A stretch of 58,091 bases of DNA. It comes from Alistipes sp. (GTDB lineage: Bacteria; Bacteroidota; Bacteroidia; Bacteroidales; Rikenellaceae). A program made the translations under genes and the position numbers. Position 1 is the stretch's first letter; each line of letters starts with the position of its first letter. The notes below the pieces were generated by a model. That model worked only from the letters and a program-made list of their open reading frames with translations. It did no database searches and was not told where the DNA came from. Shown piece by piece: positions 1 to 58,091 of the stretch. The stretch is taken from assembly GCA_017938765.1 (NCBI GenBank), contig JAGBAX010000020.1:1-58091 (forward strand). Reading direction: 5' to 3'.

Positions 1-1
1 A

Positions 2-43
2 GCTTTTGGCTTTTGGCTATTGGCCGTTGGCCTTTGGCTTCCA
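2..43. repeat. heptameric tandem repeat, first array
   Basis: Six consecutive 7-bp units of the form GCYNTTG (GCTTTTG, GCTTTTG, GCTATTG, GCCGTTG, GCCTTTG, then a decayed GCTTCCA). The same family recurs at 122-156 and 56436-56463. It lies in the non-coding stretch downstream of sufB. No gene is visible in 1-155. Confidence 0.75.
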
Positions 44-121
44 ACAACCACTTTTCAATATTCAAATTCTTTTCTTATTAGCGCCCTTTATATATCTGTC
101 GGTTTACCGACTCCTATACAA

Positions 122-156
122 GGCTAATAGCTAATGGCTAACGGCTAACGGCTAAC
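122..156. repeat. heptameric tandem repeat, second array
   Basis: Five 7-bp units (GGCTAAT, AGCTAAT, then three GGCTAAC), in reverse orientation relative to the first array: read on the minus strand the unit is GTTAGCC. It starts directly at the sufB stop codon, so expansion or contraction would happen at the very end of that message. Confidence 0.75.
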
Positions 157-1604
157 TACCCCACACTACCCTCAAGGCTGATGGCCAGTAGCTTCTGCGC
201 CTCAACGGCAAACTCCATCGGAAGCTTTGCAAGCACCTCACGAGCATATCCATTCACGATAAGACCCACAGCATCCTCTGTTGATATACCGCGCTGATTG
301 CAGTAGAAGAGCTGCTCCTCCGAAATCTTGGATGTTGTAGCCTCGTGCTCAAGCATCGCCGTACGGTTACGACAATCTATATGCGGAAAGGTGTGCGCAC
401 CGCACTTATCACCGATAAGCAGCGAGTCACACTGCGAGTAGTTACGCGCATTTTCTGCCTTTGGCGCAATCTTCACAAGTCCGCGATATGAGTTCTCACT
501 CCGACCCGCGCTTATACCCTTTGAGACGATACGCGAGCGGGTATTGCGACCCAGATGTATCATCTTTGTTCCTGTATCAGCCTGCTGATAGTTGTTTGTC
601 ATCGCCACAGAGTAGAACTCGCCCACCGAGTTATCGCCAGCAAGCACGCAGCTCGGATACTTCCAAGTAATAGCCGAGCCGGTCTCTACCTGCGTCCACG
701 ACAGACGCGCATTTTCGCGACAGATACCGCGCTTAGTCACAAAGTTATAGACACCTCCGCGCCCCTCCTTATCGCCCGGATACCAATTCTGCACAGTAGA
801 GTACTTAACCTCTGCATCGCGCTCAACAACAATCTCAACGACCGCCGCGTGAAGCTGATTCTCATCACGCTGCGGAGCAGTACAACCCTCAAGGTAGCTC
901 ACATACGAGCCCTCATCGGCAACAATCAGCGTACGCTCAAACTGTCCCGTTCCGCGAGCATTGATGCGGAAGTATGTTGATAGCTCCATAGGACAACGAA
1001 CACCCTTTGGAATGTAACAGAAAGAGCCATCCGAAAATACAGCAGCATTTAGAGCCGCATAGAAGTTATCGGCGTAACTTACTACCGAGCCCAGATACTT
1101 ACGCACAAGGTCGGGATAATCCCTGAGCGCCTCCGACATAGAGCAGAAGATAATACCCTTCTGGGCAAGAGTCTCGCGGAAGGTTGTTTTGACAGATGTA
1201 GAGTCAAGCACCGCATCTACAGCAACTCCAGCCAGTGCCATCTGCTCCTCAAGTGGAATACCGAGCTTATCAAATGTACGCTTCAGCTCAGGATCAACCT
1301 CATCCATAGAGTTGAGTGGCTTACGAACCTTAGGCTCGGCGTAGTAAATAATCTTCTGAAAATCTATCGGTGGAATATTAAGATGCGCCCACTGAGGCAG
1401 GGTCATAGTCTGCCAGTGAGCAAAGGCCTTGAGACGATACTCAGTCATCCACTCCGGCTCCTGCTTACGAGCCGAGATTGCGCGGATAATATCCTCGTTT
1501 AACCCCGCAGGGAAATCGTGAGTCTCAATATCAGATGTAAAGCCATACTGATACTCACGACTCTCAAGGGTCTGCAAAATATCTTGTTCACTATTCTTAT
1601 TCAT
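156..1604 (-). CDS. sufB: Fe-S cluster assembly scaffold protein SufB
   Basis: SufB is the core of the SufBCD scaffold that builds iron-sulfur clusters in the cytoplasm. The 482-residue protein has the usual length and the family's conserved middle and C-terminal parts, for example [19 protein letters not shown] and the region around [16 protein letters not shown]. The frame is open further upstream to 1673, but that longer start lies on the far side of a TATCTTTG promoter box (1619..1612), so I chose the ATG at 1604 beginning MNKNSEQDI. Only about 7 nt separate box and ATG, so the message would be almost leaderless. sufC and sufD would be expected next, beyond base 1. Identification is firm; the start is inferred from the promoter position. 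Confidence 0.95.
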
Positions 1605-1611
1605 AATCGCG

Positions 1612-1619
1612 CAAAGATA
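1612..1619 (-). promoter_or_regulatory. -7 promoter box of sufB
   Basis: TATCTTTG on the minus strand matches the Bacteroidota consensus TAnnTTTG. Its last G is 7 nt from the A of the sufB ATG, so transcription probably starts within about 4 nt of the start codon. Confidence 0.7.
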
Positions 1620-1722
1620 CAAATAATTCTCCAAACAACCTATATAAAAAAGGTATAAATCACACTTTGTCATACTTTTTGAAAAAAAAGTGAAAAAATT
1701 TTGCAGATTAAGAAAAATTGTC

Positions 1723-1730
1723 TACTTTTG
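1723..1730 (+). promoter_or_regulatory. -7 promoter box of tRNA-Ser
   Basis: TACTTTTG matches TAnnTTTG, with TTTG 19 nt upstream (1700-1703), the expected -33 spacing. The tRNA begins 34 nt downstream. Confidence 0.75.
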
Positions 1731-1763
1731 CCATCCGAAACCGTCAAGGTTAGACATACTAAA

Positions 1764-1850
1764 GGAGGGTTGGGTGAGTGGCTTAAACCAGCAGTTTGCT
1801 AAACTGCCGATATCGTAAGGTATCCACTGGTTCGAATCCAGTATCCTCCG
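1764..1850 (+). tRNA. tRNA-Ser, anticodon GCT
   Basis: An 87-nt class II tRNA that decodes AGC/AGU. The acceptor stem GGAGGGT (1764-1770) pairs with ATCCTCC (1843-1849) including one G-U pair, and the discriminator is G1850. The anticodon stem GCAGT/ACTGC (1791-1795, 1803-1807) encloses the loop TTGCTAA with anticodon GCT at 1798-1800. A long variable arm typical of serine tRNA and a GGTTCGAATCC T arm follow. The full 3' CCA is not encoded; only CA follows the discriminator. Confidence 0.95.
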
Positions 1851-1900
1851 CAGACAAGGCTGATGAATGCTCATCAGCCTTATTTGTTGTCTGCGGAGGA
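1844..1900 (+). terminator. terminator of tRNA-Ser inside a larger inverted repeat
   Basis: GGCTGATGA (1858-1866) and TCATCAGCC (1871-1879) form a perfect 9-bp hairpin followed by TTATTTGTT. It is nested in a second perfect 14-bp inverted repeat, 1844-1857 with 1887-1900, whose left arm includes the 3' strand of the tRNA acceptor stem. Confidence 0.75.
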
Positions 1901-1924
1901 TAAGTGTGTTACCTATCCCCCAAA

Positions 1925-1944
1925 CCCCCTTTCTGTAAAGGGGG
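1925..1944. repeat. perfect palindromic hairpin element
   Basis: CCCCCTTT, loop CTGT, AAAGGGGG: an 8-bp perfect stem. A second complementary pair, GCTACGCAG (1949-1957) and CTGCGTAGT (2005-2013), lies just downstream. The 308-bp gap between tRNA-Ser and glmS holds only these hairpins and the glmS promoter; I see no gene in it. It may be a copy of an interspersed palindromic repeat. Confidence 0.5.
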
Positions 1945-2146
1945 CTTTGCTACGCAGAACACCCTGCTTCGCAGATTATACACCCACAACAAGCACAGGT
2001 TTACCTGCGTAGTAACCAATCCAAAATCAGCTCTCCAGCAACACGCAACAATGCATATAAATCACAATATTACAACTAAATATTCAATAATTTGTTTAAA
2101 AATTAGCTCGTCGAAAATCAGATTTGTTTTTCCAGAAAAAAATACG

Positions 2147-2154
2147 TATCTTTG
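2147..2154 (+). promoter_or_regulatory. -7 promoter box of glmS
   Basis: TATCTTTG with TTTG about 20 nt upstream (2123-2126). The leader to glmS would be about 50 nt. I see no glmS-ribozyme-like structure in it. Confidence 0.7.
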
Positions 2155-2207
2155 CGCGGATTGTTATTATTATATTTGTATTCACTAAAATTTAACGGTT
2201 ATATACT

Positions 2208-4055
2208 ATGTGTGGAATTGTTGGTTATATAGGCCAGAGAAGAGCCTATGACATTTTGATTCAGGGATTACACCGATTGGAGTACAGAGGTTATGACTCA
2301 TCAGGCGTAGCGATGATTGCCGAGAGTGGCGAGCTTAACATCTACAAATCAAAGGGCAAAGTTGATGCATTGGAGCACTTTGCAGCAAGCAAGGATTTGA
2401 GCGGAAGCATTGGTATTGCTCACACCCGTTGGGCTACACACGGCGAGCCAAATGACACAAATGCTCACCCACACTACTCTCAGTCTGGTAGAATTGCAAT
2501 GGTTCACAACGGTACTATTGAGAACTACACCGTACTCAAGCAGGCTCTTACAGAGCATGGATACAACTTCGTGAGCCAGACAGATACCGAGGTTGCTGTA
2601 CAGCTTATTGATTACATTATGACAAAAAACAACTGCTCACTTTTTGAGGCAGTTGCCGAGGCTACAAAGAAGATTGTTGGTGCATATGCAATCGCTGTTG
2701 TAGATCGTCAGAATCCTAATCAGATTGTCGCAGCAAGACAGTCTTCTCCACTTGTAATCGGCGTTGGCGAGGGAGAGTATTTCTTAGCATCAGATGCTAC
2801 GCCAATTATTGAGTACACAAACAAGGTTGTATATCTTAACGATGGCGAGATTGCCGTTATTAATCGTGGAGAGGAGCTTAAGGTTTACGACGCTAAGAGC
2901 GCTACAAGCAGCGAGATTAAGGTTACAGAGCTTCAGATGTCTATTGAGCAGCTTGAGAAGGGTGGCTATCCACACTTTATGCTCAAGGAGATTTTTGAGC
3001 AGCCACGTACACTTGCTGACTGTATCAGCGGTCGTATCTCGGCTGATGGTCAGAGTGTTGTGCTCTCTGGCGTTATGGAGAACAAGGAGCGTTTCCTTAA
3101 TGCTAACCGCATCATTATCGTTGCCTGCGGAACATCTTGGCACGCAGCACTGATTGGTAAGCATCTATTTGAGGACTACTGCCGTATACCTGTTACCGTT
3201 GAGTATGCAAGTGAGTTCCGCTATAGCAATCCAGTTGTTACCGACAAGGATGTTCTTATCGCTCTTTCACAGTCTGGCGAGACTGCTGATACCCTTGCAG
3301 CCCTTGAGCTTGCAAAGGCAAATGGTGCATTTGTATTCGGTATTTGCAACGTTATCGGCTCATCTATTCCTCGCGCCACACACTCTGGTTGCTATATCCA
3401 CGTAGGTCCAGAGATTGGTGTTGCATCTACAAAGGCATTTACTGGTCAGGTAACAGTTCTTGCAATGATGTCTATGCTTATTGGTCAGATGAAGGGCATT
3501 GTGGACCAGCAGACACTCTCTACAATTGCAAACGACATCCGTCGTGTTCCTACCCTTATTCAAGATATTCTTAACCAGAACGAGAAGATTGAGAATCTTG
3601 CAAAAATATTCACTTACGCGCACAACTTCCTCTACCTTGGTCGTGGATACAACTATCCATCGGCTCTTGAGGGCGCACTCAAGCTCAAGGAGATTTCGTA
3701 TATCCACGCTGAGGGTTACCCTGCAGCCGAGATGAAGCACGGAACAATTGCCCTTATTGACAACGATATGCCATCAGTGGTTATCGCTATTAAGGACAAT
3801 GTTTACGACAAGACCGTAAACAACATCCAGCAGGTTAAGGCTCGTGGCGGTAAGGTTGTAGCGATTGTTACCGAGGGCGATACTATTGTCCGCGATATGG
3901 CAGACTATGTTATTGAGGTGCCAGAGATTTCAGAGTGCCTCACTCCGCTGCTTACAGCTATTCCTCTACAGCTTTTGGCATACTACATCGCCGTAAACAA
4001 GGGCAGAAATGTAGACCAGCCACGCAACCTTGCGAAGTCTGTGACTGTTGAGTAA
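2208..4055 (+). CDS. glmS: glutamine-fructose-6-phosphate aminotransferase (isomerizing)
   Basis: GlmS makes glucosamine-6-phosphate from fructose-6-phosphate and glutamine, the first step towards UDP-GlcNAc for peptidoglycan and LPS. The 615-residue protein begins MCGIVGYIG, so Cys2 becomes the N-terminal nucleophile of the class II glutaminase domain (about residues 2-240). Two SIS sugar-isomerase domains follow, with SQSGETADT and the C-terminal PRNLAKSVTVE signature. Full length for the family. It probably heads a glmS, alpha-galactosidase, ysxC transcription unit, because the gaps (23 and 7 bp) contain no terminator. Confidence 0.97.
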   Translation: MCGIVGYIGQRRAYDILIQGLHRLEYRGYDSSGVAMIAESGELNIYKSKGKVDALEHFAASKDLSGSIGIAHTRWATHGEPNDTNAHPHYSQSGRIAMVHNGTIENYTVLKQALTEHGYNFVSQTDTEVAVQLIDYIMTKNNCSLFEAVAEATKKIVGAYAIAVVDRQNPNQIVAARQSSPLVIGVGEGEYFLASDATPIIEYTNKVVYLNDGEIAVINRGEELKVYDAKSATSSEIKVTELQMSIEQLEKGGYPHFMLKEIFEQPRTLADCISGRISADGQSVVLSGVMENKERFLNANRIIIVACGTSWHAALIGKHLFEDYCRIPVTVEYASEFRYSNPVVTDKDVLIALSQSGETADTLAALELAKANGAFVFGICNVIGSSIPRATHSGCYIHVGPEIGVASTKAFTGQVTVLAMMSMLIGQMKGIVDQQTLSTIANDIRRVPTLIQDILNQNEKIENLAKIFTYAHNFLYLGRGYNYPSALEGALKLKEISYIHAEGYPAAEMKHGTIALIDNDMPSVVIAIKDNVYDKTVNNIQQVKARGGKVVAIVTEGDTIVRDMADYVIEVPEISECLTPLLTAIPLQLLAYYIAVNKGRNVDQPRNLAKSVTVE

Positions 4056-4078
4056 AACCTTTTAAACCTTACACCGAT

Positions 4079-6310
4079 ATGAAGAGACTATTAACTGCCA
4101 TTGTACTGCTTGCATCACTTAGCACTGCAGTAGCAAAGGAGTACACACTCTCAACACCAAACACAACCATCATCCTAAGCGCCGAGGAGGGCAAGCAGCT
4201 CTACTTCCGCTACTATGGAGCCAAGGCTACAGCTGCAGATGTTCGCGCAGCAGGCAGAATGCTTAAGTATGACGCCTACCCTGCCTTTGGTACTCGTTGC
4301 GATGCGCCTTATGCTTCGCTTGTAAAGCAGCACGATGGCGACAACGCTACAAAATTTGTGGTTGATAAGGTTGAGCAGAGCTCTGGCAGTCCAGTCTCTA
4401 CCCTATCGTTCTGGCTTAAGGATGTGGCACATCCAAACCTCGTTGTGAAAGTCAACTATAAGGCATATGACGACTGCGATGTTATAAAGATTAACACCGA
4501 GTACTTCAACAATAGCAAGAAGCCTATCGTACTGCAGAAGTATATGTCTGCCGTTCTGCCTATTCAGTCCGATAACTGCGTGCTGATGCAGCTTGAGGGC
4601 AACACAAAGAATGAGAACAACGAGGTGGTTATGCCTCTACCAGTAGGTACGTATAACATATCCACCACAACTGCTTCTCGCGTGGCGCAGTATTTCAACG
4701 CCTCTTTTATGTTGGGTCTTGATGGCAAGCTTGAGGAGCAGAGTGGATCTGTTATCGCAGGTACGCTCGTATGGATGGGAAACACCCACTTTGAGTTCTA
4801 CAATACCCCAGTTTCTCGTGTTCCGACCCTCTTTATGGGTGGTATCAATCCTGCAGCAAGCGACTATACTCTTGCAGGTGGTAAGTCACTGACAACTCCA
4901 GAGATGGTATTCACATACTCATCTAACGGCAAGGGCGACGCTACTCGCTCACTACACCGCTGGGCGCGAAAGCATCAGCTTCTGGATGGCACAAAGCAGC
5001 GCGAGATTCTTCTCAACTCTTGGGAGGGTGTTCACTTTGACATCAGCGAGACAAGCATGGTCGATATGACCCGCGACTTTGCGGCACTGGGTGGCGAGAT
5101 GTTTGTTGTTGACGACGGATGGTTTGGCGACAAGTATCCGCGCAACAACGGCACTACATCTCTTGGTGACTGGATGATTGCCCCAAAGAAACTTCCAAAC
5201 GGCATCCGTTCGCTTATTGACCTTGCACACAACAATGGTATGAAGTTCGGCATTTGGATTGAGCCAGAGATGGTTAATACTCCAAGTGAACTCTATGAGA
5301 AGCACCCAGACTGGGTACTTCGCCATCCAGACTTTGAGCCTACATATGGTCGTGGTAAGACACAGCTCATCCTTGACCTTACCAATCCAGAGGTTCAGGA
5401 CCACGTATTTAAGGTTGTAGACGATCTGCTGACTGCATATCCAGACATCTACTACATCAAGTGGGACAACAATATGTCTATGCACAATGCGCATAGCCAG
5501 TATCTGCCAAACGAGCTTCAGAGCAACCTCTATGTAGACTATACGCTCGCCCTTGAGAAGGTACTTAAGCGCATCCGCGCTAAGTATCCAGATGTAGTTA
5601 TCCAGCTATGTGCATCTGGTGGTGGCCGCCTTAACTACGGCTTTATGCCATACTTCCAGGAGATGTGGACATCAGATCAGACAGATGCCTACCACCGCGT
5701 GCTTATCCAGTGGGGTGCGATGAACTTCTACCCATCAAATATGTTAGCGGCACACGTTGGCTCTGCATATAGCAAGTACACACAGCGACTTATACCTATA
5801 AAATATCGCTTTGATGTCGCCTCTATGTGCCGTTTGGGTATGGAGATGGTACCCGCAAAGCTCAACGATGCCGAGCGCGAGTATGCAAAGCGCGCCATTG
5901 CTGAGTACAAGGTTATCCGCCCAATAGTTCAGCAGGGAGACCTCTATCGCCTTGTTTCGCCATATGAGGGCAAGCGCGACTTTACATCACTTATGTATGT
6001 CAATGAGGCAAAGGATAAGGCTGTGCTGTTTGCATACCGCCACTTCTTTATGCACGATATGTCAAACATAGTCATCCACCTACAGGGTCTTAATCCTGAT
6101 GCTAAATATCGCATCCGCGAGGTGGCTCCAGAGGTGGCTGGCAAGCCAGTGGCTATTAGCGGCAAGGTTGTTAGCGGCAAGTTCCTTATGAGCGAGGGTA
6201 TCGTAATTCCAGAACTTGTTAAGGGATATACAAAGAATGCCCCTCTGGGTGATGTTCGCGCTGGAAACGACTGCCGAAGCGTAATTCTTGAGCTTACAGA
6301 GGTTAAATAG
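4079..6310 (+). CDS. exported GH36 alpha-galactosidase
   Basis: Glycoside hydrolase family 36 enzyme that releases terminal alpha-linked galactose from raffinose-type sugars or galactomannan. The 743 residues start with a cleavable signal peptide (about 1-19, ending AVAKE), so it acts in the periplasm or at the surface. The YIKWDNN motif carries the likely nucleophile D463, CASGGGR is the family glycine-rich motif, and D533 in WTSDQTDAY is the likely acid/base. The gene sits between glmS and ysxC with no transport genes next to it, so it is not in a classic polysaccharide utilization locus. Substrate preference cannot be read from the sequence. Confidence 0.92.
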   Translation: MKRLLTAIVLLASLSTAVAKEYTLSTPNTTIILSAEEGKQLYFRYYGAKATAADVRAAGRMLKYDAYPAFGTRCDAPYASLVKQHDGDNATKFVVDKVEQSSGSPVSTLSFWLKDVAHPNLVVKVNYKAYDDCDVIKINTEYFNNSKKPIVLQKYMSAVLPIQSDNCVLMQLEGNTKNENNEVVMPLPVGTYNISTTTASRVAQYFNASFMLGLDGKLEEQSGSVIAGTLVWMGNTHFEFYNTPVSRVPTLFMGGINPAASDYTLAGGKSLTTPEMVFTYSSNGKGDATRSLHRWARKHQLLDGTKQREILLNSWEGVHFDISETSMVDMTRDFAALGGEMFVVDDGWFGDKYPRNNGTTSLGDWMIAPKKLPNGIRSLIDLAHNNGMKFGIWIEPEMVNTPSELYEKHPDWVLRHPDFEPTYGRGKTQLILDLTNPEVQDHVFKVVDDLLTAYPDIYYIKWDNNMSMHNAHSQYLPNELQSNLYVDYTLALEKVLKRIRAKYPDVVIQLCASGGGRLNYGFMPYFQEMWTSDQTDAYHRVLIQWGAMNFYPSNMLAAHVGSAYSKYTQRLIPIKYRFDVASMCRLGMEMVPAKLNDAEREYAKRAIAEYKVIRPIVQQGDLYRLVSPYEGKRDFTSLMYVNEAKDKAVLFAYRHFFMHDMSNIVIHLQGLNPDAKYRIREVAPEVAGKPVAISGKVVSGKFLMSEGIVIPELVKGYTKNAPLGDVRAGNDCRSVILELTEVK

Positions 6311-6317
6311 TTACAGG

Positions 6318-6929
6318 ATGATAACACGAGCAACTTTTAAGTGCAGCTCTGAGAAGATTTCTCAAGTGCCAAAGGATAACCTTCCCGACATAGCCTTTAT
6401 CGGACGAAGCAATGTGGGTAAGAGCTCGCTTATCAATATGCTAACACAGCATAAGGGTTTGGCAAAGGTCTCTGCTACACCAGGAAAGACTCGTCTTATC
6501 AACCACTTTACCATTAACGACAGTTGGTACCTTGTTGACCTTCCGGGTTACGGCTATGCTCGCACATCCAAAAGCACACGAGGTAGCTTTGCAAAGATTA
6601 TTACAGATTACGTCTTCAAGTGCAGTAAGATGCACTTTCTCTTCGTACTTGTAGACTCACGCCTTGAGCCACAGCGCATAGACCTTGAGTTTATTGAGCA
6701 GCTTGGCATCAACGGCGTACCTTTTGGCATTATCTTCACTAAGGCAGACAAGCTCTCTAAAGCACAACTTACTCGCAGTGTCTCCCGCTATGAGCAGACA
6801 CTCTTGGAGCAGTGGGAAGAGCTTCCGCCAATGTTTGTCAGCTCGTCAGAACGTGGCTACGGCAGAGAGGAGATAGTGGGATATATTGAGAATATTTTAA
6901 AAGATTTTAATAAAGATAGTGTAAAATAG
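6318..6929 (+). CDS. ysxC: ribosome biogenesis GTP-binding protein YsxC/EngB
   Basis: Small essential-type GTPase needed for assembly of the large ribosomal subunit. The 203-residue protein has G1 GRSNVGKSS, G3 DLPGYG and G4 TKADK in the usual order. I placed the start at ATG 6318 (MITRATF), 7 bp after the alpha-galactosidase stop, because the longer upstream frame would overlap that gene with unrelated sequence. Its last 11 bp also form part of the prs promoter region (6919-6950). Confidence 0.95.
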   Translation: MITRATFKCSSEKISQVPKDNLPDIAFIGRSNVGKSSLINMLTQHKGLAKVSATPGKTRLINHFTINDSWYLVDLPGYGYARTSKSTRGSFAKIITDYVFKCSKMHFLFVLVDSRLEPQRIDLEFIEQLGINGVPFGIIFTKADKLSKAQLTRSVSRYEQTLLEQWEELPPMFVSSSERGYGREEIVGYIENILKDFNKDSVK

Positions 6930-6950
6930 ACTTTTTTCACTACATTTGTA
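6919..6950 (+). promoter_or_regulatory. prs promoter with operator-like palindrome
   Basis: Contains the -7 box TACATTTG (6941-6948). The 32 bp differ from the tkt promoter region (47575-47606) at only three positions. GTG.AAAA on the left mirrors TTTTTTCAC on the right, giving an imperfect palindrome just upstream of the -7 box. Confidence 0.65.
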
Positions 6951-6987
6951 CCCGAATAGGTAAACTAAACACAAAATACACATTCCT

Positions 6988-7929
6988 ATGGCTATCCACA
7001 AAATTAAATTCTTCGCAGGTCGTTCATCACGCTACCTTGCAGAGAAGATTGTTGCCGCTTACGGCACAACACTTGGCGACTGCGAGTGCCTTGAGTTTAG
7101 CGATGGCGAGTTCCAGCCACGCTATGCTGAGTCTATTCGCGGTTGTACTGTATTTATTATCCAGTCTACATTCCCAAAGTCTGACAACCTTATGGAGCTG
7201 CTTATGATGATAGACGCGGCTCGTCGTGCTTCGGCATATAAGGTTATCGCTGTTATCCCTTACTTTGGTTGGGCTCGTCAGGACCGTAAAGATCGTCCTC
7301 GCGTTCCAATTACCTCAAAGCTCGTGGCAAATATGCTTACAGCAGCAGGTGTTGACCGTGTGATGACTATGGACCTTCACGCAGACCAGATTCAGGGTTT
7401 CTTTGAGGTTCCAGTAGATGCACTCTATGCAAGTGGCATGTTTGTCCCTTACATTCAGAGTCTTGGTATTGAGGACCTCTCTATCGCAGCTCCAGATATG
7501 GGCGGTGCAAAGCGCGCAGGTACTTATGCAAAGCTACTTGGCACACCAATTATTATCTCACACAAGGAGCGAGCAAAGGCAAATGTCGTTGGCTCTATGA
7601 CCGCTATTGGCGATGTTGAGGGCAGAAACGTTCTTATCGTAGACGATATGATTGACACCGCTGGTACAATCTGTATGGCTGCAAATATGCTTATGGAGCG
7701 CGGTGCAAAGTCTGTTCGCGCTGCTATTACCCACCCAGTTCTCTCTGGTAAGGCATATGACCGCATCAACGAGAGCGCGCTTACTGAGGTTATTGTATCA
7801 GATACAATTCCACTCAACCCAGAGGCAGATCTTCACAAGTTTACAGTTCTCTCTTGTGCAGACATCTTCGCTGAGGTTATCGAGCGTGTTCACAACTATA
7901 AGGAGATTTCATCTATCTTCTTCCATTAG
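6988..7929 (+). CDS. prs: ribose-phosphate pyrophosphokinase
   Basis: Makes PRPP from ribose-5-phosphate and ATP, feeding purine, pyrimidine, histidine and NAD synthesis. The 313-residue length is standard. The flexible-loop region RQDRKDRPRVPIT, the metal-binding MDLHADQIQGFF and the PRPP-binding LIVDDMIDTAGTI are all present. It has its own promoter and is closed by a terminator at 7948-7979. Confidence 0.97.
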   Translation: MAIHKIKFFAGRSSRYLAEKIVAAYGTTLGDCECLEFSDGEFQPRYAESIRGCTVFIIQSTFPKSDNLMELLMMIDAARRASAYKVIAVIPYFGWARQDRKDRPRVPITSKLVANMLTAAGVDRVMTMDLHADQIQGFFEVPVDALYASGMFVPYIQSLGIEDLSIAAPDMGGAKRAGTYAKLLGTPIIISHKERAKANVVGSMTAIGDVEGRNVLIVDDMIDTAGTICMAANMLMERGAKSVRAAITHPVLSGKAYDRINESALTEVIVSDTIPLNPEADLHKFTVLSCADIFAEVIERVHNYKEISSIFFH

Positions 7930-7947
7930 TAGATAGTTGATAATATG

Positions 7948-7979
7948 AGTCGGGAGAGTTGTCTTTCCCGACTTTTTTG
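7948..7979 (+). terminator. terminator after prs
   Basis: AGTCGGGA (7948-7955) and TCCCGACT (7966-7973) form an 8-bp stem followed by a T run. Confidence 0.85.
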
Positions 7980-7987
7980 TATATTTG
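7980..7987 (+). promoter_or_regulatory. -7 promoter box of the HExxH membrane protein gene
   Basis: TATATTTG, directly abutting the prs terminator; the coding start is 28 nt downstream. Confidence 0.65.
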
Positions 7988-8015
7988 CGTAAAATAAACC
8001 AAACTTAACTACAAA

Positions 8016-8684
8016 ATGCTTCGTATTTTATCTTATCCGCTCATTATTCTACTAATTGCACTGGGTATTACTGCTATTATACCAGTTATCGGTTGGAGCA
8101 TCAGCCACTACAGCGCCTTTATGTGGGTTGGCGTAGGTATGGCGGCATACTTTGTGCTATCTATCATCCGAATTTTCAACAAGAATCTTGAGTGGCTTAG
8201 AACATTCTCGCACGAGCTGTCACACACTATTGTAGGTATGATGTTTCTGCGTAAGATTCACTCCTTTGAGGCTGGTGAAGGCGAGGGCGAGATGAGCCAC
8301 AGCGGAGGCTTGCGATTTGGCACAATCTTTATATCCCTTGCGCCTTACTGCCTGCCGATATTTACATACCTGCTACTATTTTTAAGGGAGTTGAGCGCTG
8401 CAAATTCGCTCTACATCTTTGATATCATGATTGGTTTTACCGCCGCATTCCACATCGGCTGTTTCCGCAGTCAGATAGGCACACATCAGACAGATATCAC
8501 AAGCGTAGGCATTCTGCGCTCCTACCTCTTTATCTTTGCGATGTGGGTTGTAAACCTTACGATACTGCTGCTCTCTATCCGCTACGGAGTAATAGATGCG
8601 TTTAAGACATTAGCAATCAACTATTACGAACAGATTGTTATATGGTGGAAATACGCTGTGCGATTTGTTCAGTCTCTAATATAA
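8016..8684 (+). CDS. integral membrane protein with HExxH motif (M50-like)
   Basis: A 222-residue protein with about five hydrophobic segments. Residues around 66-76 read FSHELSHTIVG. HELSH matches the zinc-binding HExxH of metallopeptidases and, because it lies at the edge of a membrane segment, resembles the M50/site-2-protease type. A second metal ligand motif (NPDG-like) is not obvious, so catalytic activity is uncertain. It stands alone between prs and the noncoding RNA with its own promoter. I do not recognise a named family with confidence. Confidence 0.6.
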   Translation: MLRILSYPLIILLIALGITAIIPVIGWSISHYSAFMWVGVGMAAYFVLSIIRIFNKNLEWLRTFSHELSHTIVGMMFLRKIHSFEAGEGEGEMSHSGGLRFGTIFISLAPYCLPIFTYLLLFLRELSAANSLYIFDIMIGFTAAFHIGCFRSQIGTHQTDITSVGILRSYLFIFAMWVVNLTILLLSIRYGVIDAFKTLAINYYEQIVIWWKYAVRFVQSLI

Positions 8685-8715
8685 AACTATTTTTGAGAAT
8701 TAATTAAAAAAATAC

Positions 8716-8723
8716 TACCTTTG
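8716..8723 (+). promoter_or_regulatory. -7 promoter box upstream of the rod-shaped RNA
   Basis: TACCTTTG with TTTG 20 nt upstream (8692-8695). Predicted start near 8728. Confidence 0.65.
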
Positions 8724-8796
8724 TATTGGTAACAAAACACAAATGCCTATGGTAAAATAACAGACACTAGGAACATATAAACATAAAAAGCGTTAG

Positions 8797-8937
8797 CTTA
8801 TATTTTGGGATTCTGAAACTTCCACTTTTCTAATCGTCCCCAAGGAATAAAGTTTGACGCTCACGCTGTGTATTCAGTGTGGGCTTTATTCTGTATTTGG
8901 GGACAAGGTTGTGGAAGACCGCAGAATCCAATATAAG
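8797..8937 (+). ncRNA. rod-shaped structured RNA, 6S-like
   Basis: This stretch folds end to end into one long interrupted hairpin. The pairings from the outside in are 8797-8803/8931-8937, 8808-8815/8922-8929, 8819-8825/8911-8917, 8836-8843/8897-8904, 8845-8852/8884-8891 and 8862-8868/8875-8881, all perfect apart from one G-U in the last. A single open central bubble (8826-8835 opposite 8905-8910) separates the outer and inner halves. That layout, its size and the promoter about 80 nt upstream resemble 6S RNA, which binds RNA polymerase by mimicking an open promoter. It could instead be the leader of the 9032 gene. The 347-bp gap between 8684 and 9032 contains nothing else I can identify. 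Confidence 0.6.
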
Positions 8938-9031
8938 AGAATTGAGTCCGCACTTTTTATTTGTTTTGTTCCAGACTAATCTTGGTTTTCAAGCGGACAT
9001 AACACATAAAATTTTAATAACACTTAAAAAG

Positions 9032-9724
9032 ATGAAAAAGATTATTTTAATTGTTCTTCTTTTGGTGGGGTGGATAAATGCATCGGCGCAAGATGTTATT
9101 ATAACAAAAGAGGGACAGCAAATTTCTGCAAAAGTAATTGAGATTGGGGAGGATAAGGTTAAATATAATAGGTGGGACAATCTAGATGGACCAACATATT
9201 ATATCTCATTATCAAAAATTACTATTATAAAATATCAAAATGGAACTCAGGACTACTTTGATGATTTCGAAGCACCAAAGAATCAAATTGCTGAAAGCAT
9301 TACAAAAGTAGGTGACGATGTTAGCTCCAATATTGATAAAACAGGTAGCAAATTAACCAGTCAAGTTGGCAAAGTGGCGAAACAGCAAGATTTATATACA
9401 AGAGCCAGAACTTTAAGAGCGTGTGGTTATACATTCGGAGGTTTGTGTCTTGTGGGATGTATCGTCTGGGCAATTTGTTCTCCGCAATTTGAAGAGGGTA
9501 AAACCCCGTGGGCGCCTATTATTGTAGGAAGTTTAGGTTCTACTGCAATATTTGCAAGTTTTGCTGTTCCAGCAAACAATTTGGAAAACGAGGCTGATTT
9601 AATGAGTTGTCAGGTGCTGGGTCAGTATGAGTTTAATGAACATTTTGCAATGAACGTGCAAGGTTTTCATTATCAGCCAAAAGCTACGAGGAGTTATGGC
9701 GTAGGTTTGGAGATTAGATTTTAG
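9032..9724 (+). CDS. exported hypothetical protein
   Basis: A 230-residue protein of unknown function. The start at 9032 (MKKIILIVLLL) gives a clear signal peptide ending INASAQ. The mature N-terminus (DVIITKEGQQISAKVIEIG) belongs to a pattern common in exported Bacteroidota proteins, with beta-rich segments ending in a tyrosine/asparagine-rich strand. A central hydrophobic pair of segments (about residues 136-185) may span a membrane. Codon use is AT-richer than in neighbouring housekeeping genes. A 15-bp terminator follows. Confidence 0.6.
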   Translation: MKKIILIVLLLVGWINASAQDVIITKEGQQISAKVIEIGEDKVKYNRWDNLDGPTYYISLSKITIIKYQNGTQDYFDDFEAPKNQIAESITKVGDDVSSNIDKTGSKLTSQVGKVAKQQDLYTRARTLRACGYTFGGLCLVGCIVWAICSPQFEEGKTPWAPIIVGSLGSTAIFASFAVPANNLENEADLMSCQVLGQYEFNEHFAMNVQGFHYQPKATRSYGVGLEIRF

Positions 9725-9746
9725 ATTCTAACATTGAAATAATGCA

Positions 9747-9784
9747 AAATATCACCAACAATTGCGGTTGTTGGTGATATTTTT
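9747..9784. terminator. bidirectional terminator
   Basis: A 15-bp perfect stem (9747-9761 with 9768-9782) and a 6-nt loop, flanked by T-rich tails on both strands. It separates the plus-strand hypothetical gene from the convergent sulfatase maturase gene. Confidence 0.85.
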
Positions 9785-9802
9785 ATAAAAAAGATTCGTT
9801 CT

Positions 9803-11017
9803 TTAATCATTCATAATCTCGGCTGCGGGTTTGCCATCAAGAATTAGGCGAGCCATTCTATCCATAGCTACCTCTGTGTGGGCGAAGAACATCTTATACC
9901 CCTCACAGAGGTAGTTCATTCCATATTCGCCCGTATTGTCAGTGATAAAGCGGTGCTTAGGACACTCGCCGTGACATAGTTTATAATAGCGACAGTGGCG
10001 ACACTGACGCGGAAGAAGTGCGCGCTTTGCCACCCCAAACTCAAATTGGCGGTCACAGTAGGCAAGGTCAGCGAGGCGGTCTGCGTAGATATTACCTATT
10101 TTATATTCTGGGTATACAAAGTGGTCGCAGCAGTATACATCGCCATTATGCTCTACTGTAAGTCCACTACCGCAGGTCTCGCAGAGCGAGCAGACAGACG
10201 GCTGAACACCCACCTTAAGGGCAAGTGTAGCATCAAAGAGCTGCACATAGCGCCTGCCGACGTCTTTTTTTACCCAGACATCAAAAATATCGCACATAAA
10301 CTCTCCAAAGCCCTTTGCACTAACCGACCAAGGAGCAATATCAGCACCCTCACTCTCTGGCGACTGCACGCGACCATCCGACAGCAGTTCTGCTACGGGC
10401 AAAAACTGCATAAAGAGGCTTATGCCACGCAAGAAGTTGTAGACCTCCGCGCCACGACCCTCGCTATGGAGATTTACCGTTGTCAAGGTATTATACTCCA
10501 CGCGGTTACGGTACAGGCGCTCTATACCCCTCATCACGCGGGCAAAGGTCGGCTGACCGCCAACATCTACGCGATGCGCATCATGGATACTCTCAGGCCC
10601 GTCTATAGATACGCCAACAAGGAAGTTATTATCCCTAAAAATTGTGCACCACTCGTCATCTACAAGCAGTCCATTTGTCTGTATAGAGTTCTCTACGCTC
10701 TTGCCACCTGCATACTTCTGTTGCAGTGCCACAGCCTTACGGAAGAAATCCTTTCCTGCAAGCAGTGGCTCACCACCGTGCCATGCAAAGGCAATTACTG
10801 GCGAGTTATTGCCCTCAATATTGGCGCGGATATACTGCTCAAGCAGTCTATCATCCATCGCTGGTTCAACACCGCCATATAGCTCTGCCTTATCAAGGTA
10901 GTAGCAGTACTTGCAGCGCATATTACACAGCGAGCCGACGGGCTTAACCATTGTGGTAAAGCCCCGTCGCTCATTGCGTTTGACAATATCTTCGTATGTA
11001 AACTCTACACTACGCAT
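9803..11017 (-). CDS. anaerobic sulfatase-maturating enzyme (radical SAM/SPASM)
   Basis: Radical SAM enzyme that oxidises the active-site Ser or Cys of sulfatases to formylglycine without oxygen. The 404 residues contain the SAM-cluster motif CNMRCKYC near the N-terminus and a cysteine-rich C-terminal SPASM region that binds auxiliary clusters (CSLCETCGSG, CCDHF, CRHCRYYKLCHGECPKHR). The gene starts 6 bp after the sulfatase stop, so the two are almost certainly co-transcribed, and the partner sulfatase is of the Ser type that requires this kind of enzyme. Confidence 0.93.
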   Translation of the reverse strand: MRSVEFTYEDIVKRNERRGFTTMVKPVGSLCNMRCKYCYYLDKAELYGGVEPAMDDRLLEQYIRANIEGNNSPVIAFAWHGGEPLLAGKDFFRKAVALQQKYAGGKSVENSIQTNGLLVDDEWCTIFRDNNFLVGVSIDGPESIHDAHRVDVGGQPTFARVMRGIERLYRNRVEYNTLTTVNLHSEGRGAEVYNFLRGISLFMQFLPVAELLSDGRVQSPESEGADIAPWSVSAKGFGEFMCDIFDVWVKKDVGRRYVQLFDATLALKVGVQPSVCSLCETCGSGLTVEHNGDVYCCDHFVYPEYKIGNIYADRLADLAYCDRQFEFGVAKRALLPRQCRHCRYYKLCHGECPKHRFITDNTGEYGMNYLCEGYKMFFAHTEVAMDRMARLILDGKPAAEIMND

Positions 11018-11023
11018 TATCGT

Positions 11024-12631
11024 TTATCGCGAGATATCCACATTAAATGGCTCGTACTCGGCAAGGTGGTGACTCTCCTCTATATAGCCCCACATACGCT
11101 CAACAATCTCTGGATAGTCGGCTGCAACGTTCTTATCGGCAGTCTCTATATCCTTACCAGCAACGCTTACATCATAGAGCTGCATAGTACGGTTGCCTGC
11201 GTGGACATTGTCAATAAAGCCCTTCCACTTGCCCTCACGAACAGCAATCATACCGCCCGCAGCAGGGTACTCCCAGTAGAGGTACTTATGCTCTTGCTGA
11301 GCCTCTGGGTTGCCAGAGAGGATTGGTAGGAGCGATACACCGTCATTCTTTGGAGCCTCAACACCTGCAATTTCGCACACTGTTGGCATCACATCGGCAA
11401 AGTTACCAATATGGTCGCTCACAACGCCACTCTTAATCTTTGCAGGCCAAGAGGCGATAAATGGCATACGGATACCGCCCTCCTTGAGTGTTCGCTTACC
11501 CCAGCCCTTGCCACAACGGTAAGGTGCTGCGCTATCCATCCATACGGTTGGCGAAGAGGCATTATTTGCAGGGCCGTTGTCAGACGAGAACATAATGATT
11601 GTGTTCTCATAAAGGCCTTGCGCCTTCAGCTCCTCAACAAGCAATCCTACCTGATAGTCAAAGTATGAAATCATAGCCGAGTATGTTGCGTGAGGGTAGC
11701 GGCAAGGATAGTAGTTGTGTGGCCAACCATTAAGCTGGCACTTTTCGCCCACAAGTGGCTCCTCGTCGCCATACTTTGCCACATACTTCTCTACCCACTC
11801 CTTAGGAGCCTGTAGTGGAGAGTGTGGGAATGGGGTTGTCCACATAAGGAAGAATGGCTTATCGTCCGCTTTGCTCTGGCGGATAAACTCAACAACATTC
11901 TCATACATCTTATCTGGAGCGTATGTCTTACCCTCGCTAAACTTATCATAGCTTGCTGGATTGTATGGGTCTGCACCCTCATCAAGCTTAGTTCCTGGGT
12001 GGGTTACCGTCGCAGGGTCGTTGATATACTCCTTCTTACCATTTTTCCACATATAGGCAGGATAGTAGTTGTGCGCCACGCGCTGGCAAACACAGCCATA
12101 GTAGAAATCAAAGCCCATATCCCAAGGAGCCGAGCCGCCAACAGGGCTACCAATACCCCACTTACCAACCATACCTGTAGCATAACCCGCCTGCTGCATC
12201 ACTGTTCCCAGTGTCGGAGTACCAGGCTTAAGGCCCATCTGACCCTCAATAGCGGGATTCTGGTCTACAGTGTCAAAGTTCCAAATACCATCCTCAACTC
12301 TACCCTCTACATTCTCGCGAATCTGAGAGTTACCCATATTCTGACCCGTAATAAGGCAGGCACGCGATGGAGAGGATACTGGTGCAGCGGTATACATATC
12401 TGTAAAGCGGATACCGTTGTTTGCCAGTGCGTCAATATTAGGAGTCTCGGTCTTTGTCTGACCATAACAACCAAAATCGCCATAACCAGCATCATCCATA
12501 AGGATAAATATCACATTTGGCTTATCGCCCTGCTTGGGAGCATCGCTACAACTTGTAGCAACCATTGGAACAGCAGCTACTGTTGGCATAGCGACATAAA
12601 ACGCTCTCTTTGAAAGTTTGTTTAGTTTCAT
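11024..12631 (-). CDS. sulfatase (Ser-type), predicted lipoprotein
   Basis: Hydrolyses sulfate esters on host or dietary glycans. A start at 12631 (MKLNKLSKRAF) gives a 535-residue protein with a long signal sequence and a possible lipobox ATSC, so it is probably membrane anchored. Alkaline-phosphatase-superfamily features are visible: NVIFILMDDAGYGD with metal ligands, the catalytic signature SSPSRACLITG in which the first Ser would become formylglycine, and HSPLQAPKEW and SSDNGP further on. The substrate cannot be told from the sequence. Its maturase is encoded immediately downstream. Confidence 0.92.
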   Translation of the reverse strand: MKLNKLSKRAFYVAMPTVAAVPMVATSCSDAPKQGDKPNVIFILMDDAGYGDFGCYGQTKTETPNIDALANNGIRFTDMYTAAPVSSPSRACLITGQNMGNSQIRENVEGRVEDGIWNFDTVDQNPAIEGQMGLKPGTPTLGTVMQQAGYATGMVGKWGIGSPVGGSAPWDMGFDFYYGCVCQRVAHNYYPAYMWKNGKKEYINDPATVTHPGTKLDEGADPYNPASYDKFSEGKTYAPDKMYENVVEFIRQSKADDKPFFLMWTTPFPHSPLQAPKEWVEKYVAKYGDEEPLVGEKCQLNGWPHNYYPCRYPHATYSAMISYFDYQVGLLVEELKAQGLYENTIIMFSSDNGPANNASSPTVWMDSAAPYRCGKGWGKRTLKEGGIRMPFIASWPAKIKSGVVSDHIGNFADVMPTVCEIAGVEAPKNDGVSLLPILSGNPEAQQEHKYLYWEYPAAGGMIAVREGKWKGFIDNVHAGNRTMQLYDVSVAGKDIETADKNVAADYPEIVERMWGYIEESHHLAEYEPFNVDISR

Positions 12632-12657
12632 CACTGTAATTTTGAGGTTTAACACTA

Positions 12658-12665
12658 CAAAAATA
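12658..12665 (-). promoter_or_regulatory. -7 promoter box of the sulfatase operon
   Basis: TATTTTTG on the minus strand, 26 nt upstream of the sulfatase ATG and divergent from the rpmI promoter. Confidence 0.6.
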
Positions 12666-12708
12666 CAAAAAAGTTTGAAAGTTTGGTTGTTGAATTAAAA
12701 AAAATCCG

Positions 12709-12716
12709 TATCTTTG
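12709..12716 (+). promoter_or_regulatory. -7 promoter box of rpmI-rplT
   Basis: TATCTTTG. The predicted start near 12720 is followed at once by a three-codon reading frame ATG TTT AAC TAA (12723-12734), then rpmI at 12750. Confidence 0.7.
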
Positions 12717-12749
12717 CACGCTATGTTTAACTAAAAATATTTTACAATT

Positions 12750-12944
12750 ATGCCAAAAATGAAAACTAATGCCGCTGCAAAGAAGCGTTTTACTTTCACC
12801 GGCACAGGTAAGATTAAGCGTAAGCACGCTTATCACAGTCACATCCTGACAAAAAAGACTAAGAAACAGAAGCGTAACCTCTGCTATTCAGGTATCGTTT
12901 CACCAGCCGATGAGGCAAAGATCAAGACTCTGCTTGTTAAGTAA
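12750..12944 (+). CDS. rpmI: 50S ribosomal protein bL35
   Basis: A 64-residue, very basic ribosomal protein beginning [14 protein letters not shown], a hallmark start of bL35, and of exact family length. It is paired with rplT as in most bacteria, but infC, usually first in this cluster, is not upstream; the neighbour there is a divergent sulfatase gene. Confidence 0.97.
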
Positions 12945-13048
12945 TTAGCAGCCGAGCAAGTAAACAATTTTTTATTAACCGGAGTGAAACAGCCCTAAAG
13001 AGTGCGAGAGAATCGTACCGCTGTTAACTTCATCAAAAACTTTTAAGT
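12945..13048 (+). promoter_or_regulatory. rpmI-rplT intergenic leader with possible fold
   Basis: A 104-bp gap, long for this pair. AACAGC (12988-12993) can pair with GCTGTT (13020-13025), while TTAAC (12975-12979) can pair with GTTAA (13023-13027). The two overlap and would exclude each other. This could be the site where bL20 represses its own translation, as known in other bacteria; the evidence here is weak. Confidence 0.3.
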
Positions 13049-13393
13049 ATGCCACGTTCAGTCAATGCTGTTGCGTCACGCGCAAGAAGAAAAAAGGTTT
13101 TGAAGCTTGCCAAGGGTAACTTTGGTTCAAGGGGAAATGTTTGGACAGTAGCCAAAAATACTGTCGAGAAGGGTCTGCAGTATGCATATGCACACCGCCG
13201 CCTTAAGAAGCGTACATTCCGTTCGCTGTGGATCACCCGTATCAATGCGGCAGTCCGTGCTTACGGTATGACCTATTCGGAGTTCATCGGTAAAGTAAAC
13301 GCTAAGGGTATCGCTCTTAACCGTAAGGTTATGGCAGACCTGGCGATGAACGAGCCGAAAGCATTCGAGGCAATTGTAAACGCAGTTAAATAG
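13049..13393 (+). CDS. rplT: 50S ribosomal protein bL20
   Basis: A 114-residue assembly protein of the large subunit, starting [16 protein letters not shown] with the expected basic N-terminal arm and the conserved [14 protein letters not shown]. Length and sequence are typical. It is followed by two adjacent hairpins (13395-13411 and 13415-13439). Confidence 0.97.
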
Positions 13394-13414
13394 CCTTTTG
13401 CTTAGCAAAAGATG

Positions 13415-13446
13415 AGGGGTAGCTTTTTAAGCCACCCCTTTTTTAT
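13415..13446. terminator. terminator between rplT and the convergent minus-strand operon
   Basis: AGGGGTAGCTT (13415-13425) with AAGCCACCCCT (13429-13439), one mismatch, then a T run. A second hairpin CTTTTGC/GCAAAAG lies at 13395-13411. Confidence 0.75.
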
Positions 13447-13460
13447 TGTCAATCACACAC

Positions 13461-14024
13461 TTAACGCTCCCCACCACCAAAGGCAAAGCCAACACTAAGA
13501 ACAAGGTGGTTATTTGCCTTCTCATAGAACTTATAGGCTGCCGTTATGCGCACATGGTTAGATATCTCAACGCCTATACGAGGCATTACACAGGCATGAA
13601 AGCCACTCTTTGTGCCGTCTGCATTAAGGTTATTCCACGCCACGCCAGCACCAGCGCCAACAAATAGCGAAGCCATACGACCTTGGAAGAAGTTATAGTC
13701 CGTAACTGCCATAAGTGTTTGGCTATCAAAATTATGCTTACTTGCGTAGTTTCCCAACTGATGACTACGAGTAAAGGAACACAATCCAAAGTGCAATCCC
13801 AAGTCAATAGGCGCCTGATGGAAATTATATCTCACCTCGGCATTAACCTCAACACCCTGACGAGCCTTTCCAAACTGACTAATACTATTTGCTGCCGTTG
13901 CAAGTCCTACGCCCAGTTCAACCTCTACCGCGCCCACTGTTCGCTTAGTAAGATAACTCTGCGCCGAAGCGGTCGTTGCGCCCAAAGTGAGCAATGCAAC
14001 CAAAATTGCTAAAATTTTTCTCAT
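13461..14024 (-). CDS. small outer-membrane beta-barrel-like protein
   Basis: A 187-residue exported protein of unknown function. The start at 14024 (MRKILAILVALLTLG) gives a signal peptide ending TASAQ. The mature part alternates short polar and hydrophobic strands (VEVELGVGL, VEVNAEVRYNF, LGLHFGLCSF, PRIGVEISNHVRI), has a glycine-rich VGAGAGVAWNN, and ends in a strand, as in 8-stranded OmpW/OmpX-like barrels. It is last in the minus operon after cysQ, 22 bp downstream of it. Confidence 0.6.
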   Translation of the reverse strand: MRKILAILVALLTLGATTASAQSYLTKRTVGAVEVELGVGLATAANSISQFGKARQGVEVNAEVRYNFHQAPIDLGLHFGLCSFTRSHQLGNYASKHNFDSQTLMAVTDYNFFQGRMASLFVGAGAGVAWNNLNADGTKSGFHACVMPRIGVEISNHVRITAAYKFYEKANNHLVLSVGFAFGGGER

Positions 14025-14046
14025 TTCACCTATATATATAATATAA

Positions 14047-14874
14047 TTACCTTCCACACTCAAACCAAGGGTTGTGCAAATCCTCCTTATTGTATAGCAG
14101 AGGGGTTCTATCTGGCAGTGAACGAGTATAGCCGCCCGCCTCAGAGAGAATCAACTCCGCCGCAGCAGTATCCCACTCATAAGTGTGCGTTGTGCGAGGA
14201 TAGTAGTCTATAGCGCCCTCAGCAAGCAGGCAGAACTTATATGAACTACCCTGCTCAATAATCTCAACATCACTGTGCGTCTGCTTCACAGCATCAATAT
14301 ATTGCTCAGTCTCAATGGTCTGGTGCGAGCGCGACACTGCAATACGATATCCACTATGCTCTCTCTCCTTTAATGGCAGTCGACACTTCCGAGCGCATAT
14401 ATCATCGTACGAATAGGCAGCGTTTGGGTCTGGTGCAATATCTGTAAGTAGATATGAGCCAATCTGTTGGCTTGCAATATACGCCTTCTGAAGATATGGC
14501 ACGTAGACTACAGCGCAGACGCACACCCTATCTGCCATAAGGGCAATATTTACCGTAAACTCATTATTACCCTTGATAAACTCAACTGTCCCATCCAGAG
14601 GGTCTACCAACCAGAAGAGCTCCCAATTTCGGCGCTCATCATAGAGCATTTCACGCCCCTCCTCCGAGAGAATAGGTATGCGTGTTTGTCCAAGGCTCTG
14701 CTTAATCTTCTCATGTGCCACTCTATCGGCAAGGGTCACTGGTGTACTGTCACTCTTGACCGTAATGTGGTAGTTGTCTCTATTCTTATAGACCTCCATA
14801 ATCTCCCAACCAGCCCTTACAGCTGCATTGAAAGCCTGTGGAAGTAGATAAGCTCTAATATCGTCTGATAGCAT
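14047..14874 (-). CDS. cysQ: 3'(2'),5'-bisphosphate nucleotidase CysQ
   Basis: Inositol-monophosphatase-fold enzyme that removes the 3' phosphate of PAP (adenosine 3',5'-bisphosphate), the by-product of sulfate activation and sulfotransfer. The 275-residue protein has the metal-site motifs ILSEEG, DPLDGT and YEWDTAAAELILSEAGG in order. It starts 6 bp after the preceding unknown gene and so belongs to the same operon as the receiver-like/HEAT cassette. A general inositol phosphatase is possible, but the length and DPLDGTVEFI fit CysQ best. Confidence 0.9.
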   Translation of the reverse strand: MLSDDIRAYLLPQAFNAAVRAGWEIMEVYKNRDNYHITVKSDSTPVTLADRVAHEKIKQSLGQTRIPILSEEGREMLYDERRNWELFWLVDPLDGTVEFIKGNNEFTVNIALMADRVCVCAVVYVPYLQKAYIASQQIGSYLLTDIAPDPNAAYSYDDICARKCRLPLKEREHSGYRIAVSRSHQTIETEQYIDAVKQTHSDVEIIEQGSSYKFCLLAEGAIDYYPRTTHTYEWDTAAAELILSEAGGYTRSLPDRTPLLYNKEDLHNPWFECGR

Positions 14875-14880
14875 AGTAGG

Positions 14881-15648
14881 TTAAGGTTTTCTCAAAGATA
14901 GTAATTTATTTCTGTATCTCATAATATTTAACGATAAAAAATCCCAAAAATTGTATCTTGCTCGCTCTATTAGCAGGCCGTCCTCTTCTTGAGAGAATTT
15001 ATCCAACACAATAGGCTCTTTTATTTCAATTGTTGTCAGTTGGCAATTCTCAACCCTTCGTCTCTTCCAAGATTGACGAGAGTAGGCAACAACACCTCTA
15101 TCCATCGTTGTTACAACATCTACACTACCATATGTTTGAGCCGCTATCGCATCCGCCACAATGCCCACTGCGTATGGCAACAACCCTGCCGTAGAGGGTA
15201 CTACAAGCAGATAATTATATATTGCCTGCTCAGCTGAATACTCCAACAATCTCTCGGTATTACAAGATGTTTTTGCTACCACAACAACCAGCCGTCTAAA
15301 ACAGCAACACTCTGAGCGATAAACAATTACATCTTGATACTGAACACCCGTAAGTGAATAACGAAGTTGCAGCAATGCTATCAGATTCTGGTGTTTTTCT
15401 CTATTTACAGCAACAACGACCTCTGAGTAAGTATACTCAGTCCCCAGCAGATTTACAACAGCGCTCACACCCTCCACAGATACACATAGCATAGATATTC
15501 CTACACCTCCTACGCTATCAACCTGCGGGGCAATAGAGAGGCTTTGCAGTCGCACATCTGTAAATACTTTGTAGCGCGACATCACATACCTAACCCCTAC
15601 AACAAGCAGTGTTGTTATGAGCAATAAAAAGGCAAAAAGTAGTATCAT
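14881..15648 (-). CDS. membrane-anchored protein of unknown function, possibly degenerate GT-A-like
   Basis: A 255-residue protein with one N-terminal transmembrane segment (about residues 2-24) and a cytoplasmic-type remainder. The region EVVVAVNREKHQNLIALLQL, followed later by LLEYSAEQAIYNYLLVVPST, has the spacing of the start and middle of a family-2 glycosyltransferase fold. The expected Asp-x-Asp is replaced by VPST, so if related it is probably inactive; this is a weak visual resemblance only. Its ATG overlaps the stop of the preceding gene (ATGA), so translation is coupled. Confidence 0.45.
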   Translation of the reverse strand: MILLFAFLLLITTLLVVGVRYVMSRYKVFTDVRLQSLSIAPQVDSVGGVGISMLCVSVEGVSAVVNLLGTEYTYSEVVVAVNREKHQNLIALLQLRYSLTGVQYQDVIVYRSECCCFRRLVVVVAKTSCNTERLLEYSAEQAIYNYLLVVPSTAGLLPYAVGIVADAIAAQTYGSVDVVTTMDRGVVAYSRQSWKRRRVENCQLTTIEIKEPIVLDKFSQEEDGLLIERARYNFWDFLSLNIMRYRNKLLSLRKP

Positions 15649-16397
15649 ATAATCGTGCAGTTAGAGTATCGCTCCGCCTCTCCAAAGCAGGCGAGAGTCT
15701 CAAGGGCATCCTCTCTCAGTTCGCTATGGCAATCTCTTACGATTGAAGCAATTTTTGCTCGACTCTCTGTAATTCCAAATCGGCGCACAAGATGTATCCC
15801 AAGTAGTTGAAGATTATAGTTTTCTGACATCAGCAGTGGTATATATGGTATAGGACAAGAGCCACGACTTATGAGGGTAAGAATCTCCGAGACATCTCGC
15901 CGAGAGAGTCTATAGTCTACACTCTCAAGCTGCGCAATAGCACAATATGGAGAGTATGAAAACAGAGACATCAAAGCATAAAAACGCACACGTGGCGAGC
16001 TATCATCCAAAAACTGCTCAACAATTGTCGCTACAGCACCACTTACCGGAAGGCGCGAGAGAAGAGCCAACAGATAGGCCCGCTCACAAGCCCTACCACT
16101 GCGCATAGCCCTATGTAGGAGCAGTGACTCAAGATTGTAATACTTGACAATAACTCGTAACGGCTCGTACGCCCGCTCATCCACTCTATCGGCAACATAG
16201 ACAAGGCACTGCACAAAATGAAATCGCTCAATACCCTTGCCCAGCCTCTCAATATCACCAGAACGATTTGCAACAAAGGCTGCTATGCGCCCTATTGCCT
16301 GACTCTCCGCAGCCGCTGAGCGCGCAGATTGCCAGTGAACAACAATCAAGAGTATAGAGCCTATTACAAGATAGACTATCGTAGCAAGAATAATCAT
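15645..16397 (-). CDS. membrane-anchored HEAT-repeat-like protein
   Basis: A 250-residue protein with an N-terminal transmembrane segment (about 2-22) and then a run of paired helices of 30-40 residues typical of HEAT-like scaffolds, for example SPRVRFYALMSLFSY and SELREDALETLACFGEAE. Such repeats bind other proteins. I chose ATG 16397 because it makes an ATGA overlap with the stop of the receiver-like gene; a GTG two codons upstream is less likely. It also overlaps the next gene by ATGA. No known family assignment. Confidence 0.55.
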   Translation of the reverse strand: MIILATIVYLVIGSILLIVVHWQSARSAAAESQAIGRIAAFVANRSGDIERLGKGIERFHFVQCLVYVADRVDERAYEPLRVIVKYYNLESLLLHRAMRSGRACERAYLLALLSRLPVSGAVATIVEQFLDDSSPRVRFYALMSLFSYSPYCAIAQLESVDYRLSRRDVSEILTLISRGSCPIPYIPLLMSENYNLQLLGIHLVRRFGITESRAKIASIVRDCHSELREDALETLACFGEAERYSNCTII

Positions 16398-16744
16398 CTG
16401 CACACCTTACGCCTTAATCTCTCCGCAGAGAGCGGTAAGAGTAGATATTGATCTACTCCGCACTCTAACAATGATAACACCGTCTGCTCATCTACAGATG
16501 CCGAGAGCACAACAATCTTTGGTCGCGAGGTAAAGTGTCTCCTTATCTTTGCAACACTCCCCTCTCCATCCATAAATAGCCGAACATCATCAATAACAAC
16601 CCTATCAAACAACTTCTCTGAACACCTCTTAAACAGCGCCTGCCGAGAGGTCACACTCTCTACCTCCACACCAGGAGTAGTCAAAATACCAACTATCATC
16701 GCTCGCATACGGAACGACGGAGAATAGACTAAAATTTTCACCAT
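16394..16744 (-). CDS. receiver-like domain protein (degenerate)
   Basis: A 116-residue single-domain protein with the alternating strand-helix pattern of CheY-type receivers: KILVYSPS, FDRVVIDDV with a possible phospho-acceptor Asp, IVVLSAS carrying the Thr/Ser position, and YLLLPLS where the invariant Lys-Pro should be. The acidic pair after strand 1 is replaced by SPS and the Lys by Leu, so normal phosphorylation is unlikely; it may be a pseudo-receiver used as a docking module. It is first in an operon with two membrane-anchored proteins. The start at 16744 has AGGAG 5 nt upstream. Confidence 0.55.
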   Translation of the reverse strand: MVKILVYSPSFRMRAMIVGILTTPGVEVESVTSRQALFKRCSEKLFDRVVIDDVRLFMDGEGSVAKIRRHFTSRPKIVVLSASVDEQTVLSLLECGVDQYLLLPLSAERLRRKVCR

Positions 16745-16761
16745 AACGCTCCTGCTATTGC

Positions 16762-16769
16762 CAAAAATA
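16762..16769 (-). promoter_or_regulatory. -7 promoter box of the receiver-like/HEAT operon
   Basis: TATTTTTG on the minus strand, 17 nt from the ATG at 16744; the short leader includes AGGAG. Confidence 0.55.
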
Positions 16770-16867
16770 TGCCAAAAAATTATTACCACTCTTCATCAGA
16801 GTGACTATAGAGCATACAAAAAATAAAAAAATGAGTTCTAACACTTGCACAGAATAAAAATAATGAT

Positions 16868-16875
16868 TACTTTTG
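16868..16875 (+). promoter_or_regulatory. -7 promoter box of rplU-rpmA
   Basis: TACTTTTG with TTG 20 nt upstream (16845-16847). Confidence 0.7.
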
Positions 16876-16925
16876 CAGGCATTTTGTGTTAAAGTGCACT
16901 AAAAACTAATTAAACTATAAACTAA

Positions 16926-17237
16926 ATGTTTGTAATTGTAGAGATTGCAGGTCAGCAGTTCAAGGCTGAGAAAGGTCGAAAACTCTATGTACACCGTCTT
17001 GAGGGTGAGGTTGACTCTACCCTGAGTTTCGACAAGGTCCTGCTCGTGGAGAACGGCGGTCAGGTTAAGGTGGGCGCACCTGTTGTTAAAGGCGCCTCAG
17101 TAAAGGTAAAGATTCTTAAGCACCTGAAGGATGACAAGGTCCTCGTGTTTAAGAAGAAGCGCAGAACCGGTTATCAGAAATGCAACGGTCACCGTCAGTA
17201 TCTGTCGCAGATTTTAATTGAAGAGATTGTTGCATAA
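16926..17237 (+). CDS. rplU: 50S ribosomal protein bL21
   Basis: A 103-residue ribosomal protein starting [17 protein letters not shown], with the conserved C-terminal [15 protein letters not shown]. Standard length. It is paired with rpmA 21 bp downstream, the near-universal arrangement. Confidence 0.97.
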
Positions 17238-17258
17238 CCTTAAAATCGTTAAAGAAGT

Positions 17259-17516
17259 ATGGCACACAAAAAAGGTGTAGGTAGTTCGAAGAACGGCCGT
17301 GAGTCAGAGAGCAAACGACTCGGCGTAAAGCTTTATGGTGGTCAGGTAGCGAAGGCAGGCAACATCATCGTTCGTCAGCGCGGTACTGTTCACAATCCAG
17401 GTGAGAATGTAGGTATGGGTAAGGATCACACCCTCTTCGCACTTGTAAATGGCGTTGTTGTCTTCTCTAAGAAGGCTTCTGGTAAGAGCTATGTTAGCGT
17501 AACTCCGCTTGCATAA
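17259..17516 (+). CDS. rpmA: 50S ribosomal protein bL27
   Basis: An 85-residue protein near the peptidyl-transferase centre, beginning [16 protein letters not shown] with the conserved VRQRGT and GKDHTLFAL segments. There is no Firmicutes-style cleavable N-terminal extension. It ends before a terminator at 17538-17575. Confidence 0.97.
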
Positions 17517-17537
17517 CCTTTGCATTTTTTTTAAGAA

Positions 17538-17575
17538 AAAAGCACTCTATTTTTAGGGTGCTTTTCTTATTTTTA
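17538..17575 (+). terminator. terminator after rpmA
   Basis: AAAAGCACTC (17538-17547) with GGGTGCTTTT (17556-17565) and a T-rich tail. Confidence 0.8.
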
Positions 17576-17576
17576 T

Positions 17577-17584
17577 TATCTTCG
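17577..17584 (+). promoter_or_regulatory. probable -7 box of the S1/P1 nuclease operon
   Basis: TATCTTCG, one mismatch to TAnnTTTG, 22 nt before the first nuclease gene and directly after the rpmA terminator. Confidence 0.45.
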
Positions 17585-17606
17585 CACAAACCTAAATAAC
17601 AAACCG

Positions 17607-18383
17607 ATGAAAAGAACCATTCTTTCCCTGTTGCTTACAGTTATAGCAACGGGTACTCTTTGGGCATGGGGCGGACAGGGACACTCTACTGTCGCCTACA
17701 TCGCAGAGAAGCATCTTACGCCACGCGCAAAGGCTAATATCGAGAGCTATCTAAATGGCCGCTCTATCGTCTACTACGCTGCATGGATGGATTTTAACAG
17801 AACAGACCCACCTATGGATGTCACTCGTGACTGGCACGTAGATTATTGGACAGACGATATGCGTACTGATGCCAATGGCAACCCAGCGCCACCTTGCTCG
17901 GTATCTCAAATTAAGCGAATTGTCTCTGAAATGGGCGACTTCCGAACTCTGAGCGACTCGCTTGTTACTATCAACATCAAGTACCTCACTCACCTTGTGG
18001 GCGATATGCACTGCCCTGTACATATTGACTTCCCGACCTCTCGTCCGATGAAGGTTAAGGAGGGCAAGACAACCATTAAGGTGCACAAGATGTGGGATGG
18101 TCGCGTGCTTGACAGTAAGCACAATGGTCTCTCTCCACAGCAGATGGCAATTGAGCTTGACCGCTACTCTGCAACTGAGATTGCCGCCTTCCAGAGTGGT
18201 ACTCCAGACGACTGGCACAACGAGTGTCTTGAGTACTCAAAGCGCGCTATTGATATGATTCCTGCCAATAATCAGGTAAGTTACGAGACTTACTTTAATA
18301 AGGTTATTGACATTGCAGAGAATCGCATTACTCTTGCAGGCTATCGTCTTGCAGCTATTCTTAACTCAATATTTGACAAATAG
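17607..18383 (+). CDS. exported S1/P1-family nuclease, paralogue 1
   Basis: Zinc-dependent nuclease and 3'-nucleotidase of the S1/P1 fold, acting on single-stranded nucleic acid outside the cytoplasm. A signal peptide (about 1-20) ends so that the mature protein begins WGGQGH. The N-terminal Trp and the His five residues later are zinc ligands in this family. The other ligand motifs are present: AAWMD, DWHVD, HLVGDMHCPVH (HxxxD plus the later His) and HKMWD (HxxxD). All expected metal sites are therefore intact. It is the first of five tandem paralogues and lies 1 bp before the next. Confidence 0.93.
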   Translation: MKRTILSLLLTVIATGTLWAWGGQGHSTVAYIAEKHLTPRAKANIESYLNGRSIVYYAAWMDFNRTDPPMDVTRDWHVDYWTDDMRTDANGNPAPPCSVSQIKRIVSEMGDFRTLSDSLVTINIKYLTHLVGDMHCPVHIDFPTSRPMKVKEGKTTIKVHKMWDGRVLDSKHNGLSPQQMAIELDRYSATEIAAFQSGTPDDWHNECLEYSKRAIDMIPANNQVSYETYFNKVIDIAENRITLAGYRLAAILNSIFDK

Positions 18384-18384
18384 T

Positions 18385-19218
18385 ATGAAGAAGTTTATAA
18401 TCATCATAGCAGCACTATGCTGTTCGCTTAGCGCCTCTGCATGGTCTCGTCACATTCACTCAGGCATTGCAGCCATAGCACACGACAACCTAACGGATGA
18501 GGCAAAAAAGAGTATCACCGAGCTTCTTGACGGCAAGAGTATTGTCTACTACGCACAACATATTTATGATTATGCCGACAACGAGGCATACAAGCACACA
18601 AAGGTGTGGAGAAATATTGCCTTTACAGACAAGAACAAGATTCTCAAGGCAAAGAAGGCAGCAAAGCACGAGCATAAGGCTATTAGCAGTGCGCTGGCAT
18701 ATGAGGGTCTTGTAAGCTCGCTGACAGCTCTGCAATCAGGCAAACTTACAAAGGAGCAGACTCGCGACAATATGCTCTGTGTTATTACAATTCTTAGTGA
18801 CCTTCACTGCCCTACCCACTATGTCTTTACAGACAACCTTGAGAAGCGCAAGAGCTACTATCACTACAACGACAAGAAGTACAGCTATATGGGTTATTGG
18901 GAGAGCAACTCTATTCGTGGTACATTCAACTGGAAGACCAATGAGTTTGTTCACCAGCTATCTCGTAAGACTCCAGAGCAGATTGCGCAGATTACAGAAG
19001 GCTCTGTAACCGACTGGATTACTGGCAACGCACCTCTCTATCGTAGCGTGTACGACCTGCTTGACACAGGCACTCGCTTTGACGGCAAATCCCTGCGCCT
19101 ATGGCAGAACAAGATTTACCCTATCTCTACCGAGCAGGTCGCAGTGGCAGGCTACCGCATTGCTGCTGTGCTCAACTCACTCTTTGACTCAAACGCTCCT
19201 CAAGTAAAAATCAAATAG
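18385..19218 (+). CDS. S1/P1-family nuclease paralogue 2, metal sites degenerate
   Basis: A 277-residue paralogue with signal peptide and mature start WSRHIH, so the N-terminal Trp and first His remain. Several zinc ligands are replaced. The HxxxD of paralogue 1 (HLVGD) is TILSD here; its second HxxxD (HKMWD) is MGYWE; the mid-protein DWH motif has no His (KVWRN). The HCPTH core and the C-terminal helix (AGYRIAAVLNSLF) are kept, so the fold is probably intact. I chose ATG 18385 over the longer upstream frame because it gives the signal peptide and a 1-bp gap. Probably a non-catalytic relative. Confidence 0.85.
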   Translation: MKKFIIIIAALCCSLSASAWSRHIHSGIAAIAHDNLTDEAKKSITELLDGKSIVYYAQHIYDYADNEAYKHTKVWRNIAFTDKNKILKAKKAAKHEHKAISSALAYEGLVSSLTALQSGKLTKEQTRDNMLCVITILSDLHCPTHYVFTDNLEKRKSYYHYNDKKYSYMGYWESNSIRGTFNWKTNEFVHQLSRKTPEQIAQITEGSVTDWITGNAPLYRSVYDLLDTGTRFDGKSLRLWQNKIYPISTEQVAVAGYRIAAVLNSLFDSNAPQVKIK

Positions 19219-19220
19219 CT

Positions 19221-20060
19221 ATGAAACGACTCATAATAACACTTACCGCAATACTTACTATCGCTGCCACTACCGAGTCTTTTGCTTGGGGTCGCGATGG
19301 TCACGCAGCAATTGCATATATTGCCGAGCGTCACCTCACACCAAAGGCAAAAGAGAACATTGAGAAGTGCATTGACGGCCGATCAATCGTCTACTACGCC
19401 TCTTGGCTTGACAACCACCGCGCCGAGCATAAATCTTGGGGCAGATTGAGCCATGTTTGTCACTACGACATTCACTCTTTTGAGGCTATAGGCAGGCCAC
19501 ACCAGTATATGAAGTCAACCATTAACAAGCTTAAGAACTATCGCGAGCTTCCAGACTCGGCTCTAAAGGTTACAATCTACCACTTTGTACACTCCTTTGG
19601 CGACTACCACTGCCCAGGCCACGTAGCACTCTATGACCGCACTGGCGAGAAGACAAAGAGAGTCCACACCTCAAGCTACGACTGCTATTTGGCGACAAAA
19701 AAGAGCCGCTGGAACTATCACAAGCTCTGGGATGCGGGCATTATACAGATTCTCCACCCAGATTGGGGATACATGGATTGGGGACATGCTTTGGACAGCT
19801 CTATTTCACAAGAGTATATTGATAGAGTTACCGCTGGCACTTGGGAGGATTGGCTGCAAGATGTGGCAAAAACCACCCATACGGTCTACAACATTTTCAA
19901 CCGCGTTCCGAAGGTTGAGAATGAGAAGGATGCACCAGACAAAGACCTCTCTGTTGTAAGCGGACAAACGCTCAATGAGTATGGTGAGTACGCAGCCGAG
20001 CAACTGCTCAACGCTGGACTTAGAATGGCAAAGATTATTAACGAAATATTTGGAGAGTAA
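19221..20060 (+). CDS. exported S1/P1-family nuclease, paralogue 3
   Basis: A 279-residue enzyme whose mature form starts WGRDGH after a signal peptide ending SFA. Ligand motifs are intact: ASWLD, SHVCHYD, HSFGDYHCPGH and HKLWD. It carries an insertion between the third and fourth motifs (around GEKTKRVHTSSYD) not seen in paralogues 1, 4 and 5. Its stop and the next start overlap by one base (TAATG), so the two are probably translationally coupled. Confidence 0.92.
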   Translation: MKRLIITLTAILTIAATTESFAWGRDGHAAIAYIAERHLTPKAKENIEKCIDGRSIVYYASWLDNHRAEHKSWGRLSHVCHYDIHSFEAIGRPHQYMKSTINKLKNYRELPDSALKVTIYHFVHSFGDYHCPGHVALYDRTGEKTKRVHTSSYDCYLATKKSRWNYHKLWDAGIIQILHPDWGYMDWGHALDSSISQEYIDRVTAGTWEDWLQDVAKTTHTVYNIFNRVPKVENEKDAPDKDLSVVSGQTLNEYGEYAAEQLLNAGLRMAKIINEIFGE

Positions 20061-20872
20061 TGAAAAGAGTTACAATTATTGCAGTGGCGCTACTTCTTCT
20101 GCCTCAAATCGCCTTTGGCTGGGGTAGATTAGGTCACAGAACTATTGCCGAGATAGCCGAGCGCAACCTTACGCCAAAGGCAAAGGCAAATATTGAGAAG
20201 TATACTGGTGGCACTCCACTGTGGAAATACTCTCTCTTTGTAGACGAGTATCGTAACCACCCAGACTACAAAAAGGCCCTTGAGGGTTTCCACGCCTCTA
20301 TTGCCGACAGTGACTGCACCTCACCACAGATTGTTCGCGACCGCTATCGTGGTGGTAAGGATGGTGTTACTGCGATGAACAACTTCCGCGACCAGCTCAA
20401 GAACTATAAGGAGCTGCCAGACTCTGTTGTTCTCTACGCCATTAAGTGTATCTCACACATCATTGCCGACTTTAACTGTCCAAGCCACGTTAGATATGTA
20501 GACAACGCAAACAAGGGGGACTTTATGGCAGTTTTCAATGGCAAGAAGGTGGGCGTACACCGCTTCTGGGACACTTGGCTCATTGAGTCACTACAGAAGC
20601 AGAGAGGTCAGAAGATAAACCACAAGCTCTATGCAGACCACCTCAACACTCTGTCAAAGAAGGAGATAAAGAACATTACCAAGGGTTGGGCGCAGGAGTG
20701 GTTTGAAGAGGCTGCACGTAGCTGCCGACCAGCAATCTACTGGATAGACAACCGCAAGATTGAGACAATGAATCAAGAGTTCCTTGACAAGGCAACTCCA
20801 CTTGTAGAGTCACAGATGCAGAAGGCGGGCTATCAGATGGCCGCAGCACTTAACGAAATATTTGGAAAGTAA
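20060..20872 (+). CDS. exported S1/P1-family nuclease, paralogue 4
   Basis: A 270-residue enzyme with signal peptide and mature start WGRLGH. Ligand motifs are intact: LFVDEY, GFHASIAD, HIIADFNCPSH and HRFWD. It is clearly closest to paralogue 5, sharing IAEIAERNLTPKAKANIE and DCTSPQI/KI, so the pair looks like a recent duplication. It is 1 bp upstream of paralogue 5. Confidence 0.92.
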   Translation: MKRVTIIAVALLLLPQIAFGWGRLGHRTIAEIAERNLTPKAKANIEKYTGGTPLWKYSLFVDEYRNHPDYKKALEGFHASIADSDCTSPQIVRDRYRGGKDGVTAMNNFRDQLKNYKELPDSVVLYAIKCISHIIADFNCPSHVRYVDNANKGDFMAVFNGKKVGVHRFWDTWLIESLQKQRGQKINHKLYADHLNTLSKKEIKNITKGWAQEWFEEAARSCRPAIYWIDNRKIETMNQEFLDKATPLVESQMQKAGYQMAAALNEIFGK

Positions 20873-20873
20873 T

Positions 20874-21680
20874 ATGAAAAAATTTGTTCTATTGCTCTCT
20901 ATCGCCTTCGCCATTCCGCAACTTGCAATGGCGTGGGGATATGTCGGACACAAAGCTATTGCCGAGATTGCAGAGCGAAATCTTACACCAAAGGCGAAGG
21001 CAAATATTGAGCGTTATACAAAGGGCACTCCTCTGCACGAGTACTCGCTCTGGATGGACGAGGTTGTGGCTACACCACCGTATAAGAGAGCCCTTGCTGG
21101 CTGGCACGCATCAATTGCCGATGTAGACTGCACAAGTCCAAAGATTATCCGCGAGCGCTATCGCAATAGCCGTGATGGTGTGACTGCTATGGAGGATTTT
21201 CGCGTTCAACTGAAGGATTATCAGTCACTTTCAGACTCAACGGTCCTTACAGCCATTAAGTGCATCGTCCACATTGTTGCCGACTTTCACTGCCCTACCC
21301 ATATGCGCTTTGTAGACCTTCATAATGAGGGCAAATACCCTGTTACATTCCTTGGCGAGCGTTGGGATTACCACGCAGTTTGGGATACCGGCATTGTTGA
21401 GGCTTACCATAAGGGTTGGGACTATAGTAAGTATGCCGACCACCTTAATACCCTTCAGAGCAAGGATATCAAGCGCATTACCAAGGGCTGGGCACAGCAG
21501 TGGTTTGAGGATAGTTGCTGTGAGGTGCGCCCTATAATCTACTGGGTAGTAAACGATGGCAAGAGAATCGAGAAACTTGATATGGATTTTGTAAACAAGT
21601 GCGGTCCATTAGCCGAGAGTCAGATGCAGAGAGCGGGCTACCGCCTTGCAGCTGCGCTGAACACAATTTTTGGCAAATAA
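20874..21680 (+). CDS. exported S1/P1-family nuclease, paralogue 5
   Basis: A 268-residue enzyme; the start at 20874 gives MKKFVLLLSIAFAI and a mature N-terminus WGYVGH. Ligand motifs are intact: LWMDEV, GWHASIAD, HIVADFHCPTH and HAVWD. It is highly similar to paralogue 4. It is followed after 23 bp by the PHP phosphoesterase gene without a terminator, so all six genes can be one transcript. Confidence 0.92.
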   Translation: MKKFVLLLSIAFAIPQLAMAWGYVGHKAIAEIAERNLTPKAKANIERYTKGTPLHEYSLWMDEVVATPPYKRALAGWHASIADVDCTSPKIIRERYRNSRDGVTAMEDFRVQLKDYQSLSDSTVLTAIKCIVHIVADFHCPTHMRFVDLHNEGKYPVTFLGERWDYHAVWDTGIVEAYHKGWDYSKYADHLNTLQSKDIKRITKGWAQQWFEDSCCEVRPIIYWVVNDGKRIEKLDMDFVNKCGPLAESQMQRAGYRLAAALNTIFGK

Positions 21681-21703
21681 TATAACCTTAAAAATAAACT
21701 AAA

Positions 21704-22879
21704 ATGAAAAAACTATTTTTTGTCCTTTTGGCACTTCTGCCAATTAGTGCATTTGCGCAGTACAATCCTGAGACCCTGCGCACAGCCGTAGCACAGCCTG
21801 CAGAGCGCGTAGAGTTTATCCTTCCAGTTGTTAATGGTTACAACATCTACAAGGCTGACCTTCACACCCACTCTATCTACTCTGATGGCGAGACTACTCC
21901 TGCCTTCCGTGTTCGTGAGGCTTACTACGATGGTCTGGACGCTATCGCTATTACCGAGCACATTGAGTATCGCCGTATTGAGGGCAAGATGCTCAAGTTT
22001 GTCAAGGGTTATACTGACGGCAAGGCTCTTAAGGCTGAGAATACAGACCTTATCCGCAACGAGATTTCCGAGCGCGGTATCCTTGCAGACCTTAACTATC
22101 CTGTAAGTGAGGCTGTTAAGGAGAGTAAGAAGTATGGTGTTCTTGTTATCCCTGGCGCAGAGATTACTCGCGAGCCAGTGAAGATTGGACACTTCAACGC
22201 TCTGTTTACAAAGGATAACAACACTATCTACGATCCAGATCCAATGGAGAGCATCAAGAAGGCTCGCAAGCAGGGCGCGCTTATCCAGCACAACCACCCA
22301 GGATGGCGTCGTACCACTTGTGCAAAGACCGAGTTTGAGAAGAAGGTCTATGCAGAGGGTCTTATTGACGGTATTGAGGTTGCCAATGGTGGCTCACTAT
22401 ACCTGCCAATCATTGACCGCGCACGCGAGGATAACCTCTTTGTTGCAGCAAATACAGATATCCACCCTACTACTGCTGAGTACTACCGTCTGAAGGGTCA
22501 GCACCGCAATATGACACTTATCTTCGCTAAGGAGTGCACTCTTAAGGGTCTGCGTGAGGCGCTGGAGGCAAAGCGTACACTTGCTTGCTCTGGCGGTTAT
22601 ATCTGCGGCGACGAGCAGCTTCTTAAGGACCTCTTCCTTGCAAGTGTTAAGTGGGAGGTTATCAGAACTGACAAGAAGGGAGTTCGCACTGTTCGCCTTA
22701 CAAATATGTGCTCATTCACATATCAGTATAAGACATCAAAGAATGCTCTGCCAGTAAACCTACTGCCATTCCAGAGCATTCAGCTCAATGTTGCTAAGGA
22801 TAAGAATCTGAACCTTACTGTTACAAGCATGCTCTGCGGTGATATGGTTCATCCAAAGGTAACCCTTGATTTGAAATAG
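21704..22879 (+). CDS. exported PHP-domain phosphoesterase
   Basis: A 391-residue protein with signal peptide (ending ISAFAQ) and a PHP metal-dependent phosphoesterase domain: DLHTHSIYSDGE, ITEHIEYR, IPGAEITRE, QHNHPGW and NTDIHP supply the usual His/Asp/Glu metal ligands in order. PHP domains hydrolyse phosphate esters such as histidinol phosphate or nucleoside 3',5'-bisphosphates and also occur in DNA polymerases. Placed last in the S1/P1 array and also exported, it plausibly dephosphorylates their products. The substrate is inferred from context only. The C-terminal third is beta-rich and unassigned. Confidence 0.85.
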   Translation: MKKLFFVLLALLPISAFAQYNPETLRTAVAQPAERVEFILPVVNGYNIYKADLHTHSIYSDGETTPAFRVREAYYDGLDAIAITEHIEYRRIEGKMLKFVKGYTDGKALKAENTDLIRNEISERGILADLNYPVSEAVKESKKYGVLVIPGAEITREPVKIGHFNALFTKDNNTIYDPDPMESIKKARKQGALIQHNHPGWRRTTCAKTEFEKKVYAEGLIDGIEVANGGSLYLPIIDRAREDNLFVAANTDIHPTTAEYYRLKGQHRNMTLIFAKECTLKGLREALEAKRTLACSGGYICGDEQLLKDLFLASVKWEVIRTDKKGVRTVRLTNMCSFTYQYKTSKNALPVNLLPFQSIQLNVAKDKNLNLTVTSMLCGDMVHPKVTLDLK

Positions 22880-22899
22880 GACTTATACCACTGGTAAAC

Positions 22900-22930
22900 A
22901 AGAGGTCGCTTGGTTAAGCGACCTCTTTTT
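22900..22930. terminator. bidirectional terminator
   Basis: AAGAGGTCGCTT (22900-22911), 4-nt loop, AAGCGACCTCTT (22916-22927), then T run. Separates the convergent PHP and methyltransferase genes. Confidence 0.9.
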
Positions 22931-22931
22931 A

Positions 22932-23798
22932 CTATCGTCTGAATCTATAATAAGTTCCAAGTGGCAACTCCTTGCCGGCATTATCCTCAAAGTAGAGTTC
23001 TCCGCACTGCTCAAACTTTGGTGCTCCAAAACACTGTCTTACGGCCGTGCGGGCAAGAGTAGAGGAGAGTCCCATAGAGTAGAGGTTTAACACTAAAAAG
23101 GCGTTACTCTTCTCAAGCAACTCGGCGCAGCACTCAAGCATCTGGGTAATATTCTGCTCAAGCACCCACTTCTCGCCATTTGCGCCACGACCATATGCAG
23201 GAGGGTCAAGGATTATTCCGTTATACCTATTTCCCCTACGCACCTCGCGCTGCACAAACTTCAGCGCATCCTCAACAATCCATCGTACACCATCAAGGCC
23301 ACTGGCCTCCATATTCTCGCGCGACCAAGTGACTACTTGCTTTACAGAGTCCACATGGGTAACATCTGCCCCTGCAGCCCTTGCTGCGAGTGTCGCTCCA
23401 CCCGTATAAGCAAAAAGATTTAGCACCTTCGCACCCATAATCTCCTTGCAGCAGTCATAGATAAAGTTCCAGTTTGCCGCCTGCTCAGGAAATATACCCA
23501 CATGCTTAAACGATGTGAGTCCTAATCGCATATTAAGGTGCATATCCTTATAGTCGTAACTCACACTCCAGCGCGAAGGCATCTTAGGCTTAAGTTTCCA
23601 CTCGCCTCGCTCCTCGCTCTTTACATCACGCAGAAAGGATGCATCGGCAGCGGCAGCCCACTGCTGCTCTGTAAGACTCTTGCGCCAGATAGCCTGTGGC
23701 TCTGGTCGGCGAAGTATATAGGCACCAAAGCGCTCAAGCTTCTCGCCCTCGCCCGTATCTATAAGGCTATAGTCCGAAAAAATAGTCTTTATATTCAT
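22932..23798 (-). CDS. class I SAM-dependent RNA methyltransferase, RlmI-like
   Basis: A 288-residue Rossmann-fold methyltransferase. The SAM-binding region VLNLFAYTGGATLAARAAGA and the catalytic-type LDPPAYGRG match the RlmI/RlmKL group that makes m5C in 23S rRNA. The usual N-terminal PUA domain of RlmI is missing or very reduced, so the exact target is uncertain. I chose ATG 23798 because it overlaps the stop of the U32 gene (ATGA), showing translational coupling to another probable rRNA-modification protein. Confidence 0.85.
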   Translation of the reverse strand: MNIKTIFSDYSLIDTGEGEKLERFGAYILRRPEPQAIWRKSLTEQQWAAAADASFLRDVKSEERGEWKLKPKMPSRWSVSYDYKDMHLNMRLGLTSFKHVGIFPEQAANWNFIYDCCKEIMGAKVLNLFAYTGGATLAARAAGADVTHVDSVKQVVTWSRENMEASGLDGVRWIVEDALKFVQREVRRGNRYNGIILDPPAYGRGANGEKWVLEQNITQMLECCAELLEKSNAFLVLNLYSMGLSSTLARTAVRQCFGAPKFEQCGELYFEDNAGKELPLGTYYRFRR

Positions 23799-25609
23799 AG
23801 TGTATCTATAAGCGACATTTGACACTTTTTGCAGTCAAATACTAATTTATATCTCTTTCGTCCGCGCTCAAGGAACAGCTCGCCACTGATTGTCGGCTTA
23901 CAGAGCAGACACTGCCCAATCTCGCGGCGTATGCAGTAATCAGTAACCATAACCCTATGGTCTGCCGTAGAGGGTGCTATATCCAATCCGTCAGCTATAC
24001 TCTTAACGCCATGCTGAGCATAAAACTCTCGCGCGACGGCATTTGTGACATTATCCTGCTCGGTAAGCTCCGCTCGCGGATATAGCGCGCCCACTCTCTC
24101 CTCAAAGCCCCTACTGTGGCTATATACTGCCACTCTCTGCTGCTCCAAAGCGGCGAGAAGCTCCCTGCGAAGCGTAGCTACGACAGAGGCTGGCACAAAT
24201 CTTACTGCCGAGACATCTACGCACGTAACATCAAAAATAGTCTGGCCACTCTTTGACATCTGCTCAACAACAACCGCCTCCATCTTCTCGGCGTTTTTTG
24301 CCTCATCAGTGGATATATCCATAGTTACGCTCGCACTTACGCCTGTGCAATCCGTTGCCGTAGCGGTAATACTCTTATCTGTAAAAACAACCTCAACGCT
24401 CGCCTCAATAGCCCTACGGATGCGGCTACGCTCAACAGTAGCAGAGAATAGTCTATCAAAATTCCTATACAGCTCTGTACCTACCTTAATACCATCTATA
24501 CGATTAGGAGTAATCCACTGCCCCTCAACGGCATTTATGTTCGTACCCACAGCTTCGCCCCCAGAGATAAAGCATACTCCATCACCCGTAGCCAACCTTA
24601 GAGTACTATCAACCGCAAAGCGGTCACCCACAACCTTTGTCACGCGACCAATGCGCTCGCCAAGAGCCTTTGGTGTGTCAAAAGAGGCTACGCCCGCGCG
24701 CTTGCCGTCAAAGAGGTATGTTCCGCCGCCACGAGTGAAACTCTTGGCTGTATTTGGCTCAAACTCAATATGCGAGACTCCCACTGAGGCGCGGCGGCAA
24801 TCTGCTCTATGGGCTATCTGCTCATCTATCAGACGGCGATAGTGACTCACAACATTGCGAAGATATACCCTATCCTTCAGTCGTCCCTCTATCTTAAAAG
24901 AGTTTACGCCCGCATCAAGCATCTGACCGATACGCTGCGAAAGGTCAAGGTCGGTAACCGATAGCAGGTGTTTACCCTTTATATATATTGTCCCCTTACC
25001 ATCCGTAAGGTCGTAAGGGAGTCGGCACGGCTGGCTACACTCTCCACGATTGCCACTCCTATCGCTCATAGAGCGCGACAAGTAGCATCTACCACTATGG
25101 CAGACGCATATTGCGCCGTGAACAAATGCCTCAATCTCTATATTGGTTTTGTCGCAGATATTCTCAATCTCTGCAAGGGAGAGGTTACGCTCCAATATTG
25201 CGCGCTCAAAGCCCACATCCTCAAAAAAGCGCACCTGCTCCACCGTAGAGCAAGCGGTCTGTGTAGAGGCGTGCAGGGGAACATCAAGCCCCATGCGGCA
25301 GTATGCCATATCCTGCACAATAAGCGCATCCACGCCCGCAGCAACAAGAGCCTCGGCTTGTGCCTTGGCAGCCTGCAGCTCATCGTCAAAAATCAGGGTG
25401 TTGAGCGTAGCGTAGACCTTTACCCCGAAGCGGTGCGCATACTCTACAGCTTTAGCTATATCCTCAACAGAGTTTGTTGCGGCGTGGCGAGCGCCAAACT
25501 GCGCCGCACCGATATACACAGCATCCGCTCCACAATCAACAGCATCAACGGCCGACTGCAGCTCTTTTGCCGGAGCAAGCAACTCAATATTTCGTACTCT
25601 ACAGCTCAT
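23795..25609 (-). CDS. peptidase U32 family protein, RlhA-like
   Basis: A 604-residue member of the U32 (collagenase-like) family. In E. coli the member RlhA hydroxylates C2501 of 23S rRNA. Features: the N-terminal ELLAPAKELQSAVDAVDCGADAVY barrel start, FVHGAICVCHSGRCYLS with the conserved cysteines, and NRGECSQPCRLPYDL. A C-terminal CLLCKP and CKKC pair could bind a metal. The start at 25609 (MSCRVRNIELL) is only 6 nt from a TAACTTTG box, so the mRNA would be nearly leaderless. The coupled methyltransferase favours an rRNA-modification role over proteolysis. Confidence 0.85.
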   Translation of the reverse strand: MSCRVRNIELLAPAKELQSAVDAVDCGADAVYIGAAQFGARHAATNSVEDIAKAVEYAHRFGVKVYATLNTLIFDDELQAAKAQAEALVAAGVDALIVQDMAYCRMGLDVPLHASTQTACSTVEQVRFFEDVGFERAILERNLSLAEIENICDKTNIEIEAFVHGAICVCHSGRCYLSRSMSDRSGNRGECSQPCRLPYDLTDGKGTIYIKGKHLLSVTDLDLSQRIGQMLDAGVNSFKIEGRLKDRVYLRNVVSHYRRLIDEQIAHRADCRRASVGVSHIEFEPNTAKSFTRGGGTYLFDGKRAGVASFDTPKALGERIGRVTKVVGDRFAVDSTLRLATGDGVCFISGGEAVGTNINAVEGQWITPNRIDGIKVGTELYRNFDRLFSATVERSRIRRAIEASVEVVFTDKSITATATDCTGVSASVTMDISTDEAKNAEKMEAVVVEQMSKSGQTIFDVTCVDVSAVRFVPASVVATLRRELLAALEQQRVAVYSHSRGFEERVGALYPRAELTEQDNVTNAVAREFYAQHGVKSIADGLDIAPSTADHRVMVTDYCIRREIGQCLLCKPTISGELFLERGRKRYKLVFDCKKCQMSLIDTL

Positions 25610-25615
25610 TTGCCA

Positions 25616-25623
25616 CAAAGTTA
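25616..25623 (-). promoter_or_regulatory. -7 promoter box of the U32/methyltransferase operon
   Basis: TAACTTTG on the minus strand, six bases from the ATG at 25609. Confidence 0.65.
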
Positions 25624-25666
25624 CTAATTTATTGGTACGATTTGGCACAATAACACAAATTTTTGT

Positions 25667-25674
25667 TAATTTTG
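25667..25674 (+). promoter_or_regulatory. -7 promoter box of serS
   Basis: TAATTTTG, 34 nt before the serS start. Confidence 0.65.
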
Positions 25675-25708
25675 CAGAATATTACGAGAATTTCAAAATA
25701 TACACGAT

Positions 25709-26980
25709 ATGCTAACATTACAACAGTTGCGTGGCGACAAAGAGGCTGCTATTGCCAAGCTCGCCAAAAAGGGTGTAGATGCAGCACCTATCATTGCAAA
25801 GATTGAGGAACTTGATGACCGCCGTAAGGCACTGCAGGCAGAGCTTGATGCTTGCCTTGCCGAGCAGAACAAGGCTGCCAAGGAGATTGGCGCGCTTATG
25901 GGTCAGGGCCGAAGAGAGGAGGCCGAGCAGCGCAAGGCGCAGGTAGCAGCTTTGAAGGCTCGCTCTGTAGAGCTTGGTGCACAGCATGAGGCTGTAAGTG
26001 CAGAGCTTAATGCACAGATTGTCCTGCTGCCAAACTTCCCAGCAGATATCGTGCCTGAGGGTCGCACAGCGGAGGATAACCTTGTTGTGAAGATTGATGA
26101 GAACTACTCAACCCTGCCAGAGAATCCACTGCCACACTGGGAGCTTGCTCGCAAATATGACATCATAGATTTTGACCTCGGCGTGAAGCTCACTGGTGCA
26201 GGTTTCCCTGTATACAAGGGCAAGGGTGCAAGACTTCAGCGCGCGCTGATTAACTACTTCCTTGACTACAACACTGCTGCTGGCTACCGCGAGATTGAGC
26301 CACCAGTGATGGTTAATGAGGCTTCAGGTTTCGGTACTGGTCAGCTGCCAGATAAGGAGGGTCAGATGTACCACGCTACTGCAGATAACTTCTACCTTGT
26401 TCCAACAGCGGAGGTTCCTGTGACAAACATCTATCGCGATGTTATCCTTGACTACAAGGAGTTCCCTGTAAAGCTTACCGCTTATACACCTTGCTTCCGT
26501 CGTGAGGCTGGCTCATACGGTAAGGATGTTCGTGGACTCAACCGTCTGCACCAGTTTGACAAGGTTGAAATCGTGCAGCTCGCCCTGCCAGAGAACTCAT
26601 ATGAGGCTCTGGATGGTATGGTTGCCCATGTAGAGGGTCTTGTAAAGTCACTGGGTCTGCCATATCGTATTCTGCGCCTCTGCGGTGGCGATATGTCTTT
26701 CACATCGGCTCTGACATACGACTTTGAGGTATACTCTGAGGCTCAGCAGCGCTGGCTTGAGGTCTCTTCAGTATCTAACTTTGAGTCTTTCCAGGCAAAC
26801 CGCCTCAAGCTCCGCTATAAGGACGATAAGAAGAAGACACAGCTTGCTCACACCCTCAACGGCTCTTCTCTTGCCCTGCCACGCATCGTTGCAGCACTGC
26901 TTGAGAACAACCAGACTCCTGAGGGCATCCGCATCCCTGAGGTGCTTGTTCCTTACACAGGCTTTGAGATGATTGACTAA
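25709..26980 (+). CDS. serS: seryl-tRNA synthetase
   Basis: Class II synthetase that charges tRNA-Ser. The 423 residues begin with the long antiparallel coiled coil that recognises the tRNA-Ser variable arm (about 1-110), then the catalytic domain with motif 2 (PCFRREAGSYGKDVRGL) and motif 3 (GSSLALPRIVAALLENNQ). Normal length. A strong terminator follows at 27006. Confidence 0.97.
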   Translation: MLTLQQLRGDKEAAIAKLAKKGVDAAPIIAKIEELDDRRKALQAELDACLAEQNKAAKEIGALMGQGRREEAEQRKAQVAALKARSVELGAQHEAVSAELNAQIVLLPNFPADIVPEGRTAEDNLVVKIDENYSTLPENPLPHWELARKYDIIDFDLGVKLTGAGFPVYKGKGARLQRALINYFLDYNTAAGYREIEPPVMVNEASGFGTGQLPDKEGQMYHATADNFYLVPTAEVPVTNIYRDVILDYKEFPVKLTAYTPCFRREAGSYGKDVRGLNRLHQFDKVEIVQLALPENSYEALDGMVAHVEGLVKSLGLPYRILRLCGGDMSFTSALTYDFEVYSEAQQRWLEVSSVSNFESFQANRLKLRYKDDKKKTQLAHTLNGSSLALPRIVAALLENNQTPEGIRIPEVLVPYTGFEMID

Positions 26981-27005
26981 TTTTTACTAACAATAGTTAT
27001 AAAAG

Positions 27006-27041
27006 ATCCGTTGCAGCTCGTTCTGTAACGGATTTTTTCTT
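27006..27041 (+). terminator. terminator after serS
   Basis: An 11-bp stem (27006-27016 with 27023-27033, one G-U) followed by a T run. Confidence 0.85.
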
Positions 27042-27091
27042 TTTTATATAAACAAGACCCTACGGAGTGTTGTCATTTGCGAAAATTTTAC

Positions 27092-27099
27092 TAATTTTG
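27092..27099 (+). promoter_or_regulatory. -7 promoter box of the leader RNA/peptide/BspA unit
   Basis: TAATTTTG; predicted start near 27104, leaving a leader of about 320 nt before the first coding sequence. Confidence 0.6.
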
Positions 27100-27103
27100 T
27101 GGC

Positions 27104-27425
27104 GTTGAGGGTGTTATATCCTTGACTGACATATTAGATGAAAGTGTTTTCGCTTTTATCCTTGAAAAGAAATCTGGAAAATTTCACAACTGAAAGGATA
27201 ACGACAGCACTCATTTCTTGTATAGCTATGTGGCTGTGCACTCTCTGTGCATACTCCCCATACTATCCAAGTGTGGGGTCTTGTATCGTTTATTTTCAGT
27301 TGGGCATTCCAGAGCCTCTTTTCAGATAAACGGAAATCAGCTCCACACTTTCTTTGTTTTAATAATCCACCATAGAGGAGCGTATGGTTTTGAGCGAAAA
27401 TTTTTAACTCAAAACATAATTGCGT
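27104..27425 (+). promoter_or_regulatory. long structured leader RNA with mutually exclusive pairings
   Basis: The segment AGTGTGGGG (27270-27278) can pair over 9 bp with CCCCATACT just upstream (27256-27264, one G-U) or over 9 bp with CTCCACACT downstream (27341-27349, one G-U). The second fold encloses a further perfect 7-bp stem, 27287-27293 with 27326-27332. The two folds exclude each other, as in a riboswitch or attenuator. No known riboswitch class is recognised. The stretch has no convincing gene of its own. Confidence 0.5.
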
Positions 27426-27584
27426 ATGAAAAATTTAGAACAGAGGACTTACCTCATCCCTGAAATTGAGGTAAATGAGATTTGTGTAGAGCAAGGCTTT
27501 TTAGGCTCTTTGGGCGGCGTGGATTCTAATCCAACCAATCCAAGCGAGACACCAAGCCTGCCAAGCGAAGATACCGATTGGTAA
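27426..27584 (+). CDS. small 52-residue peptide upstream of BspA-like lipoprotein
   Basis: Starts MKNLEQRTYLIPEIEVNEIC and ends in an acidic, Pro/Ser-rich tail EDTDW. Short proteins of this look (basic start, a Y-x-x-P-E-I-E-V stretch, an acidic tail) often sit in front of surface lipoprotein or fimbrillin genes in Bacteroidales. FLGSLGG in the middle resembles a double-glycine leader boundary, which could mean export and cleavage, but no peptidase-containing ABC transporter is nearby. The stop is 20 bp before the lipoprotein start. Function unknown; the conserved-looking context supports it as real. Confidence 0.6.
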   Translation: MKNLEQRTYLIPEIEVNEICVEQGFLGSLGGVDSNPTNPSETPSLPSEDTDW

Positions 27585-27604
27585 ACCTAAAAACAGAGAG
27601 AAAA

Positions 27605-30511
27605 ATGAGACGATTTTTTACAATTTTTGCGGCACTTTTAGCATTTGTAGGCTGCTCACAAGATGATGTAGTAACTCCAAATGCACCAATTGAAAAACCG
27701 ACTTACTACGCATCTTTTGCAGATGCTGAGGCTGACAGTCGTACTTATCTTGATGAAAATTTTATGCTTTTGTGGCACAATGATGACCGCATTTCACTCT
27801 TTGCCACCACATATAATGAGGAGTATGCCTTTGCTGATGCAACGGGTAGTAATTCGGGAGCATTTAATGCTGTAGATAAGGATAGTTATGTAACAGGCAA
27901 CGCCATTTCTACAACCTATGCCGTCTATCCTTATAATGCTGCCAATGCAATCTCAAATAGCGAGATTCTGACAATCTATTTCCCTGCCGAGCAGAGCTAT
28001 GCAGAAGATTCATTTGGTAGAGGTGCAAATACTATGGTTGCTGCGGCACAAAGCTCATCAAGTAAGCTGCTACCTTTCCGAAATGCGGGAGGTTATATGA
28101 TGCTAAAACTCTATGGCGAGAATAAAACGGTTAAGAGCATAGAGCTGAAAGGTAACAATGAAGAGGTTATCTCTGGTGCAGCAACGGCTGAGGCTAAATA
28201 TGGCTATCTTCCATTGATTACTATGGGTGCTGAGGGTGGCAAGAGTATTACACTTACTTGCGAAAATGCAGTTGAACTTAGCGCAACCGAGGCAGAGGCA
28301 ACAACCTTCTGGATTGTTGTTCCACCAATTACCTTTGAACAGGGCTTTACAATCACTGTAACCGATGCAGACGGTGGTACCTATACCAAATCCACAAGCA
28401 AACCGACCACCATCAATCGTAACGAGATTAAATCCATGTCAGCCCTTGCTCCGACTTTTACCGGAGAGACTGAGAATCCAGAGACACCTGCAAAGCCTGC
28501 CAATAACGAGATTTGGTATACTACTACCGATAATCAGCCTATCAATTTAGATGCACAAGAGGATGGAATAAATATGTTTAATCAAGCTGCTTTTAAGGGA
28601 GTGGTTCAGTCTCATTCATATACAGATGGTAAAGGAGTTATTAAATTTGACATTCCAATAACCCAAATAGGAGAGGGAGATCAATATACATATGGAGCAC
28701 CTGCCATTCAGATGTATGCAACATTGAAAAGTCTGACATTGCCAGATGAAATTGTTGATATAGCAGATAGATCGTTTGTAAACTTGCCTGCTTTAGAAGA
28801 GTTAACTCTCCCTTCTTCGCTTGACTTGACACAATCAACATTTAAAGATATAGATAGTGGAATTCTGTTCAGATGCCCATCATTGAAACAGATTAAAGGA
28901 GAATACGCCACTAAGGATGGTCGTGCATGGATCAAAAATAATACAATGTATGTTTTTGCCCCAGCCGAACTTACATCATACACTGTTCCGAATGGCGTAA
29001 CTGAACTTGGGGATGATTTATTTCATGAGTGTAAAAATTTGAAGGAATTGTTGTTGCCACAGGGACTGCTCGTAATTGGCGATTGCGCAATTAGATATTG
29101 TAGCGGATTGGAAACGCTTGATATTCCTCAAACTGTTCATACAATTGGGCAATGTGCAATCTCTTATTGTGAATCATTATTAGAGTTGGTCATTCCTAAA
29201 GGTGTTACACGATTGGAACATGATTCACTATCGGGGAATAGTGCTCTTACATCGCTAACTTTGCCCGAAGGTATTACATTTATTGATAATTATGTTTTTA
29301 GTAGCCTACCGCAATTAAAGAAAATCATCATTCCATCTACGATTGAACAGATTGGGCAATGTTTTGATGATAGTGCCAAAGAGATATATTTCATGTCTGC
29401 AATACCTCCCTCTGGCAGTGTGATTTTCCTAAATAGCAATAGCTATCATCACGCGGAGACTCGAATCTATGTACCACATGGTTGTGGAGAATTATACAGA
29501 GCGGCATGGCCGAGTTTAACTGACATTATTGTAGAGGTAAATGGGCCAAATGATAACGAAATTTGGTATATGACAAGCGATGGACAGCCTATTGATATTA
29601 GCTCGGATATGTTCAATGCAACAATATCCTCGCATCAATATATTAACGGGAAAGGAGTAATAGTTTTTAGTAAGTCTATCACTAACATTGAAGAATACGC
29701 ATTTTACAATCAGAAGACGCTTACTTCTATAACACTACCAAATTGCATTACAAGTATTGGAACAGGGGCTTTTGCCGGTTCGGGGTTGATGAATTTCATA
29801 TTTCCAGAATCCCTGACATATATAGGATATGCCGCATTGAATGATTGTCCTATATCTACAATTGTTTGTAATGTGACAGGAAATATTGAAATTGGTAGCG
29901 ATGTAGATTTTTATCACTATGAAGGAATTGGACACTTACCCAATCTTGCAAAGGTAGTGGGGACACATGCAACAAGTGATAATCTATGTCTGATCATCAA
30001 TGGACATTTGGCGGCATTTGCCGGTAAGAATCACTCTTCTTATACGATACCGAGTAGCGTTCGCGACATTGATAGTTATGTATTCAATGGTTGTAAGATG
30101 CAATCTTTAACCCTACACTCAAATGTCAGTGTATGGGCGAACGCTTTTTATAGTGCAAATATTAATCTGATCACTATACCTAAAGGCACATTTGTAAGTG
30201 ACAATGGTTTTTATCTATGCTATGGAAATGCATATATTGATACAGAAACAATTAGAGGAACAAGTGATGACGCCTATGGTCCTTATGAGCGAGCCCGCTT
30301 CTCAGAGGTTACGATTGGTCCAAATGTAAAGTATATAGGAGAGTCAGCATTATGCGCCTCAGTTATATACTGTAAGCCTACAATTCCACCATCATGTTGG
30401 GCAACACCTTTTAGCGATGTAACTACCATTTATGTACCTAGAGGACATATATCTGCTTATAAATCTGCTAGCTATTGGTCTGAATATGCAAATAAAATGG
30501 TTGAATACTAA
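27605..30511 (+). CDS. BspA-like leucine-rich-repeat surface lipoprotein
   Basis: A 968-residue predicted surface protein. The start at 27605 (MRRFFTIFAALLAF) gives a signal peptide with lipobox FVGC, so it is lipid anchored. Residues about 25-295 resemble the N-terminal domain of fimbrillin/Mfa-like proteins. Then come two units that each open with NEIWY (residues 301 and 651) and continue as LRR_5/BspA repeats (for example TLPDEIVDIADRSFVNLPAL, ITSIGTGAFAGSGL) and end IYVP. Such proteins bind host matrix or other bacteria. The DNA of the repeat part is visibly AT-richer than the N-terminal part, suggesting a mosaic origin. Confidence 0.85.
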   Translation: MRRFFTIFAALLAFVGCSQDDVVTPNAPIEKPTYYASFADAEADSRTYLDENFMLLWHNDDRISLFATTYNEEYAFADATGSNSGAFNAVDKDSYVTGNAISTTYAVYPYNAANAISNSEILTIYFPAEQSYAEDSFGRGANTMVAAAQSSSSKLLPFRNAGGYMMLKLYGENKTVKSIELKGNNEEVISGAATAEAKYGYLPLITMGAEGGKSITLTCENAVELSATEAEATTFWIVVPPITFEQGFTITVTDADGGTYTKSTSKPTTINRNEIKSMSALAPTFTGETENPETPAKPANNEIWYTTTDNQPINLDAQEDGINMFNQAAFKGVVQSHSYTDGKGVIKFDIPITQIGEGDQYTYGAPAIQMYATLKSLTLPDEIVDIADRSFVNLPALEELTLPSSLDLTQSTFKDIDSGILFRCPSLKQIKGEYATKDGRAWIKNNTMYVFAPAELTSYTVPNGVTELGDDLFHECKNLKELLLPQGLLVIGDCAIRYCSGLETLDIPQTVHTIGQCAISYCESLLELVIPKGVTRLEHDSLSGNSALTSLTLPEGITFIDNYVFSSLPQLKKIIIPSTIEQIGQCFDDSAKEIYFMSAIPPSGSVIFLNSNSYHHAETRIYVPHGCGELYRAAWPSLTDIIVEVNGPNDNEIWYMTSDGQPIDISSDMFNATISSHQYINGKGVIVFSKSITNIEEYAFYNQKTLTSITLPNCITSIGTGAFAGSGLMNFIFPESLTYIGYAALNDCPISTIVCNVTGNIEIGSDVDFYHYEGIGHLPNLAKVVGTHATSDNLCLIINGHLAAFAGKNHSSYTIPSSVRDIDSYVFNGCKMQSLTLHSNVSVWANAFYSANINLITIPKGTFVSDNGFYLCYGNAYIDTETIRGTSDDAYGPYERARFSEVTIGPNVKYIGESALCASVIYCKPTIPPSCWATPFSDVTTIYVPRGHISAYKSASYWSEYANKMVEY

Positions 30512-30620
30512 TGATGGTATCGGGACTACGGTATTTGACGGTTATCCTATACCTTACAATTTTGAATAAACACACACTAATAATTAACCATACTAATAAC
30601 TCTTAAAAATACCTATAATC

Positions 30621-31079
30621 ATGTCAAACAAAAATATGTTCCTATTTTCGACTATGGCTCAGGTTAACTACTTTTCACAAGTAGGTAGATTGATAGCAGA
30701 ACAAAATTATACAAATAGTAGTAACAAAAAATTGATTTCCAAAGGGAAAGAGAATAATGCGATATGTGTAATTATCCCTGTGTCGTATGGGCAACACGCT
30801 GATTTACTAACTTCTGCTCGTCGTGCTTGGCAAATTAACAAAAAAGAGTTTGACAAGAAATGTATTAATTATTTGTTTGCAATATATGAAAATGTCATCG
30901 TAGGAGTATATCGGTTAACGAAAGACAACTCCGTGGTAAAATCTTATGAAGAAGATAGATGGGAGTTTAATTTGCAAATAGCAGAGCTCCCGATGCAAAA
31001 TAAATGGTTAGGTGTAAGATTAGATGGCGAATCGTTGCAAGGGAATGTGATACATTACGCCTATTTTGAAACAAAATAA
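30621..31079 (+). CDS. orphan protein, possibly PUA/EVE-like
   Basis: A 152-residue cytoplasmic-type protein with no signal peptide. I do not recognise it firmly. The order of segments (ARRAWQINKKEFDK, then YLFAIYENVIVGVYRL, then a Trp-containing RWEFN) recalls small single-domain proteins with a PUA/ASCH/EVE-like fold, often found beside or fused to restriction and defence nucleases, but no such partner is here. AT-rich codon use matches the BspA gene before it, and a strong terminator closes the unit, so both were probably acquired together. Confidence 0.5.
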   Translation: MSNKNMFLFSTMAQVNYFSQVGRLIAEQNYTNSSNKKLISKGKENNAICVIIPVSYGQHADLLTSARRAWQINKKEFDKKCINYLFAIYENVIVGVYRLTKDNSVVKSYEEDRWEFNLQIAELPMQNKWLGVRLDGESLQGNVIHYAYFETK

Positions 31080-31142
31080 TCACAAATGCACCCACAAGCC
31101 TCAAAAATTGTGGGTAAGCGAATACTTATTCAATATTGAACC

Positions 31143-31190
31143 AGTGGCGTATGTCGCGGACTATGTAGTTCCTACATACGCCACTTTTTA
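31143..31190 (+). terminator. terminator closing the AT-rich island
   Basis: AGTGGCGTATGT (31143-31154) with ACATACGCCACT (31174-31185), 12 bp perfect, then TTTTTA. Confidence 0.85.
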
Positions 31191-31222
31191 TTCACAAAAT
31201 ATCTTGATTTTAGTCAGCTTTT

Positions 31223-31762
31223 TTACACCCCATAGATAAGGATTCCCGCGAGGGCGGAGAGGGCGATAAGGAGGATTGGATTGACCTTTTTGTGACTCGC
31301 GTAGAGGGTTAATCCAAACAAAAGCCAGCTCCATTGGTCTATGAAGCTACTGTCGCTCTGCTCCTTAGGGAAGATGAGCAGCAATGCGGCGGCGGCAATC
31401 ATACCCACAACGACGGGACGCATACCAGTAATTGTTCCGTGAACATAGCGGTTATCCTTGAGCTTCAAGAAGAACTTTGTCAGGGCGAGCATAACCGTAA
31501 GAGCTGGCAAGCAGACCGCCACAGTAGCCACGACAGAGCCCCAGAAACCTGCGACAGTATATCCGATATATGTTGCCGAGTTAATAGCGATAGGGCCCGG
31601 GGTCATCTGCGAAATAGCGACGATATCTGCAAACTGCGACACGGTAATCCATCCGCGCTGCTCAACAATCTCGTTCTGAATAAGCGAGAGCATTGCATAG
31701 CCACCACCAAAGCCGAAGAAGCCAATCTTAAGGTATGATATAAACAGCTGTAGGTATATCAT
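31223..31762 (-). CDS. chromate transporter half-protein (ChrA family), second
   Basis: A 179-residue half-size CHR protein. It has the family N-terminal signature FGFGGGYAMLSLI and, further on, SQMTPGPIAINSATYIGY, with about five membrane segments. Short CHR proteins are encoded as neighbouring pairs that together do the job of one long ChrA, moving chromate or a similar oxyanion across the inner membrane. ATG 31762 overlaps the stop of the first half by ATGA, which ensures equal synthesis. A physiological substrate other than chromate is likely in a gut setting. Confidence 0.88.
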   Translation of the reverse strand: MIYLQLFISYLKIGFFGFGGGYAMLSLIQNEIVEQRGWITVSQFADIVAISQMTPGPIAINSATYIGYTVAGFWGSVVATVAVCLPALTVMLALTKFFLKLKDNRYVHGTITGMRPVVVGMIAAAALLLIFPKEQSDSSFIDQWSWLLFGLTLYASHKKVNPILLIALSALAGILIYGV

Positions 31763-32298
31763 CTGCCGCCCTCCTTTCTTGTTAGGTAGACACTCCACAT
31801 CAGACCCGCCACTGCGCCCACAACAAGCACATAGATAGGCGAGAAGCCGAACCACCATATAGCCACTGCCGTAGCTGCTGCGACAGCCAGTAGCCAGATA
31901 TTCAGCCCCTTAGACAGACTAACGATAGGTGCGACGATAAGTGCGACAACGGCTGGGCGCATAGCCTTAAATGCTGAGTCTACAATCTTATTATCGCGAA
32001 TATCAGCAAAGAAAATCGCCACCAAAAGTATTATCGTAAAGGCTGGCAGCACAATGCCCGCAAGTGAAGCGAGCGCGCCCCCAAGACCTGCAATGCGGTA
32101 GCCAACAAAGACCGCCGTATTAAGGGCGATAGGTCCTGGGGCAGACTGGGCAATAGTGAGCAAATCCAAAAAGTCCTCGCGCTTTACCCAGCCACGCTTA
32201 TCAATAACCTCCCGCTCAATAAGTGGCACCATAGCATATCCGCCACCAAAGGTGAAGGCTCCAATTTTAAGGAACGATATGAACAGTTGCCACAACAT
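31759..32298 (-). CDS. chromate transporter half-protein (ChrA family), first
   Basis: A 179-residue half-size CHR protein starting MLWQLFISFLKIGAFTFGGGYAMVPLI, with AQSAPGPIALNTAVFVGYR, parallel to the second half. It begins 2 bp after the rsmE stop and is translationally coupled to the second half. The two halves share the same motifs but differ along their length, so this is an old duplication and not a frameshifted single gene. Confidence 0.88.
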   Translation of the reverse strand: MLWQLFISFLKIGAFTFGGGYAMVPLIEREVIDKRGWVKREDFLDLLTIAQSAPGPIALNTAVFVGYRIAGLGGALASLAGIVLPAFTIILLVAIFFADIRDNKIVDSAFKAMRPAVVALIVAPIVSLSKGLNIWLLAVAAATAVAIWWFGFSPIYVLVVGAVAGLMWSVYLTRKEGGR

Positions 32299-32300
32299 CG

Positions 32301-33011
32301 CTACAAACTATTTACAACCGCCACCATAGTTACGGCCACAACGGCTGCCGTCTCTGTTCTTAGGCGCTGAGTGCCAAGAGTAATCTCCTCAAAGCCATTC
32401 TCAACGGCAAGTGCCACCTCCTCTGGCGAAAAATCCCCCTCTGGGCCAATAAGCACCAGTGCATTCTCTCCCTTTTTAAGCGTAGAAGCGAGATAGCTCT
32501 TACCCTTAACAGCCTCGCCGCAGTGGGCAATAAACTTTCGGCCAGAGAACTCTCTGCTAACTAACTCCTTAAACGGAGTCATATCCTCAAAAGCGGGATG
32601 ATAGGCCTTTAGTGACTGCTTGACAGCGGCAGTGATAACCTTCTCCTCGCGCTCTGGCTTTACAACACGACGCTCCGAGTGCGTACTCTCAAGGGCAACG
32701 AAGGTATCCACGCCAATCTCTGTTGCCTTCTCCAAAAACCACTCGTAGCGGTCTATATTCTTTGTTGGGGCTACTGCCATAGTAAGGCTATAGCTTCGCT
32801 TCTCAAACTCGCTCTGGCTCTGAACAACCCTTACGGTACACTGTTTTGCGCTATCGCTAATAACCTCACACAGGTGCATATTTCCCCTGCCGTCAGTAAT
32901 ATGCAGAGTATCTCCAACGCGCAGTCGGAGCACCTTTATGGCGTGGCGAGACTCCTCCTCCGTTAGCGTATATTCGGGCAGAGTTATTTGTGGTGCATAA
33001 AATAGTTGCAT
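32301..33011 (-). CDS. rsmE: 16S rRNA m3U1498 methyltransferase RsmE
   Basis: SPOUT-class methyltransferase that modifies U1498 of 16S rRNA. The 236-residue protein has an N-terminal PUA-like part (VLRLRVGDTLHITDGRG) and the knot motifs ALVLIGPEGDFSPEEV and ITLGTQRLRTETAAV. Normal length. It is the first gene of a minus operon with the two ChrA halves, transcribed from one side of the bidirectional promoter at 33029-33048. Confidence 0.95.
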   Translation of the reverse strand: MQLFYAPQITLPEYTLTEEESRHAIKVLRLRVGDTLHITDGRGNMHLCEVISDSAKQCTVRVVQSQSEFEKRSYSLTMAVAPTKNIDRYEWFLEKATEIGVDTFVALESTHSERRVVKPEREEKVITAAVKQSLKAYHPAFEDMTPFKELVSREFSGRKFIAHCGEAVKGKSYLASTLKKGENALVLIGPEGDFSPEEVALAVENGFEEITLGTQRLRTETAAVVAVTMVAVVNSL

Positions 33012-33028
33012 AGCCTAAAAAAAATTAT

Positions 33029-33048
33029 TACTTTTGTCAGCAAAGATA
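33029..33048. promoter_or_regulatory. overlapping divergent promoters, rsmE and M3 peptidase
   Basis: TACTTTTG on the plus strand (33029-33036) and TATCTTTG on the minus strand (33048..33041) are only 4 nt apart and form one near-palindrome. Each predicted start falls on or beside the other box, so only one direction can be occupied at a time. Confidence 0.65.
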
Positions 33049-33064
33049 GTAATTTTTTATAGAT

Positions 33065-35251
33065 ATGAAACGTTTAGCAGTTATATTATTGGCAATAACG
33101 ATGATTAGTTGCAACAAAGAGGCAGATAAGCTGCCAAATCCATTTTTTGAGAGTTGGGAGACCCCATATGGCGTTCCCCCATTTAGTAGCATCAAGGATT
33201 ACCACTATCAGCCAGCCTTTGAGCGTGCTATGGCTCTTCATAACGAGGAGATTGATGCCATAGTAAACTGCAAGGAGGAGCCTACATTTGAGAATACCAT
33301 AGCCGCGATGGACCGCAGTGGCAGAATGCTCTCGGATGTATCTAATGTCTTCGGTATGATTTGCGCAGCCGAGACCAACGACACCCTGCAGGAGCTTGAA
33401 AGCCAGATTATGCCACAACTTGCGGCTCACAGCGATGCAATACTGATGAACGAGGCACTCTTTGCTCGCGTGAAGGCTGTCTACGACACTCGCAACAGCT
33501 GCGACCTTGAGGCAGACCAAATTCGCCTGACAGAGAAGATTTACGACGACTTTGTGCGTAGTGGCGCACTGCTTGACAGCCAGAAGAAGGCACGACTGAT
33601 GGAGATTAATGAGGAGCTATCTGCACTATCTGTCCGCTTTGGTAGCAATGTGCTTGCAGAGAACAATAACTTTGTGATGTACCAGACCGAGAAGGAGGTT
33701 GCTACACTGCCTACATCTGTAAAGGATGCTGCTCGTCTGAAGGCAAAAGAGCTGGGCGAGGAGGGTAAGTATGCCTTTACACTCCACAAGCCAAGCATGA
33801 TTCCATTCCTTACATTCTCGCCTGAGCGCGCTGCTCGTGAGCAGATTTACCGCGCATATATCAACCGTTGCAACAATAACAACGAGTATGATAACAAGGC
33901 AATTATCAGTAATATGGTCCGTCTGCGCACAGAGAAGGCTCATCTTTTGGGTTACAACTCTTATGCCGACTATGCTATTTCAGAGCAGATGGCAGCAACG
34001 CCAAAGGCTGTCTATGCACTGCTTGACGAGGTGTGGGAGCCAGCCCTTGAGCGCGCAAAGGAGGAGCTTGCCGAAATGGAGCGTATGTTCAAGAACGACT
34101 ATACCGAGGAGGGATACAAGTTTGAGTCTTGGGACTGGTGGTACTATGCCGAGCGTGTTCGTCAGCAGAAGTATGCTCTTAATGAGGATGTTATCCGCTC
34201 ATACTTCTCACTTGACAATACTCGTCAGGGTATCTTCAACCTTGCAAATCGCCTCTTTGGAATCACTTTCCGCCCAGTAACAGTGCCTCTATACCACAAT
34301 GAGGTCTCTGCCTTTGAGGTGCTTGATAAGGACGAGAGCCATCTTGGTATTCTCTACTTTGACTTCCACCCACGCGCAGGTAAGGGTCAGGGTGCTTGGT
34401 GCGGATACTACCGCGAGCAGAGATATGAGGCCGACGGCACTCGCACAGCGCCAGTTGTAGGTATTGTCTGCAACTTTACACGCCCAACAGAGAGCACCCC
34501 TTCGCTGCTCACTCTTGATGAGGTTACTACCCTATTCCACGAGTTTGGCCACGCGCTACACTTCCTCTTTACCGATGTGCGTTACAACGGTCTTATCGGC
34601 GTTGAGGGCGACTTTGTAGAGCTGCCATCACAGATTATGGAGAACTGGGCGCTCACCCCAGAGATGCTCCGCTCATATGCGACACACTACCGCACTGGCG
34701 AGGTTATCCGCGACCAGTTTATCAGCCGCATACAGAACAGTGCGCTCTTTAATCAGGGTTTCAACACTACAGAGCTTGTGGCATCGGCACTTAGCGACCT
34801 TGATATCCACTCAATAAAAGAGTTCAAGGAGTTAGACGTAGATGGTTTTGAGTACAACGCCCTCTATGAGAAGCGCGGTATGATTACCCAGATTGAGCCA
34901 CGCTACCACTACACATACTTTGCACACATCTTCTCTGGCGGTTACTCTGCAGGCTACTACTTCTATATCTGGGCAGAGGTGCTTGATAAGGATGCCTTTG
35001 CAGCCTTCCGCGAGACGGGCGATTTGTTTGACCGCCGTACGGCAGAAGCCCTGCGCCGCGAGATACTCTCAAAGGGTGGCTCTAAAGATGGTATGAGCCT
35101 CTACCGCGCCTTCCGAGGCAAGGACCCAGACAAGAGCGCTATGCTCAAGGGTCGCGGACTGTGGAAGGAGCCAGTGGTAGATAGCCTTAATATAGAGGTC
35201 AGCGAGGCAACAATTTCCGAAATGTTAGAGATGAAGAAATCCAAAAAATAA
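33065..35251 (+). CDS. M3-family metallopeptidase lipoprotein, first (Dcp-like)
   Basis: Peptidyl-dipeptidase/oligopeptidase of family M3, which trims peptides in the periplasm. The 728 residues start with a lipoprotein signal (lipobox ISC). The zinc site HEFGH begins at residue 492 in TTLFHEFGHALHF, and the third ligand region DFVELPSQIMENW follows. Length and motifs fit Dcp. It is followed after 6 bp by a second, divergent paralogue. Confidence 0.92.
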   Translation: MKRLAVILLAITMISCNKEADKLPNPFFESWETPYGVPPFSSIKDYHYQPAFERAMALHNEEIDAIVNCKEEPTFENTIAAMDRSGRMLSDVSNVFGMICAAETNDTLQELESQIMPQLAAHSDAILMNEALFARVKAVYDTRNSCDLEADQIRLTEKIYDDFVRSGALLDSQKKARLMEINEELSALSVRFGSNVLAENNNFVMYQTEKEVATLPTSVKDAARLKAKELGEEGKYAFTLHKPSMIPFLTFSPERAAREQIYRAYINRCNNNNEYDNKAIISNMVRLRTEKAHLLGYNSYADYAISEQMAATPKAVYALLDEVWEPALERAKEELAEMERMFKNDYTEEGYKFESWDWWYYAERVRQQKYALNEDVIRSYFSLDNTRQGIFNLANRLFGITFRPVTVPLYHNEVSAFEVLDKDESHLGILYFDFHPRAGKGQGAWCGYYREQRYEADGTRTAPVVGIVCNFTRPTESTPSLLTLDEVTTLFHEFGHALHFLFTDVRYNGLIGVEGDFVELPSQIMENWALTPEMLRSYATHYRTGEVIRDQFISRIQNSALFNQGFNTTELVASALSDLDIHSIKEFKELDVDGFEYNALYEKRGMITQIEPRYHYTYFAHIFSGGYSAGYYFYIWAEVLDKDAFAAFRETGDLFDRRTAEALRREILSKGGSKDGMSLYRAFRGKDPDKSAMLKGRGLWKEPVVDSLNIEVSEATISEMLEMKKSKK

Positions 35252-35257
35252 ACAATT

Positions 35258-37378
35258 ATGAAAAAAACTATTTTTACACTTATGTCAGCATCATTGCTTT
35301 TGACAGGTTGCGGCAACGAGGCTATGCCTACAGTCGTACTACCAGAGATTGACACTACAAACCCTCTGCTTGCAGAGTGGAACACACCACATCAGACACC
35401 TCCGTTTGATCAGATTAAGCTTGAGCACTATATGCCAGCATTTGAGACCGCAATCGCAGTCTCTCGCGCCGAGGTGGATGCTATTGTAAACAACCCTGCA
35501 AAGCCTACCTTTGCAAATACAATCCTCGCCCTTGAGCAGCAGGGTGCGCTCCTTGACCGCATTGGTGGCGTATTTTTCAACCTCAACGAGGCTGATACCT
35601 CTGATGAGCTTCAGGCTATCGCTATTGAGATTCAGCCTAAACTGACACAGCTGAGCAACGACGTATCACTCAACCCAGAGCTCTTTAAGCGCGTTAAGTA
35701 TGTATACGAAAATCCAGGTCTGTTCCTCTCAAAGGAGGACAAAAAGCTTCTTGAGGATACCTACAAGGGCTTTGTTCGCGGCGGTGCTAACCTCTCTGAG
35801 CAGGACAAGGAGCTCTATCGTCAGTATACTGGCGAGCTGAGTGGTCTTACACTTAAGTTCGGTCAGAACTCTCTTGCTGCAACAAACGCATTCTCATACA
35901 ACATTACCGACAAAAAACTTGTTGAGGAGCTTCCTTCATTTGTTCAGGAGGGTCTTGCTATGGAGGCAAAGGCTCGCGGTCAGAAGGGTTGGACAGTGAC
36001 TCTCAAGGCTCCAAGCTATGGTCCATTTATGACCTACTCTTCACAGCGCGCCATTAAGGAGAAGCTCTGGAAGGCATATAACTCTCGCGCACTGGGTGGC
36101 GAGTTTGACAACTCTGACAACATCCGCAAAATTACCGCTTTGCGCCTTAAGATTGCCAACCTGCTGGGCTATGAGTGCTATGCAGACTATGTTCTTGACA
36201 ACCGTATGGCACAGAACACCCCAACTGTTCTCTCTTTCCTTGAGGAGCTTCGCAGTTCTACTATTGAGTATGCCGCAAAGGATGTTGAGAACATCGCTAA
36301 GTATGCTGCAACTCTCGGACTTGAGGGTCAGTTGATGCCTTGGGACTTTGGCTACTACAGCGAGAAGTACAAGAATGAGAAGTATGCCGTAAGCGACGAG
36401 CTTGTAAAGCCTTACCTGAAGCTTGACAATGTTATTGATGCAGTATTTATGCTTGCAAATCGTCTCTATGGTCTTACTTTTACCCCTGCAGAGAACATCA
36501 CTGTTTACCACCCAGATGTTACTGCATACGAGGTTAAGGATAACAATGGCGAGCACCTTGCAGTACTCTACCTTGACTTCTTCCCACGCGCAAGCAAGCG
36601 TTCTGGCGCTTGGATGACTGAGTTCCGAGGCACATCTGTTGAGAATGGCGCGGAGGTTCGTCCACTTGTATCTCTTGTAATGAACTTCACAAAGCCTACA
36701 GAGACTACCCCTTCACTGCTTACTTTTGACGAACTGACAACATTCCTCCACGAGTTTGGTCACTCACTGCACGGTATGCTTGCAAAGGGTAAGTACGAGA
36801 GCCTCAACGGAACTAGCGTATACCGCGACTTTGTAGAGCTGCCATCACAGATTATGGAGAACTGGGCTTATGAGAAAGAGTACCTTGACCTCTGGGCAAA
36901 GCACTACCAGACTGGCGAGACTATGCCGGCAGAGCTTATTGAGAAGATTGTAGCAGCAAAGAACTATCTTGCCGCTTACTCAAATATTCGTCAGCTCTCA
37001 TTCGGCCTTACAGATATGGCTTGGCATACTCTTAAGGAGCCTTATACTGGCGATGTAGAGGCATTTGAGAAGGCATCTATGGAGTCTACAAAGGTTGTTC
37101 CTGCTATTGAGGGCACTGCTATGGCAACTGCTTTCGGACATATCTTCTCTGGTGGCTATGCAGCCGGATACTACGGTTATAAGTGGGCAGAGGTACTTGC
37201 CGCAGACGGCTTCTCACTCTTCCAGCAGAAGGGTATCTTTGACGCAAAGACCGCAGCTGCCTTCCGCAAGCTTCTCTCATCAGGAGGTAAGGTTCACCCT
37301 ATGGACCTCTATGTTGAGTTCCGAGGCCATAAACCTCAAACTCAGGCGCTTATAGACCAGATGGGTCTTAAGAAATAG
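35258..37378 (+). CDS. M3-family metallopeptidase lipoprotein, second (Dcp-like)
   Basis: A 706-residue paralogue with lipobox LTGC, HEFGH at residue 498 (TTFLHEFGHSLHG) and DFVELPSQIMENW. Full length with intact zinc ligands, so both copies should be active and probably differ in peptide preference. Codon use matches highly expressed native genes. The pair is closed by a UUCG-loop terminator at 37392. Confidence 0.92.
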   Translation: MKKTIFTLMSASLLLTGCGNEAMPTVVLPEIDTTNPLLAEWNTPHQTPPFDQIKLEHYMPAFETAIAVSRAEVDAIVNNPAKPTFANTILALEQQGALLDRIGGVFFNLNEADTSDELQAIAIEIQPKLTQLSNDVSLNPELFKRVKYVYENPGLFLSKEDKKLLEDTYKGFVRGGANLSEQDKELYRQYTGELSGLTLKFGQNSLAATNAFSYNITDKKLVEELPSFVQEGLAMEAKARGQKGWTVTLKAPSYGPFMTYSSQRAIKEKLWKAYNSRALGGEFDNSDNIRKITALRLKIANLLGYECYADYVLDNRMAQNTPTVLSFLEELRSSTIEYAAKDVENIAKYAATLGLEGQLMPWDFGYYSEKYKNEKYAVSDELVKPYLKLDNVIDAVFMLANRLYGLTFTPAENITVYHPDVTAYEVKDNNGEHLAVLYLDFFPRASKRSGAWMTEFRGTSVENGAEVRPLVSLVMNFTKPTETTPSLLTFDELTTFLHEFGHSLHGMLAKGKYESLNGTSVYRDFVELPSQIMENWAYEKEYLDLWAKHYQTGETMPAELIEKIVAAKNYLAAYSNIRQLSFGLTDMAWHTLKEPYTGDVEAFEKASMESTKVVPAIEGTAMATAFGHIFSGGYAAGYYGYKWAEVLAADGFSLFQQKGIFDAKTAAAFRKLLSSGGKVHPMDLYVEFRGHKPQTQALIDQMGLKK

Positions 37379-37391
37379 GCACTCAAAATTG

Positions 37392-37420
37392 TACCAGAGC
37401 TTCGGCTCTGGTATTTTTTT
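37392..37420 (+). terminator. UUCG-loop terminator after M3 peptidases
   Basis: TACCAGAGC, TTCG tetraloop, GCTCTGGTA, then seven Ts. Confidence 0.9.
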
Positions 37421-37441
37421 GCTTTTAGCATAAAGATTTGC

Positions 37442-37449
37442 TAACTTTG
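37442..37449 (+). promoter_or_regulatory. -7 promoter box of the esterase gene
   Basis: TAACTTTG, 26 nt before the start codon. Confidence 0.65.
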
Positions 37450-37475
37450 TTAGACAAACCAATACAAACCCAACT

Positions 37476-38885
37476 ATGAAACGAATCCTATCGGTAATAA
37501 TCCTATTCAGCCTTGCTTTGGTATGCTTTGAATGTTCTGCCTATAATGGCGAGGTTATAAAGTTTAAGATGTCAAATTCAAAGATATATCCTGGTACTGC
37601 GCGAGGCGTTACAGTCTATGTTCCAGAGCAGTACGACGGCACAAAGCCCGCCTGTCTATGGGTATCGGTATCAGGTGGCAGTTTTATGTTTGACATCCTT
37701 GATAAGTTGATAGCCGATGGCGATGTACCGGTAATTATCGGAGTCTTTGTTGACCCTGGACAGATTCGCGACGCGCAAGACAATGTTGTGCGCTATAACC
37801 GAAGCAACGAGCTTGACCGAATGGATGGGCGCTATGCAGAGTTTCTTGAGAGTGAGGTTTTGCCTGCAGTGTGCAGCCATAAGACCAAAGAGGGTTACCA
37901 AATAAAGATATCTTCAAGAGCCACAGACCGTGCTATATATGGCAGTAGCAGTGGTGGCATATGCGCATTTAATGCGGCGTGGCAACGACCAGACCTCTTT
38001 TCGCGTGTCTATGCCTCTTGTGGCACCTTTGTATCGTTTCGTGGTGGCGATCAATACTCGGCCCTTGTCCGTAAGTGCGAGCCACGCCCTATAAGGGTAT
38101 TTCTTCAAGATAATGACAAAGATACTTGGAATCCGCTCTTTGGCAGTTGGTTTGAGTATAATGAGTTGATGCTCTCGGCGCTGCAATTTGCTGGCTATGA
38201 GGTGGACTACTCTTGGGATGAGGGTGGGCACTCCTCTAAAAATGCCCACAAAATTATGGCAGATGTTGTGCGTTGGCTCTTTAAGGGTTGGCCAGAGCTG
38301 CCAAAAAAGGGTCAGAGCCAAAGCAAGACCGTTGCCTCAATATTCGCTGAGGGTCAAGAGTGGAGGTGCATTGCCGACAATATCGCTTCTGGCGCACTGC
38401 TACACCCCTATTCTGAAGAGAAGGTAGTTTTGCAATCAGGCAGAAGCAAAGAGTTTATCACAACAGAAGGCTCTCGCACAAAGGCGAAGGGTAAAATAGA
38501 ATTAACCGACCCATATACCGCACTCTACCCTGGAGGTACTCATACAGCCAAGCGCATTGAGGGGAGTAATTGGGTTTGGGACTACATAAACACCCCTAAT
38601 GGTAAACTTGCTCATGGTCAGCAGTTCTACTTTCTATATGCTGATGCAGGGCAGATTCTCTATGATAATGCGGGATATCTCTATGTAGCGTCGGCTGTAG
38701 GTATTCAGGTATGCGACCAGAATGGTCGCGTGAGGACAATAATCTCACTTCCAGGAGGTGCTGTTGATACCATAGCCTTTGCGGGCAACTATCTATTTGC
38801 CGCAAGCAGGGGCAAGCTATATATCCGCAAGCTACTCCGCAGTGGAACGCACAATGGACTACCTAAATCAGAGAAGCAGGGATAA
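37476..38885 (+). CDS. exported esterase, Fes-like alpha/beta hydrolase with C-terminal propeller-like region
   Basis: A 469-residue secreted protein (signal peptide about 1-22). Residues about 25-270 are an esterase D/enterochelin-esterase-type hydrolase: YVPEQYDGTKPACLWVSVSG, a nucleophile elbow GSSSGG, and a likely catalytic His in DEGGHSS. The C-terminal about 110 residues (DAGQILYDNAGYLYVASAVG, QVCDQNGRVRTIISLPGG) resemble blades of an SMP-30/gluconolactonase-like propeller but are too few for a complete one. Possible substrates are feruloyl- or acetyl-esters on plant glycans or a siderophore; the sequence does not decide. Confidence 0.7.
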   Translation: MKRILSVIILFSLALVCFECSAYNGEVIKFKMSNSKIYPGTARGVTVYVPEQYDGTKPACLWVSVSGGSFMFDILDKLIADGDVPVIIGVFVDPGQIRDAQDNVVRYNRSNELDRMDGRYAEFLESEVLPAVCSHKTKEGYQIKISSRATDRAIYGSSSGGICAFNAAWQRPDLFSRVYASCGTFVSFRGGDQYSALVRKCEPRPIRVFLQDNDKDTWNPLFGSWFEYNELMLSALQFAGYEVDYSWDEGGHSSKNAHKIMADVVRWLFKGWPELPKKGQSQSKTVASIFAEGQEWRCIADNIASGALLHPYSEEKVVLQSGRSKEFITTEGSRTKAKGKIELTDPYTALYPGGTHTAKRIEGSNWVWDYINTPNGKLAHGQQFYFLYADAGQILYDNAGYLYVASAVGIQVCDQNGRVRTIISLPGGAVDTIAFAGNYLFAASRGKLYIRKLLRSGTHNGLPKSEKQG

Positions 38886-38928
38886 GCAAACTACTCCTTC
38901 CCCAATTTGTTGTCATAATGGAGTATTT

Positions 38929-40020
38929 TCACAACAAATTATATAGCTGGTCGCGTAGGCGCGGTGTAAATCCCGCTTCGCGGATGGCCTGCTGAATACC
39001 CTGAGCATCAAAGTGGTTGTTGGCGCCAGCAGAGCTAACTACATTCTCCTCAATCATAATTGAGCCGAAGTCATTAGCACCACTATGCAGAGCCAGTTGA
39101 GCCGTCTGCTTGCCAACAGTCAGCCACGAGGCCTGTATATTGCGGATATTATTCAGCACAAGGCGACTAATGGCGATAATGCGGATATACTCAAGGGCTG
39201 AAAAGTGGCTCACAACGCCCTGTGCCTCAAGGCGAGTGCCTGTAGAGCGGAAAATCCAAGGGATGAATGCTATAAAACCATAGTGCCCCTCTGGCACTGC
39301 TGCCTGCAGGTCGCGTATACGGATAAGGTGCTCAATACGCTCGTGTGGTGTCTCAATATGTCCATACATCATCGTTGCTGATGTAGGAAGATTCATCATA
39401 TGCGCTTGGTGCATTACCTCAATCCACTCCTCTACGCTCGGCTTAGCGGGCGAGATAATCCGCCTTACGCGAGGCACAAGAATCTCCGCACCTGCGCCAG
39501 GTAGTGAGTCCAACCCTGCAGCGACAAGTCGCTCAAGGGTCTGCTGTGTAGTAAGACCACTAATCTTTGCTATATGCGCCACCTCTGGAGCGCCGAGGGC
39601 GTGCAATCTCAAACGAGGATAGCGAGATTTAAGCTCCCGGAACAGATTCTCATAAAACTCAATACCCAACTTTGGGTGCATACCGCCCTGCAGAAGCAGC
39701 TGGTCGCCACCAAGCTCAAAGAGGCGGGCAATCTTCTCGTCATACTGCTCAAGGGTTGTGATATAGTGCTTCTCTGTCTGGTGTGGCTTGCAGTGGAAGT
39801 TACAGAACAGGCAACCCGATGTGCAGACATTTGTTGTATTTACATTACGGTCTATCTGCCAAGTGACAACATCTGGGTTAGGCACAGAGTCTCGGCGCAG
39901 GGCATCTGCCGCCTGAGCAAGAGTCTCAAGAGGCGCATTGTCATACAAACAGCAGGCCTCGTCATATGTAAGAGGCTCTCGTCCAAGTGATTTGCGGATT
40001 ATATCGTTTACCCTCTGCAT
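38929..40020 (-). CDS. mqnC: cyclic dehypoxanthinyl futalosine synthase MqnC
   Basis: Radical SAM enzyme of the futalosine route to menaquinone; it cyclises dehypoxanthinyl futalosine. The 363 residues contain the cluster motif CTSGCLFC near residue 67 and the family signature GANDFGSIMIEENVVSSAG near the C-terminus. Related MqnE and CofH share the fold, but the EENVV signature and length favour MqnC. It is last in a minus operon, 1 bp after rnr. The other mqn genes are not in the window. Confidence 0.88.
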   Translation of the reverse strand: MQRVNDIIRKSLGREPLTYDEACCLYDNAPLETLAQAADALRRDSVPNPDVVTWQIDRNVNTTNVCTSGCLFCNFHCKPHQTEKHYITTLEQYDEKIARLFELGGDQLLLQGGMHPKLGIEFYENLFRELKSRYPRLRLHALGAPEVAHIAKISGLTTQQTLERLVAAGLDSLPGAGAEILVPRVRRIISPAKPSVEEWIEVMHQAHMMNLPTSATMMYGHIETPHERIEHLIRIRDLQAAVPEGHYGFIAFIPWIFRSTGTRLEAQGVVSHFSALEYIRIIAISRLVLNNIRNIQASWLTVGKQTAQLALHSGANDFGSIMIEENVVSSAGANNHFDAQGIQQAIREAGFTPRLRDQLYNLL

Positions 40021-40021
40021 A

Positions 40022-42220
40022 CTACTTTCTACGACCCTTTTTTACACCTTTATTAAATGATATTGTCGGCTCATCAATCCTCTCGCCCTCAATCTCGGCA
40101 AATGTAAAGTCAAGCATACGACGGCGAAGGTCGGCACTCTTGACCTTCACTCGCACCTTATCTCCAAGGGTAAAGGTATTGCCAGTAGAGTGGCCGTAGA
40201 CCTCATATCGTGCCTCATCAAAGCGGTAGTAGTCGCCCACGATATCTCGCATAGCCACCATGCCCTCAACAATGGAGTCCTCAAGCTCAACAAAAATTCC
40301 CCACTCCGACATACCAGATATGTGTCCGTCAAACTCCTGACCAATCTTATCGGCCATAAACTCAACCATCTTATACTTTATAGATGCGCGCTCTGCCTCG
40401 GCAGCGACAACCTCGCGCTCAGATGAGTGTTCACAGAGCGACTCAAGGGCATCTCTATCTGCGCTCTTGCCACCATCAAGGTATCGCTGCAACAGGCGGT
40501 GTACCATCATATCTGGATAGCGACGGATTGGCGAAGTGAAGTGCGTATAGTATGGAAATGCGAGTCCGAAGTGTCCAATATTTGCAGTCGTATATAGAGC
40601 CTTAGCCATTGAGCGAATAGCAAGCATACTTACAACATTCTGCTCAGGCTTTCCCTTGATATCGGTCATCAGCTGGTTAAGTTCTTTTGCTACGGCCGTA
40701 CCCTTCTGCGACTTAAAGAGGTGACCAAAGCGGAGGATAAATGTGCGGAAACGCTCAAACTTATCGCTATTTGGCTCATCGTGCACACGGAAGACCATAG
40801 TTCTTGGCTTGCCATTTCGCTTGGCGCAGAATGTAGCCACGCGGCGGTTTGCAAGCAACATAAACTCCTCAATAAGTTGATTAGCCTCTTTCTGCACCTT
40901 GAAGTATACGCCCGTAGGGTGACCATTCTCGTCAAGGTGGAACTTGGCCTCACGGCGGTCAAAGGATATTGCACCCTTGCGGTAGCGCTCCTTACGCAAT
41001 CCCTGCGCAAGGCGATGCAAGGTCAATATCTCATCCCTCATATCGCCCTCCGAGGTCTCAATAATCTGCTGCGCCTCTTCGTATGTAAAACGACGGTCAG
41101 AGTAGATTACCGTACGGCCAAACCACTCGCTGTGTATCTTCAACTTCTCGTCAATGGTAAATACAGCCGAGAAGCATAGTTTCTCCTCGTGTGGGCGCAG
41201 TGAGCATAGCTCATTTGAGAGTCGTTCTGGCAGCATAGGTATTGTTCTATCAACAAGATAGACAGATGTACCGCGCTCAAGAGCCTCATCGTCAATAACA
41301 CTTCCTGGGCGCACATAGTGTGTCACATCGGCAATATGCACTCCAACCTCCCACAGCCCCTCACCCACAGAGCGGATAGAGAGCGCATCATCAAAGTCCT
41401 TTGCATCGGCAGGGTCTATTGTAAATGTCGGCACTTCGCGCATATCCCTACGCTCGGCATAGTCCTTAGCCGTAATTGTGCCGTCAATCTCGGCAGCAGC
41501 CTTCTCTACCTGCTCCTCAAACTTATACGGCAGGTCATACTCAAGAAGTATAGCGTGTATCTCGGCATCATTATCGCCCGTAGCACCCAGAATATCAACC
41601 AGTTCGCCAACGGGCATATCGTCGCCATCGTACCACTCCTTGACTCTTACAGCCACCTTATCGCCCGTCTGGACATTTGGATACTTCTTGCGCGAAAGGT
41701 ATATATCAACGGGCATTCGGCGAGAGTCTGGAGCCACAATAATTGCACTCTTTGACACCACATCCGCAACACCTGCATAGCAGCGGTCACTTCTCTCTAT
41801 AATCTTTATAATCTCGCCCTCCAAAGCACCCGTACGAGAGGTGTGGGTTACAACCAACTCAACCTTATCTCCATTTAGTGCGCGGTGAGAGTTACGAGAG
41901 TGGATAAAGACATCACACTCCAACTCTGGACAAGAGACATAGAGATTACCGCTGTTACTCATATCCACAACACCCTGATAACGAGGTAGTTTACTACGCG
42001 AAAGATGATAATTTCCGCGACCCTCACACTCTATAAATCCCTGCTCAAGCAGCGTATCAAGGATTCGCTTTGTCATATCCCTTCCGCCCTTATCTGCACC
42101 ACCCGATGCAGCAGCAAGGCCCTTAAGAGTGAACTTTCGCTCTGGCTGCTCGCGGAACATACCCACAATAAAACTTGCGCGGTCGCTAAATGACTCTCGC
42201 ACATTCTTCTTTCTTCCCAT
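40022..42220 (-). CDS. rnr: ribonuclease R
   Basis: Processive 3'-to-5' exoribonuclease that degrades structured RNA. The 732 residues show an N-terminal helix-turn-helix/cold-shock part, the RNB catalytic domain with PADAKDFDDALSI (metal-binding Asp cluster), and a C-terminal S1 domain (FDGHISGMSEWGIFVELEDS). The basic tail KKGRRK is short. It starts 7 bp after the M20 gene. Confidence 0.95.
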   Translation of the reverse strand: MGRKKNVRESFSDRASFIVGMFREQPERKFTLKGLAAASGGADKGGRDMTKRILDTLLEQGFIECEGRGNYHLSRSKLPRYQGVVDMSNSGNLYVSCPELECDVFIHSRNSHRALNGDKVELVVTHTSRTGALEGEIIKIIERSDRCYAGVADVVSKSAIIVAPDSRRMPVDIYLSRKKYPNVQTGDKVAVRVKEWYDGDDMPVGELVDILGATGDNDAEIHAILLEYDLPYKFEEQVEKAAAEIDGTITAKDYAERRDMREVPTFTIDPADAKDFDDALSIRSVGEGLWEVGVHIADVTHYVRPGSVIDDEALERGTSVYLVDRTIPMLPERLSNELCSLRPHEEKLCFSAVFTIDEKLKIHSEWFGRTVIYSDRRFTYEEAQQIIETSEGDMRDEILTLHRLAQGLRKERYRKGAISFDRREAKFHLDENGHPTGVYFKVQKEANQLIEEFMLLANRRVATFCAKRNGKPRTMVFRVHDEPNSDKFERFRTFILRFGHLFKSQKGTAVAKELNQLMTDIKGKPEQNVVSMLAIRSMAKALYTTANIGHFGLAFPYYTHFTSPIRRYPDMMVHRLLQRYLDGGKSADRDALESLCEHSSEREVVAAEAERASIKYKMVEFMADKIGQEFDGHISGMSEWGIFVELEDSIVEGMVAMRDIVGDYYRFDEARYEVYGHSTGNTFTLGDKVRVKVKSADLRRRMLDFTFAEIEGERIDEPTISFNKGVKKGRRK

Positions 42221-42227
42221 AACTAAC

Positions 42228-43322
42228 CTATTTTATTGTTAGAGCAATCTTTATCATCATCTCTACACCCAACTCTATCGCACGCTCGTCGGGTGCAAAG
42301 GTAGAACTATGGCTTCTACCCGCATTAGTTCCAACACCTAAACGGTAGAAGAGTGATGGATATTGTTCAGTGTAGAATCCAAAATCCTCGGCTGTATACC
42401 GTTTTTCCAACTCCACGACCTGGCACACACCCGTTGCAACACTGCGTGCCAAGTCTGCGAGCCTAATATTATTTACCACTGTCGGGTAGCCGTGATTTAT
42501 ATCCACATCTGTCGTAGTACCATATATGCTATCTACCTTACTTGCAATATCTTGCAGAGTCTTCCAAGTACTTTCGCGTACATCCTTATCAAAGGTGCGC
42601 ATCGTACCCTCCATATAGACAAGGTCGGGAATTATATTAGTCGCTCCATCTGCCACAACCTTACCGATAGATAGCACAAGAGTGTCGCTATTCAGCCCCG
42701 TAGCCTTTGTCACAATAGTTGCTGCAGCCGAGACCGTATCATTCAATTTGTCGCGCATAGCACCATGTCCACCACGACCGCGTACGTAAAATCTCAGTTC
42801 ATCATTTGAGGCCATAAATGCCCCATTGCAAACACCTATCTGCCCTACCTCAAGTGTACTATCCGTATGGCAACCAATCACTGCCACAACATCGTACCCC
42901 TCAAAAGGCTTCTCTGCAAGCACCTTGCTTGCGCCACCAGGATTACACTCCTCGCCAGGCTGAAAAATAGCAAAAATAGTACCCTCAAAGTCGCGCGAAG
43001 CGTTCAGCTTTTGCAACGCACCAAAGAGAATTGCCGCGTGAACATCGTGTCCACAAGCGTGCATAACGCCCTCATTCTCAGAGGAGTAGTCCAAGCCCGT
43101 AGCCTCCGTAATAGGTAGCGCGTCAATATCTGCGCGAAGCACAACGGCACGCTTTTTCTCTCCACGACCCTCAATTGTTGCCAGTACGCCCGTACCAGCA
43201 ACTCTACGGCAGGAGATACCCTCTGCCGCGAGTGCTGTCTCAATAAACTGCGCTGTTTGATACTCCTCAAACGAGAGTTCTGGATGGCGGTGTATATATC
43301 TACGAAACTCTATAGGTGTCAT
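42228..43322 (-). CDS. M20-family amidohydrolase (N-acyl amino acid hydrolase type)
   Basis: A 364-residue dinuclear metal hydrolase. It begins with HRHPELSFEEYQT and has LRADIDALPITE, MHACGHDVHAAIL, PGEECNPGGA and a C-terminal GRSHSSTFAPDE. This pattern fits the IAA-amino-acid/hippurate/N-acyl-amino-acid hydrolase subgroup. No signal peptide, so cytoplasmic. Its ATG overlaps the stop of the glutamine cyclotransferase gene (ATGA). Confidence 0.9.
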   Translation of the reverse strand: MTPIEFRRYIHRHPELSFEEYQTAQFIETALAAEGISCRRVAGTGVLATIEGRGEKKRAVVLRADIDALPITEATGLDYSSENEGVMHACGHDVHAAILFGALQKLNASRDFEGTIFAIFQPGEECNPGGASKVLAEKPFEGYDVVAVIGCHTDSTLEVGQIGVCNGAFMASNDELRFYVRGRGGHGAMRDKLNDTVSAAATIVTKATGLNSDTLVLSIGKVVADGATNIIPDLVYMEGTMRTFDKDVRESTWKTLQDIASKVDSIYGTTTDVDINHGYPTVVNNIRLADLARSVATGVCQVVELEKRYTAEDFGFYTEQYPSLFYRLGVGTNAGRSHSSTFAPDERAIELGVEMMIKIALTIK

Positions 43323-44104
43323 AACAATCTGATTTCAAACATTTTACTCCAATTCTTACCAGTCACAAAGATACGCTTTGTTGCCTCATCGTAGGCAATA
43401 CCATTCAGCACATCTGTCGTCTCTGTATATTCGCTCTGCGGAAGCAATCCACGAAGGTTTACAATAGTCTCAACAACACCACTATCGGGGTTGATAATAA
43501 CTATCTGATCAAGAGTATAGACATTTGCCCAAATCTTACCCTCAATCCACTCAAGTTCATTCAGATACGGCAGCGACTCGCCATTACAAGTAACCGCAAT
43601 ACGGCGCTTGAGCGCAAGGCTCTGCGGGTCAAGCACACGAATATCTGGCGTACCATCGCTCATATAGAGGTTTTGGCCATCTGTAGTAAGTCCCCAGCCC
43701 TCGCCCTTATACTTTCGCTCGTCAATTTTCTTCAGACTCTTGCGGTCGTAGATATGCATTATTCCATTCTGCCAAGTGAGCTGATAGATTTTATCGCCCA
43801 AAAGAGTAATACCCTCGCCAAAGTCTCTCTTCGGCAGGGTTGCCACTACTCTACTCTTGCCCGTAGCAAGGTCTGTATACTGCAGTCGTGAGCCGCCATA
43901 GTTTCCCGTTCCCTCCCACATCAGTCCGTCAGCAAACTGCAGACCTTGAGTATAAGCATCCGTCTGGTGAGGAAAGACATTAACTACCTCAACCTCTACA
44001 ACTTGCGCACGAGCTACAGGTGTCGTTTTTGTGCTTTTTTGCCTTGCTCCACCACACGAAACAACTACCGCACAGACTATAAGTATGTAAAATATTCTCT
44101 TCAT
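43319..44104 (-). CDS. glutaminyl-peptide cyclotransferase (glutamine cyclotransferase) lipoprotein
   Basis: Converts N-terminal Gln of exported proteins to pyroglutamate. With the start at 44104 (MKRIFYILIVCAVVVSC) it is a 261-residue lipoprotein with lipobox VVSC. The plant-type five-bladed propeller motifs are visible: PHQTDAYTQGLQF, WEGTGNYGGSRL, LPYLNELEWIEGKIWANVY, and ITGK/VTGKNW near the end. Recent work in Bacteroidota links pyroglutamate formation to SpI-cleaved exported proteins that often start with Gln. The -7 box is six bases from this ATG. Confidence 0.9.
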   Translation of the reverse strand: MKRIFYILIVCAVVVSCGGARQKSTKTTPVARAQVVEVEVVNVFPHQTDAYTQGLQFADGLMWEGTGNYGGSRLQYTDLATGKSRVVATLPKRDFGEGITLLGDKIYQLTWQNGIMHIYDRKSLKKIDERKYKGEGWGLTTDGQNLYMSDGTPDIRVLDPQSLALKRRIAVTCNGESLPYLNELEWIEGKIWANVYTLDQIVIINPDSGVVETIVNLRGLLPQSEYTETTDVLNGIAYDEATKRIFVTGKNWSKMFEIRLL

Positions 44105-44110
44105 ATAGTG

Positions 44111-44118
44111 CAAAGGTA
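44111..44118 (-). promoter_or_regulatory. -7 promoter box of the cyclotransferase/M20/rnr/mqnC operon
   Basis: TACCTTTG on the minus strand, six bases from the ATG at 44104; predicted nearly leaderless message. Confidence 0.65.
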
Positions 44119-44161
44119 CAAAATATTAGGCATTGATGTAGTAATATCCGAATTTTTTTTG

Positions 44162-44169
44162 TATCTTTG
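44162..44169 (+). promoter_or_regulatory. -7 promoter box of tig
   Basis: TATCTTTG, 37 nt before the tig start. Confidence 0.7.
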
Positions 44170-44206
44170 CGCTCTGATTGGAAGAAAATTATAACAAATA
44201 TAGACT

Positions 44207-45532
44207 ATGGAGATTACAAGAGTACAAAAGGAGCAGGGCGTTTCACTGCTCAAGGTTGTAGTTGGCGAGGCTGACTACAAGGAGGCTGTAGAGAAGATGT
44301 TGCGCGACTACAAGCGCAAGGCAAATGTTCCTGGATTCCGTCCAGGTATGGTACCTATGGGCATCATCCGCAAGATGTATGGCAAGGGCGTTATTGCTGA
44401 GCAGTCTTACCGCACAGCTTCAAATGCAGTGTTTAAGTATCTGCAGGATGAGAAGATTGACTACCTTGGCGATGTTATCCCAGCAGAGGAGCAGGGCGCA
44501 TTTGACTTTGACAACTCAACAGAGTTTGAGTTTATGTTTGAGATTGGCGAGGCTCCAAAGTATGATGTAACACTCTCTACTAAGGATAAGCTGACCTACT
44601 ACAAGATTAAGATTAGCAAGGATATGCACAACAACTTCCTTGACAACTACCTCCGCCGCTTCGGTAAGCTCGTAGAGGTTGATAAGGTTAAGAAGGATGA
44701 GGCACTCACTGTAACTCTTGACAATGGCGAGCTTCGCGTAGAGGATGCTTACCTCGGCCTTATCTCTATGTCAGAGGAGGAGCGTAAGCCTTGGATTGGC
44801 AAGAAGGTTGGCTACAAGACCACTATCAACATCAACGAGATGTACTCTACCCCTGCACAGCGTGCTGCAATGCTCCACGTAAAGGAGGAGGAGCTTGAGG
44901 GTATCAATCCAGAGTTTGAGCTTGAGATTACAATGATTCGTCAGTTTGCAAATCCAGAGCTTAACGAGGAGTTCTTCAAGACTGCATTCCCAGAGGGTAA
45001 TGTAACCGATAAGAAGGGTCTTGACGCATATATTGACGCTCAGATTGAGGGTGAGATGGCTCGTGAGTGCGACTACATGTTCGCTGCACACGTACGCAAC
45101 TTTATGATTGAGAAGGCAGCTCTTGCAATGCCTACTGAGTTCCTCAAGCGTTGGCTCTTCACTATCAACGAGGGTAAGTTCACTATGGAGGACATTGAGA
45201 AGGACTTTGACGGCTTTATCAAGATGTTCACTTGGAACTACATCCAGCGTCAGATTATCACTGCTGAGAGCATCAATGTAACAGAGGAGGAGGCTACTGA
45301 GGAGGCTAAGTCTCTGGCTGCAATGCAGTTTGCTCAGTACGGTATGCCAAATGCTCCAGAGGATATGATTGCTAACTTCGCAAAGAACATCCTTGAGAAC
45401 AAGGATCAGCGTCAGCACATCTACGAGAAGCTCTATGAGCAGAAGGTTGTCGCATCAGTTCGCGCTAAGGTTAAGGTAACTGAGAAGGCTGTATCAGCTG
45501 ACGAGTTCTCTGAGATTGCTCGCAGCTTGTAG
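44207..45532 (+). CDS. tig: trigger factor
   Basis: Ribosome-bound chaperone for nascent proteins. The 441 residues contain the ribosome-docking part with YKRKANVPGFRPGMVPMGII near the N-terminus and a long helical C-terminal arm region. The middle peptidyl-prolyl isomerase domain is divergent, as is usual in Bacteroidota. It is followed by a terminator and then clpP-clpX, the classic tig-clpP-clpX order. Confidence 0.93.
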   Translation: MEITRVQKEQGVSLLKVVVGEADYKEAVEKMLRDYKRKANVPGFRPGMVPMGIIRKMYGKGVIAEQSYRTASNAVFKYLQDEKIDYLGDVIPAEEQGAFDFDNSTEFEFMFEIGEAPKYDVTLSTKDKLTYYKIKISKDMHNNFLDNYLRRFGKLVEVDKVKKDEALTVTLDNGELRVEDAYLGLISMSEEERKPWIGKKVGYKTTININEMYSTPAQRAAMLHVKEEELEGINPEFELEITMIRQFANPELNEEFFKTAFPEGNVTDKKGLDAYIDAQIEGEMARECDYMFAAHVRNFMIEKAALAMPTEFLKRWLFTINEGKFTMEDIEKDFDGFIKMFTWNYIQRQIITAESINVTEEEATEEAKSLAAMQFAQYGMPNAPEDMIANFAKNILENKDQRQHIYEKLYEQKVVASVRAKVKVTEKAVSADEFSEIARSL

Positions 45533-45551
45533 TAAAACACAACATAAACAA

Positions 45552-45591
45552 GGCTCTGCGAGGTATACACCCCCTTGCAGAGTCTTTTTTG
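45552..45591 (+). terminator. terminator after tig
   Basis: A 12-bp stem (45552-45563 with 45573-45584, with G-U pairs) followed by six Ts. I see no consensus -7 box between it and clpP, so clpP may depend on readthrough or a non-consensus promoter. Confidence 0.8.
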
Positions 45592-45616
45592 TCAATATTA
45601 ACAAAAACAGAGCACT

Positions 45617-46267
45617 ATGAAGGAGTTTGAAAAGTTTGCTGTCAAAGGTTGCGGCATCAGTTCAACAACACTGCACGACTATCGTGCATATATCAACCCA
45701 ACTATTCTTGAGGAGCGCCAGCTCAATGTCACTCAGATGGATGTGTTCAGCCGTCTGATGATGGAGCGCATTCTGTTCCTCGGCACTGCTATTGATAGCG
45801 ATATAGCAAACATTATTCAGGCACAGATTCTCTTCCTTGAGTCTACAGACCCTACAAAGGATATCCAGATATATGTAAACTCCCCAGGTGGAGGTGTTTA
45901 TGCTGGTCTTGGCATCTATGACACAATGCAGCTTGCTCAGTGCGATGTATCTACAATCTGCACGGGTATGGCAGCCTCTATGGGAGCTGTTCTGCTCTCT
46001 GCAGGTGCTGCAGGCAAGCGTAGCGCACTGCCACACTCTCGCGTGATGATTCATCAGCCACTGGGTGGTGTGCAGGGTCAGGCTTCAGACATTGAGATTA
46101 CCGCTCGCGAGATTCTCAAGCTCAAGAAGGAGCTCTACGACATCCTCTGCTACCACACTGGTAAGGACTATGCAACCATTGAGCACGATGCAGACCGCGA
46201 CTACTGGCTTACAGCCGAGGAGGCACAGCAGTACGGACTGATTGACAAGGTGGTATCAAAGCGATAA
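45617..46267 (+). CDS. clpP: ATP-dependent Clp protease proteolytic subunit
   Basis: A 216-residue serine protease that forms the tetradecameric chamber. The catalytic Ser lies in [10 protein letters not shown] and the His in [26 protein letters not shown] is typical. Normal length with a short propeptide. It is 2 bp upstream of clpX. Confidence 0.96.
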
Positions 46268-46269
46268 GT

Positions 46270-47556
46270 ATGGCAAAAACAAACAGCAAACAGAGTCGCA
46301 AAGAGGAGCGTTGTTCCTTCTGTGGTCGTAGCAGAAACGAGGTAGAGGTACTCTTTCAGGGTGCAGATGGTGCCACTATCTGCAACGACTGCATAGAGGT
46401 TGGCTACACATCTCTTGCTAATAACAACCTCATCTCCCAGAAGGGTGCAGCAAAGGGCGCTCCGAAAGTCCCAGTTGGCTTTACACCAGACAAGCTGCTC
46501 AAGCCAGCGCAGATAAAGGAGTTTTTGGATACATACATCATCGGTCAGGATAGCGCTAAGCGCTCTATAGCCGTTGCTGTATACAACCACTACAAGCGTC
46601 TTATCGGCACAAACAGTGAGCAGGCGGCAGAGGTAGAGATTGACAAGTCAAACATCATCCTTGTCGGCCCTACTGGCACTGGTAAGACCCTTATAGCCAG
46701 AACAATAGCGCGACTGCTTGAAGTACCATTTACAATTGTAGATGCGACTGTTCTCACCCAAGCAGGTTATGTAGGCGAGGATGTAGAGAGCATTCTTTCT
46801 CGCCTCTATCAGGCATCGGGCTATAACCTTGAATCTACACAGCGAGGTATTATCTTTATCGACGAGATAGACAAGATTGCACGCAAGGGCAACAACCCAA
46901 GTATCACTCGTGATGTATCGGGCGAGGGTGTGCAGCAGGCTCTGCTCAAGATTTTAGAGGGCACTGTTGTCAATGTAGCCCCAGAGGGTGGCAGAAAACA
47001 CCCAGAGCAGAAGTTTGTGCAGGTTGATACTCGCAACATACTCTTTATCTGCGGAGGTGCTTTTGACGGTATTGAGAAGCGCATTGCCCAGCGACTCAAC
47101 ACCCGCGCCATTGGTTATGGCAGAGCAGCAGGCACGGATATTGACCGCGAGAATATGCTCCGCTATGTTCAGCCGCAGGATATCAAGAGCTATGGACTTA
47201 TTCCAGAGCTTGTGGGCCGTCTGCCAGTAATCACTCACCTTGAGCCACTGAGCCGAGAGGTGCTACGAAACATCCTTACAGAGCCTAAAAATGCGATTGT
47301 AAGACAGTATCAGCACCTGTTTAAGATGGATGGCATTGAGCTCACTTTTGAGGATGAGGCACTCGATTATATCGTTGATAAAGCAGTTGAGTTTACCCTT
47401 GGTGCACGAGGCTTACGCTCTATATGTGAGGCGGTTATGAAGGATTTGATGTTTGATGCCCCTTCGTCAGACCTCAAGAGATTCGTAATCACAAAGCAGT
47501 ATGCCGAGCAGAAGTTTGAAGCCTCAGCCTCAACACTTACTAAGCAGGGCGAGTAA
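46270..47556 (+). CDS. clpX: ATP-dependent Clp protease ATP-binding subunit ClpX
   Basis: AAA+ unfoldase that feeds proteins to ClpP. The 428 residues begin with the zinc-binding domain (CSFCGRS and CNDC), followed by Walker A GPTGTGKT, Walker [11 protein letters not shown], the pore loop GYVGEDVES and the IGF-type ClpP-docking loop region (IGYGRA here). Confidence 0.96.
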
Positions 47557-47574
47557 TTTTTTTTTACAAGTATT

Positions 47575-47606
47575 GTGAAAAGTAGATTTTTTTCACTACA
47601 TTTGTA
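47575..47606 (+). promoter_or_regulatory. tkt promoter with operator-like palindrome
   Basis: Includes the -7 box TACATTTG (47597-47604) and the palindrome GTGAAAA/TTTTCAC just upstream. 29 of 32 positions match the prs promoter region. Confidence 0.65.
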
Positions 47607-47632
47607 TAATTGAAACTAAAAAACCTATAGAT

Positions 47633-49663
47633 ATGGCAAACGACATTCAACTTGCAAAGGCGGCCAATAACATCCGCATCCTTGCAGCCTCAATGGTAGA
47701 GAAGGCTAAGTCTGGCCACCCAGGTGGCGCTATGGGCGGTGCTGATTTCGTAAATGTACTCTTTGCGGAATTCTTGCGCTACGACCCAGATAATATGCTC
47801 TACCCTTATCGTGACCGCTTCTTCCTTGACCCAGGTCATATGTCACCTATGCTCTACTCAGTACTTGCCCTTGCAGGTCACTACTCAATGGAAGACCTTC
47901 AGCAGTTCCGTCAGTGGGGCAGCGTCACTCCTGGTCACCCAGAGGTGGATTTTCTGCGCGGTGTAGAGAACACATCTGGTCCTCTTGGTCAGGGACACGC
48001 AATGGGTCTTGGTGCTGCTATTGCTGAGCGATTTATGGTTGCTCGCTTTGGCGAGTGGATGGCGCATAAGACATATATCTATATCTCTGATGGCGCAGTG
48101 CAGGAGGAGGTTTCACAGGGCGTGGGCCGTATTGCGGGTAACCTCGGTCTGTCAAACATCATTATGTACTACGACTCTAACAACATCCAGCTCTCTACAA
48201 AGGTAGACGAGGTTGATACTGAGGATGTAGCGATGAAGTATCGCGCATGGGGTTGGAATGTTCTTGAGATTGACGGTACAAGCATCCCAGAGATTCGCGC
48301 AGCTCTTAAGAAGGCAAACGAGCCTACAGATAAGCCAACAATTATCATCGGCAAAACTGTTATGGGTCGTGGTGCTGTGACAGCTGAGGGTGAGAGCTTT
48401 GAGCATAAGGTATCTACACACGGTCAGCCTCTCTCGGCTGCTGGTGCAGACTACGCTGCTACGATTGCTAACCTTGGTGGCGATGCTGAGAATCCGTTTA
48501 CAATTTTCAACGAGAGCAAGGCTGTCTACGAGGACCGCGCAATTATGCTTCGCGCCGAGATGGTAGAGCGCAAGAAGATTGAGGCCGAGTGGCGCGCTGC
48601 AAATCCTGCCCTTGCCCGCAAACTTGATATGTTCCTCAATGGTAAGTTGCCACAGATTGACTACCGCTCAATAGAGATGAAGCCAGACCAGGCAACACGT
48701 GCCGCATCTGCAACTGTACTGGGCGTTTATGGCGAGAAGGTTGAGAATATGATTGTTGCATCTGCTGACCTCTCTAACTCAGATAAGACCGACGGCTTCC
48801 TTAAGAAGACTAAGGCCTTTACTAAGGGCGACTTTAGCGGTAAGTTCTTCCAGGCAGGTGTTTCAGAGTTTACTATGGCTTGTATTATGAATGGTATGGC
48901 ACTGCACGGTGGTGTAATCCCTGCTTGCGGAACATTCTTCGTATTCTCTGACTATATGAAGCCAGTAGTGCGTCTGTCTGCCCTTATGCGCCTGCACGTG
49001 ATTTATATCTGGACACACGACTCATTCCGCGTGGGTGAGGATGGCCCTACACACCAGCCTGTAGAGCAGGAGGCTCAGATTCGCCTTATGGAGCATCTGC
49101 ACAACCACAGCGGCGAGCGCTCTATGGTCGTTCTTCGCCCTGCTGATGCTGAGGATACTATCGCTGCATGGAAGATTGCCCTTGAGGAGCAGCGTCCAGT
49201 AGCACTTATCCTCTCTCGTCAGAATATCAAGAACCTCCCTACTCTGAGTGCATCGCGTCGTGATGAGGCTATGCAGAGCCAGAAGGGTGCATATATCGTT
49301 GTTGATTCTGCTAAGCCAAAGGTTGTTCTGGTAGCTTCAGGCTCTGAGGTTGCAACTCTTGTTGAGGGTGCTGAGCTTCTGAAGAAGGAGGGTATCAATG
49401 TCCGCGTTGTAGATGTACCAAGTGAGGGTCTATTCCGCGACCAGCCTAAGTCTTATCAGGAGGCTGTTATCCCTTCAGATGCTATTCGCTACGGTATGAC
49501 ATCTGGTCTGCCAGTAACACTGCTCGGATTGGTTGGCTCATTAGAGAACATTCATGGTCTTGACCACTTCGGCCACTCTGCACCATACAAGGTGCTTGAC
49601 AAGCAGTTCGGCTACAATGGAGAGACTGTATACAACGAGGTTATGAAACTTCTTGGTAAATAA
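47633..49663 (+). CDS. tkt: transketolase
   Basis: Thiamine-diphosphate enzyme of the pentose phosphate pathway that moves two-carbon units between sugar phosphates. The 676 residues include SGHPGGAMGGAD, the cofactor-binding GHAMGLGAAIAERF and the second-domain DGPTHQPVEQ. Full length, single polypeptide. Very similar promoter to prs, which uses the ribose-5-phosphate this pathway supplies. Confidence 0.96.
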   Translation: MANDIQLAKAANNIRILAASMVEKAKSGHPGGAMGGADFVNVLFAEFLRYDPDNMLYPYRDRFFLDPGHMSPMLYSVLALAGHYSMEDLQQFRQWGSVTPGHPEVDFLRGVENTSGPLGQGHAMGLGAAIAERFMVARFGEWMAHKTYIYISDGAVQEEVSQGVGRIAGNLGLSNIIMYYDSNNIQLSTKVDEVDTEDVAMKYRAWGWNVLEIDGTSIPEIRAALKKANEPTDKPTIIIGKTVMGRGAVTAEGESFEHKVSTHGQPLSAAGADYAATIANLGGDAENPFTIFNESKAVYEDRAIMLRAEMVERKKIEAEWRAANPALARKLDMFLNGKLPQIDYRSIEMKPDQATRAASATVLGVYGEKVENMIVASADLSNSDKTDGFLKKTKAFTKGDFSGKFFQAGVSEFTMACIMNGMALHGGVIPACGTFFVFSDYMKPVVRLSALMRLHVIYIWTHDSFRVGEDGPTHQPVEQEAQIRLMEHLHNHSGERSMVVLRPADAEDTIAAWKIALEEQRPVALILSRQNIKNLPTLSASRRDEAMQSQKGAYIVVDSAKPKVVLVASGSEVATLVEGAELLKKEGINVRVVDVPSEGLFRDQPKSYQEAVIPSDAIRYGMTSGLPVTLLGLVGSLENIHGLDHFGHSAPYKVLDKQFGYNGETVYNEVMKLLGK

Positions 49664-49677
49664 CAGACAATAGAAGC

Positions 49678-49716
49678 AAAAAGTAAGAGCGGCCAATGAA
49701 CCGCTCTTACTTTTTT
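49678..49716. terminator. bidirectional terminator
   Basis: AAGTAAGAGCGG (49681-49692) with CCGCTCTTACTT (49701-49712), extended by A and T runs on each side. Separates convergent tkt and namZ; it abuts the namZ stop. Confidence 0.9.
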
Positions 49717-50869
49717 ACTCTGCGTAGAGCAGATATTTTTTTCGCAGGAGCTTAAAACGCTCTACATCATCCTGCCAACATTTGCGGATTTCTGATGCCG
49801 TCTTACCCTCTATAATCATCGTGCGGATATAGTCCACACCAACAAGTTTCTCAAAAAATGGAGTAAAAAACTTCTCGCCCAATCCAGTACGCTTATATGC
49901 ATCAATAACATACTCAAGATTAAATCCCTCAGCTATAACCTCCTCACAATCAACACCTCTGAGGTCTACGCCGTAGCAGAGTCTATCCTTCAGTGGCGGA
50001 TTTTTTGCGCCAGCAGTGCTGCGCGGAGTGAAAGTGTAACTGCAATCTTTCATCTCTGGATGTCCATACATCTCAAATGGAGCATCAGTACCGCGACCAA
50101 GCGAGCAAGCAGTACCCTCAAATAGACAAGTTGATGGATAGAGGTAAATTGCCCTCTGACTCTTCAGGTTTGGCGATGGAGCAATAGGTAGAGTGTAGCG
50201 GGTGCTATGTCTATAGCCTTTGCAGGTAACTACCTCAACATCAGCTCTTTTAATCCACCCCTCACCTATTGACATCGTCGCAATTTCGCCCATAGTAAGG
50301 CCGTGAACAACAGGTATAGGCAGTGCGCCAACGCCCGACTTATACTTCATATCAAGCACTGGGCCATCAACATACATTCCATTGGGATTTGGACGGTCAA
50401 GAACGATAACTTTGCGAGAGAAATCGGCACAGCGGTTAATCACATCTATCATAGTTATATAATAGGTATAGAACCTCAGCCCCACATCCTGCATATCAAC
50501 AAGCATAACATCAAAAGCAGCCATCTGCTCATCCGTAAGTCGTCGTCCTTGAGCCGAGTAGAGCGACCAAATAGGCACGCCCGTACGGCTATCTACAGAT
50601 GAGGCGACCTTCTCTCCCGCATCTGCCGTACCACGAAAGCCGTGCTCTGGCGAGACTATACCCACCAGATTAATACCTCGCTCTACAAGCATATCAACAA
50701 GGTGCTTATCCCCTACCGTCGCCGTATGATTTGCAAGCACAGCCACGCGCTTGCCCTCCAACTGCAAAAGGTATCTCTCGGTCTGCTCCGCGCCCACAAC
50801 AACCTTCGCCTCGGCACTACCACAGGCCGAGAACAGCAATGCTAAAATTGTGATAATCAGTGTTTTCAT
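49715..50869 (-). CDS. namZ: exo-beta-N-acetylmuramidase NamZ (DUF1343) lipoprotein
   Basis: Releases terminal MurNAc from peptidoglycan fragments during wall turnover. The 384-residue protein has a lipobox FSAC and the DUF1343 hallmarks VLANHTATVG, GIVSPEHGFRGTADAGEKV, MQDVGLRFYTYY and LDRPNPNGMYVDGPVL. Its ATG overlaps the prfB stop (ATGA). It is last in the trmH-yeiH-prfB-namZ operon. Confidence 0.93.
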   Translation of the reverse strand: MKTLIITILALLFSACGSAEAKVVVGAEQTERYLLQLEGKRVAVLANHTATVGDKHLVDMLVERGINLVGIVSPEHGFRGTADAGEKVASSVDSRTGVPIWSLYSAQGRRLTDEQMAAFDVMLVDMQDVGLRFYTYYITMIDVINRCADFSRKVIVLDRPNPNGMYVDGPVLDMKYKSGVGALPIPVVHGLTMGEIATMSIGEGWIKRADVEVVTCKGYRHSTRYTLPIAPSPNLKSQRAIYLYPSTCLFEGTACSLGRGTDAPFEMYGHPEMKDCSYTFTPRSTAGAKNPPLKDRLCYGVDLRGVDCEEVIAEGFNLEYVIDAYKRTGLGEKFFTPFFEKLVGVDYIRTMIIEGKTASEIRKCWQDDVERFKLLRKKYLLYAE

Positions 50870-51976
50870 TCTCCGCCAAACTCCATTAGGTAAGCCTTGA
50901 TAAAATTATCCAAATCGCCATCCATAACCGCATCTACATTAGATGTCTGATGGCCTGTGCGATGGTCCTTCACACGACGATCGTCAAAGACATAGGAGCG
51001 AATCTGCGAGCCCCACTCAATGCGCTTCTTCTCCGCCTCAATAGCATTACTCTTTGCCATTCGCTTGTTGAGTAGATACTGATAGAGCTTCGAGCGAAGG
51101 ATACGCATAGCATTCTCCTTATTCATCAGCTGCGAGCGAGTCTCCTGATTCTCAATAACATAGCTAATCTCCTCGCCCGTATCCTCATCCGTAAAGTGAT
51201 AGCGCAAACGGGCTGCTGTCTCTACCTTATTGACATTCTGACCACCCGCGCCACTTGAGCGGAAGGTCTCCCACACGACATTTGCAGGGTTTACAACAAC
51301 CTCTATAGTATCGTCCACTGCAGGGGTTACTGCCACAGAGGCGAAAGTAGTCTGGCGCTTATTATTGGCATTAAATGGCGAAAGTCGCACCATACGATGC
51401 ACACCATTCTCGCTCTTCAGATAACCATAGGCAAACTCACCCTCCACCTCCATAGTGCAGGACTTAACGCCCACCTCGTCACCAGCCTGATAGTCAAGCA
51501 TCTTGACCTTATATCCGTGCGCCTCGCACCAGCGGGTATACATACGTAGCAACATAGATGCCCAGTCTAAAGCCTCTGTACCACCCGCACCCGCGTTTAT
51601 ATCTACAATGGCACCCATCTTATCCTCCTCACCGCGTAGCATATTACGCAACTCAAGAGCCTCTATAGCCTCAATGGTCTTGTTACAGAGCGCCTCAAAC
51701 TCCTCCTCTGTAGCAATACCCTCGGCAATAAAGTCGGGCATCATCTCCACCTCCTCAACCTTAGCCGCAAGGGCGTCAAAGTCGGTTATCCAACTCTTTA
51801 TGCCCGCCACCTTCTGCAGCTGACGCTGCGCCGCCTCTGGATTATCCCAGAAGTCAGGCTCAAGGGTCTTCTCCTCCTCATTCTGGAGGTCTATGCGCCT
51901 ACTGTCGATGTCAAAGACACCTCCTCAGCGTATCCAGACGCCTTACAATATCCTTAAGTGTTTCTTGCTGTACCAT
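50866..51976 (-). CDS. prfB: peptide chain release factor 2, with programmed +1 frameshift
   Basis: RF2 ends translation at UGA and UAA. Translation from ATG 51976 reads 21 codons to CTT and meets an in-frame TGA (51913..51911). A +1 shift at CTTTGAC continues into the main frame, giving about 369 residues, the normal RF2 length. The main frame has the stop-codon recognition tripeptide SPF (VRLSPFN) and the GGQ catalytic motif (GAGGQNVNKVE). Without the shift an annotator would call a truncated 314-residue protein starting at a GTG. Located between yeiH and namZ. Confidence 0.95.
51911..51925 (-). other. prfB programmed frameshift site
   Basis: On the minus strand it reads AGGAGG TGT CTT TGA, followed by C. 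The internal Shine-Dalgarno-like AGGAGG is 3 nt from the slippery CTT and the UGA stop, the same layout as in E. coli prfB. Low RF2 lets the ribosome slip and make more RF2. Confidence 0.92.
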
Positions 51977-52011
51977 AATATCTATTTTATCTGTGTAAAC
52001 AATATTCGCCA

Positions 52012-52977
52012 CTACATCATCACAACCACTAACGAGCAGATGCTAATCACTATCCATAGAATAACACCCTGTAGTAGTGGTTTTATACCTACCTGCTTGA
52101 GAAGTTCTAAAGAGAGTGAAGCTCCAATAAAGAACATCGTCAGCGTAAGAAGTCGGCGAGCGATTCCATTTATAGTCGCACCAATCTGCGGATAGTCTGC
52201 AAGCAGATATGTATTAATAACCATCGCAAGAACAAAGAGCAGAATAAACCAAGGGATAGTAATACTCTTTCCCTTGCTACGAAATATAAATGATGTCAAA
52301 AACGCCACTGGGATTATCCACAGCGCACGGGTAAGTTTAATTGTCGTAGCTACCTCAAGTGCCACCTCTCCGTATGCAGCACCTGCCCCAACAACAGAGC
52401 TGGTATCGTGAATAGCGATAGCTGCCCAAGTGCCGAACTGCTGCTCATCCAGATTTAATATCCTACCTATTGCGGGAAAGATAAAGAGCGCTATGGCGTT
52501 CAGTATAAATATTGTTCCCAACGCAACAGAGGTTTGACTATCTTTCGCCTTTACCACAGGAGCCACTGCTGCGATAGCACTACCTCCACATATAGCCGTT
52601 CCTGAACTTATCAAGTATGATGTATTCTTATCTATCTTAAGAAGTTTGCGACCTACAACCCAACCCAACGCCAAAGTACCAAAGACCGACACAATAGTAA
52701 AGAGCATACCCTCTTTGCCCGACGCTAAAGATGCCTCAAGGTTCATTCCAAATCCAAGACCGACAACAGAGTATTGAAGCAGTTTCTTTGAAATTACCTT
52801 ATTAAACTGCGGAAAAACCTGACCAAAAAGCAGTGCAAATGCCAGTCCAAGGAATAGCGCCACAGGAGGGGTAACCCACGCGCCTATTACCTCAAGAGAT
52901 GGGATATATGAGACAAAAAGTGAAAGTGTCAATATAGCAACCAATACTACATAGATATGTTTTGAATGCCGTTTCAT
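52012..52977 (-). CDS. YeiH/UPF0324 family membrane transporter
   Basis: A 321-residue integral membrane protein with about ten hydrophobic segments, a putative sulfate or anion exporter by family annotation. Conserved family segments are visible: SSGTAICGGSAIAAVAPVVKAK and IHDTSSVVGAGAAYG. It is located 17 bp after trmH and 35 bp before prfB in the same direction. The substrate is not established. Confidence 0.85.
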   Translation of the reverse strand: MKRHSKHIYVVLVAILTLSLFVSYIPSLEVIGAWVTPPVALFLGLAFALLFGQVFPQFNKVISKKLLQYSVVGLGFGMNLEASLASGKEGMLFTIVSVFGTLALGWVVGRKLLKIDKNTSYLISSGTAICGGSAIAAVAPVVKAKDSQTSVALGTIFILNAIALFIFPAIGRILNLDEQQFGTWAAIAIHDTSSVVGAGAAYGEVALEVATTIKLTRALWIIPVAFLTSFIFRSKGKSITIPWFILLFVLAMVINTYLLADYPQIGATINGIARRLLTLTMFFIGASLSLELLKQVGIKPLLQGVILWIVISICSLVVVMM

Positions 52978-52994
52978 AATTGAATCAACGAACT

Positions 52995-53528
52995 CTATCT
53001 ATTCCAAAATGTTTCAAAAAATTTCCACAAAACTACGCCACCGCAGACAGATACGTTGATAGAGTGCTTTGTGCCTACCTGCGGAATCTCTATCGCACCA
53101 TCGCACATATCTACCACAGCCTGCTCTACGCCGCTAACCTCATTACCGAAAACAAGGGCGTACTTTTTGCTCTTGTCTACCTCAAGGCAGTTAAGCATCA
53201 CAGCACCCTCAACCTGCTCAATGGCAAGAAGAGTATAACCCTGCTCCTTGAGCAGTGCAACAGCCTCGGCGGTAGTCCTATAGTACTGCCAAGCAACGGT
53301 AAACTCCGCACCAAGTGAGCTCTTATGAATCTCACGCGAAGGAGGTGTTGCCGTAATGCCGCACAGAGCTATGCTCTGAATGGCAAAGGCATCGCCCGTA
53401 CGGAAGAAAGCACCCACATTCTGTGCCGAGCGGACATTGTCCAGAACAGCCACTACGGGTAGCTTCTTCATAGCCGAAAACTCCTCAACAGAGGGTCTTC
53501 CTAACTCTTGATTTGTAATTTTTCTCAT
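52995..53528 (-). CDS. SpoU/TrmH-family RNA 2'-O-methyltransferase
   Basis: A 177-residue SPOUT methyltransferase. The three knot motifs are present: DNVRSAQNVGAFFRTGDAF, ALVFGNEVSGVEQ and IPQVGTKHSINVSV. It lacks an N-terminal substrate-binding domain, like TrmH/TrmL types, so tRNA is the likely target but rRNA is possible. It heads a four-gene minus operon; the ATG is eight bases from its -7 box. Confidence 0.9.
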   Translation of the reverse strand: MRKITNQELGRPSVEEFSAMKKLPVVAVLDNVRSAQNVGAFFRTGDAFAIQSIALCGITATPPSREIHKSSLGAEFTVAWQYYRTTAEAVALLKEQGYTLLAIEQVEGAVMLNCLEVDKSKKYALVFGNEVSGVEQAVVDMCDGAIEIPQVGTKHSINVSVCGGVVLWKFFETFWNR

Positions 53529-53536
53529 AATTGGTG

Positions 53537-53544
53537 CAAAAATA
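53537..53544 (-). promoter_or_regulatory. -7 promoter box of the trmH operon
   Basis: TATTTTTG on the minus strand, eight bases from the trmH ATG. Confidence 0.6.
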
Positions 53545-53556
53545 AAAAATTTTATC

Positions 53557-53564
53557 TATTTTTG
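53557..53564 (+). promoter_or_regulatory. -7 promoter box of the outer-membrane protein/glnS unit
   Basis: TATTTTTG on the plus strand, 37 nt before the start at 53602; back to back with the trmH promoter. Confidence 0.6.
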
Positions 53565-53601
53565 ACAGATATTTGGGACAATAGTTTGTTTTAGTGCAAA
53601 A

Positions 53602-54669
53602 ATGGGCAAAAAAATTATCATACTACTCCTCGCGTTGCTGACTCACAACATGGTGTCAGCAGAGGTGTTGTTTCTTGATACGGAGCTATCTACGCACTTT
53701 GACAACACCGAGCATACGGGTAGCGATGTAGGCGAATCTCGTACCGTTTTTGCTGTCCGCGCAACGCCTACTTTAGGATATAGATTTGACAAGCACCACA
53801 GTGTTGTAGTGGGCACAGAGCTACTGAAAGATTTTGGCTCAGCAAACTATATGGATGGTGTCAAGTTTATCGCCTACTATGAGTTTAACAATGGCAAGTT
53901 TGCCGCCAATGCGGGTATTTTCCAGCGAAACAAGCTTGTAGGAGAGTACTCCCGCGCATTCTTTAGCGATGCCTACCACATCTACAACGCTACGGTGCAG
54001 GGTGTAGCCCTTCGCCATACGGGAGGAGGAGGCTTTGCGGAGTTAGCTGTAGACTGGGACGGACTCTACTCGCCACAGACGCGCGAGAAGTTCCGAGTAC
54101 TGGCTGCAGGAGGCGGTAATTTTGCAGATATCTTCTACGCCGGTGGAGCATTCTCTATGCAGCACTTTGCAAATAAGTCCACTTTCTACGGCAATGTAGT
54201 TGACAATCTGTTACTTAACCCATATATAGGCGTGAAGTTCAGTGCCTTTTTGGACTTTGACATCCGTTTGGGCGCACTTATCTCCGCACAGCGCGACCGC
54301 CGAACAGATGAGGGTTGGAAAGCACCTATGGGCGGAGAGTTGTTCCTTCGTTTGAGCCGCTGGGGTCTCTATGTTGAGAACAACCTCTATGTTGGTGGTA
54401 GTCTGACACCTTTCTATGCGACAATAGGCGCAGACAACCTTCCCTATGCCGACAACCTCTACACCTGTGACCCTTTCTACGGCACTACGCACAAGGTCTA
54501 CAACCGCACAGGCATAGGCTACAGCCGCGCCTTTGCAAGCGAGAGAGTAAAGGTTAAGGCCGAGTTTGCCTTGCAATACAACGGACAAAAAGTCTTTTGC
54601 CAACAGCTTGTAGGCATCACTGCCACAATCTGCCCAACGCTATACGACAAGAAAAACCATAAAAAATAG
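53602..54669 (+). CDS. outer-membrane beta-barrel-like protein
   Basis: A 355-residue exported protein, signal peptide about 1-20 ending VSAEV. It shows alternating amphipathic strands with aromatic ends throughout (ATPTLGYRFDKHHSVVVGTEL, KFIAYYEFNNGKFAANAGIF, GLYVENNLYVGG), as in larger outer-membrane barrels. No plug or TonB box is visible. It precedes glnS by 5 bp and shares its promoter, an unusual pairing. Function unknown. Confidence 0.6.
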   Translation: MGKKIIILLLALLTHNMVSAEVLFLDTELSTHFDNTEHTGSDVGESRTVFAVRATPTLGYRFDKHHSVVVGTELLKDFGSANYMDGVKFIAYYEFNNGKFAANAGIFQRNKLVGEYSRAFFSDAYHIYNATVQGVALRHTGGGGFAELAVDWDGLYSPQTREKFRVLAAGGGNFADIFYAGGAFSMQHFANKSTFYGNVVDNLLLNPYIGVKFSAFLDFDIRLGALISAQRDRRTDEGWKAPMGGELFLRLSRWGLYVENNLYVGGSLTPFYATIGADNLPYADNLYTCDPFYGTTHKVYNRTGIGYSRAFASERVKVKAEFALQYNGQKVFCQQLVGITATICPTLYDKKNHKK

Positions 54670-54674
54670 AAAAT

Positions 54675-56399
54675 ATGACTACTGAAACACCAGAAGTTAA
54701 ACAGAGATTGAGTTTCATTGAGGAGATTATTGAGCAGGATATCGCTGCGGGACTAAGCCATGTGCAGACCCGATTCCCGCCAGAGCCAAATGGCTATCTG
54801 CACATCGGCCATGCAAAGGCTATCTGCATGGACTTTGGTGCTGCGGCTCGCTATGGTGGTGTATGTAACCTCCGCTTTGACGATACAAATCCTACAAAGG
54901 AGGATGTTGAGTATGTTGATGCCATTAAGGAGGACATTAAGTGGCTCGGCTTTGAGTGGGGCGCAGAGTACTACGCCTCTGACTACTTCCCGCAGCTGTG
55001 GGACTTTGCCATCCAGCTTATCAAGGAGGGCAAGGCTTATATTGATGAGCAGACATCCGAGCAGATTGCCGAGCAGAAGGGTACTCCAACACAGCCAGGC
55101 GTTGAGAGCCCATATCGCAATCGCCCTATAGAGGAGAGCCTTGAGCTCTTTGAGAAGATGAATCGTGGAGAGATTGAGGAGGGTAAGATGGTGCTTCGTG
55201 CCAAGATTGACATGGCAAGCTCTGATATGCACTTCCGCGACCCTATTATCTACCGCGTAGTTAAGCATCCACACCACCGCACAGGCAATACTTGGTACGC
55301 ATACCCTATGTACGACTTTGCGCACGGCCAGAGTGACTACTTTGAGGGTGTTACACACTCGCTCTGCACCCTTGAGTTTGTACCTCACCGCCCGCTGTAC
55401 AACCTCTTTATTGATTGGCTGAAAGGTGGAGTGGATTTGGAGCACAACCGCCCACGCCAGTATGAGTTTAACAAGCTCAACCTCAACTATACACTGATGA
55501 GCAAGCGAAATCTGCTTACCCTTGTAAATGAGGGCCTTGTAGATGGTTGGGACGACCCTCGTATGCCAACGCTCTGCGGTTTCCGCCGTCGCGGATATAC
55601 TCCAGAGTCTATCCGCAACTTCGTGGATAAGATTGGCTATACCACTTACGACGCGCTGAACGACTTTGCACTGCTTGAGAGCGCTGTTCGTGACGATCTT
55701 AACAAGCGCGCTACCCGCGTAAGCGCTGTGCTTAACCCTGTTAAGTTGGTTATCACCAACTACCCTGAGGGTCAGGTAGAGGCTATGGAGGCAGTAAACA
55801 ACCCTGAAGACCCAGAGTCTGCAACCCACACTATTGAGTTTAGCCGCGAGCTGTGGATTGAGCGCGACGACTTTATGGAGGATGCACCAAAGAAGTACTT
55901 CCGTATGACCCCAGGTCAGGAGGTACGCCTTAAGAATGCATATATCGTTAAGTGTACAGGCTGCGAGAAGGACGAGAACGGCACTGTTACAACCGTCTAT
56001 GCCGAGTATGACCCAGAGACTAAGACCGGTATGCCAGGCAGTAACCGCAAGGTTAAGGGCACTATCCACTGGGTAAGCTGTAACCACTGCCTCAAGGCGG
56101 AGGTGCGCCTCTACGACCGTCTGTGGAAGGTAGAAAACCCTCGCGACGAGATGGCGGCTATCCGCAAGCAGAGTGGCTGCGATGCCCTTACAGCTATGCA
56201 GCAGATGATTAACCCTGACTCTCTTACGGTCCTTACAGAGTGCTATGTCGAGAAGTTCCTTGCCGACAGCAAGCCACTTGACCACCTGCAGTTCCAGCGC
56301 ATCGGCTACTTCTGCCCAGATACGCACTCAACTGCCGACCATCTGGTCTTCAACCGCACGGTGACCCTCAAGGACTCGTGGGCAAAGATTAACAAGTAA
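54675..56399 (+). CDS. glnS: glutaminyl-tRNA synthetase
   Basis: Class I synthetase that charges tRNA-Gln directly. The 574 residues include the HIGH motif in PPEPNGYLHIGHAKAI and the KMSKS-equivalent LMSKRNL; the C-terminal anticodon-binding barrels follow (VRLKNAYIVKCTGC onward). Length is close to the E. coli enzyme with a modest insertion. A perfect terminator palindrome follows. Confidence 0.96.
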   Translation: MTTETPEVKQRLSFIEEIIEQDIAAGLSHVQTRFPPEPNGYLHIGHAKAICMDFGAAARYGGVCNLRFDDTNPTKEDVEYVDAIKEDIKWLGFEWGAEYYASDYFPQLWDFAIQLIKEGKAYIDEQTSEQIAEQKGTPTQPGVESPYRNRPIEESLELFEKMNRGEIEEGKMVLRAKIDMASSDMHFRDPIIYRVVKHPHHRTGNTWYAYPMYDFAHGQSDYFEGVTHSLCTLEFVPHRPLYNLFIDWLKGGVDLEHNRPRQYEFNKLNLNYTLMSKRNLLTLVNEGLVDGWDDPRMPTLCGFRRRGYTPESIRNFVDKIGYTTYDALNDFALLESAVRDDLNKRATRVSAVLNPVKLVITNYPEGQVEAMEAVNNPEDPESATHTIEFSRELWIERDDFMEDAPKKYFRMTPGQEVRLKNAYIVKCTGCEKDENGTVTTVYAEYDPETKTGMPGSNRKVKGTIHWVSCNHCLKAEVRLYDRLWKVENPRDEMAAIRKQSGCDALTAMQQMINPDSLTVLTECYVEKFLADSKPLDHLQFQRIGYFCPDTHSTADHLVFNRTVTLKDSWAKINK

Positions 56400-56405
56400 A
56401 AATAA

Positions 56406-56435
56406 GAGCGACTAAATTTAGTCGCTCATTTTTTT
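56406..56435 (+). terminator. terminator after glnS
   Basis: GAGCGACTAAA (56406-56416) with TTTAGTCGCTC (56417-56427), then a T run. Confidence 0.85.
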
Positions 56436-56463
56436 GCTGTTGGCTGTTGGCTGTTAGCCATTG
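56436..56463. repeat. heptameric tandem repeat, third array
   Basis: Units GCTGTTG, GCTGTTG, GCTGTTA, GCCATTG directly after the glnS terminator. Same unit family as the arrays at 2-43 and 122-156. Confidence 0.7.
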
Positions 56464-56526
56464 GCTTACTATACTTGTTGGGGCGGGAGCTTGCTCACAG
56501 AGTGCCACTAACCACTTCAAAAAACA

Positions 56527-56559
56527 AAACAACTCGTGAGTATCGCTCACGAGTTGTTT
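56527..56559. terminator. strong bidirectional terminator
   Basis: AAACAACTCGTGAG (56527-56540), 5-nt loop, CTCACGAGTTGTTT (56546-56559). The minus-strand side has the better T-rich tail, so it probably ends the OmpA-side operon. Confidence 0.85.
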
Positions 56560-56610
56560 GTTTCTTCCACACGGTTATTATAAAAAACGAATGGATATCT
56601 TGGTCATAAA

Positions 56611-56670
56611 TTATAAAACCGTTTTAAGCATCATAGCTGCTACGGCGATGAGTGCGAATACTTTTTTCAT
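56611..56670 (-). pseudogene. truncated gene stub (signal-peptide start only)
   Basis: A 19-codon frame starting 4 bp after the preceding stop reads MKKVFALIAVAAMM and then LKTVL and stop. The first 14 residues look exactly like the start of an exported-protein signal peptide, but the rest of the gene is gone and AT-rich sequence follows. The likely break point is near 56628. Best read as the remains of a third gene in the OmpA operon cut at a recombination or assembly junction. Confidence 0.5.
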
Positions 56671-56674
56671 GCTG

Positions 56675-57805
56675 CTATTCTTTATAAAGTTCATCTTCCA
56701 GCTCGAATTCCGTAATTTTTTTGGAGAGCTCAAAGTACAAGCCTGAAGCTTCAAAGGGGACGGAGTCGGAGAGGGCGTATTCGGCACTCTGGGTGAGTGC
56801 GTAGAGCTTTTCCATCACCTCCTTATGCTGCCTTTTGACGGGGAGTAGCTGGGCGCGGCAGCAGTCCATGGCACCGGCCACGGCATCGCGGTACAGGGGA
56901 ATGTACTCTGCGTAGAAACGGCTCATGTTATTGAACCATGCAGATTGGGCTGCATGCAGACGCGCCAGGGCGGCGTTATACGCCGCTTCGCCAATAGCAT
57001 CTTCCAGCACCACCGCAGCCCGGCCAATTTCTTCGCGGTGCTGCTCATCTGCCTTACGGTACTTCCTGTCAAACAGGGCCACGCCCTCCTTCTTGGCCGA
57101 TTCAATCATCCCGATGGCCTTCTGCTGGAGGCTATGCTCCTTTTGACCAAGAGAAATCAATTCCGTAGCCAGCTGATACTGCATCTGGGACGAGGCGCGT
57201 TTGCCTTTGTCGGCATTCATCTTGGCGGTTATGGATTCGCCCAGGCCGGACTCCTGCATGAAGGCGGCACGCTGCTCGTCAGTCATGTGGGACATGGCCT
57301 CTATGTCCTTTGCCGTGAGCCCGCCCGTTTGTTTGGCCATTACTTTGCTGGCCATCGCCTTGGCTTCCTCATCAGAGAGATTGCTGCTCTGAAGTTTTGC
57401 AAAATCGGCCTGACTGAGTCCCATGCTGGAAAGGCGTCCTTTCATGGTAGACATGGCCAGAGCTTTTGCCTCCGCCTCGCTCATATTGGCAACCTCGCCT
57501 GCCGTTTTGTTTGTTCCGGCAACTAATCCGGCCATCGCATTTTTCTTCATGCCTGGTGCGAGGGTCTTTTCCTGCATGTCCTGAATCTGGTCATTGGCAG
57601 CATTCCAGGCTTCCATGAACTCGTTCAAGAGGTCTGAATTGGGATATTCATTATGAAACGGGTCGTTATGATTTTTCCAGTAATTGAGAAGGACTGCGGT
57701 GGAGGGCAAATCAGGCGTCATGCCCATCACGGCCTCGGGGGTCATCTGGGCCTTGGCGGGAAGCATCATCGCCAGGGCGAAAAGGGTAATGATTATCTTT
57801 TTCAT
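56675..57805 (-). CDS. exported helical protein of unknown function
   Basis: A 376-residue protein with a signal peptide (MKKIIITLFALAMML, ending PAKAQ). The mature part is mostly charged, alanine-rich helices with probable coiled-coil stretches (for example EEIGRAAVVLEDAIGEAAYN). I do not recognise the family. It starts 6 bp downstream of an OmpA-family gene on the same strand. Base composition is visibly richer in G+C than the rest of the window, with many GCC, GGC and CCG codons, which suggests a different origin. Confidence 0.6.
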   Translation of the reverse strand: MKKIIITLFALAMMLPAKAQMTPEAVMGMTPDLPSTAVLLNYWKNHNDPFHNEYPNSDLLNEFMEAWNAANDQIQDMQEKTLAPGMKKNAMAGLVAGTNKTAGEVANMSEAEAKALAMSTMKGRLSSMGLSQADFAKLQSSNLSDEEAKAMASKVMAKQTGGLTAKDIEAMSHMTDEQRAAFMQESGLGESITAKMNADKGKRASSQMQYQLATELISLGQKEHSLQQKAIGMIESAKKEGVALFDRKYRKADEQHREEIGRAAVVLEDAIGEAAYNAALARLHAAQSAWFNNMSRFYAEYIPLYRDAVAGAMDCCRAQLLPVKRQHKEVMEKLYALTQSAEYALSDSVPFEASGLYFELSKKITEFELEDELYKE

Positions 57806-57811
57806 GGTATG

Positions 57812-58091
57812 TTATTTTTTGATGAATTCTACTCTGCGGTTCTTGGCACGGCCTTCGTCCGTGCTGTTGGAGGCGATGGGCTGGTGGGAGCCCTTGCCGA
57901 CGGCGGTAAGGCGGGCCTGTGCGATGCCCTCTTCAACCAGGGCAGCTACTATGGCTTCGGCCCGCTTCTGGCTCAGCGGATCATTGACTTTGTCGCTTCC
58001 GGTGGCGTCACAATGGCCCTGTACCTCGAACTCCAGGCCAGGGTTCTCCTTCATCAATTTGGCCACACGGTTTATCTCCACCATGGATTCA
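57812..58091 (-). CDS. OmpA-family C-terminal domain, 5' part beyond window
   Basis: The last 90-odd residues of an OmpA-like protein. GHCDATGSDKVND and LSQKRAEAIVAALVEEG give the Asp and Arg that bind diaminopimelate in peptidoglycan, and GRAKNRRVEF closes the domain. The frame stays open through the window end, so the start lies outside. It shares the G+C-rich composition of its downstream neighbour. Confidence 0.88.
   Translation of the reverse strand, partial: ESMVEINRVAKLMKENPGLEFEVQGHCDATGSDKVNDPLSQKRAEAIVAALVEEGIAQARLTAVGKGSHQPIASNSTDEGRAKNRRVEFIKK

What the first reader, a model, noticed from the sequence alone, without database searches (positions are those of the whole stretch)
17607..22879. 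Five tandem S1/P1 nuclease paralogues plus an exported PHP phosphoesterase
Five consecutive genes encode signal-peptide-bearing S1/P1 nucleases, each maturing to an N-terminal Trp that is itself a zinc ligand. They are packed with gaps of -1 to 2 bp and followed after 23 bp by a secreted PHP-domain phosphoesterase. The paralogues differ in loop insertions and ligand sets, so they look specialised and not simply amplified. The inferred role is an extracytoplasmic nucleic acid or nucleotide degradation line in which the nucleases cut and PHP removes phosphate. A competing view is defence against incoming DNA at the envelope.
Basis: partly seen in the sequence, partly recalled or inferred. Interest (0 to 1): 0.78.

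Follow-up and report, generated by a model that had tools for sequence, protein, structure and literature searches.

The report
Zinc phosphoesterases paired with dead copies
A probable gut Alistipes bacterium carries an operon of five exported S1/P1-type zinc proteins plus a PHP phosphoesterase; one of the five has lost its catalytic zinc site but is kept by selection beside a particular intact partner, a pairing that recurs in alternating gene arrays of related species and suggests two-part enzymes.

Summary
In detail: five contiguous S1/P1 genes (17607-21680) and a PHP gene (21704-22879), conserved in relatives (18 arrays of this type compared, PHP directly downstream in 14). The family is expanded within one genus, Alistipes by inference: 22 of 101 genus genomes carry 6-23 copies, against at most 3 in 295 other genomes of the phylum. 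Genes 1, 3, 4 and 5 keep all nine zinc ligands; gene 2 keeps four and lacks the catalytic Asp, yet evolves under purifying selection. Among 184 family members 56 are ligand-stripped; 51 directly follow an intact copy (53 allowing one inserted gene), and elsewhere they alternate in long arrays. All 53 intact partners fall in one tree clade, and distances among stripped copies track those of their upstream, not downstream, neighbours. Gene 1 plus gene 2 is thus an old, co-inherited enzyme/pseudoenzyme unit. I infer a two-part periplasmic phosphoesterase working with PHP in phosphoester (perhaps nucleotide) salvage. Complex formation and substrate are untested. Residues of the canonical nucleoside pocket, including a Tyr essential in SmNuc1, are missing from all five, which argues against calling them plain nucleases. 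Defence is not supported. New variant of a known kind.

The parts
17259..17516 (+). rpmA (ribosomal protein L27), gene upstream of the operon; boundary only
   Evidence: ORF; name recalled from the sequence
17538..17565 (+). terminator-like hairpin between rpmA and the array
   Evidence: 12-pair stem; terminator hits in the region are near chance overall (5 found, mean 4.3 in shuffles)
17607..18383 (+). gene 1: exported S1/P1-type protein, 9 of 9 zinc ligands; intact partner of the pair
   Evidence: AlphaFold model pLDDT 91.1 matches S1/P1 structures; lies in the clade of paired intact copies
18385..19218 (+). gene 2: exported S1/P1-fold pseudoenzyme, 4 of 9 ligands (W1, H6, D120, H126 kept)
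   Evidence: model pLDDT 91.6 matches S1/P1 structures at TM 0.65-0.70 of the query; dN/dS 0.07-0.20 against five orthologues
19221..20060 (+). gene 3: exported S1/P1-type protein, 9 of 9 ligands, own clade
20060..20872 (+). gene 4: exported S1/P1-type protein, 9 of 9 ligands, same clade as gene 5
20874..21680 (+). gene 5: exported S1/P1-type protein, 9 of 9 ligands, same clade as gene 4
21704..22879 (+). exported PHP-domain phosphoesterase, all 11 motif residues checked are present
   Evidence: (nearest solved chain 3e38, 2.2e-55)
22900..22927 (+). terminator-like hairpin after PHP
   Evidence: 12-pair stem with T-rich tail; same caution as above

Best explanation
The locus is probably one operon for exported metal-dependent phosphoesterases. 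Shown by computation: genes 1 and 2 are a co-inherited unit of one intact S1/P1-type protein and one zinc-site-stripped paralogue that selection maintains; units of this kind have been multiplied into alternating arrays elsewhere in the genus; genes 3, 4 and 5 are further intact lineages; PHP is a usual but not obligatory last gene. Inferred: after export the gene 2 protein works with the gene 1 protein, most likely as a physical partner that binds substrate or controls the active subunit. The intact proteins hydrolyse phosphodiesters or phosphomonoesters, and PHP removes further phosphate, so that phosphate and the organic part (perhaps nucleosides) can be taken up.
For: Ligand counts over 184 proteins: 127 with 9, one with 8, 56 with 1-7 (8 or more called intact). 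In 42 runs of two or more genes the transitions are Ad 51, dA 36, AA 35, dd 1 (A intact, d stripped); within-run shuffles give dd 13.1 on average, minimum 4 in 20,000. In 12 further runs 8 of 8 d directly follow A. Distances among d and among upstream A correlate at r 0.85 over 51 pairs; in the six largest arrays, permuting within arrays gives a mean of 0.08 and maximum 0.48 against 0.84; in 20 A-d-A triples d tracks upstream A (0.82), not downstream A (0.21). All 53 paired intact copies lie in one clade of 57 in the tree; a 57-row all-intact clade with the gene-1 and rluA-locus groups has support 92 with ligand columns left out, and these groups are sisters at 98/91 in IQ-TREE. dN/dS of d genes is 0.03-0.20. 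Loss of the catalytic Asp: D65N basically abolishes S1 activity (PMC5201275, passages seen). Salvage context: PNP_UDP_1 gene directly upstream of two S1/P1 genes in L045 and L113, calcineurin-like phosphoesterase genes beside S1/P1 or PHP genes.
Against: Duplication of a two-gene unit by itself yields alternation and mirrored distances; no complex formation was tested. Nearest-pair agreement is only 27 of 51. The clade of 57 has support 49 in the tree. Whether the stripped copies stem from one loss is unresolved: FastTree groups them (support 83), IQ-TREE splits them and 0 of 200 bootstrap trees unite them, the AU test does not reject unity (p 0.195). Three stripped copies of one orthologous group lack an upstream intact partner yet stay under selection. 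Genes 1, 3, 4 and 5 lack the canonical nucleoside-pocket motifs, including the residue matching Tyr89 of SmNuc1, which PMC11705217 calls essential for nucleolytic activity (passage seen). PHP occurs in 8 genus genomes without any S1/P1 match and is not adjacent in 4 of 18 window-type arrays.
Confidence: 0.5

Rival explanations
1. The stripped copy is an inhibitor or immunity-like partner: it holds the active enzyme inactive in the periplasm until release or until a signal.
For: Tight pairing with a specific intact subtype and parallel divergence fit a cognate inhibitor as well as a subunit.
Against: Nothing in the stretches looked at suggests a delivered toxin (by eye); intact paralogues of other clades, with all ligands, have no such partner.
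Confidence: 0.15
2. The stripped copies are independent proteins with a new job (one-metal enzyme, or nucleotide, metal or substrate binding protein) that merely share regulation with the intact gene.
For: In 19 gene-2-type proteins W1, D120, H126 and a Glu in place of D153 never vary and H6 is kept in 18; calculated pI 9.1 of the window copy; orphan copies remain under selection.
Against: Orphans are 3 of 56, one orthologous group, and divergence tracks the upstream partner.
Confidence: 0.2
3. Plain tandem amplification with decaying spare copies.
For: Tandem families often carry dead members; array length varies strongly between species.
Against: dN/dS 0.03-0.20 for stripped copies; no internal stop in any match listed; Trp1 kept in 49 of 56 and Ala before it in 56 of 56; ordered alternation. 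PHP tandem arrays in the same genomes show no such stripping (66 entries, some fetched twice: 53 with all 11 residues, 12 with one change, one cut by a contig end).
Confidence: 0.05
4. An envelope defence system against incoming DNA.
For: Exported nuclease fold; copy number changes fast in some arrays.
Against: No match in PADLOC-DB for the six proteins; no relative confirmed among 43 pattern matches in viral contigs; neighbours looked at by eye are housekeeping, lipoprotein or salvage genes.
Confidence: 0.05
5. The enzymes act on another phosphoester than nucleic acid (for example phospholipid head groups), since the fold is shared with phospholipase C.
For: Nucleoside-pocket motifs missing; gene 4 scores PF00882 (Zn-dependent PLC) at 4.9e-05, below its cut-off; phospholipase C structures come next after S1/P1 ones in the fold searches.
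Against: Purine nucleoside phosphorylase family gene beside sister S1/P1 genes.
Confidence: 0.25

Closest known systems
S1/P1 nuclease family (PF02265): Aspergillus S1, P1 nuclease, plant TBN1/BFN2, Stenotrophomonas SmNuc1
   Same: Profile match, fold (genes 1 and 2 modelled), N-terminal Trp, nine zinc ligands in genes 1, 3, 4, 5.
   Different: Genes 1-5 lack the HY.N and GGN pocket motifs that SmNuc1 and the genus's core copy have; gene 2 lacks five of nine ligands; repeated enzyme/pseudoenzyme units were not found in the paper searches listed under Tried and rejected.
PHP-like phosphoesterase 3e38 (a Bacteroides protein, recalled) and CehA/McbA metallohydrolases
   Same: PHP metal motifs; best solved match over two stretches.
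   Different: NCBIfam CehA/McbA score 69.4 is under its cut-off of 80; here it closes an S1/P1 operon.
Enzyme/pseudoenzyme pairs in general (recalled)
   Same: A catalytic copy maintained next to an inactive copy of the same fold.
   Different: Not known to me for S1/P1; here the unit is repeated many times in one array.
SusC/SusD gene pairs of Bacteroidota (recalled, analogy only)
   Same: A two-gene module multiplied and diversified across a genome.
   Different: Unrelated proteins and function.

Membership tests
S1/P1 family (PF02265), by descent | Profile score above curated cut-off over the whole domain | tested here: met
   All five, 58.2-129.4 bits against 29.5
S1/P1 family (PF02265), by descent | Fold of solved S1/P1 nucleases | tested here: met
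   Models of genes 1 and 2 each give S1/P1 chains as the top 21 hits; genes 3-5 not modelled
S1/P1 enzyme, genes 1, 3, 4, 5 | Nine zinc ligands of the trinuclear site (list for SmNuc1 in PMC11705217, passage seen) | tested here: met
   Nine of nine in each
S1/P1 enzyme, gene 2 | Nine zinc ligands of the trinuclear site | tested here: not met
   Four of nine; filed as an S1/P1-fold pseudoenzyme, not as an S1/P1 enzyme
S1/P1 enzyme, genes 1-5 | Mature protein starts with the ligand Trp after signal peptide cleavage | tested here: inconclusive
   Trp follows Ala/Gly at a cut placed by eye in all five; cleavage not tested
Canonical S1/P1 nuclease, genes 1-5 | Nucleoside-pocket residues (aromatic and Asn after the fourth ligand, GGN after the seventh) | tested here: not met
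   Present in core copy L042 and SmNuc1, absent in genes 1-5; nuclease specificity is therefore not claimed
Canonical S1/P1 nuclease, genes 1-5 | Nuclease and 3'-nucleotidase activity | not testable with these tools
   Needs purified proteins
PHP phosphoesterase (PF02811) | Profile above cut-off and metal-motif residues | tested here: met
   36.7 bits against 26.4; 11 of 11 motif residues, chosen by motif from recall
CehA/McbA metallohydrolase (NF038032) | Score above NCBIfam cut-off | tested here: not met
   69.4 against 80
Anti-phage defence system | Match to a described defence family | tested here: not met
   No PADLOC match at E 0.001 for six proteins

The most novel reading that the evidence does not exclude
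Alistipes lineages, known here mostly from herbivore hindgut metagenomes, use a repertoire of two-subunit S1/P1 phosphoesterases, each an active subunit with its own cognate pseudoenzyme, multiplied in alternating arrays (up to about 20 genes) to give periplasmic enzymes with different substrates; genes 1 and 2 of the window are one old branch of such units and PHP is a downstream step.
Probability: 0.4. Interest if true: 0.8.

Novelty: new variant of a known kind. Interest (0 to 1): 0.62.

Why it matters
S1/P1 enzymes with solved structures are treated as self-sufficient. A lineage in which a specific subtype is followed by a zinc-site-stripped sister, kept by selection and multiplied as a unit, would be a clean natural system for asking what pseudoenzymes do for their active partners. 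It also bears on how gut Bacteroidota obtain phosphate and nucleosides, and warns against annotating these genes simply as nucleases.

Tried and rejected
Considered and rejected: five equal active nucleases (gene 2 is stripped); strain-specific amplification (orthologous arrays in relatives); pseudogene decay; defence and viral origin (43 pattern matches, none confirmed). Looked for residues specific to paired intact copies that could mark an interface: none at 80% in paired against 30% in unpaired. The single-origin question for stripped copies stayed open. A scan of 120 family genomes with a model of stripped copies gave at most two matches per listed genome outside the genus; of these I fetched six loci, from three other genera, and all six, like one more genus locus, are nine of nine. 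The others were not checked for ligands. One cut named record (L201, 205 aa, start missing) looked stripped only because its first two ligands are off the contig and was not counted. Paper searches: searches gave no description of S1/P1 arrays or pseudoenzyme pairs; two searches gave the structural papers. The PHP step failed because a file was missing under the expected name; redid it. Structure polls 59, 63, 64 and 68 came back unfinished before 70 and 74.
Full report
1. What is in the window. Six plus-strand genes lie head to tail between rpmA and a minus-strand methyltransferase-like gene (names recalled). Five of them, 17607-18383, 18385-19218, 19221-20060, 20060-20872 and 20874-21680, match PF02265 above its cut-off; gaps are 1, 2, -1 and 1 bp. 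After 23 bp follows a PHP gene, 21704-22879, whose best solved relative is 3e38 (2.2e-55). Terminator-like hairpins lie before gene 1 (17538-17565) and after PHP (22900-22927), with one weaker plus-strand hit inside gene 1; the scan finds about as many as shuffles do (5 against 4.3), so the operon boundaries are plausible, not proved. By eye there is a TATCTTCG at 17577-17584, one mismatch from the Bacteroidota -7 consensus TAnnTTTG as I recall it; untested.

2. Zinc ligands. The nine ligands of SmNuc1 are listed in PMC11705217 (passage seen), and in the alignment to chain 8qjl they face W21, H26, D62, H77, H129, D133, H139, H160 and D164 of protein 1 (my reading of that alignment). I use P1 nuclease numbers (W1 H6 D45 H60 H116 D120 H126 H149 D153; recalled) as labels. 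Proteins 1, 3, 4 and 5 have all nine; protein 2 reads W H Y R T D H M E, four of nine. The lost D45 corresponds by numbering (my inference) to Asp65 of S1 nuclease, whose change to Asn basically abolishes activity (PMC5201275, passages seen), and to Asp71 of SmNuc1, called essential (PMC11705217, passage seen). Protein 2 nevertheless has the S1/P1 fold: AlphaFold pLDDT 91.6, top 21 PDB hits all S1/P1 nucleases at TM 0.65-0.70 of the query; protein 1 has pLDDT 91.1 and TM 0.69-0.79.

3. Who has it. The own genome (2.1 Mb, 29 contigs, 87% complete) has 11 PF02265 genes on five contigs. In 101 genomes of the genus, including the own, 80 have at least one; 22 have six or more, up to 23 (26 when that genome was rescanned), 58 have 1-5 and 21 none (my count from its table). 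Many of these genomes are incomplete. In 295 other genomes of the phylum the most is 3, and in the other genera of the family sample the most among listed genomes is 2 (E 1e-10). One genus member (G023) has a contig of exactly the length of an Alistipes sp. An66 contig holding a match, so I take the genus to be Alistipes. Among named relatives whose title gives a source, most are ruminant or other herbivore gut metagenomes.

4. The window array is conserved. PHP follows directly in 14; L052, L092, L143 and L209 lack it. All 18 start intact, stripped, intact. In L139 the S1/P1 block is duplicated.

5. Alternation. All S1/P1 proteins found in 60 fetched loci plus the window, 184, none dropped, were scored: 127 nine of nine, one eight (called intact), 56 with one to seven (called stripped; the one with seven has F for W1 and N for D45). 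In 42 runs of adjacent same-strand genes the transitions are Ad 51, dA 36, AA 35, dd 1, and 40 of 42 runs start with an intact gene; 20,000 within-run shuffles never gave fewer than 4 dd. In G077 the last 14 S1/P1 genes of L053 alternate strictly, 16 with L130. Exceptions: three stripped copies without an upstream intact gene, all of one orthologous group that also lost Trp1, and two copies separated from their partner by one inserted gene, one of them in the own genome. In runs with a stripped gene, 51 intact genes are followed by one and 30 are not; genes 3, 4 and 5 of the window are among the 30. In a second set of 12 runs, 8 of 8 stripped copies follow an intact one. The loci were chosen for having several copies and are related, so the shuffle numbers describe order, not independent events.

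6. The pair is the unit of inheritance. Distances among intact partners and among stripped partners correlate at 0.85 (51 pairs; 2,000 permutations, maximum 0.14). In the six arrays with at least three pairs, permuting only within arrays, which keeps species and locus fixed, gives a mean of 0.08 and maximum of 0.48 against 0.84. In 20 intact-stripped-intact triples the stripped copy tracks the upstream neighbour (0.82) and not the downstream one (0.21). Nearest-pair agreement is modest, 27 of 51 (all). In the FastTree tree, rooted on the core copies, all 53 paired intact genes form one clade of 57 (node value 49) with four unpaired members; with ligand columns left out a 57-row all-intact clade with the gene-1 and rluA-locus groups has support 92. 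IQ-TREE, on 110 rows that I chose from the 334 aligned, supports the sister relation of the two partner groups at 98/91. The stripped copies are two strong clades whose unity is unresolved (FastTree one group, support 83; IQ-TREE two, 0 of 200 bootstrap trees with one; AU p 0.195).

7. Selection. Nei-Gojobori dN/dS for gene 2 against five orthologues is 0.07-0.20, for gene 1 0.03-0.12; dS is high or saturated in the distant comparisons, and three values for genes 3-5 could not be computed... for that reason the close comparisons (gene 2: 0.07-0.09) carry the weight. Stripped copies at the other locus give 0.03-0.11. Trp1 is kept in 49 of 56 and the Ala before it in 56 of 56. In 19 gene-2-type proteins W1, D120 and H126 never vary and D153 is always Glu, so a reduced metal site is possible. 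PHP paralogues, also in tandem arrays in these genomes, keep their metal residues (66 entries, some the same gene fetched twice: 53 all 11, 12 with one change, one cut), so stripping is not a general habit of tandem families here.

8. Substrate. The core copy (L042, between rho-like and dnaG-like genes, names by eye) has HYAN at the fourth ligand and GGN after the seventh, like SmNuc1 (HYVN, GGN). Genes 1-5 and the Bacteroides copies shown have other residues; the place of SmNuc1 Tyr89, called essential for nucleolytic activity, holds Val, Asn, Val, Ala, Ala in genes 1-5. The metal site is kept in four of them; the base pocket is not, so nuclease is an annotation, not a finding. For nucleotide salvage: a PNP_UDP_1 gene directly precedes two S1/P1 genes in L045 and L113, calcineurin-like phosphoesterase genes sit beside S1/P1 in L055 and L054 and beside a PHP array in L128, and a phosphoribosyltransferase gene beside a PHP array in L099. 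I picked these ten neighbours from what I saw, so this is no systematic count; three of the ten were lipoprotein-like or other genes without a salvage reading. Genomes with six or more S1/P1 have PHP in 21 of 22, the rest in 16 of 79 (Fisher p 9e-11, relatedness ignored; PHP at E 1e-20); eight PHP-bearing genomes have no S1/P1 match at all.

9. Verdict. An ordinary-looking tandem array contains a selected enzyme/pseudoenzyme unit of a kind that the genus has multiplied. The unit is well supported; the complex, the substrate and the salvage role are inferences. No description was found in the paper searches listed under Tried and rejected.

Noticed in passing
L053 and L130 (G077, contig C2): About 20 S1/P1 genes in tandem, intact and zinc-stripped copies alternating strictly over the last 16, between rluA-like and murG-like genes (names by eye).
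   Followed up: yes
L115, L118, L122, L128, L131: Separate tandem arrays of five to seven secreted PHP genes in expanded genomes, several next to a phosphofructokinase-like gene (by eye); metal residues nearly all kept.
   Followed up: partly
L044 6673-10755 (own genome, contig C26): An intact/stripped S1/P1 pair split by a 598-aa lipoprotein-like gene without Pfam match; in L102, L108, L093, L094 and L096 the two are adjacent.
   Followed up: partly
L112 10063-10872, L117 1185-1994, L121 4812-5621: One orthologous group of stripped copies without an upstream intact partner and without Trp1, still under purifying selection.
   Followed up: partly
window 18373-18401: A perfect E. coli sigma-70 consensus (TTGACA, 17, TATAAT) across the end of gene 1 and start of gene 2; Bacteroidota promoters differ, so probably chance.
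   Followed up: no
L049 5970-9000, L048 1063-4455 and 10912-13662, L057 5136-6000: Large lipoprotein-like genes (DUF6562 match in L049) flank the array in some relatives but not in the window.
   Followed up: no
   Followed up: no
alignment of 184 S1/P1 proteins, place of P0002 residue 168: A Trp directly before the lost His149 place in 45 of 56 stripped copies and 2% of intact ones (the window copy has Tyr there); possible cap of the old active site.
   Followed up: no
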